A stretch of DNA of 39,291 nucleotides. It comes from a virus. The notes below the pieces were generated by a model that ran no database searches, was not told where the DNA came from, and was given only the letters and a program-made list of their open reading frames with translations. The stretch covers positions 1 to 39,291 of IMG/VR virus record IMGVR_UViG_3300031999_000087; one strand, given 5' to 3'. A program made the position numbers and the translations under genes. This document shows positions 1 to 39,291 of the stretch, in pieces (the first letter of the stretch is position 1; each line of letters begins with the position of its first letter).

Positions 1-143
1 TGCTCTGCGCACGGTGTCGGGGCTGGGCAGCTTCCTAGCGGGGCAGGTAGTGGCCGACCTTAAGAACGACCGCTACCTTGTAGACGTCCCCGACTGGCAC
101 ACCTTTGCCGTGATGGGGCCGGGCAGCAAGAAGGGGCTTGACT
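1..143. repeat. Terminal overlap, left copy
   Basis: Bases 1-143 match 39149-39291 with a single difference (T at 17, C at 39165). This marks the contig as circular or terminally redundant with a 39,148-bp unit. The overlap lies inside the aGPT-Pplase-like gene; the difference changes Ser to Pro in that protein. It may be an assembly overlap rather than the physical genome end. Confidence 0.95.
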
Positions 144-334
144 TTATCTTCGGGCCTGGGACTACGGAGAAAACATTCACCGCACGTCTTGACTTGCTAC
201 AGAAAGTCACAAGTGGTAAAATACCTGTACTACATGCGCAGGACTTGCAGAACACACTTTGCGAGTTCAGCAAGTATGTACGCTACATGGATAACCTTCC
301 AGGACGCCGGAGACCGTATCATGCTAACAATTGA
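2..334 (+). CDS. aGPT-Pplase-like protein, C-terminal part (gene cut by window edge)
   Basis: This is the 3' part of the gene that starts at 38703; joining 39148 to 1 keeps the frame and gives a 259-residue protein. Visible here are the helix-hairpin-helix-like stretch GLGSFLAGQVVADL and the family-typical segment DWHTFAVMGPGSKKGLDFIFG. Members of this DNA-glycosylase-related superfamily act late in thymine hypermodification, displacing pyrophosphate from pyrophosphorylated 5-hydroxymethyluracil in DNA. The apparent GTG start at 14 is an artefact of the window edge. The stop overlaps the next gene's start by 14 bases, indicating translational coupling. Confidence 0.85.
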   Translation, partial: ALRTVSGLGSFLAGQVVADLKNDRYLVDVPDWHTFAVMGPGSKKGLDFIFGPGTTEKTFTARLDLLQKVTSGKIPVLHAQDLQNTLCEFSKYVRYMDNLPGRRRPYHANN

Positions 335-1286
335 CACGCGCAACGTAAACGACGCATTCCCACGGCTGTGCGACATACTGATGCATAACAGCCTTAGCCG
401 CGAGGGCGACTCCCGGAACGGTAAGGTGCGGGCCATTGACGGCCCTATGATGATCAAGTTTCGCAGTCCCTGCGAGCGGGTGCTGTTCGCCGAAGACCGT
501 AACGCTAACCCCTTCTTCCACCTGTTCGAAGCTATCTGGATGTTAGCGGGTAGTAACGAGGTTGGGTTCGTATCTCAGTTCAACAAGCAAATGGTGAGCT
601 ACAGTGATGACGGAGAGACCTTCAATGCCGCCTATGGTCATAGATGGCGTAGACACTTCGGACACGATCAAATTGCTCGAAGCATTGGGATGCTCAGAGC
701 TAACCCAAATGATCGCCGAGTTGTCATTACTCAATGGGATCCAAGAGCAGATCTGGGTGCTGAGAGTTTGGACATCCCCTGCAACCAACAAATTATGCCA
801 CGAATGCGTGAGGGTAAGCTAGACTTCCTCACCACCAACCGTAGCAACGATCTGGTGTGGGGGTTGTGCGGGGCCAATGCCGTGCATCTAACTGTACTGA
901 TGGAGGTCATGGCCTTTGCCATCGGCGTGCCGGTTGGCAACTGGGTTCACGTGTCCAACAACCTGCACCTGTACGAGCATCACTGGGACTTAGCCAAGCA
1001 CATCAAACCCCACCAGCACTGGCGGCAGTACCAAGGAACTCAGCCCCTACTGGTAGCAGGCGAGACCTACGAGCTGTTTATTGAGGACTGCGAGGCATTT
1101 ATTACCGGGCAGGACGACGACTTTAAGACAGCCTTTTTCGACGGCACCGTAGCCCCCATGATCCAAGGGTGGCACAAGTGGCGGCGCGATGGCGACCTAC
1201 AGGGGGCGCTATATGACTGCTCCTGCATCGAAGCAAACGACTGGCGCATTGCCAGCACCCAATGGCTTAAGAGGAAGGTAAAATGA
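321..1286 (+). CDS. ThyA-family pyrimidine hydroxymethylase / thymidylate synthase
   Basis: A 321-residue ThyA-superfamily protein that should transfer a one-carbon unit from methylenetetrahydrofolate to C5 of dUMP. The nucleophile is Cys154 in DIPCNQQ; the phosphate/base-binding segment NRSNDLVWGLCGANAVHL (residues 173-190) carries the conserved Arg-Ser and Asp177. The Asn that reads uracil O4/N3 in E. coli ThyA (GLPFN) is shifted by one to GLCGAN, as I recall from phage hydroxymethylase-type members. The ATG at 321 is preceded by GGAGA and overlaps the aGPT-Pplase-like stop. Context favours dUMP hydroxymethylase (making 5-hydroxymethyl-dUMP) over plain thymidylate synthase, but sequence alone does not settle it. 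Confidence 0.85.
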   Translation: MLTIDTRNVNDAFPRLCDILMHNSLSREGDSRNGKVRAIDGPMMIKFRSPCERVLFAEDRNANPFFHLFEAIWMLAGSNEVGFVSQFNKQMVSYSDDGETFNAAYGHRWRRHFGHDQIARSIGMLRANPNDRRVVITQWDPRADLGAESLDIPCNQQIMPRMREGKLDFLTTNRSNDLVWGLCGANAVHLTVLMEVMAFAIGVPVGNWVHVSNNLHLYEHHWDLAKHIKPHQHWRQYQGTQPLLVAGETYELFIEDCEAFITGQDDDFKTAFFDGTVAPMIQGWHKWRRDGDLQGALYDCSCIEANDWRIASTQWLKRKVK

Positions 1287-1705
1287 ACTACGAACTATTC
1301 CACAGCACGCTGAACCGCACCCGCCTAGCCACGACCCATGGCGAGGTAGAGGCTTGTGTCTCGGTACTGTACTCTTTAACCGACCACGGTGGCTCAGCAG
1401 ACCGCATTACTGCCGAGGAGGCGATCATGACCGCCCGCCGCCGCGTGGGGGCACTGCCCCCGGTAGCCCCCCGCGCCAACGCCAGCCAAGTGGGGGGCGG
1501 CCACTACAAGGCGCACATCCAGCACTGGGACTTCGTCATAGCCAACGACCTAGGCTACTTCGAAGGGCAGATCACCAAGTACATCACCCGCTGGCGCAAG
1601 AAGAACGGGGTGCAGGATTTACTCAAGGCGCGCCACTTCCTTGATAAGCTGATTGAAGTAGCAGAAGCTGAGGGCGAGCCTACCAGCGCCTATGTGAATC
1701 AGTAA
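1283..1705 (+). CDS. DUF3310 protein, possible deoxynucleotide kinase (T7 gp1.7-like)
   Basis: A 140-residue protein whose C-terminal half (about residues 73-132) has the DUF3310 pattern: Gly-His-Tyr-Lys, then FEGQITKYITRWRKKNG, then a DLLKARHFLDKLIE helix. T7 gp1.7, a dTMP/dGMP kinase without a Walker motif, has the same kind of domain. The ATGA overlap with the hydroxymethylase gene suggests that they act on the same nucleotide, so I infer a possible role phosphorylating hydroxymethyl-dUMP. The N-terminal half is not recognised. Family assignment is firm; kinase activity is inferred. Confidence 0.75.
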   Translation: MNYELFHSTLNRTRLATTHGEVEACVSVLYSLTDHGGSADRITAEEAIMTARRRVGALPPVAPRANASQVGGGHYKAHIQHWDFVIANDLGYFEGQITKYITRWRKKNGVQDLLKARHFLDKLIEVAEAEGEPTSAYVNQ

Positions 1706-1866
1706 TGGTTATCTGCCCACTGCCCGGCCTAGAAGTTGACGCCCTTGTTGTGACGTCTGACAACGTACAACTCGGCTGGGGCTACGCCAACGGCCACCCC
1801 CTCAGCGAGGAAGCCCTACGCTGGGTGGGTTGGTACTTGTACCTAGAGATAGTGGAGGCGCTATGA
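1705..1866 (+). CDS. Small hypothetical protein (53 aa)
   Basis: An open frame of 53 codons whose ATG shares a base with the TAA of the DUF3310 gene (TAATG) and whose TGA overlaps the next ATG (ATGA). It fills the gap exactly, which is the main argument for it being real. The product is acidic and Trp/Tyr-rich near the C-terminus (WVGWYLYLEIVEAL). No family recognised, and no membrane segment or Cys pattern. It belongs to the plus-strand modification operon. Confidence 0.6.
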   Translation: MVICPLPGLEVDALVVTSDNVQLGWGYANGHPLSEEALRWVGWYLYLEIVEAL

Positions 1867-2048
1867 TCTACGCACTTATCGTACTGAGCTGTGTCTACGG
1901 GGAGCAAACCTGCGAGTATCGTAAAACATACTTTCAGACTGAAGCTGAGTGCGGCAGGCATGCTCAGCAGCTAGGGGATCGCCTAGCTGCTGAGAAGCCT
2001 AAGTCCAAGGTGACCTACTTCTGCTACGCCCAAGAGCCTACTGCTTAG
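1863..2048 (+). CDS. Small putative exported Cys-containing protein
   Basis: A 61-residue product starting with MIYALIVLSCVYGEQTCEYRK, a short hydrophobic start resembling a signal peptide or membrane anchor. Further Cys residues (CEY, CGRH, YFCYA) could form disulfides outside the cytoplasm. The pattern of hydrophobic start, TCEYRKTYFQTEAEC and closing FCYAQ is common in small phage proteins of unknown function. The ATG at 1863 overlaps the preceding stop; an in-frame upstream start at 1830 is less likely because it would lie deep in the preceding gene. Last gene of the plus-strand operon, overlapping the last late gene tail to tail by 11 bases. Confidence 0.6.
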   Translation: MIYALIVLSCVYGEQTCEYRKTYFQTEAECGRHAQQLGDRLAAEKPKSKVTYFCYAQEPTA

Positions 2049-2208
2049 GGGAGTTCTTAGCCCGGCCATAGTTAGCCGCTACCACATCTACGATCGTGGC
2101 TAGCGGCTTTACTTTGGACACAAGCTCTGGAGTCCCAAAGATAGCAACTAGGTGACTGATCAAATACATCACCACCGGCAAAACCTCTACTGCGTCTACA
2201 ATTGTCAT
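2038..2208 (-). CDS. Small putative membrane protein of the lysis region
   Basis: A 56-codon frame beginning MTIVDAVEVLPVVMYLISH; its ATG overlaps the endolysin stop (ATGA). Residues 8-25 form one hydrophobic segment that could span the membrane, followed by a soluble tail ending in basic and polar residues. Position directly after the endolysin makes a holin, antiholin or other lysis-accessory role plausible, but length and sequence do not identify it. It ends in an 11-base tail-to-tail overlap with the plus-strand gene ending at 2048. Confidence 0.6.
   Translation of the reverse strand: MTIVDAVEVLPVVMYLISHLVAIFGTPELVSKVKPLATIVDVVAANYGRAKNSPKQ
2074..2108 (+). terminator. Hairpin at the convergent end of the two operons
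   Basis: AGCCGCTACCAC (2074-2085) pairs with GTGGCTAGCGGCT (2096-2108) with one bulged base, followed by only a short T run. It lies just downstream of the last plus-strand gene and inside the last minus-strand gene. It could end plus-strand transcription, but the weak T tract keeps confidence low. Confidence 0.4.
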
Positions 2209-2543
2209 TTGCGCCCCTCATGTTCTAGTGAATAGTGATTGCCGTCCTTGAAGCGCCCGCCCCAAGTACCGCCGATGGATTCCCAATACTCCCCTAGGGG
2301 GCGGTGATCTTCGGTGCTCTGTAAGAACACTCCATCTTTGAACAGGTTGTAGTCTTGAGCTAGCCGTAGTTTGTGGCAGCTTGATGCCGCACCATACCCC
2401 AGCTTGACCCCTACCCCGCCATGCAGACGCGGGTCACGGTAGGCGTCCCCAAGGGTTAGCTCGTACCCTTGCTCGTTTGCCCACACGGTCAGCTTTGCTA
2501 GCATACGAGTGAGCTTTTGTTGCTTATCACTTAGAGCGGACAT
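2205..2543 (-). CDS. Endolysin, M15/VanY-like peptidase
   Basis: A 112-residue protein of the zinc D,D-/L,D-peptidase (M15) type that cuts peptidoglycan cross-bridges or stem peptides at lysis. The first zinc-ligand motif is S-S-C-H57-K-L-R-L-A-Q-D64, and the second ligand is His103 in DGNHYSLEH; the stretch EYWESIGGTWGGRFKDGNH is typical of phage M15 endolysins. No signal peptide, so export would depend on a holin. It overlaps the coiled-coil membrane protein gene by 17 bases. Confidence 0.9.
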   Translation of the reverse strand: MSALSDKQQKLTRMLAKLTVWANEQGYELTLGDAYRDPRLHGGVGVKLGYGAASSCHKLRLAQDYNLFKDGVFLQSTEDHRPLGEYWESIGGTWGGRFKDGNHYSLEHEGRK

Positions 2544-2946
2544 TCGGAATCTCCCTGCCTAGTTTTTCGTGCTCCAACCATGAAAGCCGTCTGTCCATGT
2601 CGATAAACGACCTGCCCTGAGCTTCCAGCCCCTGTATCTCGGACACTACCCACCACTGCACGGCGGGGAACATCACCACAGCAACGAAGGTCAGGCACTT
2701 ACTAAATCCAGACCACCATGTGATCTTATTGTGGGCCGTTATAAGCGAAGCCTCAAGCCCCTTTAGTTCTGAGAATGCCCGGTCTACGCTGGCCCTAGTG
2801 GCGTTGTGCTGCTCTGTCAGCGTCACCACTGCGATTTGCAGGGAAACCATAAAGTCCATCTTAGCGCTGAGAGAGGTTTGAAAAGAGTCCATGCTTTTAT
2901 GCAGACACTCTATCTCTGACCTTAGCTGCATCAAGGTGGTGGTCAC
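2527..2946 (-). CDS. Coiled-coil membrane protein, candidate holin or spanin subunit
   Basis: A 139-residue product with a long heptad-rich N-terminal helix (about 1-75), one hydrophobic segment (about 82-105, containing CLTFVAVVMFPAVQWWVV) and a charged C-terminal tail. This layout resembles XhlA-type haemolysin/holin partners or an inverted i-spanin. It lies directly before the endolysin gene. The GTG at 2946 is the first start after the preceding stop at 2950; an ATG at 2931 is an alternative. Exact lysis role unresolved. Confidence 0.65.
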   Translation of the reverse strand: MTTTLMQLRSEIECLHKSMDSFQTSLSAKMDFMVSLQIAVVTLTEQHNATRASVDRAFSELKGLEASLITAHNKITWWSGFSKCLTFVAVVMFPAVQWWVVSEIQGLEAQGRSFIDMDRRLSWLEHEKLGREIPNVRSK

Positions 2947-2949
2947 TCC

Positions 2950-3186
2950 CTACTGCCCCTGAGGGTACGGCGGATACGGCGGATACCCCGGTTGCGGGGG
3001 GGTGGCGGGCTGAGGAGGCTGCCCGCCGCGCTGAGCCTCGTACTCCTCGCGAGTTGGGGGCTGTGCCCCCTCAGCGATGGCAATCTGCACCGCTTGTTGG
3101 TAGCCGCCATCCCCGATAGCTTGCAGCCCCTGTGAAGGAGACCCCCGCAAAGCCTGTGCGATCCGCTGTAGCATTTCATCTTGCAT
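2950..3186 (-). CDS. Small proline-rich protein
   Basis: A 78-residue product with a helical N-terminal half (MQDEMLQRIAQALRG) and a low-complexity Pro/Gln/Gly/Tyr tail with PPYPPYP repeats. The ATG at 3186 is preceded by AGGAG at good spacing. An overlapping frame reading Arg/Leu-rich sequence is a shadow. Function unknown; proteins with this kind of tail occur near phage fibre and lysis genes. Confidence 0.7.
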   Translation of the reverse strand: MQDEMLQRIAQALRGSPSQGLQAIGDGGYQQAVQIAIAEGAQPPTREEYEAQRGGQPPQPATPPQPGYPPYPPYPQGQ

Positions 3187-3273
3187 TTTAAGCTCCTAGC
3201 GCTTTGCGCTGCGTTAAATGTTGGGGGCCAGTACCCTACCGCCTACCTGCTTTGCGCCCAGCAGCGCGTAAAA

Positions 3274-3435
3274 CTAGGGGGCTGCCGGGGGCTTTTTGCT
3301 TACCGTTACCGTTACGCCGTGTGGCTGTACAGTCGTAGTGCCTCCACCGTCAGAACTAACGTCTACCCTAATGAGTGTACAGGCAGTAATTAGTGCAGCG
3401 CTGAGCGCTACGGCTCCAAGCAGTAGATAGGTCAT
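3274..3435 (-). CDS. Small outer-membrane lipoprotein, candidate o-spanin
   Basis: A 53-residue protein starting MTYLLLGAVALSAALITAC. This is a hydrophobic signal peptide ending in a lipobox (Ile-Thr-Ala-Cys, Cys19). The mature part is about 35 residues and ends in KKPPAAP. The ATG overlaps the preceding stop (ATGA). A tiny lipoprotein a few genes from the endolysin fits an Rz1-type o-spanin, which helps fuse the inner and outer membranes at the end of lysis. A generic phage lipoprotein is the alternative. It argues for a Gram-negative host. Confidence 0.7.
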   Translation of the reverse strand: MTYLLLGAVALSAALITACTLIRVDVSSDGGGTTTVQPHGVTVTVSKKPPAAP

Positions 3436-3704
3436 ACTAGCCGAACCTTTACCGCACCAGCGGTTTGGTAAATGCCTCCGACGGGGATGCCCGCTGCTGC
3501 CGCCGCCGCATCATTCGTGTAGCTGGTATTCAAAGTGATGAGGACAACACTGTCATTGGCGGTGATCTTAAACGGCACACCGATCGGCGCACCAGCGTTA
3601 CCGCGAGTGATGCTGAAAGTGCCGTCATTGTTCTGGAGAAGCGTGAAGTTCTGAGAGGCTGTGCCGGACTGCCCAACTTGGACATTATCTGATTTGATTG
3701 TCAT
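3432..3704 (-). CDS. Small tail-fibre-associated structural protein
   Basis: A 90-residue beta-rich product. Its C-terminus DAAAAAAGIPVGGIYQTAGAVKVRLV resembles a closing motif I know from phage virion and fibre-tip proteins (Ala-rich turn, VGG-Y-x-x-G, KVRL). The N-terminal NVQVGQSGTASQNFTLLQN segment looks like a beta-sandwich strand pair. It follows the two paralogous receptor-type proteins and probably forms part of the fibre tip or an attached virion protein. No catalytic residues seen. Confidence 0.7.
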   Translation of the reverse strand: MTIKSDNVQVGQSGTASQNFTLLQNNDGTFSITRGNAGAPIGVPFKITANDSVVLITLNTSYTNDAAAAAAGIPVGGIYQTAGAVKVRLV

Positions 3705-3707
3705 GCC

Positions 3708-4289
3708 CTACTCCCACGACACGTTGACTTGACCGGCATCAAAGATATCCGTGCCGTTTACGGTTGTTAGGCGGACGGTACTGAGCACGGCAGCGAGTGT
3801 TTTAGCCCCTCCGATAACTGTGCCTACGTTGGCCGCTGCGCATACAACGCCTGACGCGACCCATGTAGTACCATTGACTAACGCTAATACTGCCTGCCCG
3901 CTAAGCAGGGAGGTTGCTACGACGTTAGTGTTTACCAACAGCCCGTTAATGTTCGTGCTCGCCGAATTACCACTCGATGCACCACCAGTGTATCCTGTGA
4001 CTTCACCATTCAACTGCAAGATATACTGGCTTGTACCATTCGTACTAACCCCCTCCAGTATAACTGTAACGCGTTTAGCCCAAGCAGGGATTGCAAAGTC
4101 TTTGAAAGTTCCAGAAGTTGTAGCTTGAGCAGCACCAAGAGTAATCTTGCTCTGGCCCATAACTACAAGATCATTACCGCTAACACCCGGAGCACCGGCT
4201 TCAACTACGCCTGTCTGCTTAACCTTTAAACCATCCAGACCATTAGTCTGGATTACCACCTGAGTGGCTTCTGTTCTAATACCACTCAT
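3708..4289 (-). CDS. Fibre-tip-like protein, paralogue 2
   Basis: A 193-residue protein with a central domain related to its upstream neighbour: both share T-S-G-x-x-x-D-F-x-I-P-A-W-A-K, LQLNGE-x-TGY and a C-terminal LTTVNGTDxFDAG stretch. This domain type occurs at the ends of phage tail fibres and as stand-alone receptor-type proteins. The N-terminal 45 residues differ from the paralogue and may attach it to the virion. The stop codon of paralogue 1 lies at this gene's start, so the two are co-translated. The pair probably arose by tandem duplication. Confidence 0.75.
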   Translation of the reverse strand: MSGIRTEATQVVIQTNGLDGLKVKQTGVVEAGAPGVSGNDLVVMGQSKITLGAAQATTSGTFKDFAIPAWAKRVTVILEGVSTNGTSQYILQLNGEVTGYTGGASSGNSASTNINGLLVNTNVVATSLLSGQAVLALVNGTTWVASGVVCAAANVGTVIGGAKTLAAVLSTVRLTTVNGTDIFDAGQVNVSWE

Positions 4290-4840
4290 TATTCATACCC
4301 CTCTACGAGTACGTTTACAGAGCCGGCGTCGAATGTGTCAGTGCCGTTTACTGTTGTTAGGCGCAGAGTTGTGGGTACGTCGGAGAGAGTTTTGCTGCCG
4401 CCGACAACAGCGCCGAAGTTTGCAGAAGAGTGATTGAATGTCCCAGCACCGGCCCACACTAGTGACGACACTTGAGCCAGTGTTAGAACCCCACTAAGGA
4501 AGCTTGCTGCGGCGACTACCTGAGTCAAAATGAACCCCGATACACTCTGTACTGTTGTACCTGACTGCGATACACCGGCTTGGTAGCCGGTCGTTTCCCC
4601 GTTAAGTTGTACAAGAAAGTTGCTTGTTCCAGACCCACTCACCCCATTCAGCATCACCGTGATCTTCTTAGCCCAAGCTGGGATAGTAAAGTCAACGAGG
4701 ACGCCGGACGTGGTAGCCTGAGCAGTAAGCAACTGCATCTTCTGCACGCCTACAGTCTGACCTGCTTTTAAATCAGCAACGACAATAGTCCCGTCTTTAA
4801 TCAGATCGACACCATCGGTGCCGGATATAGTTGTTGTCAT
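4289..4840 (-). CDS. Fibre-tip-like protein, paralogue 1
   Basis: A 183-residue product with the same core as the next gene: ATTSGVLVDFTIPAWAKKI near residue 45 and LRLTTVNGTDTFDAGSVNV at the C-terminus. I chose the ATG at 4840, which overlaps the fibre stop (ATGA) and has GGAG about seven bases upstream; a TTG four codons earlier would use that site as coding. The domain is typical of fibre-tip or receptor-recognition proteins, so a role in host binding is inferred. Confidence 0.75.
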   Translation of the reverse strand: MTTTISGTDGVDLIKDGTIVVADLKAGQTVGVQKMQLLTAQATTSGVLVDFTIPAWAKKITVMLNGVSGSGTSNFLVQLNGETTGYQAGVSQSGTTVQSVSGFILTQVVAAASFLSGVLTLAQVSSLVWAGAGTFNHSSANFGAVVGGSKTLSDVPTTLRLTTVNGTDTFDAGSVNVLVEGYE

Positions 4841-6900
4841 ACGACACTCCAAGTGCTACCAGTCGGCACTGTCACAGTGACGCCTGTGTTAATGGTTATA
4901 GGGCCAGCACTCATGGCGTTCTTACCGGCTGTTATTGTGTAGTTGGAGGCTATCACCTGACTGTTCTCGTAGAACGCACCCAGCACCGCACCGCCACCAA
5001 GGGCTCCCCACAGGCCGCCAGAGTAACCTTCGTAGCCCGGAGTGTCGGTATTGTAGCGGATCATGCCTGTTGTCGGGGAGGCTGGGCGTTGAGCGGTTGT
5101 GCCGTTTGGCAGGCGAATGTTGCCTGAGCCTCCAAACTCCCAAGACCCAGATGCTAAGTCCCACGTCGCAGTGTTGCGGAGCGTACCATTCGCGGGGTTG
5201 TAGCTGCGGAAGTACGTCTTATCATCTGGGTGGGTTACTTCAATGTTGCACCAGTCAAACCCGAGCTGCTTGGCGTTTAGCCCTGAGTAGCCAGCCGTCA
5301 CAGGACTTAGCACCGTACTGTACTTTGGGGCTGTACCTGTCAGCGTCGAGGTCCCTGTGAACTGGGGGCTGGCAGTCTTAACCACCTGCACCCACCCGGC
5401 GTCTTGGCGGCCATAGGCCAGCCCGTTGATTGGAGCCTCCCCGATGCCCCCTGCCGCGCCGATGTTGAAGTTAGTGCCTCCGAAGCTGATGATAGCTGCG
5501 TTGGCTGTGTTCAGGCCGGTGCAGGTCTTAGTAGCAATTATCTCGGCGATCAGCGTTGCGTCGCTCAGGAATGGGCTGGTGTTGATCTTGCTGCGATCAA
5601 CCACAAGGCGTGTCAATGCTTGGTCAACACTCGAGTACACGAACTGCCCATACATCCAGATATACTGACCGTAGAGATAGTAAAGGCGGTGGATTGTGCA
5701 GTCGCCATTCGCTGGAAGCGGGGTAACTACCCCAGCACCGTTCGGGTCATAGTTGGCGACAGGGGCTGTTACAGTCGGAGTCCCTAGTACGTTCTGGTCA
5801 GCTAAGGTGCGGAACAGTAGTGAGGTCTGCCCACCCAGCATTAGGGCGTTGGGGCCGTCTACTGTACTGGAACTAGCTCCGGGGGAGAAGATCTGACCCG
5901 CCGTTATATCCATCTGCAGGGGGGAGACGCCGTTAGCTGTGACCTCTCCCCCAGCCACTAACTGATTGGATAGAATGTAGGAGGCGTCCGACCCAGTATA
6001 TCCATCGTCACCAAATATGGCAGGGCGGGTGATGGCTGCGTTGGCTACCCCTGTCAAGTGCTCTACTGCGCCGATAAGCACCACACCGCGACAGGTGGAG
6101 GTGCTTACACGACCAGAATACTGGACGATTGCGCCGGCTGAGTTCACCCCCAAAGTGGTGCTGAACGCGGAGCTAACGAAGGTCAATGTCACGGTCTGCG
6201 CCAACCAAGATACAGCGACCGCATTGGCGTCTCCATCTTGCCCAGGAGGCATGATCCAAGCTGAGCCAGCCGGAATATTTACCGAGGTTGGGCCAGCAAC
6301 GGTGATGCTTGGGTACACCCCGCTAGCTGGACGCTCCCACCCGGTCACAGACGCTTGCAGCAGTGCAGTGCCAGCCCCAGACGCTACGGCGCTGAGCATG
6401 ACAAACGCAGACCCAGTGTAGGTAGCTAAGATATACGCCCCGGCAGCGATTGCCCCGGCACCCAGCGCAGCCCCATCTGGAGCCAGCAACGACCTAGCGC
6501 CGATGGCATTGTAGTTCAGCGTCATCGGGCCGGTGTTGTTGGCTGGGGCGAACAGGCTGACGATAGCGCCCGCCACATAGGTGCTCGCCTGTCCGACAAG
6601 TGTGCCTACAAGGTTGTCTACCCCACCAGTGACGTTTACGCGAGTATTGCGCCCGTCTTGACTCATGCCGAGTGTGGCGTACTGATTGCGGAGCGTTGGG
6701 TCGCTGACCCCGGTGTGATGGTATCCGCCCATCGGGAGGTTAGAGACGGGGGTGGTCTGTCCATCAGCAGTAAGACTGTCTGTTAGTGCGGAGGCTAGAT
6801 CGTTGAGGGTGTTATTGGCCCAAGTGGACTCAATCACCGTGCCCGGAACTACCGGGTTTCCTGCTGGGAGATCATACTCACCGTTTCCGTTACGTGGCAT
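4837..6900 (-). CDS. Tail fibre / receptor-binding protein
   Basis: A 687-residue protein. The N-terminus (MPRNGNGEYDLPAGNPVVPG, then STWANNTLNDLASALTDSLTADGQT) is a virion-anchoring start I recognise from tail fibres of many podoviruses and prophages. The middle is beta-rich and Gly/Ser/Thr-rich. Near residue 630 is the fibre segment RLPNGTTAQRPASPTTGMIRYNTDTPGYEGYSGGLWG, split here as RLPNGTTAQRP and IRYNTDTPGYEGY, typical of trimeric fibre shafts near the tip. It stops inside the start of paralogue 1. Probable role: adsorption to the host surface. Confidence 0.9.
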   Translation of the reverse strand: MPRNGNGEYDLPAGNPVVPGTVIESTWANNTLNDLASALTDSLTADGQTTPVSNLPMGGYHHTGVSDPTLRNQYATLGMSQDGRNTRVNVTGGVDNLVGTLVGQASTYVAGAIVSLFAPANNTGPMTLNYNAIGARSLLAPDGAALGAGAIAAGAYILATYTGSAFVMLSAVASGAGTALLQASVTGWERPASGVYPSITVAGPTSVNIPAGSAWIMPPGQDGDANAVAVSWLAQTVTLTFVSSAFSTTLGVNSAGAIVQYSGRVSTSTCRGVVLIGAVEHLTGVANAAITRPAIFGDDGYTGSDASYILSNQLVAGGEVTANGVSPLQMDITAGQIFSPGASSSTVDGPNALMLGGQTSLLFRTLADQNVLGTPTVTAPVANYDPNGAGVVTPLPANGDCTIHRLYYLYGQYIWMYGQFVYSSVDQALTRLVVDRSKINTSPFLSDATLIAEIIATKTCTGLNTANAAIISFGGTNFNIGAAGGIGEAPINGLAYGRQDAGWVQVVKTASPQFTGTSTLTGTAPKYSTVLSPVTAGYSGLNAKQLGFDWCNIEVTHPDDKTYFRSYNPANGTLRNTATWDLASGSWEFGGSGNIRLPNGTTAQRPASPTTGMIRYNTDTPGYEGYSGGLWGALGGGAVLGAFYENSQVIASNYTITAGKNAMSAGPITINTGVTVTVPTGSTWSVV

Positions 6901-6901
6901 C

Positions 6902-8728
6902 TTAATCTCTCCCGCGATTTATCTGTAGTGGCTCTGGCTCTTTGCCATACTGTGCGCCCAGTGTAGCACCGCGAAGGGCGTTTGCATAGTGCTCTAGCTC
7001 AGACTGGGACAGCTTTTTATGCCCTAGGCGATTAACCCCGAACAAAGACCTCTCCAAGAACGGCATGCCGACCTTGGTTGGGGCAGAGGAGATTGCCTGC
7101 ATCGCCTTCATCAGCGCCCCGCTGCCTGCCGTTTTTTCAGCGTGGCCGATAAGGGCATTCAGCTGTGCTCGGTCTGCAGGGCTTCTTGCCAGCCCCTCGG
7201 CCAAGGTGCCGCTGGTATTCAGGTTGCCCAGACCCTTCTGGTATAGGTTCTGGTGCATGGCCGCACGCTGGGCCTCCTGAAACACCTCAGGGGGCAGGAG
7301 CTCCTTCAGTGGAACTAGGTTGCTGCCAGACTGGGGGCCGGAGTAAAACTCACGGAACATCTTATCGAAGTCAGTGCCGGACTCCCCACCCTTAGAGAAC
7401 TGATCCACGGCGGTCTTGGGGCCGGTGTGCGGGACTACCATAGTCTTGTGATAATCAGCTGCGTCGCCGTACATGGCCTTGATCGGCCCCAGTAGTGGGT
7501 CGGTGCCTGCCTCTATGTCATTGCCCAGAGACCTGGACTTTTCCATAAGAAGTCTGTAGGCTGCTGGGTCTCTTACCTCTAGCTCCCTAGCGATGCCGGC
7601 TAGATCTCTCTGAGCCTGCGCTACCTCTATAATGCCTCGCTCATCGCCTATGGCGGCGGGGCTGGTGGTCACCTTCTTAGGGGCGGACAGCCCAAGGGCG
7701 TCACGCACCACTGGATTTCCAGTGGCGTTTTCTAGATTCAGTTGGTTGACTGGAACTCTAGGATTCCCCAGATTACCGGCCACTGTATCTGCCAGCTCGT
7801 AGTTTCCGGACGATACCCCTTGTCGCCGACCAACCTCACCCCGTAGGGCTTCGGCAACCTTATTGATGGACTCTCCAGAGTTGTACCCCTCGGAGATGCC
7901 GTAGTCCTTGCCGAAGTTCCTGCGGGCCTGCTCGAAGGTCTCCTTAGCAGCGGCGTTCTTGAAGATGTTGTTCACCCCCGATACCATAGGGCCGAGAGCG
8001 CCGCCCGCCGCACCAGCAGCTCCGCCGAACATAGCGTTCTTCAGGCGATTGCCCGCTGCTGACTCTTCGGGGGTCAGTGGGGTAGTTGCTCCTTGCAAAG
8101 CGCCAGCGCCCGCGCCCATACCCACGCCCACCGCGCCGCGTGCTAGGTTGCCAGTGAACAAAGATGGTAGCTTGGCCGCCCCCAGCAGCTCACCGCCAAG
8201 AACATAGGGGATCGCCTGCCCCACCACATCCCCGGCCTTGGCCCAGCCCGGATTGTCCTTAGTCAGTTCTTCCCCCTTAAGGCGGGCAATGGCCTCGTCT
8301 TGCAATAGGCCGGGGTCATCGGAAAGCGCTTGGCGGGCGCCGGTGATAGCCTTGACCGCGCCTCCCGCCATGCCGGCGTTGGCGTCACGAACGGTGGTGA
8401 CTGTCTCAGGCGAAACTACCCCCATCTTTTCTAGCGCCTTGGCTATTAGAGAGGTTGGCATGTACTCTCCGACAGTGCGAGCGCCTGTGTTAAGCGCGCT
8501 CGACAGCGTAGTGCCGCGCTCCTTCTCCCAGTCACCGATCTGAGCGGTACGAGCTTCGTTAGCGGCAACTCGGCGCTGCGCAGCAGATGCAGCATCCGCC
8601 AGAATAGAAGGAGGAGGGGCTTCTGATTCTTGGGTTAGCTCCCCAACCCCGGCCTCTATCTGTGCGTCTGTCAGGCCGGCAGCAATGCCCTGCTTGATGA
8701 ACTCGTCAATCTCCTCAGAAGATGCCAT
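6902..8728 (-). CDS. Large internal virion / DNA ejection protein
   Basis: A 608-residue protein with charged helical ends and a Gly/Ala-rich hydrophobic middle (about 175-255, including RGAVGVGMGAGAGALQGATT and AMFGGAAGAAGGALG), which could insert into membrane. This layout is typical of podovirus internal or ejection proteins released ahead of the genome. The N-terminus contains a short module (EEIDEFIKQGIAAGLTDAQI) seen at the start of several phage ejection proteins. It overlaps the preceding gene by one base (TAATG). No lytic transglycosylase motif was seen. Confidence 0.65.
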   Translation of the reverse strand: MASSEEIDEFIKQGIAAGLTDAQIEAGVGELTQESEAPPPSILADAASAAQRRVAANEARTAQIGDWEKERGTTLSSALNTGARTVGEYMPTSLIAKALEKMGVVSPETVTTVRDANAGMAGGAVKAITGARQALSDDPGLLQDEAIARLKGEELTKDNPGWAKAGDVVGQAIPYVLGGELLGAAKLPSLFTGNLARGAVGVGMGAGAGALQGATTPLTPEESAAGNRLKNAMFGGAAGAAGGALGPMVSGVNNIFKNAAAKETFEQARRNFGKDYGISEGYNSGESINKVAEALRGEVGRRQGVSSGNYELADTVAGNLGNPRVPVNQLNLENATGNPVVRDALGLSAPKKVTTSPAAIGDERGIIEVAQAQRDLAGIARELEVRDPAAYRLLMEKSRSLGNDIEAGTDPLLGPIKAMYGDAADYHKTMVVPHTGPKTAVDQFSKGGESGTDFDKMFREFYSGPQSGSNLVPLKELLPPEVFQEAQRAAMHQNLYQKGLGNLNTSGTLAEGLARSPADRAQLNALIGHAEKTAGSGALMKAMQAISSAPTKVGMPFLERSLFGVNRLGHKKLSQSELEHYANALRGATLGAQYGKEPEPLQINRGRD

Positions 8729-9957
8729 TACTTAGCTCCTTTCAATCGTGCGATCCGTTGCTGTATGGTCTCTCCGGCTGCCTGAGGGGCGGCACTAGGC
8801 TCTGCCCCTCCAGCGCGGGGGTCAAGCCAGAGGCCACCCAGTCGATCATCTGTGTCGACCATGCCCTTGCGAGAATTGAGCAGTCTGTCCTCCGCCCCCT
8901 CAAGGCGGGCCTTGACCCCCTCATAAATGGCGGCGGCACTTTCTGGATTGTCCTTCAAGCTAAGTAAGCTCTTTTCCAAGAACGCAAGGTCTTTGTTGGA
9001 CAGCGCCCCCGGCATCAGCTTGGCCTTACCAAGAATCTGATCGTTTATCAGAGTTTCTAGTTGGCGGGCCGGGGCGCTCTGCGCGTACTGCATCATAGGT
9101 ATGCCCATGTCTGCACCATGAGAAATAAGGGCGGTCATAGGGCCGAGCGCAGCGTCAGACTTAACCCGCTTCCCATCCTCACCAACCTTGCCGTAGATCA
9201 GGTCGTCCATTACCCCAAGAGATTTCTGGGAGGACTTCAACACCCCATACTGATCTTTTACATTTAGGACTTCCTTCCCGTACTGAGACAGCAGTCCGGG
9301 GGTAAGGCCAGACTTACCATCTGAGGCTCCCGAGCGCCCAGCCTGAGCTAGCGCCATGCGCTGCTCGAAGGTTAGGTCTGTGCTAGGGGCGCGGTAGGTA
9401 TTGTCCTGCTTCCACTTGAAATCTTCGCGATCGGCAGTGCGCTCAGTATCGGACAACTTGGAGGAGTAAGCAGTAAACGCATCGCGTTCTTCCTGCGGCA
9501 ACATGTATGCCAGAGCAGGGTTCTGCGCAATCATGCGGGTTAGCGCCAGCTTCTCAGCCGCTGGGTCTTTGACCGCAGAACTGACATCCACACCTAGATC
9601 AGACTTGGCGCGGATTGCATCGGCAGCAGTTAAGCCCTGACGCCCCAGCAACTGATCAAGTGCCGCAGACCTAGCAGCGTCTGCATCGGACTCAGCAGCG
9701 GCAGCCTTCTCTTCTCTGGCCTTTTGGAACCCCGGCTGCATGAAGTTGTTGAGGATGCCAGCATAGTCTATCTGAGTGTATCCCGGCGACCCGTTGGCCC
9801 CCTCTGACTGAATAAGTCCAGAGACAGGGGTGTGTTCGCGCTCTGCCTTTTTGCGCAGGGCGTCCGCTAGGCGCTTCTTTTCGCGGTACACTGCCCCCGC
9901 CGCAATATCGATCTGCGGCGGTGCAGGCTGGGTCGCAGGGGCGTTCCAGTATTCCAT
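8728..9957 (-). CDS. Putative internal virion protein
   Basis: A 409-residue, mostly helical, charged protein with Ala/Gln-rich stretches and no membrane segment. AGGAG lies well placed before the ATG at 9957. It sits between a small Gly-rich protein and the large ejection protein, the usual place for podovirus internal-core proteins. The C-terminus (GETIQQRIARLKGAK) is basic. No enzymatic motif recognised; the structural role is inferred from position and composition. Confidence 0.6.
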   Translation of the reverse strand: MEYWNAPATQPAPPQIDIAAGAVYREKKRLADALRKKAEREHTPVSGLIQSEGANGSPGYTQIDYAGILNNFMQPGFQKAREEKAAAAESDADAARSAALDQLLGRQGLTAADAIRAKSDLGVDVSSAVKDPAAEKLALTRMIAQNPALAYMLPQEERDAFTAYSSKLSDTERTADREDFKWKQDNTYRAPSTDLTFEQRMALAQAGRSGASDGKSGLTPGLLSQYGKEVLNVKDQYGVLKSSQKSLGVMDDLIYGKVGEDGKRVKSDAALGPMTALISHGADMGIPMMQYAQSAPARQLETLINDQILGKAKLMPGALSNKDLAFLEKSLLSLKDNPESAAAIYEGVKARLEGAEDRLLNSRKGMVDTDDRLGGLWLDPRAGGAEPSAAPQAAGETIQQRIARLKGAK

Positions 9958-9967
9958 TTCTTAACTC

Positions 9968-10516
9968 CTAGTCGAAGATGCCGCCAGTAAAGAAGTTGAA
10001 TATCCCATTAGCGCCCTTCTTAGGGTCTTGGAGCCACGTTACCGGGTTGATGCCGTTGGCCAAATCACCGAAGCGGAGGCCAACATCCTTGCCCCCCACC
10101 CCTACGGTGCCGTAGCTATTGATCTTATCGGCGCTGTAGAACTTATCTGGGTCGCCGTTTAGTAGGTTGTCAGCACCTATGCCGGCGGCGGTAGCAGCAG
10201 CGGCCCAAGGCCCAAGGCTGCCAGCAGCACCGCCAGCACCGCCAGCGCCGCCAGCACCGCCAGCACCGCCAGCACCGCCAAACATGCTAGAGATGCCGTC
10301 CATGCCCCCCATCGCGTCCCAGCCCTGTTTAGCCACCTTGCCGAAGTCGTTACCGGCCTGCTGAGCTCCAGCGGCTGACATCATGGGGGCTTGCCCCATG
10401 CCCTCAATCTTTAGGGTAGGGTCTTCCCTAACTCCAATCTGCTGCTGTGGGGCGCGCAGTGCTTGTACGATGTTCCTAGACTGCCACTGTGGTGTAGGTT
10501 GCGTACTCATAGTCAT
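9968..10516 (-). CDS. Gly/Ala-repeat virion protein
   Basis: A 182-residue product with a run of about five GGA tripeptides (residues 81-97) followed by an Ala-rich hydrophobic segment. The repeat corresponds to a short trinucleotide-like repeat at about 10220-10280, which could vary in length. The N-terminus is Gln-rich and the C-terminus (NPVTWLQDPKKGANGIFNFFTGG) has a possible amphipathic helix. The ATG at 10516 overlaps the upstream stop; an ATG six bases later is possible. Probably part of the DNA-ejection set. Confidence 0.6.
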   Translation of the reverse strand: MTMSTQPTPQWQSRNIVQALRAPQQQIGVREDPTLKIEGMGQAPMMSAAGAQQAGNDFGKVAKQGWDAMGGMDGISSMFGGAGGAGGAGGAGGAGGAAGSLGPWAAAATAAGIGADNLLNGDPDKFYSADKINSYGTVGVGGKDVGLRFGDLANGINPVTWLQDPKKGANGIFNFFTGGIFD

Positions 10517-11325
10517 TTCCCCATCATCCCGCCAACCATACCACTGACCCCACCCATAGTGCTTCCCTTCTTAGAGTTGCTGGCGTTGGTCTGTGCCATC
10601 TGTGAGTTGAATTGTTGTTGGCCAGCACCGGCCAAGTCTGCCGCCTTTCCTGACCAGCTTGGTGCGTAGCCCTGCGGCCCTTGGCGCAGACCGTTCCACA
10701 TGTTCAGTGCATCACCGGCCTGCGCCCAAGGCATCTGGTACTTCTGATAGTCTTGGTTGTAGTTCTGATTCTGACCCGCAAGCTGGCTGGCGTAGTTGGC
10801 GCGAGCCTCCTGACCCCCGAGCACCTTAGCGTCAAGGGCGGTCTTGGAGTTAACATCGCCCTGCGCAGTCCACAAGTCTTTCATGGTGCTGTCGTAGGCT
10901 GAGTTGCCCATCGCCCCGCCCTGCAGACGGAGCTTGTTCTCACGAGCCTTAGCGTCCTTCTCTTGCTGAGGCTGTAGTCGCGACATTGCGCTATCGTAAA
11001 AGGCGTCCGCTGCTACGTTGCCGCTGTTGGGGTCCCACTGTACTTGATCTGGCCCCTTGAACACCCCTTGGTCTTTGAGCTGCTGCTGGTACTTACTAAA
11101 CAGATCCTGAGCACCTTGGTGCTGGCCCTGTAGAGCGTCGGACATCGTGTTCTGTTGGGTGTACTTCCCATCCGCCCCCTTAACGAACTTGGACGTGCCA
11201 TACATGTCGCTCTGGCCGCTGTTCTCCATGCGCCAGATATCTTGATCTCGATCTAGCTGAGCCTGCTGCCGAGCAAGTGCAGCGTAGTCTGGCGCTTTGG
11301 GTGCCTTTGATTTCTTACCGCCCAT
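10513..11325 (-). CDS. Podovirus virion protein of ejection/tail group
   Basis: A 270-residue, Gln/Ala-rich, largely helical product beginning MGGKKSKAPKAPDYAALAR. A basic, Pro-rich start of this form is common in a podovirus protein encoded just after the tail hub genes. The C-terminus ends in a Gly/Met-rich hydrophobic stretch (GVSGMVGGMMGK). It is co-translated with the next gene through an ATGA overlap. Role in ejection or tail assembly is inferred from context. Confidence 0.6.
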   Translation of the reverse strand: MGGKKSKAPKAPDYAALARQQAQLDRDQDIWRMENSGQSDMYGTSKFVKGADGKYTQQNTMSDALQGQHQGAQDLFSKYQQQLKDQGVFKGPDQVQWDPNSGNVAADAFYDSAMSRLQPQQEKDAKARENKLRLQGGAMGNSAYDSTMKDLWTAQGDVNSKTALDAKVLGGQEARANYASQLAGQNQNYNQDYQKYQMPWAQAGDALNMWNGLRQGPQGYAPSWSGKAADLAGAGQQQFNSQMAQTNASNSKKGSTMGGVSGMVGGMMGK

Positions 11326-11326
11326 A

Positions 11327-11767
11327 CTATGCCGCCTCCACGATTCTGAGTGTTTTGATCCAGAGGCTGCTAGTCAATACCCTGCACTGATCTGGGGTCA
11401 TGGTGTACATGATTAAGTCGCCTTCATCTGAGTAGCCGGATACACGAGCTTCCTCTACGAAGCCAAAGTGCTCGTCCAGCCTCTGGGCTTCTTCGTTGCT
11501 GCCGTTTACCTGCCCAACTATCTTCTCTACCATAAGCCGGTTGAATGGGTAGTCAAATATCGCGGCGTACCACTCTTTACTCGGCCTTCCCTCTACCCAG
11601 ATATGGGCATTGACTGTACGACCATTATACCCATCATACACCACCCCCGCAAGCGGCTTTCCGTGATCATCGGTGCAGGTAATGCAATTGGCCCAACGGC
11701 TTGGGTAGTACCCCAGCTTCTTGCAGTGGAACGGCAAGTATAGATTGGAGCAATCGACAACCTTCAT
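11327..11767 (-). CDS. GNAT-fold protein of the virion operon
   Basis: A 146-residue protein with GNAT acetyltransferase features: a central beta strand (AHIWVEG), the stretch NRLMVEKIVGQVNGSNEEAQ, and the classic final motif LDEHFGFVEEARVSGY followed by a beta strand. Similar GNAT-like proteins lie in podovirus structural operons, and T7 gp13 has been described this way; several seem to be virion-associated rather than catalytic. It starts inside the stop of the gp10-like gene. Whether it acetylates anything cannot be said. Confidence 0.75.
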   Translation of the reverse strand: MKVVDCSNLYLPFHCKKLGYYPSRWANCITCTDDHGKPLAGVVYDGYNGRTVNAHIWVEGRPSKEWYAAIFDYPFNRLMVEKIVGQVNGSNEEAQRLDEHFGFVEEARVSGYSDEGDLIMYTMTPDQCRVLTSSLWIKTLRIVEAA

Positions 11768-13365
11768 ATCGCAAGTCCCGACTCAAATACCACTTCCAAA
11801 GCGGCGAAATTAGAGGTTTCAGAGGAGTTTACCGCCAGCAATAGAGCCGCGCAGAATCCAAGACCTACGACCCCAGTCCACGGGTGGTAAGTTGTTCCGA
11901 ACTCAGTAGACCAGAACGCTTGGTCCCACACTGAGTTAGTGGCGTCCCACAGATATTCTAAAGCCTGCGGTCCGGAAGCTGGTGGGTTTCCTGCCAAGGC
12001 TGTTAGGTCGTAGTCTACGTTCAGCTTGAGCTTGTATCCTGGAGGCGTGGTGGCTTGGAATATTGGACGAACAAGCTTGAAGTGCTTATTGGCGGTAGGG
12101 TCGCCGAAGTAGTTGTACGCTGAGAACAGGTTGCAAATGATCTCTTCACCCCCCGTGCCGTCTATCTTGACGTTGTCCTTTGACTCTCCGCCGTACAGGC
12201 AAACCCGGCCATCTTCTGTGCCGAAGTACATCTTTCCATTGAACAGTTCAAAGCACGACATAGGAAGGTTGAACCTAGTCCACGCCCCCGTCAGTGAGTT
12301 CATGACGTACTGGACTGCCTTGGCCTCGCTGGTCTTTGGGATGTTGATCAGCAGAGCTTGAAGCACTGGCACGTTGCCGATCTGCCAGTTGGGGGTATAG
12401 GCGCGACTGTTCACGATTCGGTTCAGCGTGCGACTAATGCGCTTGCTCAGTGCGGCGTTGCTTACGGCTATGTTGGCCTCCCCCTTAACCACGCTGGATA
12501 GGGGGATTATTCCTGTGCGAGTCATGAGAATTACGTCGCCCCCAAGCTCGCAACTTGGGCCGGTGCCGATTGGGGCGGAGATAAAGAACATGGCCTCAAG
12601 CGCCCAGTCATTTACATCTTCTGGGTCGCTGCCAGAGAAAATAAGGAACTCTCCTTGGCTACTGAAGAACCCCAGTTTATCGTCCAGTCCAGCGCCAGAA
12701 TCTAAACTCCACGTCACCAACTCACTGATGAACCCGCCGCGAGGCAAGCTTCCGCCGACGTTTAAGGACTTAGCTGTCCCCCCAATGGAATCTATGTCCA
12801 AGTACCAAGCGATCAGGCTATCCTGCTGAATAAACCATAGGCGGCGCTTGTACGATGTAACTCCTGTCAGTAGAGAGGGATTCACCCCTTTTATCTGCCC
12901 CGGAGCAGTTGGTGTGGCGTTCTCAGTGAATGGAGTCCAAGTGGTGCCATCGTAAAAGAATGCAGCGTCTACCCCGTTTGTGACGACAAGATACTGCCCG
13001 AACAGGGTACTGAACATACACCACTCAACGTCCCCGTAGGTTATGTCATACACCTTTACAGGGGCGTTAGTGGGCAAAGATACGTCGTACACCCCGTCGT
13101 CGGTGCAGGCGTATAGTTCTGAAGATCCATCAGAAGACGCGTACCTGATGAGGGTACGAACCTTCATGGGCAGGTTGGTGGCGTGTTCTTTGTAGCCCCT
13201 GCGGGTGGTTACTGAGCCGGTCTGTGGGTAGAAGTTCTGCAGGTCTATGCAAAACTCTGCCCCCATTGCAGCTAGGGGGTCGAGGTCGTTGATGCCCATG
13301 GTGGGTGCGGGCAGACTAACCACCTGGGACACTCGCTTCTGGTGCTTCCTATTGATCATAACCAT
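11764..13365 (-). CDS. Tail hub / DNA stabilisation protein (P22 gp10-like)
   Basis: A protein of about 533 residues, rich in beta strands with repeated Trp/Tyr/Gly blades. The early segment DLQNFYPQTGSVTTRRGY matches the start of P22 gp10-like packaged-DNA stabilisation proteins, which fold as beta propellers and close the portal channel at the tail hub. It follows the adaptor gene, as expected. The ATG at 13365 is chosen over a TTG six bases upstream that would overlap the adaptor stop. Confidence 0.75.
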   Translation of the reverse strand: MVMINRKHQKRVSQVVSLPAPTMGINDLDPLAAMGAEFCIDLQNFYPQTGSVTTRRGYKEHATNLPMKVRTLIRYASSDGSSELYACTDDGVYDVSLPTNAPVKVYDITYGDVEWCMFSTLFGQYLVVTNGVDAAFFYDGTTWTPFTENATPTAPGQIKGVNPSLLTGVTSYKRRLWFIQQDSLIAWYLDIDSIGGTAKSLNVGGSLPRGGFISELVTWSLDSGAGLDDKLGFFSSQGEFLIFSGSDPEDVNDWALEAMFFISAPIGTGPSCELGGDVILMTRTGIIPLSSVVKGEANIAVSNAALSKRISRTLNRIVNSRAYTPNWQIGNVPVLQALLINIPKTSEAKAVQYVMNSLTGAWTRFNLPMSCFELFNGKMYFGTEDGRVCLYGGESKDNVKIDGTGGEEIICNLFSAYNYFGDPTANKHFKLVRPIFQATTPPGYKLKLNVDYDLTALAGNPPASGPQALEYLWDATNSVWDQAFWSTEFGTTYHPWTGVVGLGFCAALLLAVNSSETSNFAALEVVFESGLAI

Positions 13366-13367
13366 TG

Positions 13368-14102
13368 TCAATTACCGTAGTAGGTTCCGTCCGGGACGTT
13401 GGCCATGCTTATTAGCAAGCGGCCCTGCCCACCAGATAGATTAATTACTGGGGCACCTTGGTTCTGAGCCTTCTCAGAACCAAGGAGGTAGTTGAACTCT
13501 TCCTGCAGGATCGTGGTATCAAAGCCTTTCTGACTCCACATCTTGACCTTTAGGCCGGCGATCATAACCCGGCGGTCGTATAGCGGCTTATCAGTGGCGC
13601 GGATTATCCTGTCTTGGTAGTTTGGATTTTGTGGGTCTGGGCTAGTGCCGTCGATCACCCAGTTCTTACTGATGTAGTACATGGCAAACTCTTGCCCAGC
13701 GCCGGGCACTGGGTAGACCGTGTACTTGTTGTGGAGGATTCGGTACTGAAAGTATACCCCGACCGCCACAATGCCGAATTTATTCCAGGCCCACACCTGC
13801 GGGCTGACCGGCCCCTGCATTGGGCGGCGCATCGAGGTGTTCCACTCAGTTTGATTTACCTGACGGCCAAAGTCGGCCGGCATTGGAAACTCGTCCTGGG
13901 TGCCGTCCGCGATGAAGCCCATCTGCTTTTCTAGGAACTGCCAGTCCTGCACACGATTTAGCTCGTCACCAAGCGCATTGAGCAGTCCCAGCATTTGATA
14001 GCCGCTAGCGTCGCCAGCGGCAGAACTTAAAGATACCGGCGGCAGGCCCAACTCTTGGGCAGCCGCATTGATGATTTCATCTGCTGTCCCAAGAGTAGAC
14101 AT
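13368..14102 (-). CDS. Head-to-tail adaptor protein
   Basis: A 244-residue protein starting MSTLGTADEIINAAAQELGL, the helical opening seen in podovirus adaptor proteins comparable to P22 gp4 or T7 gp11. The middle contains WQFLEKQ and FPMPADFGRQVNQTEWN, also typical. It should sit between the portal and the gp10-like hub. A possible terminator lies just upstream, so it may be on a separately tuned stretch of the late transcript. Confidence 0.75.
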   Translation of the reverse strand: MSTLGTADEIINAAAQELGLPPVSLSSAAGDASGYQMLGLLNALGDELNRVQDWQFLEKQMGFIADGTQDEFPMPADFGRQVNQTEWNTSMRRPMQGPVSPQVWAWNKFGIVAVGVYFQYRILHNKYTVYPVPGAGQEFAMYYISKNWVIDGTSPDPQNPNYQDRIIRATDKPLYDRRVMIAGLKVKMWSQKGFDTTILQEEFNYLLGSEKAQNQGAPVINLSGGQGRLLISMANVPDGTYYGN

Positions 14103-14115
14103 GTTTTTCTCCAGT

Positions 14116-14136
14116 AAAAACCCCCGAGGTTAGGGG
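14116..14136 (-). terminator. Weak intrinsic terminator before the adaptor gene
   Basis: On the minus strand CCCC, a seven-base loop and GGGG are followed by GTTTTT. The stem is short but followed by a T tract and lies in the 48-bp gap between two late genes. It may attenuate rather than stop transcription. Confidence 0.45.
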
Positions 14137-14150
14137 CGGGGCAGAATCCC

Positions 14151-14699
14151 CTAAGCAGTTTTCTTAACCACTGGCAACTTCATAGACTCTTCCAGCGCGG
14201 CGATGCGGGCCTTGAGGTCGTCGTTTTCCTTGGCAAGAGCAGTGAATGGTGCGTCGGAGGCGGCTTTTTCAAGCCACGCCTTAGCCTTGCGCTTCAAGTC
14301 GTATAGGCCGGGCATGGTGGTGCAGGCGGCGTCATTAAGGTCGCCAAGCTGCTCAACCGTGCGGCACTTGATGTAGGCTAGCTCTTCCACTTGCGAACGA
14401 GTCACCATAGGCCACTCGGCCAGTGGAGTGCCTACCAACTGCTCGTTGTCGCCCTGCTTGAACAGCGCGTACTGTGCCGGGAAGTTACGGCGATCCAGAT
14501 CACTAACCTTGCGGCGAATGATGTTGGTAGAGTTGCCCGGAGCTAGAAGCTCAACGAACTCACGATCTTGGAAGATTGGACGGCCCTGCTCAGCAGATGC
14601 GGCCTCGTCACGGTACGGAAACCAGTAGAAGCGAGCGTGAACGCCCTTCATACTGTTATCCTGAAAATCTTGTGGGTTTACGTCATATTCTTCGCGCAT
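14151..14699 (-). CDS. Conserved phage structural-region protein
   Basis: A 182-residue protein with an N-terminal beta-rich part (ARFYWFPYRDEAASAEQGRP, then FVELLAPGNSTN) and a C-terminal coiled coil (LAKENDDLKARIAALEESMKL). I have seen this N-terminal pattern in uncharacterised proteins encoded near capsid genes of other phages but know no function. GAGGA precedes the ATG. Position between decoration-type proteins and the adaptor suggests a head or neck component. Confidence 0.65.
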   Translation of the reverse strand: MREEYDVNPQDFQDNSMKGVHARFYWFPYRDEAASAEQGRPIFQDREFVELLAPGNSTNIIRRKVSDLDRRNFPAQYALFKQGDNEQLVGTPLAEWPMVTRSQVEELAYIKCRTVEQLGDLNDAACTTMPGLYDLKRKAKAWLEKAASDAPFTALAKENDDLKARIAALEESMKLPVVKKTA

Positions 14700-14715
14700 T
14701 GGTGCTTCCTCAAAG

Positions 14716-15237
14716 TTATGGAATTATCGTTACTTCATTGGAGTCCACAGAGGTAGACCCAATTATGTTCGCGCCTGTTACTCGGCACTTCATAACATCG
14801 CCAATGTACGGAGATATAATAGTCAGCTGACTGCCAGTTTCTCCAATCATCGGCACGTTGTTTCTAAGCCATTGGAACGAGATGGTGTCGGCGTTGAGCC
14901 ACGTTCCCGGATCACACGTCAACTTATTACTGGACTGCGGAACCCCGGTCACCACAGGGGCGACTGTGTTAGTCGGCACCCCGACCCCCGCTACGATCAC
15001 CCAGTACTTCCACTGCTTCTCGTTTAGGGTTCCGGTGTAGCCAAGAAAATCGGTGTACTGCACCCACAGGTCGTTGTTGTCTCCGGTGAATGCGCCCTTG
15101 GACAATAAGAACTTTCGCTCCAAATCATTTAGAGTGCCCTCTCCAGTTGCCCCATTCGCTAGATAATATGCGCGCAGACCATCGTTGACGTTCCCGCCTC
15201 CTGTGGCCGCACGCATTGCATCGTTAAGAGTAGGCAT
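14716..15237 (-). CDS. Virion protein with C-terminal Ig-like domain
   Basis: A 173-residue protein. Residues 1-85 contain the phage module LNDAMRAATGGGNVNDGLRA followed by LNDLERKFLLSKGA and GDNNDLWVQY. Residues about 90-173 form an Ig-like fold: PVVTGVPQSSNKLTCDPGTW, SFQWLRNNVPMIG, and CRVTGANIIGSTSVDSNEV. Such domains decorate phage heads or tails and can bind carbohydrate on cell or mucosal surfaces. It is encoded downstream of the capsid gene, so capsid decoration is the likeliest role, though inferred. Confidence 0.75.
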   Translation of the reverse strand: MPTLNDAMRAATGGGNVNDGLRAYYLANGATGEGTLNDLERKFLLSKGAFTGDNNDLWVQYTDFLGYTGTLNEKQWKYWVIVAGVGVPTNTVAPVVTGVPQSSNKLTCDPGTWLNADTISFQWLRNNVPMIGETGSQLTIISPYIGDVMKCRVTGANIIGSTSVDSNEVTIIP

Positions 15238-15240
15238 GGG

Positions 15241-16125
15241 TTACACCGGAATCTGGTCGACTTGAATGGGAATGTTGGCCTGTGCAACTATGAAGCATGT
15301 ATCTCCGGCCTGCATATTATACGGCTCTATTCGCACTGAGCCCTGTGTTCTAAGGGTTGTAAGAGTCACTGTCAGCGTAATTCCGCTAAACAGCACCTGT
15401 GGAAACACTATTGACCCGGCTTCTGGAGCAGACCGCGTTAAGGAAGCAGTCAAGTACGATGATGGCAGTACAGAAATCCCATCAACGGTTGTTTGGACTA
15501 CATCTACATCCCACGCAGAGGTTCCAGTGGTGGCGCGCAGATTCGTTACGTTGGCGGAATTAAGAGACGTTCCTGACCCGTTGAATTTTATGGCGGCTAC
15601 CTTGACCCAGTTCCACCCGACGCTGTTGTTGTTAAGGCGCTCTCTGACTTCTGGGTGCGCGTTTACGTTTGCGTCGTGTGTCACAAGTGCTGCATCTTGC
15701 GCAGCCTGCTGAGCAACTAGCCCAGTGATAGAGGCAATGCTGTGCGCGTCAGCGGCAGTGCGGTTGACCAGCAACGTATGGTCAGCCGTGCCAACCGCCA
15801 CGAAATCAGTGGCGACGGCAGTGTAGGTTCCGCCAAGCCCGATAAGGACGTTGCGAGGGCCAGCATAGCTATACGCGATGTTGTTGTGGACGACCGTTGC
15901 AACGTCTGACGGTAGTGGGTTCCATGCGGTTCCAACCGAGTGGAATTGGCCGGTGAAATTGTTAGCGTTGACATCCGAGGCCACCGATCCAGTGCCGGTT
16001 GTCCGAACACTGTAGCTGGTGACTCCCGCCTCGCGAACATCACGAAGCGGGAACCCTATGCCTTGCGCCATAGTCCCGAATAGGGCGCCAACGCCCCCAG
16101 CCTCACCGCCAATATTCCACGACAT
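15241..16125 (-). CDS. Putative structural protein
   Basis: A 294-residue beta-rich protein with Gly/Thr/Asn-rich N-terminal half, an Ala-rich helical linker around residues 125-160 (AHSIASITGLVAQQAAQDAA), and a C-terminal beta domain (about 175-294). This two-domain plan suits a head fibre or decoration protein. Start and the preceding stop share one base (TAATG). No family recognised. Confidence 0.6.
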   Translation of the reverse strand: MSWNIGGEAGGVGALFGTMAQGIGFPLRDVREAGVTSYSVRTTGTGSVASDVNANNFTGQFHSVGTAWNPLPSDVATVVHNNIAYSYAGPRNVLIGLGGTYTAVATDFVAVGTADHTLLVNRTAADAHSIASITGLVAQQAAQDAALVTHDANVNAHPEVRERLNNNSVGWNWVKVAAIKFNGSGTSLNSANVTNLRATTGTSAWDVDVVQTTVDGISVLPSSYLTASLTRSAPEAGSIVFPQVLFSGITLTVTLTTLRTQGSVRIEPYNMQAGDTCFIVAQANIPIQVDQIPV

Positions 16126-16745
16126 TAAGTCACTGCTACAGAAGCTGTGGTGTTGCTGCCGAACACAGACTGGCCAGTGGCGAGACTTTGGCCGGAACGG
16201 TTAACGAAGCCAGCTTCAACGGCCACGCCGTTTGCAGTCGTAGCAGTTGCAGTAACCGTCTTAACGCCGAAGCCTGTGAAGGCAGGGCCAGCACCAGCGT
16301 CGCGACTGCCGCCCTGACCTGCCAGGAGCAGAGGCTGGGCAACATACGGAACGGTTGGGGCGTTGCCGCCGACGTTAGCAGTGGACTTGCCCCCACCAAT
16401 GGCGGTCAAGATCGCGGTTGTGGCCGCTTGCTTGCTCGCTGAGCTGGTGTAGTAGTCAATGCCGGGGGTGTAATCGTCATTGAACCCAGCATCCTTGATG
16501 GATTGCGGGGCAGTAAGGCCGATAACTGGTGGAGAGCCGAAGCCGATGCCAGTGGAAAGACCGCCGGTAGACACGTTGGTCGCGTCGTTGGCGTAGGTTG
16601 GAGTGCCGTTAGTCCAGCCAGTGATCGTGCGCCCACTAAACGGCGAACCTTTCGGGCCGCTGAATGGACTCATAATTACAGACAAGCCTGCGGAGGGGTT
16701 GGCCAAGTTTTCAGCCGTGGTGGAGCCTGGAAGCGAAGCAGCCAT
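16125..16745 (-). CDS. Putative head decoration or structural protein
   Basis: A 206-residue product, Gly/Ser/Thr-rich, with little charge and predicted beta content (NRSGQSLATGQSVFGSNTTA near the C-terminus). AGGAGG stands seven bases before the ATG, the strongest ribosome site in the late operon, which implies high expression as for an abundant virion protein. It directly follows the capsid gene and a terminator-like hairpin. Family not recognised; decoration protein is an inference. Confidence 0.6.
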   Translation of the reverse strand: MAASLPGSTTAENLANPSAGLSVIMSPFSGPKGSPFSGRTITGWTNGTPTYANDATNVSTGGLSTGIGFGSPPVIGLTAPQSIKDAGFNDDYTPGIDYYTSSASKQAATTAILTAIGGGKSTANVGGNAPTVPYVAQPLLLAGQGGSRDAGAGPAFTGFGVKTVTATATTANGVAVEAGFVNRSGQSLATGQSVFGSNTTASVAVT

Positions 16746-16760
16746 GATGTATCCTCCTGC

Positions 16761-16783
16761 GAAAAGCCCCCCGGAGGGGGCTG
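16761..16783 (-). terminator. Intrinsic terminator after the capsid gene
   Basis: On the minus strand AGCCCCC (16782-16776), a four-base loop and GGGGGCT are followed by TTTC. It sits between the capsid gene and the next gene. A partial terminator here would raise capsid transcript relative to the distal late genes. Confidence 0.7.
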
Positions 16784-16790
16784 CCCAGAC

Positions 16791-17747
16791 TTAGTTGAAG
16801 TCGATACGACCCTGGAACTGCGCACCAGAGCAAGTCAATGCACCGGCCCAAGCCAAGATCTGCACTTCAGCATCCTGGTTGATGGAGTACCGCTTGTTAG
16901 GCGACAGCGAAACGAAGTTGCGCTGGCTGTGCGGACGGTAGTGCAGGTACTTGGTGTTCAGCATGAACGCCGTACCGGCAGGGCAGAAGCCGCCGATACC
17001 ACCGTCCAGAACCACGTCAGTTCCCATGAACTTCAAGGATGGGAAGCCGAGGTTGCCAACAGTTGCGTCGGTGAATCGCTGGATGGCCTGCAGACTAGCG
17101 GTGTATGCCGACCAAGCAGTGTTGTCCATCAGGATCAGGTCAGGGGCATCAGTGCCACGAACTAGCTGCGCCCACAGAGTGTTCATGTTGGCTTGGATGG
17201 CAGTTGTAGCTGCCACGTCTACCAACTTGCTGCGCCAGAAACTCCAAGTAGCACGGTCAATGCCCCCGTAGACGCCGGTGTTCGGGGTGGTAGGTACTGC
17301 GGCGTTCAGGCCGACAATTTGCTTGCCGCCGTAGCCCAGACCGTCAGAGTACAAACCGCCGCAGATCAAGTTCTGCATGGTGGACTCTGCCACGTCGATA
17401 CGAGCACTGATCAGGTCGATCATCTGCTCAGGGCCGGCGTTCTGCAGCATTTCCAAGCCGGAAATTACCACTGGGCAGGCGGCCTGCTTGATGTCGAACT
17501 GTGCAGCGGAGATTACGTCCTGAGCTGCAACAGGCAGCAAGTCGTAGCCGCTGTAGAAGCCGGCGTTGCCGTTCTCAGCGAAGGACAGTTCTTCGTAAAT
17601 TAGGCGGCCACCGCTGAACGGGCGGGACTTGCCGCGCTGTTGCAGACGGGTGAGCAGTGCGTTGTTCTTGGTGACGTTGTCCGCAATCTTGCGGGAACGC
17701 TTTTCGATCGTAGTGGCTACGATATCTGAGACGTTGGGAAATGCCAT
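16791..17747 (-). CDS. Major capsid protein
   Basis: A 318-residue protein with the start IVATTIEKRSRKIADNVTKNNALLTRLQ and GGRLIYEELSFAENGNAGFYSGYD, a pattern known in HK97-fold capsid proteins of many podoviruses. A late stretch (APDLILMDNTAWSAYTASLQ) and a C-terminal beta domain also fit. AGAGGT precedes the ATG. Gene order scaffold - capsid - decoration supports the call. It is flanked by a large hairpin upstream and an intrinsic terminator downstream, giving a capsid-only mRNA segment. Confidence 0.9.
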   Translation of the reverse strand: MAFPNVSDIVATTIEKRSRKIADNVTKNNALLTRLQQRGKSRPFSGGRLIYEELSFAENGNAGFYSGYDLLPVAAQDVISAAQFDIKQAACPVVISGLEMLQNAGPEQMIDLISARIDVAESTMQNLICGGLYSDGLGYGGKQIVGLNAAVPTTPNTGVYGGIDRATWSFWRSKLVDVAATTAIQANMNTLWAQLVRGTDAPDLILMDNTAWSAYTASLQAIQRFTDATVGNLGFPSLKFMGTDVVLDGGIGGFCPAGTAFMLNTKYLHYRPHSQRNFVSLSPNKRYSINQDAEVQILAWAGALTCSGAQFQGRIDFN

Positions 17748-17817
17748 TATGGATTACCTCTACAGGGTTAGTTGGGGTTTATGCCATCCGATAGAGTGTA
17801 AGCTCTTTTGACCTTCG

Positions 17818-17867
17818 GTAAGCGAAGGTGGGATATGGTGTAACCATAGCACCACCTTCGCCGTTAC
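17818..17867 (-). other. Large hairpin between scaffold and capsid genes
   Basis: GCGAAGGTGG (17822-17831) pairs perfectly with CCACCTTCGC (17852-17861), extended by GTAA/TTAC across a two-base bulge, with an inner ATGGT/ACCAT arm. No T tract follows. On the minus strand it lies about 70 bases ahead of the capsid gene, where an mRNA-processing or 5'-stabilising structure is plausible. Confidence 0.65.
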
Positions 17868-17878
17868 GCAAGCACTTC

Positions 17879-18886
17879 TTACACGCGCCCCTGTGAAGCA
17901 GTAAATGCCTTCCGAACGGTGGCGCTGATGTCCTCGTCCTCAGCATCCTCGTCAGCTACCACTACCTTGCCCCCAGTTGGGATGCTTACCCCAGCAGCCT
18001 TGACCTGCTTTGTGGTCATCGCAGTCGTAGCAGCAGCCTGCCCCTGACGAGCTAGCATCACCTGCCGCACCTCAGGAACCATCCAGCAGGCTTGGTCGTA
18101 GGCTTGCTCAAGATCAGTAGCCAGCCCTCGCTCGACCAAATTAGCCATTACGCCTCGCACGTCGTTGAAGAAGTCCTTACCAGCTCCGAAGGACTCAACG
18201 GTATTGGTGGCGTACTGAGTCTCCTGCCCCTCACGCCACTGGCGCATGTAGTTAAGCTCTTGTTGGAACTCAGGGGGCATCTGCATCTGTTGCTGTTGCT
18301 GGGGAGCCTTGAGCACTTCCTGCCCAACCGACTTGTTGATCACTTCCCGCAGCGGGATGCCGTACTGGTCGGCGATCCGCATTAGTTCGTTGAACTTAGC
18401 AGGCATGTCGGCGGTGCGTAGGGTGCGCTCACTCTGGGCCATGCCCTGAATGTAGCTTACCGGGTCTGTGCCAGCAGCCTGAGCTTCATTAGCCACCGGG
18501 CGCATCTGGTCTACGAACTGCTGCATCGGGGCTACGCGCTCTTGAATCTGCCGAACACCGTTGGCGCTGGCCTCTTCGCGACGGATGACCTCAGCCTTGA
18601 TGTCTGGGTCAAGCGCTGCCCATTTTTCACGGGACGCTGGCGTCCAGCTTTGTGGTGGCTTGTCTGTAGAGAGCGCTACCGGGTCGCTGGGGGCTGCCTC
18701 CGTCACAACCTCAGGAGTAGCTGCTTCCTCGGCCTTCTTAGCAGCAAAGCGGCCCGCTTCATCGCGAACTGTCTCTTCTACGGAAGCATCGGTTTCCGCC
18801 ACAACGGCGGGCTCATCTTGGAGTTCTTCCGCCGCGCTAAATGCTGAGCGGACGTCTTCGTACAGGTCTTCGCCTTCAATCGCCAT
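17879..18886 (-). CDS. Capsid scaffolding protein
   Basis: A 335-residue acidic, helical, Gln/Ala-rich protein. The N-terminal region carries the phage-scaffold hallmark RDEAGRFAAKK and the segment PQSWTPASREKWAALDPDIK followed by VIRREE; the C-terminus is acidic then basic (VVVADEDAEDEDISATVRKAF), as in scaffolds that contact coat protein through a terminal basic helix. It is encoded immediately before the capsid gene. Scaffolds guide procapsid assembly and then leave. AGAGGT precedes the ATG. Confidence 0.85.
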   Translation of the reverse strand: MAIEGEDLYEDVRSAFSAAEELQDEPAVVAETDASVEETVRDEAGRFAAKKAEEAATPEVVTEAAPSDPVALSTDKPPQSWTPASREKWAALDPDIKAEVIRREEASANGVRQIQERVAPMQQFVDQMRPVANEAQAAGTDPVSYIQGMAQSERTLRTADMPAKFNELMRIADQYGIPLREVINKSVGQEVLKAPQQQQQMQMPPEFQQELNYMRQWREGQETQYATNTVESFGAGKDFFNDVRGVMANLVERGLATDLEQAYDQACWMVPEVRQVMLARQGQAAATTAMTTKQVKAAGVSIPTGGKVVVADEDAEDEDISATVRKAFTASQGRV

Positions 18887-19280
18887 CGTACACCTCTGTA
18901 ATTGGTTTGTAGCCGTTCGTCACCATCTGTGTGGCTTCAGCGATGTCGGCCTTTATGTCGCCTACGTCGACCTTCGGGGGTGGTGGTGCGCAAGCTCCTG
19001 ACTTGATCGCGTCATCACTATACCCATCGGCCATGTTTACCACGTTGTTACGCCGGTTGTGCTCCTGCATATCCCGCTGGCTGGTGATCAAGCTGCCATC
19101 CACGCTAGATATAAAGGAGTCAAACTTCCCGGTCACAAAGCCCTTGGCTGCCGTTAGGATAACCTTAGTCATGGACTCCCCACACATCACGCACTTGGGG
19201 GTGTCCATGCACTCAGCTACGGGCCGAGTATAGTCGACCTCTACCTCACAGTCCTTGCACAGGGCTTCATATGTCGGCAC
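18876..19280 (-). CDS. FmdB-type zinc-ribbon protein
   Basis: A 134-residue protein. Read from a GTG at 19280 it begins MPTYEALCKDCEVEVDYTRP, like FmdB-family zinc ribbons; the two Cys pairs are C8-x2-C11 (CKDC) and CVMC about 25 residues later. The rest is polar with a Pro-rich patch (CAPPPPKVD). The GTG lies two bases after the stop of a 40-codon gene, so it is probably translated by coupling. An ATG at 19364 would add 28 unrelated Arg/Ser-rich residues that overlap that gene. Role in head assembly unknown. Confidence 0.7.
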   Translation of the reverse strand: MPTYEALCKDCEVEVDYTRPVAECMDTPKCVMCGESMTKVILTAAKGFVTGKFDSFISSVDGSLITSQRDMQEHNRRNNVVNMADGYSDDAIKSGACAPPPPKVDVGDIKADIAEATQMVTNGYKPITEVYDGD

Positions 19281-19281
19281 C

Positions 19282-19404
19282 TCAGTTGCCCCCGCTGGCA
19301 GGCCATTGTGGAACCTCGACCGGCTCAGGCTTTGGCTCAGGAGCCGGCGCTTCGAACTCTTCATCTACGGGGTCAGTCTTTTTTGGAGCTGGTTTTGTCG
19401 CCAT
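19282..19404 (-). CDS. Very small acidic Pro-rich protein (40 aa)
   Basis: A 40-codon frame starting MATKPAPKKTDPVDEEFEAP and continuing with PEPKPEP repeats to a Trp near the end. AAGGAG stands nine bases before the ATG at 19404, inside the 3' end of the portal gene, and the stop is followed after one base by the GTG of the zinc-ribbon gene. The strong ribosome site and tight fit support it as real. Its charge and Pro content suggest an unfolded linker or assembly factor; function unknown. Confidence 0.6.
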   Translation of the reverse strand: MATKPAPKKTDPVDEEFEAPAPEPKPEPVEVPQWPASGGN

Positions 19405-21457
19405 TTGCACTCTCCTTCTTAAGATCCGCCATTTCATGAGCGGACTGGGATTTGATGGATGCCTGACTCGCCGCGCTTTCCATCTTCATTTGATGCTCTT
19501 GCGTCTTAAACTGTAGCTCCATGGTCAACTTGCGCTCTAGGAACGCCATTTCCATTTCTTGTATGGCCATGTCGCCCTGCATCTTCTGCTGTTGGAGCTG
19601 GGCCTGAAGTTCTATCTTCTGCCGCTCAACCTCAAGGTCGGCTTGAGCTTGCACCTGTTCAAGCTGCACCTTCTGTTGAGACTCTTGCTGCTTAATCTGA
19701 GCCTCCATAGTCATGCGCTGCTGATCCATTTGCACCTGTGCCTGCATCTCCTGCTGGCGCATCTGCATTTCCATCTGGAGCTTTTGCTGCTCAGGGTTAG
19801 GTTCAGGGGGCTTGGGCTGCTGGGCTGCCTTGGATAACTGGTCAAGCTGCTGATCCAGTACCCCCTCTACCTCGGTGGCCCCCTTGTACCCAGCGATGGT
19901 GAACTTGAACATGGTCAGAAGCAGCGGGCCAAGGCCCGGAGTGGTGGTCATCGCCGGAACGGCTGACTGTAGGAACTGACTTACAAAGCCCATCAGCTCC
20001 ATGCGCTGCCCCTTCTCCAGCGCCCAGTCCGCTTGGGTCATGCTATCGGCTTGGATGCTTACCTTGTACATGCTCATGAAATCGTCGCGCAGCACGGCGG
20101 CGGCCTGTGGGATGAACTGCTGATCAGCCTCACTAATGGTACCAACAATCTTAAGGAACTTTTCGTCGGAGTATAGCTGGGTCATCATTTCAGCCATGAT
20201 GCGCAACACGCCGGTTACGAAATACGAAACATCACGCTGATATCCATTCATTCGCACGCTGGCGAACTGGGCCTTGATCTGCTGGGCGGCGGCAGTTTCG
20301 TACTGATTGCTAGACCCGCGCATGATGTCAGCCATGCCGCTAATCTCTTGTAGCAGAGATTTGATGGCCTCAAACTGAGCTTGCAGCGCTTGCAGAACAG
20401 TAACGACCTGCTCAACGGGATACCACTGGATCATCCCAGCCGCGCCACCCTGCTCTGCGAACATAGCCCAGTTGTCCACCGGCACCAGCGTGTTCTCTTG
20501 CCCCTCCAACATGCGTCCAATCTCTGGCGCGCCAGCGTTGTACACCCCGGCCACCTTAATCGCGTCGATGATCATGCTGATGCGAGCATACAGAACGTCT
20601 AGCTGATTATACTGATCTTGGCTGATGTGGTAGTCAGTCACCGGCAGAAAGCTGGCCGTGGTGACATTGGCAATCAGCGGACAGGGGCACGGAAAGAACC
20701 CCTTTAGGCCGTAGGGATCTTCTTTCTGATCTAGTGGATCGTCCATGCCCTTGGCGATGTGCAAGACCGTGCTGGTCTTCTTGTCCCAGATCTCATACAC
20801 CTCGAACTTGTCCTGCAGGACTTCCTTAGGGGTGACGTTAGTGGCTGAGTCATTCACCCCTTGGATGGTGCTCAGAGCCTGTTCACCCCAACGCTTAATC
20901 ACCTCGGCCTTAGTTAGATCAAGCTTGCGCCCTACCCACGTCACTTGCTGCCAAGTGCGGGTCGGCTCGTAGATGAAGTCAGACCAGAACACAGTGTCTA
21001 CAAAGATCTGCTCAGTGCCCGGCACCGTGGTCGGCTGCCCCCCTTCCTCAGCCTGTGGGTTGGTCTCCATCTCAAAGCGCAGCCACACCTGACCAATGCC
21101 CGGCACCAAGCGGTCTAGAATAGAGTGCCGAATGGCATCCTCAAAGCCGGGGCTGCACTGTACCTCGTAACTAAGTCCTCGCTGAACAAGAAGAGAAGCA
21201 ACACGAGCCACATCATCGTCAAAATCGCCCCTATGAAGGCGGCCGACATCAGGCTTAGGAAGGCTATTGAACAGACTTTCCTTAAGCGTGTTGACGTTCG
21301 CGTAAAACAAGTTCGCCCGCTTAATAGTGCGGTTACTAAGCGCCTCGCGATCGTCTTGGTAGCGCTGATACACCAGATCGCCGTGGGTCTTAGACCTCTG
21401 AAGATACTTCTCTGCCTTTTCAATTCGCTTAGTCCACTTAGTGCCGAGGCCCATCAT
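19373..21457 (-). CDS. Portal protein
   Basis: A 694-residue protein, the size expected of podovirus portals. The N-terminus (WTKRIEKAEKYLQRSKTHGDLVYQRYQDD) and the central FWSDFIYEPTRTWQQVTWVG and YHISQDQYNQLDVLYARISM segments match P22-like portal families. Residues about 560-690 form a very long Gln/Met-rich coiled coil, which could be the barrel lying inside the capsid. AAGGAG overlaps the terminase stop just before the ATG. It should form the dodecameric DNA channel and dock the terminase. Confidence 0.85.
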   Translation of the reverse strand: MMGLGTKWTKRIEKAEKYLQRSKTHGDLVYQRYQDDREALSNRTIKRANLFYANVNTLKESLFNSLPKPDVGRLHRGDFDDDVARVASLLVQRGLSYEVQCSPGFEDAIRHSILDRLVPGIGQVWLRFEMETNPQAEEGGQPTTVPGTEQIFVDTVFWSDFIYEPTRTWQQVTWVGRKLDLTKAEVIKRWGEQALSTIQGVNDSATNVTPKEVLQDKFEVYEIWDKKTSTVLHIAKGMDDPLDQKEDPYGLKGFFPCPCPLIANVTTASFLPVTDYHISQDQYNQLDVLYARISMIIDAIKVAGVYNAGAPEIGRMLEGQENTLVPVDNWAMFAEQGGAAGMIQWYPVEQVVTVLQALQAQFEAIKSLLQEISGMADIMRGSSNQYETAAAQQIKAQFASVRMNGYQRDVSYFVTGVLRIMAEMMTQLYSDEKFLKIVGTISEADQQFIPQAAAVLRDDFMSMYKVSIQADSMTQADWALEKGQRMELMGFVSQFLQSAVPAMTTTPGLGPLLLTMFKFTIAGYKGATEVEGVLDQQLDQLSKAAQQPKPPEPNPEQQKLQMEMQMRQQEMQAQVQMDQQRMTMEAQIKQQESQQKVQLEQVQAQADLEVERQKIELQAQLQQQKMQGDMAIQEMEMAFLERKLTMELQFKTQEHQMKMESAASQASIKSQSAHEMADLKKESANGDKTSSKKD

Positions 21458-22791
21458 ATTCTCCTTACGTCAGACTGCCGTGCCTCACGCTCCGCAAACA
21501 GCCGGTCTAACGTAACGACATTCGTGGGTGATTTAGTGTAGTTCATAGTCTTGTTAGCTTCTTTCACTGCTGCGGGGTTCATAGCCAGCGATAAGTACCG
21601 GAAACTGTCCGCGGGGTTACTAGACCAGTCGTGCTTAGGCTGCTCCTTAAACATCTGCCGCTTATCGTCCCACTCACGCTGGTAGGACTTCAGTGCAGAC
21701 AGCCCCTCACGCACTTCCTTGCAGTCAGTGTTAAAGTAGCACAGTGGCAGGGTCTTCCGCACGGCCTGTATGCCGTCTTGTACGCTTAGGCTTGCCACCA
21801 ACTGTGTCTTACACCCATCGGCCTGCATAAGCTCCCTGACGGACTTACCCGTCTGGAAGGACTTGTTCTTAGCGTCGTGGGGGAGGTAGAAGGTGCCGTA
21901 GGCGTAGGGCTTAGACCGTAGATGAGTAAGCACATCATCCACAGAGTACCCAGCGACAGTAAAAAAGTCAATAATAGCAAGCTCACGGCCATTAGCCTGA
22001 AAGAACCAGATAGAAGTGTCATCACTGTAGCCAATGTCGAAGGAGAGCTGCACCGGCTTATTAGGGTCATAAGGAAATGACCCGCAGTGCGTAGCTTCAA
22101 GCTCGTTGAGCTGATCACCATAGTACGCCCCCCTCACCGCCGCCGCAAAGTCGCACTCGAATTCCTGCCTGTAGGTATTCTCATCGCTGCCGGGGCTGTG
22201 ACGGAGCATGTGCAGCTCTTCGTCGTCTATAATTCCAGAAGTCGATGCCTTGAGGATCGACGTGAACCAGCCCGCAGAGGTGGCTGCGTCTTCCCACAGG
22301 TCGAAGAAGTGGTTTCGTCCCTTCGGAGTTCCAATGAATACGCACCACCCCTTTCGGTCAGCCAAGGTTGGAGCAATAACCTCGCCAAAAAGTCTCGGGG
22401 TGATATCTCCGTATTCGTCAATGATAACTCCATCGAAGTAGTTACCCCGGAGCGAATCAGGGTTATCAGCACCGTATAGTCGTATTTTTGCCCCATTCTT
22501 AAGGACGACACTTAGTTCAGACTCCATTATTTTGTCAATCAGCGGCGCGGCGTACACTTTCAGGTACACCCAAGCGATGCTCTTAGCTTGGCTGTAGAAC
22601 GGCGCGATGTAGGCGTACTGAGGGTATGGCAGATGGTTCTGAATCGCCTTGTCGATCAGGTCGTTGATGCACGCCACGGTCTTACCCGCCCGCCGATGCC
22701 ATACCATGACGCTAAAGCGCTGAGCGCGAGCGTGAAAGGGTATGGCCTCCGGGCGAGGGAGGTACGTGGACGTGATCACATTCTTATTCAA
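21454..22791 (-). CDS. terL: Terminase large subunit
   Basis: A 445-residue DNA-packaging motor. The ATPase part has Walker A HRRAGKT (32-38) and Walker B GVIIDEYG with Glu126; the coupling motif is in FIGTPKGRN (about 152-160). The C-terminal RNase H-like nuclease has Asp252 in SFDIGYSDDTS and a late acidic site in HDWSSNPADSFRYL. I use TTG at 22791, five bases after GGGAG and overlapping the small-subunit stop; a GTG four codons in is possible. Cuts and pumps DNA into the procapsid. Confidence 0.95.
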   Translation of the reverse strand: MNKNVITSTYLPRPEAIPFHARAQRFSVMVWHRRAGKTVACINDLIDKAIQNHLPYPQYAYIAPFYSQAKSIAWVYLKVYAAPLIDKIMESELSVVLKNGAKIRLYGADNPDSLRGNYFDGVIIDEYGDITPRLFGEVIAPTLADRKGWCVFIGTPKGRNHFFDLWEDAATSAGWFTSILKASTSGIIDDEELHMLRHSPGSDENTYRQEFECDFAAAVRGAYYGDQLNELEATHCGSFPYDPNKPVQLSFDIGYSDDTSIWFFQANGRELAIIDFFTVAGYSVDDVLTHLRSKPYAYGTFYLPHDAKNKSFQTGKSVRELMQADGCKTQLVASLSVQDGIQAVRKTLPLCYFNTDCKEVREGLSALKSYQREWDDKRQMFKEQPKHDWSSNPADSFRYLSLAMNPAAVKEANKTMNYTKSPTNVVTLDRLFAEREARQSDVRRI

Positions 22792-23113
22792 CTATCTCCC
22801 CCTCGGCAATCTCCGCCCCCGGCGCAGGTCGATTCAGCGGAGATGCTGGGATGTTGCTGCGATACTCTAAGACCTGCCCCGCCACAGCGGCGGTAGCCTC
22901 CTTCGGGGACAACTTCATCATCAGTTGTAGGAACTGACCGTAGTTATCTGGGTCGTTAGCCCAAATTGCAAGGCGGGGGACGCCCCCAATCATCTCGAAG
23001 GACTCTAAAAAGGCTTGCTCAATCTGCCGGCGGCTGAAGACACGCTCGACATTGCCGGACTTCTTACGCTGACGTTCAGAGAGCTGCTGTTGCAGGGCGA
23101 TGTTGAAGTCCAT
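22784..23113 (-). CDS. Putative terminase small subunit
   Basis: A 109-residue helical protein starting MDFNIALQQQLSERQRKKSG, placed directly before the large terminase. The start is fixed by the promoter: the -10 box at 23146-23151 places transcription start near 23138, so a TTG at 23167 would lie upstream of the mRNA start. No strong Shine-Dalgarno site precedes the ATG. Sequence similarity to known small subunits is not obvious; the call rests on size, helical and basic nature and position as first late gene. Confidence 0.6.
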   Translation of the reverse strand: MDFNIALQQQLSERQRKKSGNVERVFSRRQIEQAFLESFEMIGGVPRLAIWANDPDNYGQFLQLMMKLSPKEATAAVAGQVLEYRSNIPASPLNRPAPGAEIAEGEIVE

Positions 23114-23145
23114 GGAGGTAAGCTCTGTGGATTGGAGATACGGAG

Positions 23146-23175
23146 AGTATAGCACGCCCTGTTCCAAAAAGGCAA
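23146..23175 (-). promoter_or_regulatory. Late-operon sigma70-type promoter
   Basis: On the minus strand TTGCCT (23175-23170), an 18-base spacer and TATACT (23151-23146). It lies about 33 bases before the first late gene and is the only strong promoter seen before some 21 kb of minus-strand genes. Three regularly spaced repeats lie immediately upstream. Confidence 0.75.
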
Positions 23176-23178
23176 GCG

Positions 23179-23231
23179 CTCAGTACTCACCATCTAAGAA
23201 CTCAGTACTCCCCATCTCAAAACTCAGTACT
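23179..23231. repeat. Three CTCAGTACT repeats with exact 22-bp spacing
   Basis: CTCAGTACT starts at 23179, 23201 and 23223, a period of 22 bp (about two helical turns), with partly similar spacers. The core AGTACT is palindromic. Position just upstream of the late -35 box suggests binding sites for an activator of late transcription. Confidence 0.75.
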
Positions 23232-23627
23232 AAGGTCATAGAAATGGTCATTTTGTACTCAGGGCATGAGGCCGCGCTTGGCCGCCCCCCACTTTGCTTG
23301 AAGGGGGAGGGGGGTGCTGTTGACCTTGATCTCAGCGCCCGGAGGGTAAGAGCGTGAGGGATGGCACAGCCCGACGGCGCAGCCGGCACGCCCAGCTTGG
23401 TGCGTAGACCGTAGGGCTGGGCATGCTGTGGCGCGTAGCGTTGCTGTTGCCCTTGCTTGGCGCGTAGCGTGCTGTGCTTGGCGCGTAGCGTGCTGTTGCC
23501 TTGCTGCCCTACAGGGTAGTGCTGTGCGCGCCGTAGGCGCGTGCTTTGCTGTGTGGCGTGCGAGCGCAGCGAGCTCAGCCACAAAGGGGCCATAGAGCCA
23601 GACTATTAGCTGATAGATAAATACAAT
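23232..23627. other. Gene-free control region with iteron-like repeats
   Basis: No convincing gene is present on either strand; the open frames are low-complexity. TGGCGCGTAGCG occurs at 23429, 23458 and 23479, the last two within a 21-bp tandem unit, and GAGCGCAGCGAG at 23562. Motifs GAGCGCAGCGAG and GCTGTTGACCTT recur in the second gene-free block at 24357-24986, so the two blocks probably share a function such as origin or partner binding. Confidence 0.5.
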
Positions 23628-23657
23628 ATGACGGGGTTACTGGAAACTGAGTATAAT
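23628..23657 (+). promoter_or_regulatory. Sigma70-type promoter for the 23708 gene
   Basis: ATGACG (23628-23633), an 18-base spacer and a perfect TATAAT (23652-23657), about 50 bases before the ATG at 23708. The transcript would carry two small genes and end at the strong terminator at 24330-24356. Confidence 0.65.
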
Positions 23658-23707
23658 GGCTTTAGGCAAGGCAATACCGCCCAGCCACTAGAAACAAGGA
23701 TTACAAA

Positions 23708-24220
23708 ATGACCAAGCCAGCCCGCAAGCCCCGCACCACTGCCGACCTAGCTGCCGCCGCTACTGCTGCCGGCGTTGAACTGGTGCCGAACATTAACGCG
23801 CTGCCTGTAATGGAGGTTGAGGCTGTAATGGAGGTTGAGGCTGTAATGGAGGTTGAGGCTGTAATGGAGGTTGAGGCTGTAATGGAGGTTGAGGCGCTAC
23901 CAGTGATGGAGGTTGAGTATGTAGCGCCTGCCACCTACCTAGAAGCGGTAGCACGGCACGAAAGGAGCATTGAACTGGGTGCCGATAGCCGGATGTTGAC
24001 CGGGTTTACCAAGCCCTGTGTTGCGCGTGACGGTACGATCACCCATGCTGTATGGGTTGCACTGCAAGCGCCGGAATTAAGCTACACTAGCGCCATAGCC
24101 GCTGCTCTACATGCTGAATGCGCCGCACACCGTGCGCGGGGCAAAGCACCGAAGGGCACTGGCCTGAGCGCTGCCGGTTGGCTGCGGACGTTTGGTGCTA
24201 CATTTGCGCAAGGGGTTTAA
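23708..24220 (+). CDS. Repeat-containing small protein (VMEVEA repeats)
   Basis: A 170-residue protein with its own promoter and terminator. The N-terminus is basic and Ala-rich (MTKPARKPRTTADLAAAATA), residues 34-71 are six tandem VMEVEA-type repeats, and the C-terminal 95 residues form a possible folded domain (HAVWVALQAPELSYTSAIAA, then GLSAAGWLRTFG). The unit lies alone on the plus strand inside the control region. I infer a possible DNA-binding or regulatory role from position and the basic ends; no family recognised. AAGGA precedes the ATG. Confidence 0.7.
   Translation: MTKPARKPRTTADLAAAATAAGVELVPNINALPVMEVEAVMEVEAVMEVEAVMEVEAVMEVEALPVMEVEYVAPATYLEAVARHERSIELGADSRMLTGFTKPCVARDGTITHAVWVALQAPELSYTSAIAAALHAECAAHRARGKAPKGTGLSAAGWLRTFGATFAQGV
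23807..23920 (+). repeat. 18-bp coding tandem repeat
   Basis: Five contiguous 18-bp units (GTAATGGAGGTTGAGGCT and near-identical) at 23807-23896, then a six-base insertion and a sixth unit at 23903-23920. Four units are identical at the DNA level, suggesting recent expansion. Each unit holds ATGGAGG. Confidence 0.9.
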
Positions 24221-24221
24221 G

Positions 24222-24317
24222 ATGCTAGGACTTGTACTTGTTGCGATGGTGGTTTGGGTGGCGATCGGCACTGTTTACCAACTGATTGACGAATTGAAGC
24301 GGGGCAATAAGCCCTGA
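24222..24317 (+). CDS. Tiny membrane protein (31 aa)
   Basis: A 31-codon frame starting MLGLVLVAMVVWVAIGTVYQ followed by a charged tail IDELKRGNKP, so one membrane span with a cytoplasmic-type tail. AAGGGG is six bases before the ATG and it begins one base after the previous stop, then runs into a strong terminator. Function unknown. Confidence 0.6.
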   Translation: MLGLVLVAMVVWVAIGTVYQLIDELKRGNKP

Positions 24318-24329
24318 CAACTGAGGACT

Positions 24330-24356
24330 AAAAGCCCGCACTTAGCGGGCTTTTTT
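24330..24356 (+). terminator. Strong intrinsic terminator
   Basis: GCCCGC (24334-24339), loop ACTTA, GCGGGC (24345-24350) then six T. The upstream A4 also lets it work in the opposite direction. It ends the short transcript carrying the two preceding genes. Confidence 0.9.
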
Positions 24357-24986
24357 GTGCCCGGCGCTAGGGTAGCCGGGGTTAGGCGCTAAACAGGCCG
24401 CCACCGCGCGCGTTGGTGCCTTAATGCGGGGTTTGGGGCTGGGCGCAAGGCCCAAAACGCACCCACAACCATGATCACCCGCCTTTGCTTACCGCGCACG
24501 CTGTTGGCCACACTAAAGAGCCAGCACCCGAGAGGGATGTGGCGCGGAGCGGCACGGTGCGGAACGCATAGCTGTTGACCTTATAAGAAGTTGAGCGCAG
24601 CGAGCCGAGCGCAGCGAGGGCAACTTTGCTGTTGATCTTGATCTTGCTGTTGATCTTGCTGTTGATCTTGACGTTGACGTCGCCCATCCGCGCATCCTCA
24701 AACGATCTTTGGATCTAAGCGCTCTAATCCCTAGTCCGTCTAGCTGAGTGCTCGGTCGCTTGGAGGGTAGGGCCCAGCCCCCAGAACGGCGGGGAAGCGC
24801 CCCCAAAAAGGCCGCCGGGTTACGGTTTACAGGTTACGGCCATTCTAAACACGCCATAGCAAAACCGGGCTCACAACCGACTTTCCCCTTTTTTAGCCTT
24901 TTTACTATTATTAATATTTATATAAAAGCTGTATACCCTGTATACCAAGAGGCTTGGAGGCCAAGCCCCACGTGGCTTCCAGCGGG
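24357..24986. other. Gene-free region, candidate replication origin
   Basis: About 630 bp without a credible gene. It holds GAGCGCAGCGAG at 24593 and 24607, TTGCTGTTGATC at 24626, 24644 and 24656, a very AT-rich tract at about 24886-24930, and CTGTATACC at 24929, 24938 and again at 25017. Direct repeats beside an AT-rich tract, next to the primase-helicase gene, are what a phage origin looks like. A GGCTTGG/CCAAGCC hairpin at 24951-24967 may end the primase transcript. Confidence 0.5.
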
Positions 24987-26999
24987 TTACAGCCTTGCCC
25001 CATCCTGCATACCTACCTGTATACCACACTCTGCCAGCCACTCTGCGTTGCTAAGTGCTTCCCACTTAGCAAAGTTGCGCACGGCAGCATATCTGGCAGT
25101 TTTACCGCCTTCCTTGATTACGCGCCTTAGGGCTCCCATCTTGGTTAATTGGCTGCCTACTGCCTCCGCCGTTATGGTTTTACCCGTCTGATCCTTGTAG
25201 TGAGCGCGGAGTTGGTCAGCAGTCCATATGTCCTTGTCGGTAAAGGGCTCAGCGTGCATAAGGCGTATGAATGGGGGCGCGCTGGACTTCTCCATAGCTT
25301 CTCGGTGCTGAGTGCGGGGGCCGGGGGCGCTAATCTCGAACCCAGATAGGTCACGTTCTATAAGGAACTCCCTAAGCTTCTCGACCCCGCCCGCCCCGAG
25401 CCAATCGCTATATTCCTTCCACTCGGTGTAGGGCAGGGGCGACAGGCCGCCGAGCACTACGTATCTACGCTCCTTCTCCCCAATAGGGACGATCCAGTCC
25501 TTGTTGGTAGCGATCAGGAGCCGGCCATAGTTGCGGACGTGGTACTTCGCGCCGCCCTTGTGGTTGATCTCAATGAGCTTGTCGCCGCTGAAGTTTTTCA
25601 ACGCCGATTCCAAGTCTCTGTCTAGAGCGCCGTGGATTACGGGGTCAGACCAGTGTGCAAAGACCAAATGCTCCATGCCAGCGTTGAAGCTGCTGGTCAT
25701 GCCTGACCCTACGGGGCCAGAGTACTTGCCAAATACCTGATCTAGGGTATCAAACAGTGCCGACTTGCCCGTGCCGCCTTCATCCCGGAATATAACAACG
25801 TGCTGGCCCCTAGTGGTCGGGTGCTGAGCGGTGTGGGCGATGTAATCGACGAGCCAAGGGGCAGCGCCTTGAGCTAACCTTTCCGCCAAGCGCAAGAAGG
25901 GGGCTACGTCCTCATCGGTTACTAGGTCACCAAAGGGGCTGACGAACACCTCCTCTGGGGCGGTGTTGAGCATGCGCTGCCCCTCCTGCCAGACGTAGCG
26001 CTCAGGGGCTACGCCCAACGGGGCCGGTACGAAGGCGTAGCCGTCAATGACGTTGCGGTCAGCGGGGGGCTGCTGGCCCCACACCTGCGACGCGTTCAAC
26101 ACCTTCTTAGCGCTGACCTGTAACGCCTTGCTCGCCTCCATAACTAGGAAGTTACTAACAGAATACTTCTGGCTAGGGCTGCGGAGGGGGATGTAGTTGC
26201 CGTGACAAATGGCGTAGTTGCTGTTAAAGTAGTCCCAAAGCTCGGCAATCTCAGTGTCTACAGCCCTGTCCTGCTCTGCAGAGAGCCTAATAGCCTGCGA
26301 CAAATCTCCGCCAGCCGCCAGCCAATCGTCTAATTTCTGCTCTTTTCCGTCTTCGCACGGCCAGCGGAGCATTATGACGTGGGCGCCGAGCGCTTGGAAC
26401 AGCTTTTTAAGGTCAAACTCTAGCGCAGCGCTGGACTCTCGGCTCTTACCACGGCCATTCCAATCGGCGGCGATGTAGACTGTGCGGCGATTGTCGCCCG
26501 ACCCCATGCAATTCACGGATCTTAGGTCATCGAGCACGCTATCTGACAGCTTAGTCCCGGGCACGCCGGCTACGAGCATGGGCAGGCCGCTACTGATCGC
26601 CGACATGTAGCCCGCGATGGCCTTAAACTCCCCCTCACACACCAGCATGGGGCACTCGGGGTTGTTGAAGGCTAGGCGCTGGGGTATAATCGGGGGCCAG
26701 TAGACGCGGTTCTTGCTGCCCTTCTTTTGAGTGTACTTGCCAAGGAAGTTACCGCTGGACTGGGAGGGCTCATTGATGAACTGTTGCTCTTTGTTGCGCT
26801 GTCGCCGGAACGTCGTCTCGATGCCATCTACTGTGAAGTAGGGGATGGTGATGTGTACGTTGTCGTCCCCGAACTCTAACTGTAACCCGCACCTTTGAGC
26901 CACGGCCTCGGTAATGCCGCTGGCCTTCATTCTAGATAGATACCAGCCCACTGCTGAATCCGGGACGCTATCTACTGTGAAGAGATCATGTATATCCAC
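24987..26999 (-). CDS. Primase-helicase (TOPRIM plus SF3-type helicase)
   Basis: A 670-residue replication protein. Residues about 100-230 form a TOPRIM-type primase core with the acidic motif LVCEGEFKAIAG (Glu123) and AADWNGRGKS (Asp179). Residues about 395-570 are a superfamily 3, D5-like helicase with Walker A EGGTGKS (407-413) and a later motif LLIATNKDWIVP. A winged-helix-like C-terminus follows. No zinc-binding domain is apparent at the N-terminus. It has its own promoter, separate from the other replication genes, and lies beside the candidate origin. It should unwind the fork and lay primers. Confidence 0.88.
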   Translation of the reverse strand: MDIHDLFTVDSVPDSAVGWYLSRMKASGITEAVAQRCGLQLEFGDDNVHITIPYFTVDGIETTFRRQRNKEQQFINEPSQSSGNFLGKYTQKKGSKNRVYWPPIIPQRLAFNNPECPMLVCEGEFKAIAGYMSAISSGLPMLVAGVPGTKLSDSVLDDLRSVNCMGSGDNRRTVYIAADWNGRGKSRESSAALEFDLKKLFQALGAHVIMLRWPCEDGKEQKLDDWLAAGGDLSQAIRLSAEQDRAVDTEIAELWDYFNSNYAICHGNYIPLRSPSQKYSVSNFLVMEASKALQVSAKKVLNASQVWGQQPPADRNVIDGYAFVPAPLGVAPERYVWQEGQRMLNTAPEEVFVSPFGDLVTDEDVAPFLRLAERLAQGAAPWLVDYIAHTAQHPTTRGQHVVIFRDEGGTGKSALFDTLDQVFGKYSGPVGSGMTSSFNAGMEHLVFAHWSDPVIHGALDRDLESALKNFSGDKLIEINHKGGAKYHVRNYGRLLIATNKDWIVPIGEKERRYVVLGGLSPLPYTEWKEYSDWLGAGGVEKLREFLIERDLSGFEISAPGPRTQHREAMEKSSAPPFIRLMHAEPFTDKDIWTADQLRAHYKDQTGKTITAEAVGSQLTKMGALRRVIKEGGKTARYAAVRNFAKWEALSNAEWLAECGIQVGMQDGARL

Positions 27000-27021
27000 T
27001 TGCTGTTCCCTATAGAAGTTT

Positions 27022-27051
27022 GTTATACTGGGGGCTTGCTTCCCTATGCAA
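27022..27051 (-). promoter_or_regulatory. Promoter of the primase-helicase gene
   Basis: On the minus strand TTGCAT (27051-27046), an 18-base spacer and TATAAC (27027-27022), about 22 bases before the ATG. Confidence 0.65.
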
Positions 27052-27053
27052 CG

Positions 27054-27085
27054 GGGGCGGGGTCGCTTGCTACGACCGCCGCCCC
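27054..27085 (-). terminator. GC-rich hairpin ahead of the primase promoter
   Basis: GGGGCGGGGTCG (27054-27065) pairs with CGACC and CCGCCCC (27073-27085) across one bulged base, with a seven-base loop. A second hairpin CCCCGC/GCGGGG lies at 27156-27176. Neither has a T tract. They fill the 208-bp gap after the small-gene operon and may end it. Confidence 0.4.
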
Positions 27086-27207
27086 GCCACTTGGGCCTGT
27101 AAGTATAGCCCTAAGCCCTACTGAGTACTAGCAGCACAGCCCTCCATCACTCGCACCCCGCAGCTTTGGCGCGGGGCTAGGGATGTTGATGGGTTTATTC
27201 TGGCCAC

Positions 27208-27372
27208 TTATCGCCACCTGTTCTGTTTGTTGGCTTTGCGCTGGCCTTTGCTTCCATACACGCCCTTGCAGTCGCGGCCATCGCTAGCAGTAGGGGCAAG
27301 ACATCGCGCTAAGGTCATGTCTGAGTGTGCCAGCGTCAGCATTATTGCCGACGCCATTAATTTACGACCCAT
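27208..27372 (-). CDS. Small basic protein, possibly exported
   Basis: A 54-codon frame starting MGRKLMASAIMLTLAHSD. Lys/Arg, then a hydrophobic stretch, resembles a signal peptide; the mature part is strongly basic (KGQRKANKQNRWR) with Cys residues at 24 and 35. Its ATG shares a base with the previous stop (TGATG). It is the last gene of the small-gene operon. No family recognised. Confidence 0.5.
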   Translation of the reverse strand: MGRKLMASAIMLTLAHSDMTLARCLAPTASDGRDCKGVYGSKGQRKANKQNRWR

Positions 27373-27563
27373 CACTCGTCATCCCTTGCTTGGAAGCTGT
27401 CGTATTCGTCTTGTTGCTTTTTAATGCACTTGGCATCCCCGCAAGTGGCACAACTAGTGTCCCCGAACCACTTTGTAGGTGGTTTCCCGCAACCCGAGTC
27501 GCAAGGTCTGTCGCCGAAAGGCATGGCATCAAATTTCTTACGCCATTCTATATCACTACTCAT
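27372..27563 (-). CDS. Small Cys-rich protein, probable zinc binder
   Basis: A 63-residue protein with CDSGCG near residue 21 and CATCGDAKC near residue 38, spaced as in a zinc ribbon or treble-clef finger. Both ends are charged. The ATG overlaps the preceding stop. Such fingers in phage early operons may bind nucleic acid or host proteins; target unknown. Confidence 0.6.
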   Translation of the reverse strand: MSSDIEWRKKFDAMPFGDRPCDSGCGKPPTKWFGDTSCATCGDAKCIKKQQDEYDSFQARDDE

Positions 27564-28075
27564 TGACCATCTCCCAGCGCGACGGCTAGCAGCTCAACGG
27601 ATTCCGCATAGACTTCCTTGATGGTTGTCCAGTCTAGCGTAACGATTTCTGTGTACTCAACATCTCCGCCACAGACCTCGCATTCCGGGTCGGCCTCGTC
27701 GTAGTAGCAGCCTGAGCAAGTTGCCTTATGGTGAATTTTGAAATTGCCAGATAGCGCGCTTTTTGCTCCGTTTTCAGCAGTAAGTGCAACCGGCATAAGC
27801 ACATAGCCCTCCGGCACGACCGTTGTGCGGGGATGCGAGGTGCTGACAATGCGGGTGTGCTGGGCTAGGCCAATGACCATAGTTGAGCCGCCATCTTGCG
27901 TTTCTGCAAGCCAGCTTTCCACTCGCTCCCCAGCATCAGGAATAGGTGCGGGCGTGGTGAGTAGCAGAGCAACTTGACGCGCAACCCGCAGACTCATATC
28001 GGCGCCTGATTCGCCCTCGGCATGTGCGCGCTGCCATGCCAGTGCTGCCAATTCCTTCGTCACTTGATTATTCAT
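27560..28075 (-). CDS. Hypothetical protein with a zinc-finger-like insert
   Basis: A 171-residue protein with a helical N-terminus (KELAALAWQRAHAEGES), the Pro-rich VVPEGYVLMPVAL motif common in phage accessory proteins that quote the phrase PEGYVLVP, and a CSGCYYDEADPECEVCGG segment with two CxxC pairs that probably bind zinc. It may be a mosaic of small phage modules. Function unknown. The Cys-rich protein gene starts inside its stop. Confidence 0.65.
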   Translation of the reverse strand: MNNQVTKELAALAWQRAHAEGESGADMSLRVARQVALLLTTPAPIPDAGERVESWLAETQDGGSTMVIGLAQHTRIVSTSHPRTTVVPEGYVLMPVALTAENGAKSALSGNFKIHHKATCSGCYYDEADPECEVCGGDVEYTEIVTLDWTTIKEVYAESVELLAVALGDGQ

Positions 28076-28086
28076 CTTGGTTTCCT

Positions 28087-28434
28087 TTAACAGTTTGGCT
28101 CGGCGGCAAAGCCGGCCTTCGCTTTATCATCAGCCAGCAGCCAGAGCGCCTTGCAGCCCGACCGCTGGCAGCGGCTGGACACAGGCACGCCCGCCGCCTC
28201 AATCGCCCCGCAATAGTCCGGCATCATTTGGGTGCCGCACGCCGGGTTAAACTTGTTTAACAGCACATGCCAGCGCTTCGGGTGGCGCGTGTTTGGGTTC
28301 GGCCACCAGCCCGCATCGCGCCGAATAGCCATAATGGTTTCTGCTTCGACGGTCATGGCGTCTTTCCTCTTTAAAATCGAAACCCTTGCTGGCGGGTGGC
28401 ACAAGCCGATGTAAACAAGGCGCTCAGGCTTCAT
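28087..28434 (-). CDS. Hypothetical protein with DUF-like W/C motifs
   Basis: About 115 residues from the ATG at 28434, which overlaps the preceding stop (ATGA). The C-terminal half has Trp and Cys clusters (HPKRWHVLLNKFNPACGTQ, then CQRSGCKALW) that might bind metal. A second start at 28356 (MTVEAETIMAIRRDAGWWPN) has a better ribosome site (GAGGAAA), so a shorter 89-residue form is a real alternative. No function assigned. Confidence 0.55.
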   Translation of the reverse strand: MKPERLVYIGLCHPPARVSILKRKDAMTVEAETIMAIRRDAGWWPNPNTRHPKRWHVLLNKFNPACGTQMMPDYCGAIEAAGVPVSSRCQRSGCKALWLLADDKAKAGFAAEPNC

Positions 28435-28853
28435 ACGCCACCTTCTTGGTCGGCAGCGTTTAGGCGGGCGTTCACCCAGTCCATATACGCCCTGCCGGTA
28501 ATGCGGCAATTGCCTGAATTAAGTTGCTCGGCTGTGTACCCAGTTATGGCCTCATGCGAGAACCATGCTTTACCGAACTGGATGCCTTCTGCTGACACGC
28601 GAACATCAGGTATCACCACTTGCTTGGCTACTGGGGCGGCGTATAGATTGCCTGCGGGCGGGTAGCCATTGAACCAAATAACAGGCCCGTAACGCCGGTC
28701 AAAACCGATTCCCATCTCATGCTCGCTCAGGACTTTTGCCACCGGCACCTGCTCACGCAGCGCGGCGAGTTCTGCGCGTAGATTACCAATCAGATAATCC
28801 CGCCCCTCCAGTTCAGCCTCAAGGCACGCAATCAATTCTTCTGATCTATTCAT
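28431..28853 (-). CDS. Hypothetical phage accessory protein
   Basis: A 140-residue protein. An N-terminal coiled coil (SEELIACLEAELEGRDYLIGNLRAELAALREQVPVA) is followed by a mixed domain. Coiled coil followed by VPVAKVL or PVAxV is a frequent module in small Pseudomonas and enteric phage accessory proteins. No catalytic pattern. Part of the overlapping small-gene operon. Confidence 0.6.
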   Translation of the reverse strand: MNRSEELIACLEAELEGRDYLIGNLRAELAALREQVPVAKVLSEHEMGIGFDRRYGPVIWFNGYPPAGNLYAAPVAKQVVIPDVRVSAEGIQFGKAWFSHEAITGYTAEQLNSGNCRITGRAYMDWVNARLNAADQEGGV

Positions 28854-29014
28854 TCGTGGATCCTCCGTAGTTTGTCCACAGTGGCGAGGGGCAACTGAAC
28901 CTCCTCTCCGCTGTTAGACCTGAACATCCATAGAAAGCCGTAGTTGGGGCCGTTGACGCGCTTAACAAAGCGGAACAGTTTGTCGTTGATGCGGTATGCG
29001 TCGCCCCTTTTCAT
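28850..29014 (-). CDS. Small basic protein (54 aa)
   Basis: A 54-codon frame beginning MKRGDAYRINDKLFRFVKRV and ending VDKLRRIHE. It reads like a small beta-barrel (SH3-like) fold with alternating hydrophobics (YGFLWMFRS, EEVQLPL). Both start and stop overlap the neighbouring genes by ATGA-type junctions, which supports it as a real gene. Function unknown. Confidence 0.6.
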   Translation of the reverse strand: MKRGDAYRINDKLFRFVKRVNGPNYGFLWMFRSNSGEEVQLPLATVDKLRRIHE

Positions 29015-29247
29015 TTCAGCAACTCCTTGAGCTCAGCCTTTAGACGCTTGGCCTCAGTACCGCGCCAGCCCCCAGCGTTGGAAAGAAAGTACAGCACTAT
29101 GCCCCGAGCATCATCAGCACCGTAGGTGTCTGTAATAGACTCAAGACACGCCATAGCCTCAAGATAGGGGCGAGCCGCTAGCGCTACGCTACCACGACCC
29201 CACTCGGCATAGATCTCAGCTGCGATTTGGTTGATGGGGCGCTTCAT
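29011..29247 (-). CDS. Small helical protein (78 aa)
   Basis: A 78-residue product, all helical by composition, with a well-formed segment TYGADDARGIVLYFLSNAGGWRG. The C-terminus (AKRLKAELKELLK) is an amphipathic basic helix. Shares ATGA junctions with both neighbours. I do not recognise the family; the phage-early context suggests a host-interaction role only by position. Confidence 0.6.
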   Translation of the reverse strand: MKRPINQIAAEIYAEWGRGSVALAARPYLEAMACLESITDTYGADDARGIVLYFLSNAGGWRGTEAKRLKAELKELLK

Positions 29248-29453
29248 GCTAAAAGCTCCTGTATTTTAGATTCGATTACCGCGATGTACCTGTCGTAACT
29301 GTCGCGGGCCTTTAGACCATACTGCTTGCAGAGCTTGGGGCGGAGTGCGCCGCAGTGGTGCTTTAATCCGACGCGCTCCAACTTCAGTGCTTGCTTCAAT
29401 ACCATCAGGTTGTATGCTTCAATCTGTGCTGGGGTGGTAAAGGAGGTAATCAT
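29244..29453 (-). CDS. Small basic helical protein (69 aa)
   Basis: A 69-residue, Lys/Arg-rich helical product with two Cys (HHCGALRPKLCKQYG). A GGAGGT-like site lies just before the ATG. DNA or RNA binding is possible from charge; otherwise unknown. Confidence 0.6.
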   Translation of the reverse strand: MITSFTTPAQIEAYNLMVLKQALKLERVGLKHHCGALRPKLCKQYGLKARDSYDRYIAVIESKIQELLA

Positions 29454-29629
29454 TCTTCACACTCCTGCGACGGTAGGTACGGGGAACAGCGCACCAGCGC
29501 TAGACACTGATCAAGCCCATCAGCCCAGACATCCCAGTTGTCTTGTGCCTCTGCTGCGCTCTCGGCGCGGGTTTTCCACTGGCGGAGGGCCATATCCTCG
29601 TCGGTAAAGGTCAGCAGGTAGGTGATCAT
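29450..29629 (-). CDS. Small acidic protein (59 aa)
   Basis: A 59-codon frame starting MITYLLTFTDEDMALRQWKT and ending PSQECEE, acidic, with several Trp and Cys. Start and stop both overlap neighbours by ATGA junctions. The first strand plus helices give a compact alpha/beta fold. Function unknown; acidic early phage proteins are sometimes DNA mimics, but nothing here proves that. Confidence 0.6.
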   Translation of the reverse strand: MITYLLTFTDEDMALRQWKTRAESAAEAQDNWDVWADGLDQCLALVRCSPYLPSQECEE

Positions 29630-29802
29630 GACAAGATCCTCGACTTGTTGAACTCACGTACTGCGGACTCAATGCTTTCCTTGGTGCGGAACGCTACCTC
29701 ACCTTGATTAAACGCCTCGCCAATGGCCAGTGCGAAGTCGAGGGGGCTTAGTCCGTGGATTACAGCTTGCTCGCCGTTAGGCAACTTGATGGTGATTGTC
29801 AT
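29626..29802 (-). CDS. Small protein, first gene of the early-type operon
   Basis: A 58-residue product read from the ATG at 29802: MTITIKLPNGEQAVIHGLSP, then DFALAIGEAFNQGEVAFRT. An upstream in-frame start at 29895 is rejected because it lies upstream of the promoter's -10 box at 29852-29857. AAGGT precedes the ATG. First-gene position behind a regulated promoter suggests high early expression. Family unknown. Confidence 0.6.
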   Translation of the reverse strand: MTITIKLPNGEQAVIHGLSPLDFALAIGEAFNQGEVAFRTKESIESAVREFNKSRILS

Positions 29803-29838
29803 AGCGGAGTACCTTATTAGCTGGCGGGCGGTGTTGCC

Positions 29839-29880
29839 TGCCAGTGCCCCCATTATAAGGGTACGGGGGCACTGGCACAA
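29839..29880 (-). promoter_or_regulatory. Promoter inside a 13-bp inverted repeat (minus-strand operon)
   Basis: On the minus strand TTGTGC (29880-29875), a 17-base spacer and a perfect TATAAT (29857-29852). TGCCAGTGCCCCC (29839-29851) and its exact complement (29865-29877) flank the -10 box with a 13-base centre. The palindrome covers the core promoter, as expected of an operator. TGTTGCCTGCCAGTGCCCC is repeated at 29968-29986 before the plus-strand operon. Confidence 0.75.
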
Positions 29881-29967
29881 TAACTGATTTGGCACCCTTT
29901 ATATTGCGGGCGCGGGTGTAACTAGCACACCCAGCACTCCACTGCAAGCTTTAAATAGTTTAAATCG

Positions 29968-30000
29968 GTTGTTGCCTGCCAGTGCCCCTTAGGGCATAGT
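29968..30000 (+). promoter_or_regulatory. Probable promoter of the plus-strand replication operon
   Basis: TTGCCT (29972-29977), a 17-base spacer and CATAGT (29995-30000). The -35 lies in a 19-bp sequence identical to part of the divergent promoter's operator. The 250-bp divergent gap holds no gene. Confidence 0.5.
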
Positions 30001-30053
30001 GGCCCTACCAGCACAACGGCTGGCTCTAAACACCAACCAAGTAGGTCGCACCC

Positions 30054-30401
30054 ATGAAAACTGAAAAATTTAGCGTCACAACCCCGATTTATGTGTGGGC
30101 TTGGCTCAAAGACCCTAGCTACGACGACATGGAGGGGGGCTTGTTCCACTTCGACCTTCGTGACTCCAAGGCGTACCACTGGCGCGCTGGGGCTATCTGC
30201 ATCCACAAAATGGAAGTGACCATTGACGTGCCTGCCGGGATCGATCTGCTGGGTAAGGCGGTGGACACCATCCACGCCAAGATAGCTGAGGCGCAGATGG
30301 AGCACGATCGTAAGGTCCGCGAGCTAAACGAGCAGCTCAAAGGCTTGTTGCAGCTCACCCATCAGCCTGAGGATGACTGCATCCCGGGCGAAGTGCTTTA
30401 A
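30054..30401 (+). CDS. Hypothetical protein, first gene of replication operon
   Basis: A 115-residue protein with a beta-rich N-terminal half (Trp/Tyr-rich, KFSVTTPIYVWAWLKDPSYD) and a C-terminal helix likely to coil (AKIAEAQMEHDRKVRELNEQLKGLLQ). The acidic tail ends DDCIPGEVL. The ribosome site (GTAGGT) is weak. No family recognised; first position suggests an early function. Confidence 0.65.
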   Translation: MKTEKFSVTTPIYVWAWLKDPSYDDMEGGLFHFDLRDSKAYHWRAGAICIHKMEVTIDVPAGIDLLGKAVDTIHAKIAEAQMEHDRKVRELNEQLKGLLQLTHQPEDDCIPGEVL

Positions 30402-30404
30402 CCA

Positions 30405-30444
30405 TTGCTAACCCGGTGGCCCCGTAGTATACTACAAGGCCACC
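30405..30444 (+). promoter_or_regulatory. Internal promoter with nested palindromes
   Basis: TTGCTA (30405-30410), a 17-base spacer and TATACT (30428-30433). The -10 lies in a perfect 12-bp palindrome GTAGTATACTAC (30424-30435), itself flanked by GGTGGCC (30415-30421) and GGCCACC (30438-30444). The layout looks like a repressor-controlled promoter. Confidence 0.7.
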
Positions 30445-30469
30445 ACCAACCCACTAAAAGGTAACTTAC

Positions 30470-30802
30470 ATGTCATCCTTCACGCTAAAAGATTGGGTAG
30501 AAACTAAGGCCGAGATCTACGACCTTAAAGCTGAGTACGAAGCTCAGGTCGAACCACTTGTCATGCAGGTTGCGGCCAAGTGCAAAGAGCTCGGCATCCC
30601 GTTCCAGTTCGTAGCGGCGGTAGGGCAGTCTGGAGAGGAGTATAATCAGCGTACTGTTGGCTGTCTGGCCCCCCTGACCCGGACCTCAGCCGCTATGCTG
30701 GTGCTTCATGAGGCTGAGAAACTTGGTGGGTGCGAACTAGTCGAAAATATAGCTAACATTGACGCACACACCATGAGAAAGAATATGTTGGGGAATTTGT
30801 GA
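30470..30802 (+). CDS. Hypothetical protein (110 aa)
   Basis: A 110-residue alpha/beta protein beginning MSSFTLKDWVETKAEIYDLKAEYE, with helices at both ends and a central segment FQFVAAVGQSGEEYNQRTVG. It lies behind its own palindrome-laden promoter. AAGGT precedes the ATG and the next gene's GTG overlaps its stop. No Walker or other catalytic motif. Function unknown. Confidence 0.65.
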   Translation: MSSFTLKDWVETKAEIYDLKAEYEAQVEPLVMQVAAKCKELGIPFQFVAAVGQSGEEYNQRTVGCLAPLTRTSAAMLVLHEAEKLGGCELVENIANIDAHTMRKNMLGNL

Positions 30803-31119
30803 GCTGCCCTAAGTGCGCGCATTATCGGCGCAAGCTGTCGCCACACGAGGACGTAGACTTTACCGCTGATTATTTGCTGGTAGAGCCTAGGGCTTGGCTG
30901 CTGAAGCAGGTCACGTTCCGCAAGGGCAGCGCTGACCCGGTGCTGTTGGTGGCCGCTAGCGACGTATACTACGAAGCGTTTGGCGTACCGCCTGACGTTT
31001 CAAACGTGGCCAAGCTGGGGCGTACACTCAAGGCGCTTGGTTGGGAGGCCACCAAGCGCGACGGATACACCATGTACGCAATGAGTGTAGAGGAGTTTGA
31101 AGATGACCGTACCTGCTGA
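30799..31119 (+). CDS. Hypothetical protein, winged-helix-like C-terminus
   Basis: A 106-residue protein from a GTG overlapping the previous stop (GTGA). It starts with CPKCAHYRRKL, one CxxC pair, and ends with a segment (VPPDVSNVAKLGRTLKALGWEATKRDGYTMY) resembling the DNA-binding winged helix found at the C-terminus of phage primases and related proteins. It could bind DNA, but this is inference from pattern only. Confidence 0.6.
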   Translation: MSCPKCAHYRRKLSPHEDVDFTADYLLVEPRAWLLKQVTFRKGSADPVLLVAASDVYYEAFGVPPDVSNVAKLGRTLKALGWEATKRDGYTMYAMSVEEFEDDRTC

Positions 31120-31495
31120 GGCAACCCGCGAACAAATTGAAGGGGCCGTGGCTGAGTGGCGAGCAGTCCGCGCCCAGCGCCTAGCGGTTGAAAAGGAAGC
31201 TGACGCGATTAAGCGCTGCGAAACCGACCTTAAGAACTTCATCGTACTGGCCATGCAGTCTCAGGCCTACGAGGGTATCGTTAAGGACGGACGCATGACT
31301 TACGTCCGCACCAGCCAAGTGCCAACCGCCAGCGACCGTGGGGCGTTCGAGAAATATATTCTGGACACAGGGGACTTATCCCTGCTACAGTTTAGACCAG
31401 CTGTCGGGGCTATCCGCGAGCAGATGGACAACGGGGTGGAAGTCCCCGGCATTGTAATGATGGACACCTTTGACCTCGGAGATCGAAAAGCATGA
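31103..31495 (+). CDS. Hypothetical protein (130 aa)
   Basis: A 130-residue product read from the ATG at 31103, with GAGGAG eight bases upstream; a TTG six bases earlier is less likely. Residues 1-50 are a charged helix (AEWRAVRAQRLAVEKEADAIKRCETDLKN), followed by an alpha/beta part. It precedes the possible SSB gene with an ATGA overlap. No family recognised; possible replication accessory protein by position. Confidence 0.65.
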   Translation: MTVPAEATREQIEGAVAEWRAVRAQRLAVEKEADAIKRCETDLKNFIVLAMQSQAYEGIVKDGRMTYVRTSQVPTASDRGAFEKYILDTGDLSLLQFRPAVGAIREQMDNGVEVPGIVMMDTFDLGDRKA

Positions 31496-32226
31496 CTACT
31501 GAACTACTTGATTACGAAGCTCTGCTGGCCGGCATGGCGCAGGCAGCTATTAAGACTGAGCGCCCGAGCACTAGCAGCCTGAGCTTTCGCAGCGGCATCC
31601 TTGCGCTGAACAAGACCCCCGCAGCCGGCAACAAGCTGGACTGCATCATCATTGCCAGCAATCACAGCAATAAGCTCTACAAGGGGGCGTACGACCCGGA
31701 CAACATTGCTAACCCAGACTGCTACAGCTACAGCCCTGACGGCGTAGACATGGTTCCGCACCCAAGCGTTGTGAACCCAGTCCACGACAACTGCGCCACC
31801 TGCCCGGCTAATCAGTGGAAGAGCCAAGGCATGTTCGGCGGCAAGGTAGGGGCTGGCAAAGCCTGTAAGAATGGTCGTAACTTGGCGCTGATCCCTGCGG
31901 ACACTGCCCCTGACTCCATTGCTGATGCTGAGGTGGCCGTGGCTAACCTGCCAGTGACCAGCGGGCAAAACTGGAGCACCTACGTCAACAAGATCGCCAC
32001 CCTGTTCAACCGCCCCCCGCTGGGCATGGTAACTACGATCGGCGTTGTGCCTGACCTTAAAACTCAGTTCAAGGTGGTGTTCACTAACCACTCCACCGTC
32101 CCGGCCGCCATGCTGCGGGGGCTGCTGGATAAGGCCAAGACTGTCGGCGGGCTGCTGGAGCGTATCTACGACGCCCCAGTTGAAGCAGAGCCTGAAGCTG
32201 ACAACGGCAAGAAGAAGAAGTTCTAA
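31492..32226 (+). CDS. Probable ssDNA-binding protein
   Basis: A 244-residue protein with a beta-rich core, one metal-site-like patch CATCPANQWKSQG followed by GKACKNGRN (Cys x2 Cys and a third Cys), and an acidic then Lys-rich tail (EAEPEADNGKKKKF). The Cys patch and core resemble a group of phage proteins encoded just before family A polymerases and thought to bind single-stranded DNA. The acidic tail is also typical of SSBs, though ending in lysines is unusual. Function is inferred from context. Confidence 0.55.
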   Translation: MTTELLDYEALLAGMAQAAIKTERPSTSSLSFRSGILALNKTPAAGNKLDCIIIASNHSNKLYKGAYDPDNIANPDCYSYSPDGVDMVPHPSVVNPVHDNCATCPANQWKSQGMFGGKVGAGKACKNGRNLALIPADTAPDSIADAEVAVANLPVTSGQNWSTYVNKIATLFNRPPLGMVTTIGVVPDLKTQFKVVFTNHSTVPAAMLRGLLDKAKTVGGLLERIYDAPVEAEPEADNGKKKKF

Positions 32227-32230
32227 GGTA

Positions 32231-32410
32231 ATGGAACTTCGCAGCTACCTTTGCGAAGTGTGCGGGCTGCGCCGCGTCAAAGGGCGCAGCCACTCTAAAT
32301 GCAGCAAACTCTTGCAGGAACGTTATGATAACGCTAGACTTCGAGACGGAAGCAATTCAGGACTTCGCCCCACTACTGCCGAAGCCAGTGGGGTGCTCCC
32401 TAAAGTTTGA
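32231..32410 (+). CDS. Small zinc-finger protein overlapping the polymerase gene
   Basis: A 59-codon frame starting MELRSYLCEVCGLRRVKGRS followed by HSKCSKLLQERY, so Cys-x2-Cys and His-x2-Cys, a compact zinc finger. The last 86 bases overlap the start of the polymerase gene in another frame. AAGGT precedes the ATG. Similar tiny fingers (ending SHxKCS) precede polymerase genes in other phages. Possibly binds DNA or modulates the polymerase. Confidence 0.65.
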   Translation: MELRSYLCEVCGLRRVKGRSHSKCSKLLQERYDNARLRDGSNSGLRPTTAEASGVLPKV

Positions 32411-34064
32411 CGACGGCCCCAGCCGATACTGGTCTTGGGGTCACCCAACTGAAAACAACTGCACTATGGAGGAATTCGGTGTTGTACTTAAAGAAATCTG
32501 GGACCAGCCCATCCTTACCCAGAACGGCTGTACCTTCGACATACCCATCGCTGAGCATTGGTTTTCCTTGCCGCGACGTGACCCGCTGCTCACCCACGAC
32601 ACGTTGTTCGCCTCGTATTTGCTCAACCCTCACGCACGGAGTCTCAGCCTTAAGGACTTAGCTCAAGATTGGCTTGGGATGCCACCTGACGCACAGGCGG
32701 CGCTAAATGACTGGATTATGGCCAATACTCCGTGCAGCTCCCGCAAAAAGTGCGGCGCTTACATTAGCCTAGCCCCCGGCAATTTAGCAGGGCGCTACGC
32801 GGAAGCTGACACGGACATGACTAAGGCGCTGTGGGACTACGTTAGCGCCAAAGTTCTGCCAGATATGCAGGAACCCTACGACCGCGAGCGGCGGCTGGCC
32901 CCAATCTTGGCTGATCTACAGAATCAGGGGGTGCCTGTTGATATGCCCCGGTTGGAGGCAGACACCGTTGCTGCTACGCACAGGCTGCACGAACTAGACG
33001 CTACCATCCGGACTCGGCTAAACACTCCAGACCTGTGCCTAGATAAAGATGCGGCCTTGGTCGTAGCGCTAAAGGCTCAGGGCTTCGACAACTTCCTGAC
33101 CACCCCCACCGGCAAGGTGTCGGCAGCCAAGGATAGTTTGGACTCGGCACTGGCTAGTGACCCCGAGTTGCGGGGGCTGTTAAAGCAGCGTGCGACCTAC
33201 GCAACACTTACCTCAACATTCATGGGGCCGTGGCTGGAAGCAGCCCGAGCCAATGGGGGGCGCATACATGCGAGTTATAATCAAGTGCGAAACCCAGATG
33301 GGTACGGGACCCGAACTGGCAGACTTTCTAGCAGCCGCCCAAACTTTCAAAACGTCCCTGGAAACCTTGGGCCTGACTACCCTCTCATGCGAAGTTATCT
33401 CCTACCAGAACATGACCACGTTTGGGTTTGTGGGGACTTTAGCAACCAAGAGCCTCGCATCACAGCCCACTTCGAAGATGGACGACTCTGTGCCGAGTAC
33501 GCAACCAACCCAACACTAGATCCCTACCTGTTCGTAGCCGAGCTTTGCGGCATTACTCGCAAACAGGCCAAGGTCGTGCTACTGGGCATCATCTACGCGA
33601 TGGGCCAAGCTACTATGGCCGAGGGCATGGGGGGCGGCACTACGAGCGAAGAGGCTGGGCGGCTGCGCAACATTATCCGGGCCACGCTGCCGGACGTTAC
33701 GCAACTGGACAGCGACTGCAAGCGCCGGTTCAGCTTGGGCCTGCCCATCCGCACGCTAGGGGGCCGCCTGTACTACTGCGAGCCTGCCAGCAACGGGCGT
33801 CGTTGGGAGTATAAGGCGCTTAACACTCTTATTCAGGGCAGCGCCGCTGACCAAACCAAGGAGGCATTGATCTATGTACAGAGTGGACTTCGAGACGGAG
33901 AACGGATATTGGGTACGGTACATGACGAGATATCCATATCTTGTACGGCTGACCGTGTGGACGCTATACAAGCTCTGCTCCAGCGAGCAGCCAATGCGCT
34001 ACCGTGCGACGTGCCGATGCTGATGGACATACACCCGGGGGCCACATGGGCAGAGGCAAAGTAA
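32325..34064 (+). CDS. Family A DNA polymerase with 3'-5' exonuclease
   Basis: A 579-residue replicative polymerase. The proofreading domain has Exo I LDFETEA (Asp5, Glu7), Exo II QNGCTFDIP and Exo III YAEADTDM. The polymerase domain has motif A GDFSNQEPR (Asp371), motif B RKQAKVVLLGIIYAMG (Arg412-Lys416) and motif C VHDEI (His533-Asp534). The residue equivalent to E. coli Phe762 is Leu420, a substitution that slows synthesis but raises accuracy. No 5' nuclease domain is present. It must copy a template that may carry modified thymine. Confidence 0.95.
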   Translation: MITLDFETEAIQDFAPLLPKPVGCSLKFDDGPSRYWSWGHPTENNCTMEEFGVVLKEIWDQPILTQNGCTFDIPIAEHWFSLPRRDPLLTHDTLFASYLLNPHARSLSLKDLAQDWLGMPPDAQAALNDWIMANTPCSSRKKCGAYISLAPGNLAGRYAEADTDMTKALWDYVSAKVLPDMQEPYDRERRLAPILADLQNQGVPVDMPRLEADTVAATHRLHELDATIRTRLNTPDLCLDKDAALVVALKAQGFDNFLTTPTGKVSAAKDSLDSALASDPELRGLLKQRATYATLTSTFMGPWLEAARANGGRIHASYNQVRNPDGYGTRTGRLSSSRPNFQNVPGNLGPDYPLMRSYLLPEHDHVWVCGDFSNQEPRITAHFEDGRLCAEYATNPTLDPYLFVAELCGITRKQAKVVLLGIIYAMGQATMAEGMGGGTTSEEAGRLRNIIRATLPDVTQLDSDCKRRFSLGLPIRTLGGRLYYCEPASNGRRWEYKALNTLIQGSAADQTKEALIYVQSGLRDGERILGTVHDEISISCTADRVDAIQALLQRAANALPCDVPMLMDIHPGATWAEAK

Positions 34065-34195
34065 AGCGCGTCAAGTACGTCTGCGTTGGCGGCCCTTGGC
34101 CACTACTGCAAGCCCTGCTCCCGACTGAGACCATAGTGTTCTCAGTTGGCGGCTTCACTGGTAAGTACGTTATGGGTAGGTGGGAAGATGTATAA
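34046..34195 (+). CDS. Small hypothetical protein (49 aa)
   Basis: A 49-residue product read from the ATG at 34046, starting MGRGKVKRVKYVCVGGPWPL and ending YVMGRWEDV. The pattern of YVCVGGP, then a second strand and a G-x-Y near the C-terminus is one I recognise from small phage proteins of unknown function. It overlaps the polymerase 3' end by 19 bases and the nuclease start by 8, so the three genes are tightly coupled. Confidence 0.55.
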   Translation: MGRGKVKRVKYVCVGGPWPLLQALLPTETIVFSVGGFTGKYVMGRWEDV

Positions 34196-34835
34196 CAAGG
34201 CGATAAGCTACTCAGGCCTAAGCCTGTACCGCAAGTGTCCACAGGCGTGGAAGCACGCCTACATTGACGGTAATCGCTCAGAACCCGGCGCGGCGGCCAA
34301 GCGCGGCACCCGCCTGCACCAGCAGTTGGAGGACTACTTCAACGGCAAGGCATATCCGGAAAAGAGCGCCGTGCTGGCCCCTTGGAAGACGTTCATGTAC
34401 GACCTAGCCGCCAAGCGCCCAATCGCCGAGCAGAAGCTGGCCGTAGACGCTAGCTGGCAGCCGGTGGGGTTTGACGATGAGAATGCCCACGTTAGGGGTG
34501 CGGTGGACTTAACGTACAAGGACGGCCCCCTTGTCGTGCTGGACTGGAAAAGTGGGCGCATCTATCCCGAGCACAAGGGGCAGGCCGATATCTACGCCTG
34601 TATGTCTATGGACGGGGGGCCAGTATCTGTCGGTATGGTGTATCTGGACTTGCCCCTACACACCCAGATGTGGGACTATACCGCAGGCAACGTGGAAGAC
34701 CTAAAGGGCGCGCTCGACCAAGAGATTGACGTGCTGCGCTTAGACGAGGAGTACATCGCTACTCCTTCCGACAACGCTTGTTACTGGTGTCCACTGTCGT
34801 GGCGCAAGGGGGGAGAATGCACTAAAGCACCGTAG
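34188..34835 (+). CDS. Cas4/RecB-like PD-(D/E)XK nuclease with Fe-S cysteines
   Basis: A 215-residue nuclease. The catalytic residues appear in order: His44 (GTRLHQQ), Asp107 (VRGAVDLTY), Asp119-x-Lys121 (VLDWKSG) and the QxxxY motif Gln132-Tyr136. Cys17 (YRKCPQAW) with Cys198, Cys201 and Cys211 at the C-terminus matches the four-cysteine iron-sulphur layout of Cas4 and AddB nucleases. The ATG at 34188 follows GGGAAG; an upstream start at 34146 adds unrelated residues. Likely trims DNA ends in recombination or replication. Confidence 0.88.
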   Translation: MYNKAISYSGLSLYRKCPQAWKHAYIDGNRSEPGAAAKRGTRLHQQLEDYFNGKAYPEKSAVLAPWKTFMYDLAAKRPIAEQKLAVDASWQPVGFDDENAHVRGAVDLTYKDGPLVVLDWKSGRIYPEHKGQADIYACMSMDGGPVSVGMVYLDLPLHTQMWDYTAGNVEDLKGALDQEIDVLRLDEEYIATPSDNACYWCPLSWRKGGECTKAP

Positions 34836-35069
34836 ACCTAACGACTGGTAGGCGATACCTACCCCGATAAGCCTTGCGGAAGACTGTATCGGAGAGCATC
34901 TACTAGCTGGGCGCTCTCCGATGCAGCAATCCGTTGCATCAGCCACCGAATTAGACACTTGGGGGCGTAGCTCTGAGAGGGGCATCGGCTTGGCCTGCTG
35001 ACATGAGTCACCCGCCAAGCGCCGGAAGCGTAACCGGCACTAATCGTAGGGTATAGAGGCTAGGTTGAA
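34836..35069 (+). ncRNA. Gene-free structured stretch, candidate non-coding RNA or leader
   Basis: All plus-strand frames are broken by stops, in an operon where other genes touch or overlap. Stems: 34847-34863 (GGTAGG/CCTACC); 34864-34892 (CCGATA/TATCGG enclosing a second stem with a GCGG loop); 34888-34922 (ATCGGAGAGC/GCTCTCCGAT, 10 bp); 34920-34940 (GATGCA/TGCATC); 34988-35020 (GCTTGGC/GCCAAGC); 35021-35038 (GCCGG/CCGGC). The second and third stems share bases and cannot form together. No known RNA family recognised. Confidence 0.55.
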
Positions 35070-35444
35070 ATGATAAGACTTCGTGAAGCAATGACCCACG
35101 GCCGACTACAGGGTGAGGATCGGCCTATGCCGTACCGCCCATCTGTAATAGTTGACCACCAGAGGACATATGAGGACAACAACACCCTAGACAGATGCAC
35201 TGGCTATCGTATGGACGTCAGGGTAGCGTTGAAGTTCTGGGCAAATCAAGCTCAATTCTCAGACGCCTACAAGAACGCCGAAAAGCAGGTGCTGCACTTC
35301 ATCTATGGTGATGTAATAGTGACTATTGGTGAGGTTCACAGTATGCTGTACGCTGGTGACTTAGACGCCGCCCACAAACGACTCGCTAAGTTAGAGCAAG
35401 AACTACTGGAGCCAAGCAATGCTAGAAAAGAACATAGAGGCTGA
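35070..35444 (+). CDS. Hypothetical protein (124 aa)
   Basis: A 124-residue protein. After a basic start (MIRLREAMTHGRLQGEDRP) comes an alpha/beta domain with YRMDVRVALKFWANQAQFSD and a C-terminal helical pair (AGDLDAAHKRLAKLEQELLE). It lies directly after the structured stretch and overlaps the VRR-NUC gene by 26 bases. An internal start MPYRPSVIVDH is possible. Function unknown. Confidence 0.6.
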   Translation: MIRLREAMTHGRLQGEDRPMPYRPSVIVDHQRTYEDNNTLDRCTGYRMDVRVALKFWANQAQFSDAYKNAEKQVLHFIYGDVIVTIGEVHSMLYAGDLDAAHKRLAKLEQELLEPSNARKEHRG

Positions 35445-35769
35445 GGTTGGTCGGCAGGTAAAAGAGTGGTCGCGCGACATCAAGCTAGAACTGCACTATC
35501 TGAAGCTTACCATCGTAGCGGGTAGGGGCTGGCCCGACCGCCTTATACTCTGCCCCAATCGTGGGGCACTGTTCATTGAGTTTAAGCGGCCCGGCGAGCA
35601 GCCCCGCAAGCTGCAACTCCACATCCACGCGATACTTCGCAAACTAGGGTTCGAGGTTCAGATTCATGACGACGTCAATATCGCAGTGGCAGCTATCAAG
35701 ACCTACGTGGACGCCACGGCCAGAGCAGGTGCGGGGCATGAAGCTGATTCTGGGGGGCAGGGGGGCTAG
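35419..35769 (+). CDS. VRR-NUC endonuclease
   Basis: A 116-residue stand-alone VRR-NUC domain (PD-(D/E)XK fold). The catalytic set is Asp40 in RGWPDRLIL, Glu54-x-Lys56 in LFIEFKRPG and Gln66 in KLQLHIHAI; the helix ILRKLGFEV completes the fold. Such small VRR-NUC enzymes resemble Holliday-junction resolvases and are often encoded next to an SNF2-type helicase, as here. The last 104 bases overlap the helicase gene, and the C-terminal tail (ARAGAGHEADSGG) is probably unstructured. Confidence 0.92.
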   Translation: MLEKNIEAEVGRQVKEWSRDIKLELHYLKLTIVAGRGWPDRLILCPNRGALFIEFKRPGEQPRKLQLHIHAILRKLGFEVQIHDDVNIAVAAIKTYVDATARAGAGHEADSGGQGG

Positions 35770-37078
35770 ACTGTTCCTGCATCCCGGGAAAGGCAAAACG
35801 AGTGTCGTGCTTAAGAGCTTTCAGATACTAAAGGCTAAGGGCATGGTGGACAAGCTGCTGGTGATAGCCCCTCTGCGTGTGGTCACTACAAGCTGGCCCA
35901 ACCAGATAGACTACTGGGACGATTTCAAGGGCATGACCTACACGGTCATCCATGGGGATCGTAGCGCTGAGATGGCTAAGGACGTAGACGTCTACCTCAT
36001 GAACTTCGAGGGGCTGCTGAGTAAGGACTGGTGTGACGGCAAGCGTATGCCCAGCCCCAAGCTCCTAAAGTGGCTAAGGGCCAACCGCTTCATGCTGGCG
36101 ATCGATGAAAGCACTAAGATGAAGAATCCGGCCAGTGAGCGGTTCAAAGTCATGAAGCGCATCCTGCCCCACTTCACCTACAACACCATCATGACGGGCA
36201 CCCCCAAGCCGAACAAACTGGAAGATTTGTTTGCTCAGTGCTACCTAACTGATGAGGGCGAGGATTTGGGCAGCTACATCACCCACTTCCGCCACAAGTA
36301 CATGCAGCCGTCATTCAGCGGGTTTGGCTACGACGCCCAGCCGGGGGCTATGTCCCGAGTAGCTGAGGTCATAGCCCCCACCACTCTGCAACTAGAGTAC
36401 GAGGAGGCGCTTCCCAGCCAGATCATCCCAATCTGGGTGCCGATGCCCCCGGAAGCTAAGGCGTTTTACGACGAGCTAAAGGCTGAGTTCTTAGCGATAC
36501 TGGGCGACGCTACGGTCGTAGCCCCTACGGTCGCCGCCGTGCTGGGCAAGCTGCGACAGGTAGCACAGGGGGCGATATACAACGAAGGGGAGACACTGGA
36601 AGTTCACGGGGCCAAGCTCGACGCACTAGAAAACCTACTGGCCGAGCTGAATGGCGACCCCCTGTTCTGCCTAACGGCGTTCCGGCACGACGTTACCCGC
36701 ATTAGCGCCCGGCTTGGGCAAGGCCCGCAGCCCTACATTGGCAGCGGCACCAGCGCGGCCCAAGGCGCTGCGTGGTGCGGTGCCTTTGGTGCGGGGGGTA
36801 TGCCACTACTGCTAGCCCACCCGGCAAGCGCTGCGCACGGCATAGATGGCCTACAGCAGTCCTGCAATAACGTGTGCTGGTTCGGACTAACGTGGTCTTG
36901 GGAAGAGTTTTACCAAGCCAATCTGCGCGTAGTGCGAAGCGGCAACAAGGCCGATCAGGTGTTCATTTATCAGATCCTAGTTGACTGTGGGGTAGAGCGA
37001 GCTATTATGGCCTCAGTAACCGGGAAGCAACTATCAGAGGAGGAATTTTGCACCCTACTGAGGGGCAGCCTACAATAG
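35666..37078 (+). CDS. SNF2-type superfamily 2 DNA helicase/translocase
   Basis: A 470-residue ATPase. A Q-motif-like PRPEQ precedes Walker A PGKGKTS (40-46); motif Ia is VIAPLRVV, motif II AIDESTKM (DES in place of DEAH), motif III MTGTP, and near the C-terminus a motif V/VI region AAHGIDGLQQ and QANLRVVRSGN. It should translocate on duplex DNA and, with the VRR-NUC enzyme, process replication or recombination intermediates. I use the ATG at 35666 because the PRPEQ segment would be lost from the start at 35738. Confidence 0.85.
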   Translation: MTTSISQWQLSRPTWTPRPEQVRGMKLILGGRGARLFLHPGKGKTSVVLKSFQILKAKGMVDKLLVIAPLRVVTTSWPNQIDYWDDFKGMTYTVIHGDRSAEMAKDVDVYLMNFEGLLSKDWCDGKRMPSPKLLKWLRANRFMLAIDESTKMKNPASERFKVMKRILPHFTYNTIMTGTPKPNKLEDLFAQCYLTDEGEDLGSYITHFRHKYMQPSFSGFGYDAQPGAMSRVAEVIAPTTLQLEYEEALPSQIIPIWVPMPPEAKAFYDELKAEFLAILGDATVVAPTVAAVLGKLRQVAQGAIYNEGETLEVHGAKLDALENLLAELNGDPLFCLTAFRHDVTRISARLGQGPQPYIGSGTSAAQGAAWCGAFGAGGMPLLLAHPASAAHGIDGLQQSCNNVCWFGLTWSWEEFYQANLRVVRSGNKADQVFIYQILVDCGVERAIMASVTGKQLSEEEFCTLLRGSLQ

Positions 37079-37149
37079 TCTTAGACTATTAGGGGTTACT
37101 CTTTGAGTAAAACAAACAATTAGCAGTATGAACTTCAACTTGTTATAGT
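37074..37149 (+). promoter_or_regulatory. Hairpin and promoter before the 37197 gene
   Basis: AATAGTC-TTA-GACTATT (37074-37090) is a perfect seven-base-pair palindrome spanning the helicase stop, followed by a short TTACTC/GAGTAA hairpin. TTAGCA (37120-37125), an 18-base spacer and TATAGT (37144-37149) then form a plausible promoter for the modification cluster. Confidence 0.5.
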
Positions 37150-37196
37150 TTACCCACTGGCACAGCGCCAGCTCACACCACTCTAGAGGTAGCACC

Positions 37197-37736
37197 ATGC
37201 ACGACAACACTGCTGAAAACATCGAAGAAGCCGTAGAAGCTCCTACCAAGCGCGTCCGTAAGCCTAAGCTCGATGCTGAAGGTCAGCCGATCGTAAAGGC
37301 GGTTAAAGAGTCTAAGCTGTGGCCCCAGTATGCTGAAGACGGCAGCCCCCTGCTTGACGAAGCCGGCGAGCCAGTGCTCGGCACTGCCCGCATGGCCAAG
37401 CCGAAAGTAGCCAAGCTGTACCCGCAGTATGCCGAAGACGGCAGCCCCCTGCTGGATGAAGCTGGCGAGCCAGTGCTGGGCACGACCCGCATGGCCAAGC
37501 CGAAAGTGCAGCGCTTGGACGAAGACGGCAACCCGATTGCCCGTGCTCGCGTAGTGCCTTCCGACGTAGAAGCTGTGCTGGTGGTCAACGCCGCTAAGAT
37601 CGCCGGCTACAAGGGTGCTCGCGCCGACAACGCCAAAATGCTCGAAGACGGCATGACGTTGGGTGCGTTCCTGGAGGCCGGTGGCGACAAGGGCTTCCTG
37701 CGCTTCTACATGCGTGACGGCGCTGTAAGCATCTAA
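37197..37736 (+). CDS. Basic protein with two 33-residue repeats
   Basis: A 179-residue protein. The N-terminal 40 residues are charged (EEAVEAPTKRVRKPKLDAEG); then two near-identical 33-residue repeats (PQYAEDGSPLLDEAGEPVLG followed by MAKPKV), and a C-terminal folded part (KIAGYKGARADNAKMLEDGM, then RFYMRDGAVSI). The repeat resembles the DEDGNPI-type linkers of DNA-compacting proteins, so nucleoid or DNA binding is possible. It leads the modification cluster behind its own promoter and ends at a strong hairpin. AGAGGT precedes the ATG. Confidence 0.7.
   Translation: MHDNTAENIEEAVEAPTKRVRKPKLDAEGQPIVKAVKESKLWPQYAEDGSPLLDEAGEPVLGTARMAKPKVAKLYPQYAEDGSPLLDEAGEPVLGTTRMAKPKVQRLDEDGNPIARARVVPSDVEAVLVVNAAKIAGYKGARADNAKMLEDGMTLGAFLEAGGDKGFLRFYMRDGAVSI
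37317..37514 (+). repeat. 99-bp coding tandem repeat, two copies
   Basis: Units 37317-37415 and 37416-37514 encode 33-residue repeats that differ at few residues, while many DNA differences are synonymous. This points to an old duplication held by selection on the protein. Confidence 0.9.
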
Positions 37737-37751
37737 GCTGCCCCAGCCCCA

Positions 37752-37780
37752 CAGAAGGCCAACCTAGTGTTGGCCTTCTG
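37752..37780 (+). terminator. Perfect 12-bp hairpin after the repeat protein gene
   Basis: CAGAAGGCCAAC (37752-37763), loop CTAGT, GTTGGCCTTCTG (37769-37780). There is no T tract, so it may be a partial terminator or an mRNA end-protecting or processing site between the repeat protein gene and the glycosyltransferase gene. Confidence 0.6.
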
Positions 37781-37799
37781 ACTATTCGAGGATTGAAAG

Positions 37800-38549
37800 A
37801 TGCAGATAATCATTATTACTCGGGGCCGCGAGGGCAAGCAGCACACCCTAGCGAGCATCCCTGGATTTTTGAAGGATAGAACTTGGCTGTGCTGTCCCCC
37901 TGACGAGGAGCACCCGCATCAGTGCATGTACGAGCCGCGCCCCATGAACTACAGTGAAAAGTTCCAGTGGCTGATTGATGGGGCAGATGGTCAGCTTTCC
38001 GGCAAGGTGCTGATCATGGACGACGACCTACGCTTCTCAGCGCGGGTTGGCGACGGCCCGCTGACTAAGGCGTACTCGGGCGAGGTGTACGAGGGGCTGA
38101 TGAAGCTGGAAGAGATGCTGGACACCTACCCGCTGGTCGGCTTGCACCCTCGCGCTATGGGGAACAACGCCCCGGTGGGCATTAAGGAATGTACTCGCAT
38201 CAACGCTATGCAGGGGGTTAATCTAGACACTCTGCCCCGCATGAAGGTGGACTACTGGCCCATCTTAGCAGACATGGTGCTGAACCTCGCGCTGCTTACC
38301 AGCGGCATCAAGACTGCCATCTGGTGCCAGTTATTTTGGGATCAGGTAGGAACTTCTAACGCCCCCGGCGGCTGCTCACTGCACCGTACTTGGGAGCAGC
38401 AGAAGACCGCAGTGCTGGGACTCCAAGCCATGTTCCCCAAGGTGGTGGCGGTTAAGGAGAAGGTAGTTAAGGACGGCTGGTGGGGGCCAGATAAGCCCCG
38501 CTTCGATTTTGTAATTCAGTGGAGGAAGGCATATGAACTCGGTAGATAA
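37800..38549 (+). CDS. TET-associated-type glycosyltransferase (GT-A fold)
   Basis: A 249-residue protein beginning MQIIIITRGREGKQHTLASI, the opening strand and ITRGR loop of GT-A nucleotide-sugar-binding folds. The metal-binding acidic motif is VLIMDDDLRFSAR (Asp74-76). Downstream PLVGLHPRAMGNN and the conserved NAPGGCSLHRT (188-197) match the TET/JBP-associated glycosyltransferase (TAGT) family, which in phages glycosylates hydroxymethylated pyrimidines in DNA. No TET oxygenase is present here; the hydroxymethyl group would instead come from the ThyA-family enzyme. The small membrane protein gene overlaps its 3' end. Confidence 0.75.
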   Translation: MQIIIITRGREGKQHTLASIPGFLKDRTWLCCPPDEEHPHQCMYEPRPMNYSEKFQWLIDGADGQLSGKVLIMDDDLRFSARVGDGPLTKAYSGEVYEGLMKLEEMLDTYPLVGLHPRAMGNNAPVGIKECTRINAMQGVNLDTLPRMKVDYWPILADMVLNLALLTSGIKTAIWCQLFWDQVGTSNAPGGCSLHRTWEQQKTAVLGLQAMFPKVVAVKEKVVKDGWWGPDKPRFDFVIQWRKAYELGR

Positions 38550-38706
38550 CATTATTTGTGCGATTGTACTGGTCCTTGTTGGATCTCTTGTTGGGTCTAT
38601 GGGGTACGTCCTGCACAGAATGGTCCTGAAAGACGTGCAGGCATGTACCATTAAGATGCTAGCTCTAGAACGCCCAGCTGAAGAGATTAAGGAGCTGTGC
38701 AAATGA
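38533..38706 (+). CDS. Small single-span membrane protein (57 aa)
   Basis: A 57-codon frame starting MNSVDNIICAIVLVLVGSLV, with one membrane span (residues 7-27) followed by a basic and then acidic helix (ALERPAEEIKELCK). GGAGGAAGG lies just before the ATG. It overlaps the glycosyltransferase gene by 17 bases and its TGA overlaps the aGPT-Pplase-like ATG (ATGA). Its place between two modification genes is notable, but function is unknown. Confidence 0.65.
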   Translation: MNSVDNIICAIVLVLVGSLVGSMGYVLHRMVLKDVQACTIKMLALERPAEEIKELCK

Positions 38707-39291
38707 ACTCGGCAATGCTTGACCTCTATATCTACTACGTCAACGAGCGCGACGCAGTACAGGCCCGGCGAGAGGCTGGGATCCCAGCCCCTTGGACTGG
38801 CGACCAAATACTCCGCAATCACCACTTCTGCCACAACCGCCGAGAGGACGATCGTGGCACCAAGGAGATCAGGGCAGAGATCCTAAAGTTTGGCGATGAC
38901 GTAACTCGGCTCCCAGCGCTCTACACTATGGCCCGACTGTTCAACCATGCCCCCACCGTAGAGGACTGGCGCATCGGTGGGGTTAAGCTGGTTCGGGACA
39001 TTCGTGATGGGGGTGGTAAGATCTTCAACACTGCCTACGTCGTCAGCACGGCTGGGGAGTCTATTGATAAGGTGACGTACGTCAGCAGGCTTGTTCACGC
39101 TGTGGCCAAGCTAGACGTCCCCCGCACCAGTTGCCGCGACGCCTTCGATGCTCTGCGCACGGTGCCGGGGCTGGGCAGCTTCCTAGCGGGGCAGGTAGTG
39201 GCCGACCTTAAGAACGACCGCTACCTTGTAGACGTCCCCGACTGGCACACCTTTGCCGTGATGGGGCCGGGCAGCAAGAAGGGGCTTGACT
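38703..39291 (+). CDS. aGPT-Pplase-like protein, N-terminal part (gene cut by window edge)
   Basis: The gene starts at 38703 inside the previous stop and continues through the junction to 334 (259 residues in all). The N-terminal signature PAPWTGDQILRNHHFCHNRR followed by EDDRGTKEI (residues 28-57) is the hallmark of the alpha-glutamyl/putrescinyl-thymine pyrophosphorylase superfamily. In known phages of the ViI, M6 and SP10 type, these enzymes replace a pyrophosphate on hydroxymethyluracil in DNA with an amine. The required 5-hmU-DNA kinase was not found in this window. The last 143 bases repeat the window start. Confidence 0.85.
   Translation, partial: MNSAMLDLYIYYVNERDAVQARREAGIPAPWTGDQILRNHHFCHNRREDDRGTKEIRAEILKFGDDVTRLPALYTMARLFNHAPTVEDWRIGGVKLVRDIRDGGGKIFNTAYVVSTAGESIDKVTYVSRLVHAVAKLDVPRTSCRDAFDALRTVPGLGSFLAGQVVADLKNDRYLVDVPDWHTFAVMGPGSKKGLD
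39149..39291. repeat. Terminal overlap, right copy
   Basis: Matches 1-143 with one mismatch (C at 39165 versus T at 17), which reads Pro instead of Ser in the aGPT-Pplase-like protein. Supports circular closure at 39,148 bp, with a real variant or sequencing difference at one base. Confidence 0.95.

Follow-up and report, generated by a model that had tools for sequence, protein, structure and literature searches.

A structured noncoding stretch beside an orphan gene at a variable junction of a phage replication module

Our analysis showed that a 234-nt stretch in the replication module of a phage is noncoding, structured and inserted at a site that varies between related phages. The window, by which we mean the whole DNA analysed, is a 39,291-base linear virus record whose terminase has 43% identity to those of Methylophilales phage Venkman and several Pelagibacter phages. 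Its right part is a plus-strand replication module (Table 1), which also includes a putative A-family polymerase-like gene at 32325-34064 (+). The stretch follows a PD-(D/E)XK exonuclease gene, whose start was set by comparison with the nearest relative (locus L044). It had originally been predicted to precede the gene at 35070 and then a VRR-NUC/helicase pair; this gene order was confirmed, and the gene at 35070, hereafter g124, proved to be an orphan. The VRR-NUC-like gene matches Pfam PF08774 only below threshold (E 0.04).

Table 1. Coordinates of the genes, hairpins, alternative stems and repeats at the exonuclease/VRR-NUC junction of the window.
Feature	Start	End	Strand	Basis
PD-(D/E)XK exonuclease gene; left insertion border	34188	34835	+	Pfam PF12705 E 2e-17; PHROG exonuclease
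Noncoding structured stretch	34836	35069	+	ORFs, codon usage, shuffles, stem counts
Hairpin GGTAGG/CCTACC, 6 bp	34847	34863	+	Pair probability ~0.95
Alternative stem CCGATA/TATCGG, competes with long hairpin	34864	34892	+	Exact stem; forced fold -89.8 kcal/mol
Long hairpin, resembles RNase III substrate	34876	34934	+	MFE structure
Alternative stem GATGCA/TGCATC, competes with long hairpin	34920	34940	+	Exact stem, fold comparison
Hairpin GCTTGGC/GCCAAGC, inner TGAC/GTCA	34988	35020	+	Pair probabilities 0.95-0.99
Hairpin GCCGG/CCGGC	35021	35038	+	Pair probability 1.0
Direct repeat copy 1, ATAGAGGCT-AGGTTG	35053	35067	+	Shuffle test
g124, orphan ORF, 124 aa	35070	35444	+	Coding by codon usage
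VRR-NUC-like nuclease gene; right insertion border	35419	35769	+	phrog_93 endonuclease E 4e-15
Direct repeat copy 2, ATAGAGGCTGAGGTTG, across g124 end inside VRR-NUC start	35434	35449	+	Shuffle test
Helicase gene, SNF2/DEAD type	35666	37078	+	Annotation of phage relatives (DNA helicase)

The exonuclease gene closes with its stop codon at 34835, and 35070 is the first base of the ORF that follows. The interval contains no plus-strand ORF of at least 40 aa, and even when ORFs of at least 30 aa are counted 233 nt, essentially the entire stretch, stay uncovered. All six frames have negative codon-usage log-odds (-0.025 to -0.20), those of 25 window genes ranging from +0.12 to +0.36, and when the stretch was cut into 78-nt pieces the best of the six frames never exceeded the 6th percentile of true coding tiles. 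The prediction of a gene-free stretch is thus confirmed by the lack of ORFs and by negative codon statistics in every frame. The five longer stop-to-stop frames gave no PHROG match and a single sub-threshold Pfam match (E 0.24), and tblastx of the stretch against 159 loci returned nothing better than E 0.15. A recently degraded gene is disfavoured by the codon statistics and by the lack of an accepted family for the open frames; an old one is a possible source of the stretch. The idea that the stretch is a partial duplicate of g124, with which it shares a 13/17-nt repeat, was ruled out by alignment against shuffles.

The stretch is structured beyond chance. Its minimum free energy (MFE) is -96.3 kcal/mol, with z-scores of -3.13 on the plus and -3.14 on the minus strand, and on each strand one of 200 shuffles was equally stable. 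A further 1000 shuffles of the plus strand gave a z-score of -3.2, with two equally stable; a value of -5.3 from a 30-shuffle run was discarded as noise. Because both strands fold about equally well, these energies do not single out the RNA strand. The fold is unusual within the window but not unique, since a GC-corrected energy as low or lower was found in 4 of 334 overlapping tiles, and a z-score of -3.2 or less in 4 of 167 tiles (30 shuffles each). Most of the signal comes from the sub-region 34877-34933 (z -6.2, none of 300 shuffles as stable), with a contribution from 34986-35040 (z -3.3); the z-score is -2.0 for 34836-34875, and the 3' half as a whole (34941-35069) is not significant (z -1.4). 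Six strong stems had been noticed originally; by our count there are seven exact Watson-Crick stems of at least 6 bp with loops of up to 60 nt, compared with a mean of 2.3 in 300 shuffles, a number reached in a fraction of 0.0033 of the shuffles and in 2.4% of 167 window tiles. With G-U pairs allowed, chance alone would give about one 14-bp stem per window (0.98 in shuffles; two were observed), although a 10-bp exact stem inside a given 234 nt is rare (0.7% of 300 shuffles).

The long hairpin is made of 5 bp, a 3x3 internal loop, 14 bp (34884-34897/34913-34926), a 1x1 loop and 4 bp. It thus has about 23 bp with small internal loops, corresponding to about two helical turns, and lies between two cistrons; the predicted probabilities of its 14 inner pairs are 0.88-1.0. 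We rejected it as an intrinsic terminator, because its tail lacks a T-run, and no plus-strand terminator was detected in 34600-35500, an interval in which no sigma-70-like promoter was found either.

Other parts of the window have comparable elements. Perfect hairpins of at least 12 bp without T-runs occur at 1963-1994, 13456-13485, 29839-29877 and 37752-37780, whereas 0.175 are expected from 40 shuffles. They are not intrinsic terminators, and they suggest that the phage carries long hairpins more generally, only some of them between genes by rough gene calls. The third one, with 13 bp, overlaps the first copy of an identical 19-nt direct repeat, TGTTGCCTGCCAGTGCCCC, found at 29832-29850 and 29970-29988; this repeat is possibly part of an operator or promoter region, because it sits where minus-strand genes yield to plus-strand genes. 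Two other genes deserve mention. The gene at 37800-38549 matches the PHROG beta-glucosyl-HMC-alpha-glucosyltransferase (E 6e-25; Pfam TAGT sub-threshold), and by this match the phage may have glycosylated modified DNA. The gene at 37197-37736 encodes a 179-aa protein with a tandem internal repeat of about 30 residues (YPQYAEDGSPLLDEAGEPVLGT...) and no PHROG match.

How variable is the site of the stretch? We took related loci from IMG/VR via the window proteins and alignments, and counted the 47 that matched both the exonuclease and the VRR-NUC protein and had distinct exonuclease ends, leaving out the window itself (L043) and loci with identical exonuclease ends, which were treated as copies. 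Gene order (polymerase, PD-(D/E)XK exonuclease, VRR-NUC, helicase) is conserved among relatives. The exonuclease and VRR-NUC genes adjoin or overlap in 28 of the 47 loci (approximate gap of -51 to 53 nt), and the other 19 carry inserts of 162-1244 nt that are mostly covered by ORFs. From this frequency of inserts we conclude that the stretch is part of a variable site for accessory genes. The addition at the junction of the window amounts to about 583 nt and comprises the structured stretch and g124. The nearest relative, L044 (75% identity in the helicase, 58% in the exonuclease and 57% in the VRR-NUC protein), has no insert, and neither does L046 (58% identity in the polymerase), as read directly from both sequences; the stretch is therefore not needed at the junction. 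Among the nine loci with helicase identity of at least 50%, the two genes abut in six and are separated by inserts in three (L058, L059 and L060).

The inserts of the relatives differ from that of the window in their coding content. Long open frames are present in those of L058, L059, L060, L002, L050 and L051. When all plus-strand ORFs of at least 30 aa are counted, spurious ones included, no other gap has more than 122 nt left uncovered, the value for the window being 233 nt. By eye, the insert of L050 (5760-6895) has an ORF of HNH/NUMOD4 type and, after it, one resembling a 3'-5' exonuclease, a possible homing-type insertion. In the insert of L058 (4353-4757), two small open frames are separated by a 16/17-nt copy of the 3' end of the exonuclease gene, possibly a case of modular gene capture by junction duplication. 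One proposal made for the stretch was that it is a remnant of a mobile element. Its absence, and that of the gene at 35070, from the same junction in relatives fits this proposal, but mobility and remnant nature were only partly borne out.

The second component of the insertion, g124, has a codon-usage score (0.137) inside the range of the other genes of the window. PHROGs, PADLOC and NCBIfam gave no match to it, and Pfam gave only a sub-threshold one. Searches of phages, plasmids, viral contigs, genome contigs and 37 virus records revealed no homologue, and its structure predicted from the single sequence (pLDDT 48) is too poor for use. The G+C content is 49% in g124, 57% in the stretch and 56% in the window, and given this difference the stretch and g124 may have separate origins. 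The sequence would fit a single insertion of about 583 nt that brought in both the stretch and g124, or two insertions in succession.

A 15/16-nt direct repeat of the form ATAGAGGCT(G)AGGTTG flanks g124, and its first copy contains the likely Shine-Dalgarno sequence of this gene (AGAGG, 35055-35059). Such a repeat arose by chance in 1 of 2000 shuffles of a 39-nt segment and in 4 of 2000 shuffles of the whole 234 nt; of 2966 control segments, the only one scoring as high or higher, at 34776, overlaps the query itself. A target-site duplication of the exonuclease end found no support in the window (261 of 2000 shuffles; p 0.615). When we searched for junction copies in 19 inserts (the window and 18 loci, with L071 omitted because it nearly duplicates L070), the only two to stand out were those of the window (p 0.005) and L058 (0 of 200 shuffles). 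The signal was weak in L101 (p 0.025) and in L059 and L060 (p 0.06), and unconvincing in the other tested inserts, which argues against junction-copy scars as a general rule. For the window and L058, the repeats suggest an insertion with duplication of junction sequence.

Searches for relatives of the stretch gave little. The original statement that no phage RNA family matches it agrees with a search of the window against Rfam, which yielded no match at gathering scores, including to riboswitches, ribozymes, group I/II introns, HEARO and tmRNA; with E up to 10, the interval 34600-35300 had one meaningless match of 9.2 bits (gathering 80). A resemblance to a P7-like segment of group I introns was discarded for want of Rfam support, and a dedicated search found neither tRNA nor tmRNA. 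Nothing convincing was obtained with blastn against phages and plasmids, with blastn and nhmmer against 135 loci other than the window's own, or, beyond the window, with a covariance model (R1, for which the single sequence was entered twice) on 88 sources and 33 virus records. A DNA pattern for the apical hairpin matched no viral contig. It had 24 matches in genome contigs, which we take as chance because they come from unrelated organisms and the R1 match covers only the hairpin part. Divergent homologues could be missed, since protein- and DNA-pattern scans reach only close relatives, and the lack of relatives is no evidence for a new functional class. In the literature searched, including PMC4858673 and PMC2864571, we found no description of the exonuclease/VRR-NUC junction or of this RNA.

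What could such a stretch do? Our preferred explanation, the likeliest of those considered but held tentatively and at somewhat less than even odds, is that it is an intercistronic processing or insulating RNA element and a leader of g124, carried along with this accessory gene. On this view, the replication operon has gained an accessory piece of about 583 nt between its exonuclease and VRR-NUC genes, composed of the structured noncoding segment (34836 to about 35052) and of g124 framed by the short direct repeat. The noncoding segment would act in cis in the polycistronic mRNA. Its long hairpin would be an RNase III-type site for processing or stabilisation, setting the exonuclease message apart from that of g124, VRR-NUC and helicase, and the remainder would form the g124 leader. 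We infer transcription through the stretch, cleavage and any effect on expression. We favour such an element because the long hairpin lies between cistrons and lacks a T-run, and because the window has long hairpins elsewhere. Against it speak the absence of the stretch from the closest relatives, the chance expectation for 14-bp stems with G-U pairs, the similar folding of both strands and the failure to find a sigma-70-like promoter in 34600-35500.

Several known systems offer parallels. RNase III processing hairpins have about two helical turns and are found in intercistronic regions. Like those of T7-type phages, the candidate hairpin of the window is long, irregular, placed between cistrons of an operon and devoid of a terminator T-run; unlike them, it is a putative site within a multi-hairpin stretch and has no counterpart at this junction in relatives. 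Accessory-gene insertions in phage genomes are termed 'moron'-like. They share with our case an extra small gene of lower G+C content between conserved genes and absent from relatives, but here the insert also has a structured noncoding segment, and neither an own promoter nor a plus-strand terminator was found. HEARO and OMEGA elements are small inserted units in which a structured RNA immediately precedes an ORF. The arrangement here is alike, but the stretch has no Rfam match and the ORF, of 124 aa, matches no nuclease family. Finally, PMC2864571 presents the manA and wcaG motifs as candidate structured phage RNAs identified by comparison of many homologues; these are also structured noncoding regions upstream of a phage gene, whereas for our stretch we found no homologue or Rfam match.

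The main rival, possible although on balance unlikely, is that the stretch is what is left of a mobile piece or accessory gene that formerly occupied the variable site and decayed there, in which case its structure would be functionless. This would fit the presence of small genes at the site in several relatives, the lack of conservation anywhere we searched, the likeness of the direct repeat before g124 to an insertion scar, and the insignificant folding of 34941-35069 as a whole. Yet the coding signal is absent in every frame and piece, the five longer open frames and the tblastx comparison gave no acceptable relative, and the long hairpin and the number of stems exceed chance expectation.

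The stretch might instead be a cis-regulatory leader or switch, in which an exchange of pairings sets the translation of g124 and, through it, of VRR-NUC. The TATCGG/ATCGGAGAGC segment can pair upstream (34864-34869/34887-34892) or downstream (34888-34897/34913-34922). The mutually exclusive stems of the original prediction thus exist on paper, and a competing pair of at least 6 plus at least 10 bp was seen in none of 300 shuffles and in 2.4% of 167 window tiles; pairs of 6+6 bp are commoner (10% of shuffles, 16% of tiles). But the downstream pairing dominates, and the upstream CCGATA/TATCGG stem has a predicted probability of about zero. Forcing it costs 6.5 kcal/mol (-89.8 vs -96.3), and replacing the outer part of the long hairpin by GATGCA/TGCATC costs 2 kcal/mol (-94.3 vs -96.3). 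In the upstream-forced fold, eight hairpins that almost adjoin one another form a ring, which is shut where the bases immediately following the exonuclease stop pair with those around 35045-35052. In the isolated stretch, this fold frees the AGAGG ribosome site of g124 (unpaired 0.79-0.95 vs 0.25-0.58). With 40 nt of downstream sequence, AGAGG is equally paired in both folds, and once about 50 nt of flanking sequence are present at either end, the difference in access is weak and partial. As the effect on the Shine-Dalgarno sequence is lost or only partial once flanks are included, we claim no switch, for which there is also no ligand-binding Rfam family; we regard this explanation as improbable.

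We give similarly little credence to a trans-acting small RNA, alone or in an RNA-plus-protein cassette with g124, for example of the kind of type III toxin-antitoxin systems, where tandem RNA repeats precede a ToxN-type protein. A compact multi-hairpin RNA beside an orphan gene, both absent together from relatives, would be consistent with it. However, the stretch has no tandem repeats, g124 matches no family, PADLOC included, the G+C contents of 57% and 49% make a shared origin of RNA and gene doubtful, and neither promoter nor plus-strand terminator was seen. Slightly less probable still is its boldest form, in which a previously undescribed phage RNA of about 217 nt, folded into as many as eight hairpins with hardly a gap between them, and the orphan protein would make up a cassette that enters a recurrent insertion site between replication genes and acts in trans, either on the host or on rival phages.

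Should the stretch be no more than a scar or a processing hairpin, it would belong to the ordinary anatomy of phage genomes. If it is a functional RNA, structured RNA, and not genes alone, can enter phage replication operons in small accessory insertions, and the exonuclease/VRR-NUC junction, with its recurrent inserts, would be a place to seek unknown phage cargo.

Follow-up and report, generated by a model that had tools for sequence, protein, structure and literature searches.

The operon and its surroundings

The window, as we call the whole 39,291-nucleotide stretch analysed here (IMG/VR virus record IMGVR_UViG_3300031999_000087), begins and ends with the same sequence. Comparison of the contig ends revealed that bases 1–143 repeat bases 39149–39291 with one mismatch; the contig is therefore circularly permuted and complete, with a genome size of about 39,148 bases once the terminal overlap is removed. 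The record also contains genes for a portal protein, terminase, amidase, primase, and DNA polymerase A. Five overlapping frames on the plus strand run across the junction (Table 1), encoding in order a TAGT-family glycosyltransferase (GT), a 57-residue open reading frame, a protein termed HEL, a ThyA-family enzyme, and a DUF3310 protein, and each gene overlaps the next by a few bases. The overlapping genes and the terminal repeat bear out the preliminary description, which had placed the GT beside an "aGPT-Pplase-like" protein (HEL) in one operon continuing through the junction into a ThyA-family gene. The motifs that it listed (DDD, GGCS-x-x-R-T, PWT-x-D-x-IL, and RREDD) are all present.

Table 1. 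Features of the cassette and of the contig ends in the window.
Feature	Position	Strand	Basis
Small protein with repeats, immediately upstream of the cassette	37197..37736	+	Two 33-aa repeats (YPQYAEDGSPLLDEAGEPVLGT...)
GT-A glycosyltransferase of the TAGT family, 249 aa; "X" enzyme in the cassette	37800..38549	+	PHROG_842; PF20691 in relatives; AlphaFold2 model
Small ORF of 57 aa with a single hydrophobic stretch, overlapping GT and HEL on either side; may not be a gene	38533..38706	+	Sequence
HEL, 5' part (ATG at 38703), containing HhH-like GLGSFLAGQVVADL and Asp180	38703..39291	+	PF18723; model of L010 orthologue
HEL, 3' part, ending in the invariant LCEFSKY motif	144..334	+	Reading joined over the 143-base overlap; alignment
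ThyA-family pyrimidine hydroxymethylase, 321 aa, predicted dUMP hydroxymethylase	321..1286	+	PF00303, 1.8e-22
DUF3310 protein, overlapping the ThyA stop	1283..1705	+	PF11753, 1.2e-6; PHROG_5839, 5.7e-26
Terminal overlap, copy 1	1..143	.	Matches 39149-39291 except base 17
Terminal overlap, copy 2	39149..39291	.	Sequence comparison

A PHROG search with the 57-residue frame and a family search with the repeat-containing protein upstream of the cassette returned no match; a low-complexity gene lies at the position of the latter in the related loci L010, L089, and L090 as well. The cassette of locus L115 is likewise closed by a DUF3310-like gene. The mismatch in the terminal overlap (T at base 17, C at base 39165) exchanges Pro for Ser in the helix-hairpin-helix (HhH)-like motif of HEL (VPGLG versus VSGLG) and is probably a contig-end error or a strain variant.

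The TAGT-family glycosyltransferase

The profile searches suggested in the preliminary description assigned both central proteins to families. The GT matched PHROG_842, "beta-glucosyl-HMC-alpha-glucosyltransferase", with 6e-25 and covered the whole Pfam profile TAGT (PF20691) with 18.3 bits, under the cut-off of 27.5 bits; PF20691 was matched by 67 of the 70 members of the GT family, at best with 3.7e-27. The DDD motif (residues 74–76) and the GG...R motif are invariant in the family alignment. An AlphaFold2 model (pLDDT 94.4) predicted a GT-A fold, for which GalNAc-T2 was the best structural match with a Z-score of 14.2. The GT had no match among PDB sequences, and no relatives of TAGT were found among 84,980 bacterial and archaeal genomes. 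A close-relative scan seeded by the window GT alone returned nothing, as did a Megablast search of half of the window against INPHARED.

Because the GT-A structural matches are mostly protein and polysaccharide GTs, the enzyme might work outside the pathway, e.g., on host surface glycans or on protein, leaving HEL and the ThyA-family enzyme to operate without it. We consider this quite improbable, since more than 100 loci have TAGT exactly where others have the 5-hmdU DNA kinase, with the kinase replaced in place (see below), and both PHROG and Pfam group TAGT with DNA-modifying phage GTs.

Two tandem TAGT paralogues lie next to HEL at L001:7989-9600 and L053:2319-3841 and might assemble a disaccharide on a single base.

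The ThyA-family enzyme and the predicted base

The ThyA-family protein shares 42% identity with PaMx11 gp51, and its nearest solved structure is that of the CMP 5-hydroxymethylase MilA. It has the catalytic Cys, an Asp at position Cys-3, and an Asn at the base selector (LDIPCN...RSNDLVWGLCGAN). Virtually every TAGT or kinase locus has the base-selector Asn as well, and the window shares the Asp at Cys-3 with most loci. In the dCMP hydroxymethylase of T4, both positions are Asp (Asp145/Asp179), of which Asp145, at Cys-3, stands in for the Leu of thymidylate synthase (PMC6400193). The residues of the window enzyme fit a dUMP hydroxymethylase and thus a 5-hydroxymethyluracil (5-hmU) base.

The alternative base would be 5-hydroxymethylcytosine (5-hmC), with the ThyA-family protein acting as a dCMP hydroxymethylase as in T-even phages with TAGT. 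TAGT and PHROG_842 are indeed known from glucosyl-hmC phages, and MilA as the nearest solved structure points the same way. However, the Asn selector, where dCMP hydroxymethylase has Asp (PMC6400193), leads us to reject a 5-hmC product as extremely improbable, and the close relative PaMx11 gp51 comes from a thymidine-hypermodifying phage.

Conserved residues and predicted fold of HEL

HEL comprises 259 residues and matched Pfam PF18723 (HMUDK_hel, Pfam's "5-hmdU DNA kinase, helical domain") with 1.5e-34 and PHROG_2396 with 1.1e-36. A tblastn search with HEL retrieved phiW-14 gp72, PaMx11 gp50, and proteins of M6/YuA-like and ViI-like phages. These phages are known thymidine hypermodifiers or relatives of such. 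The window protein retains all the family motifs, namely the conserved R, RxxD, HhH-like, GPG, and LCExxKY motifs. The residues R16, R47, D50, N81, Y112, F160, D168, D180, GPG 188–190, C236, E237, and K240 are identical in all partner classes described below, and the near-invariant Asn preceding R47 is replaced by His in the window.

The AlphaFold2 model of the L010 orthologue (pLDDT 95.7) is all-helical. Its best structural match among the Foldseek candidates was 8z2m, the 5-PmdU glycinyltransferase gp46 of PaMx11 (Z 9.2, 204 aligned residues, r.m.s.d. of 4.3 Å), followed with lower Z-scores by HhH-GPD DNA glycosylases of the AGOG, OGG, EndoIII, and AlkA types. Foldseek itself ranked MutY first with an E-value of 0.16. 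The fold of HEL, predicted with high confidence, would thus be closest to PaMx11 gp46 and the HhH-GPD DNA glycosylases, for which a Z-score near 9 is not conclusive, being modest for helical proteins; the unrelated-looking DUF2419 was also among the matches (Z 8.4). The stretch GLGSFLAGQVVADL resembles a helix-hairpin-helix (pattern GLGSF...D180) and places Asp180 near the position of the catalytic Asp. HhH-GPD proteins bind DNA and flip bases, and the bifunctional glycosylases carry a Lys where HEL has an invariant Phe, as the comparison with EndoIII indicates. Searches of HEL against PDB sequences, with the single sequence or a profile, gave chance matches only. Profile-profile comparison of HEL with the gp46-type transferases was roughly collinear but not significant, so that a common ancestry of the two would rest on the fold.

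HEL goes by the name aGPT-Pplase clade 1 in the literature (e.g., PMC9599517), and its role has so far been based on that name and on the company it keeps. The preliminary description had taken it for an end enzyme beside the GT, a role that does not agree with its assignment to clade 1/HMUDK_hel, its occurrence with either a kinase or a GT, and its glycosylase-like predicted fold.

HEL and its mutually exclusive partners

We assembled 241 loci, including the window, from viral-contig scans seeded by the GT, HEL, and the kinase and from INPHARED records. HEL is present in 225 of them, i.e., the window, 112 further loci with TAGT, 95 with the 5-hmdU DNA kinase, and 17 with neither; TAGT occurs in 125 loci and the kinase in 99, and not one of the 241 has both, these counts being contigs with some near-duplicates among them. 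When the loci from the first two scans were clustered at 85% HEL identity, 72 clusters carried TAGT, 20 the kinase, and 16 neither, and one was mixed. The scan seeded by the kinase is not biased towards the lineage of the window; HEL occurred in 72 of its 76 loci and TAGT in none. With X denoting the partner enzyme, almost all loci are arranged as X-HEL-ThyA, and in many an HD-domain gene comes next. Fusions of HEL with a kinase or GT were not found among the loci scanned.

Most of the 17 other HEL loci have a GT-B-like or related unfamiliar gene upstream of HEL or nearby. One such family is GT4/GT-B-like (L089, L119, L126, L131, and L107), and the gene of L159 looks GT-B-like; a second family, found in L161, L151, L093, L125, L132, and L136, has no Pfam match. 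Proteins of about 320–380 residues with neither a Pfam nor a PHROG match fill the slot upstream of HEL at L161:104-1057, L151:383-1345, L125:6856-7995, and L093:6878-7996, making this family a candidate DNA-base transferase of a new, perhaps GT-B-like, kind. Some GT-type loci also encode, two genes before HEL, a radical-SAM-like protein (CNLYCDFCG/CNLRCEGCG; L149:6131-7105 and L125:5566-6564), which might modify the base further.

We searched for the kinase with a profile built from 20 5-hmdU kinases, 18 of which match PF18748 ("5-hmdU DNA kinase"). The profile recognised all ten kinase-type records, among them phiW-14 and a ViI-like phage, which had not contributed to it. It found no match in the complete window record or in any of 41 whole records of relatives that encode TAGT or a GT-B-like enzyme; some of these records may be fragments. 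With no window ORF of 50 or more residues containing [AG]x4GK[ST] either, the earlier remark that no P-loop kinase was visible stands. A profile for amino acid:DNA transferases of the PaMx11 gp46 type, which also misses the ViI-like phage and could let very divergent members escape, matched none of the 42 TAGT/GT-type records (window included) versus four of ten kinase-type records. The TET/JBP profile PF12851, searched without a positive control, had no match in 52 records.

These searches bear on a route in which the aGPT-Pplase-like protein makes or uses a pyrophosphorylated 5-hmU to which the GT then adds a sugar, the phosphate coming from a divergent or host kinase. Such a route would agree with the family name and with the constancy of HEL in phosphorylation-based systems. 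Neither a kinase nor a gp46-type transferase was detected, however, and the strict alternation of kinase and GT argues against a shared phosphorylated intermediate, making the route very improbable in our view.

Exchange of partners on the HEL tree and in place

In a maximum-likelihood tree of 138 HEL proteins, from a quick search with SH-aLRT support only, the TAGT/kinase label changes at least 16 times. Mixed sister pairs such as PaMx11 (kinase) and L074 (TAGT) are strongly supported. In the clade of the window, TAGT is present in the window, L009, L010, and L090, and a GT-B-like gene takes its place in L089.

The loci L115 and L053 capture such an exchange in place. Their counterparts share 42% (upstream gene), 91% (HEL), and 81% (ThyA) identity, whereas the slot between the upstream gene and HEL holds one kinase in L115 and two TAGTs in L053, and the DNA similarity breaks off there. 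An assembly artefact is ruled out, because each arrangement recurs in separate contigs: that of L115 in L156 (98.3% over 4.9 kb) and that of L053 in L054 and L071.

HEL repeatedly exchanges its partner, and kinase and TAGT are mutually exclusive. This appears to be new: that kinase and GT exclude each other, that one replaces the other in place, and what fold HEL has were not found described in the literature covered, which does not extend to the main papers of the field.

A proposed pathway for glycosylated 5-hydroxymethyluracil

We propose that the operon is a 5-hydroxymethyluracil glycosylation cassette with a constant HEL and an X slot setting the final base chemistry, and we regard the balance as tilting slightly in favour of this reading. 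It builds on the observed gene content, partner exclusivity, repeated partner exchange, and conserved residues and on the predicted folds. Judging from its conserved residues, the ThyA-family enzyme would produce 5-hydroxymethyl-dUMP, which host kinases would convert to the triphosphate and the phage polymerase would insert in place of thymidine. HEL, a presumably repurposed HhH-GPD glycosylase-like protein according to its predicted fold and its swapping between partners, would recognise 5-hmU in DNA and probably flip it out and present it. With a nucleotide-sugar as donor, the TAGT GT would then glycosylate the hydroxymethyl group. In other phages, the same HEL is paired either with GT-B-like enzymes or with the P-loop 5-hmdU DNA kinase, the entry to an amino-acid route (e.g., PaMx11 gp46). 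Because one HEL is partnered by a kinase, TAGT, or GT-B-like enzymes, the X slot would decide the final base chemistry.

Since HhH-GPD proteins flip bases and HEL is unchanged beside kinase or GT, the simplest account is that HEL finds and presents 5-hmU for any transferase. HEL might accordingly be a general adaptor for recognising and flipping 5-hmU in DNA, derived from a DNA glycosylase and working with interchangeable P-loop kinases, GT-A enzymes, at least one GT-B-like family, and the family of about 320–380 residues; we find this plausible, if somewhat short of an even chance. Were it true, glycosylated 5-hydroxymethyluracils in phage genomes would form an entire class of bases not yet described. 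The same HEL with the same invariants beside a kinase or a sugar transferase separates the handling of 5-hmU in DNA from the choice of the added group. Counting against the adaptor are the missing fusions of HEL with either partner and the TAGT phages without a detectable HEL: MW202897 (L002), DLP_6 (L003), and the contigs of L072 and L078. MW202897 retains the ThyA-family hydroxymethylase and HD genes. Preparations of 5-HMUDK phosphorylate 5-hmU DNA as the single added enzyme (PMC6449724; PMC6457204), so that HEL would not be strictly needed for the kinase step if that 5-HMUDK is the P-loop protein.

The many polar invariants kept in HEL suggest that it may itself catalyse something. It could be a transferase like PaMx11 gp46, performing a second chemical step on glycosylated or phosphorylated 5-hmU and yielding a doubly modified base. 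The glycinyltransferase 8z2m as the top structural match and the naming of HEL together with the aGPT-Pplases fit this idea, which we nevertheless judge unlikely, though deserving of serious attention: the same invariants are found beside phosphate and sugar partners, both of which a fixed chemistry would have to tolerate, and PaMx11 has a separate gp46 for amino-acid transfer in addition to HEL.

Comparison with known systems

Like the window, the 5-hmdU cassettes of PaMx11/M6, ViI, and phiW-14 combine HEL with a ThyA-family hydroxymethylase, and PaMx11 has the same order with X directly upstream of HEL. Their X is the P-loop 5-hmdU DNA kinase (PF18748), whereas that of the window is TAGT, with no gp46-type transferase. 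Under the glycosylation reading, the cassette belongs with the 5-hmU hypermodification systems as a variant whose partner slot is modular, and the original interpretation is partly supported. A sugar on 5-hmU without a kinase remains the best reading of the new route or base it had suggested, but HEL is not an end enzyme of the pyrophosphorylase type.

The pairing of GT and aGPT-Pplase is not unique to the window. It is common in viral contigs, and the cultured Brevibacterium phage LuckyBarnes encodes ThyA-TAGT-TAGT-HEL in one operon (gp38–gp41), differing from the window in its two TAGT genes, its gene order, and its very diverged sequence; this phage permits a direct test. HTVC023P-type pelagiphages also have the same combination, described as TS, aG/PT-PPlase1, 5'-deoxynucleotidase, and beta-glucosyl-HMC-alpha-glucosyltransferase, which its authors suggest broadens the thymidine-hypermodification system (PMC9599517). 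Kinase/GT exclusivity, partner exchange, and the HEL fold are not analysed in the passages covered (PMC9599517).

T6-like phages have a TAGT of the same family, PF20691, which is assigned to adding the second glucose on glucosyl-hmC (PMC13390438). TAGT alone is thus no proof of a 5-hmU acceptor; in the window, unlike in T6, the ThyA partner points to 5-hmU and HEL is present. Base J of kinetoplastids, glucosyl-5-hmU, is the type of product proposed here, but JBP1/2 hydroxylate thymine on the DNA before a glucosyltransferase acts (PMC6449724), whereas the prediction for the window is 5-hmU synthesis at the nucleotide level. As of 2019, no phage genome had been reported to contain glucosylated 5-hmdU (PMC6449724), and SP-15 contains a different base, glucosylated dihydroxypentyluracil (PMC5977210).

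Apart from the cassette, positions 23787-23930 of the window hold an 18-bp tandem repeat with about five copies of CTGTAATGGAGGTTGAGG.
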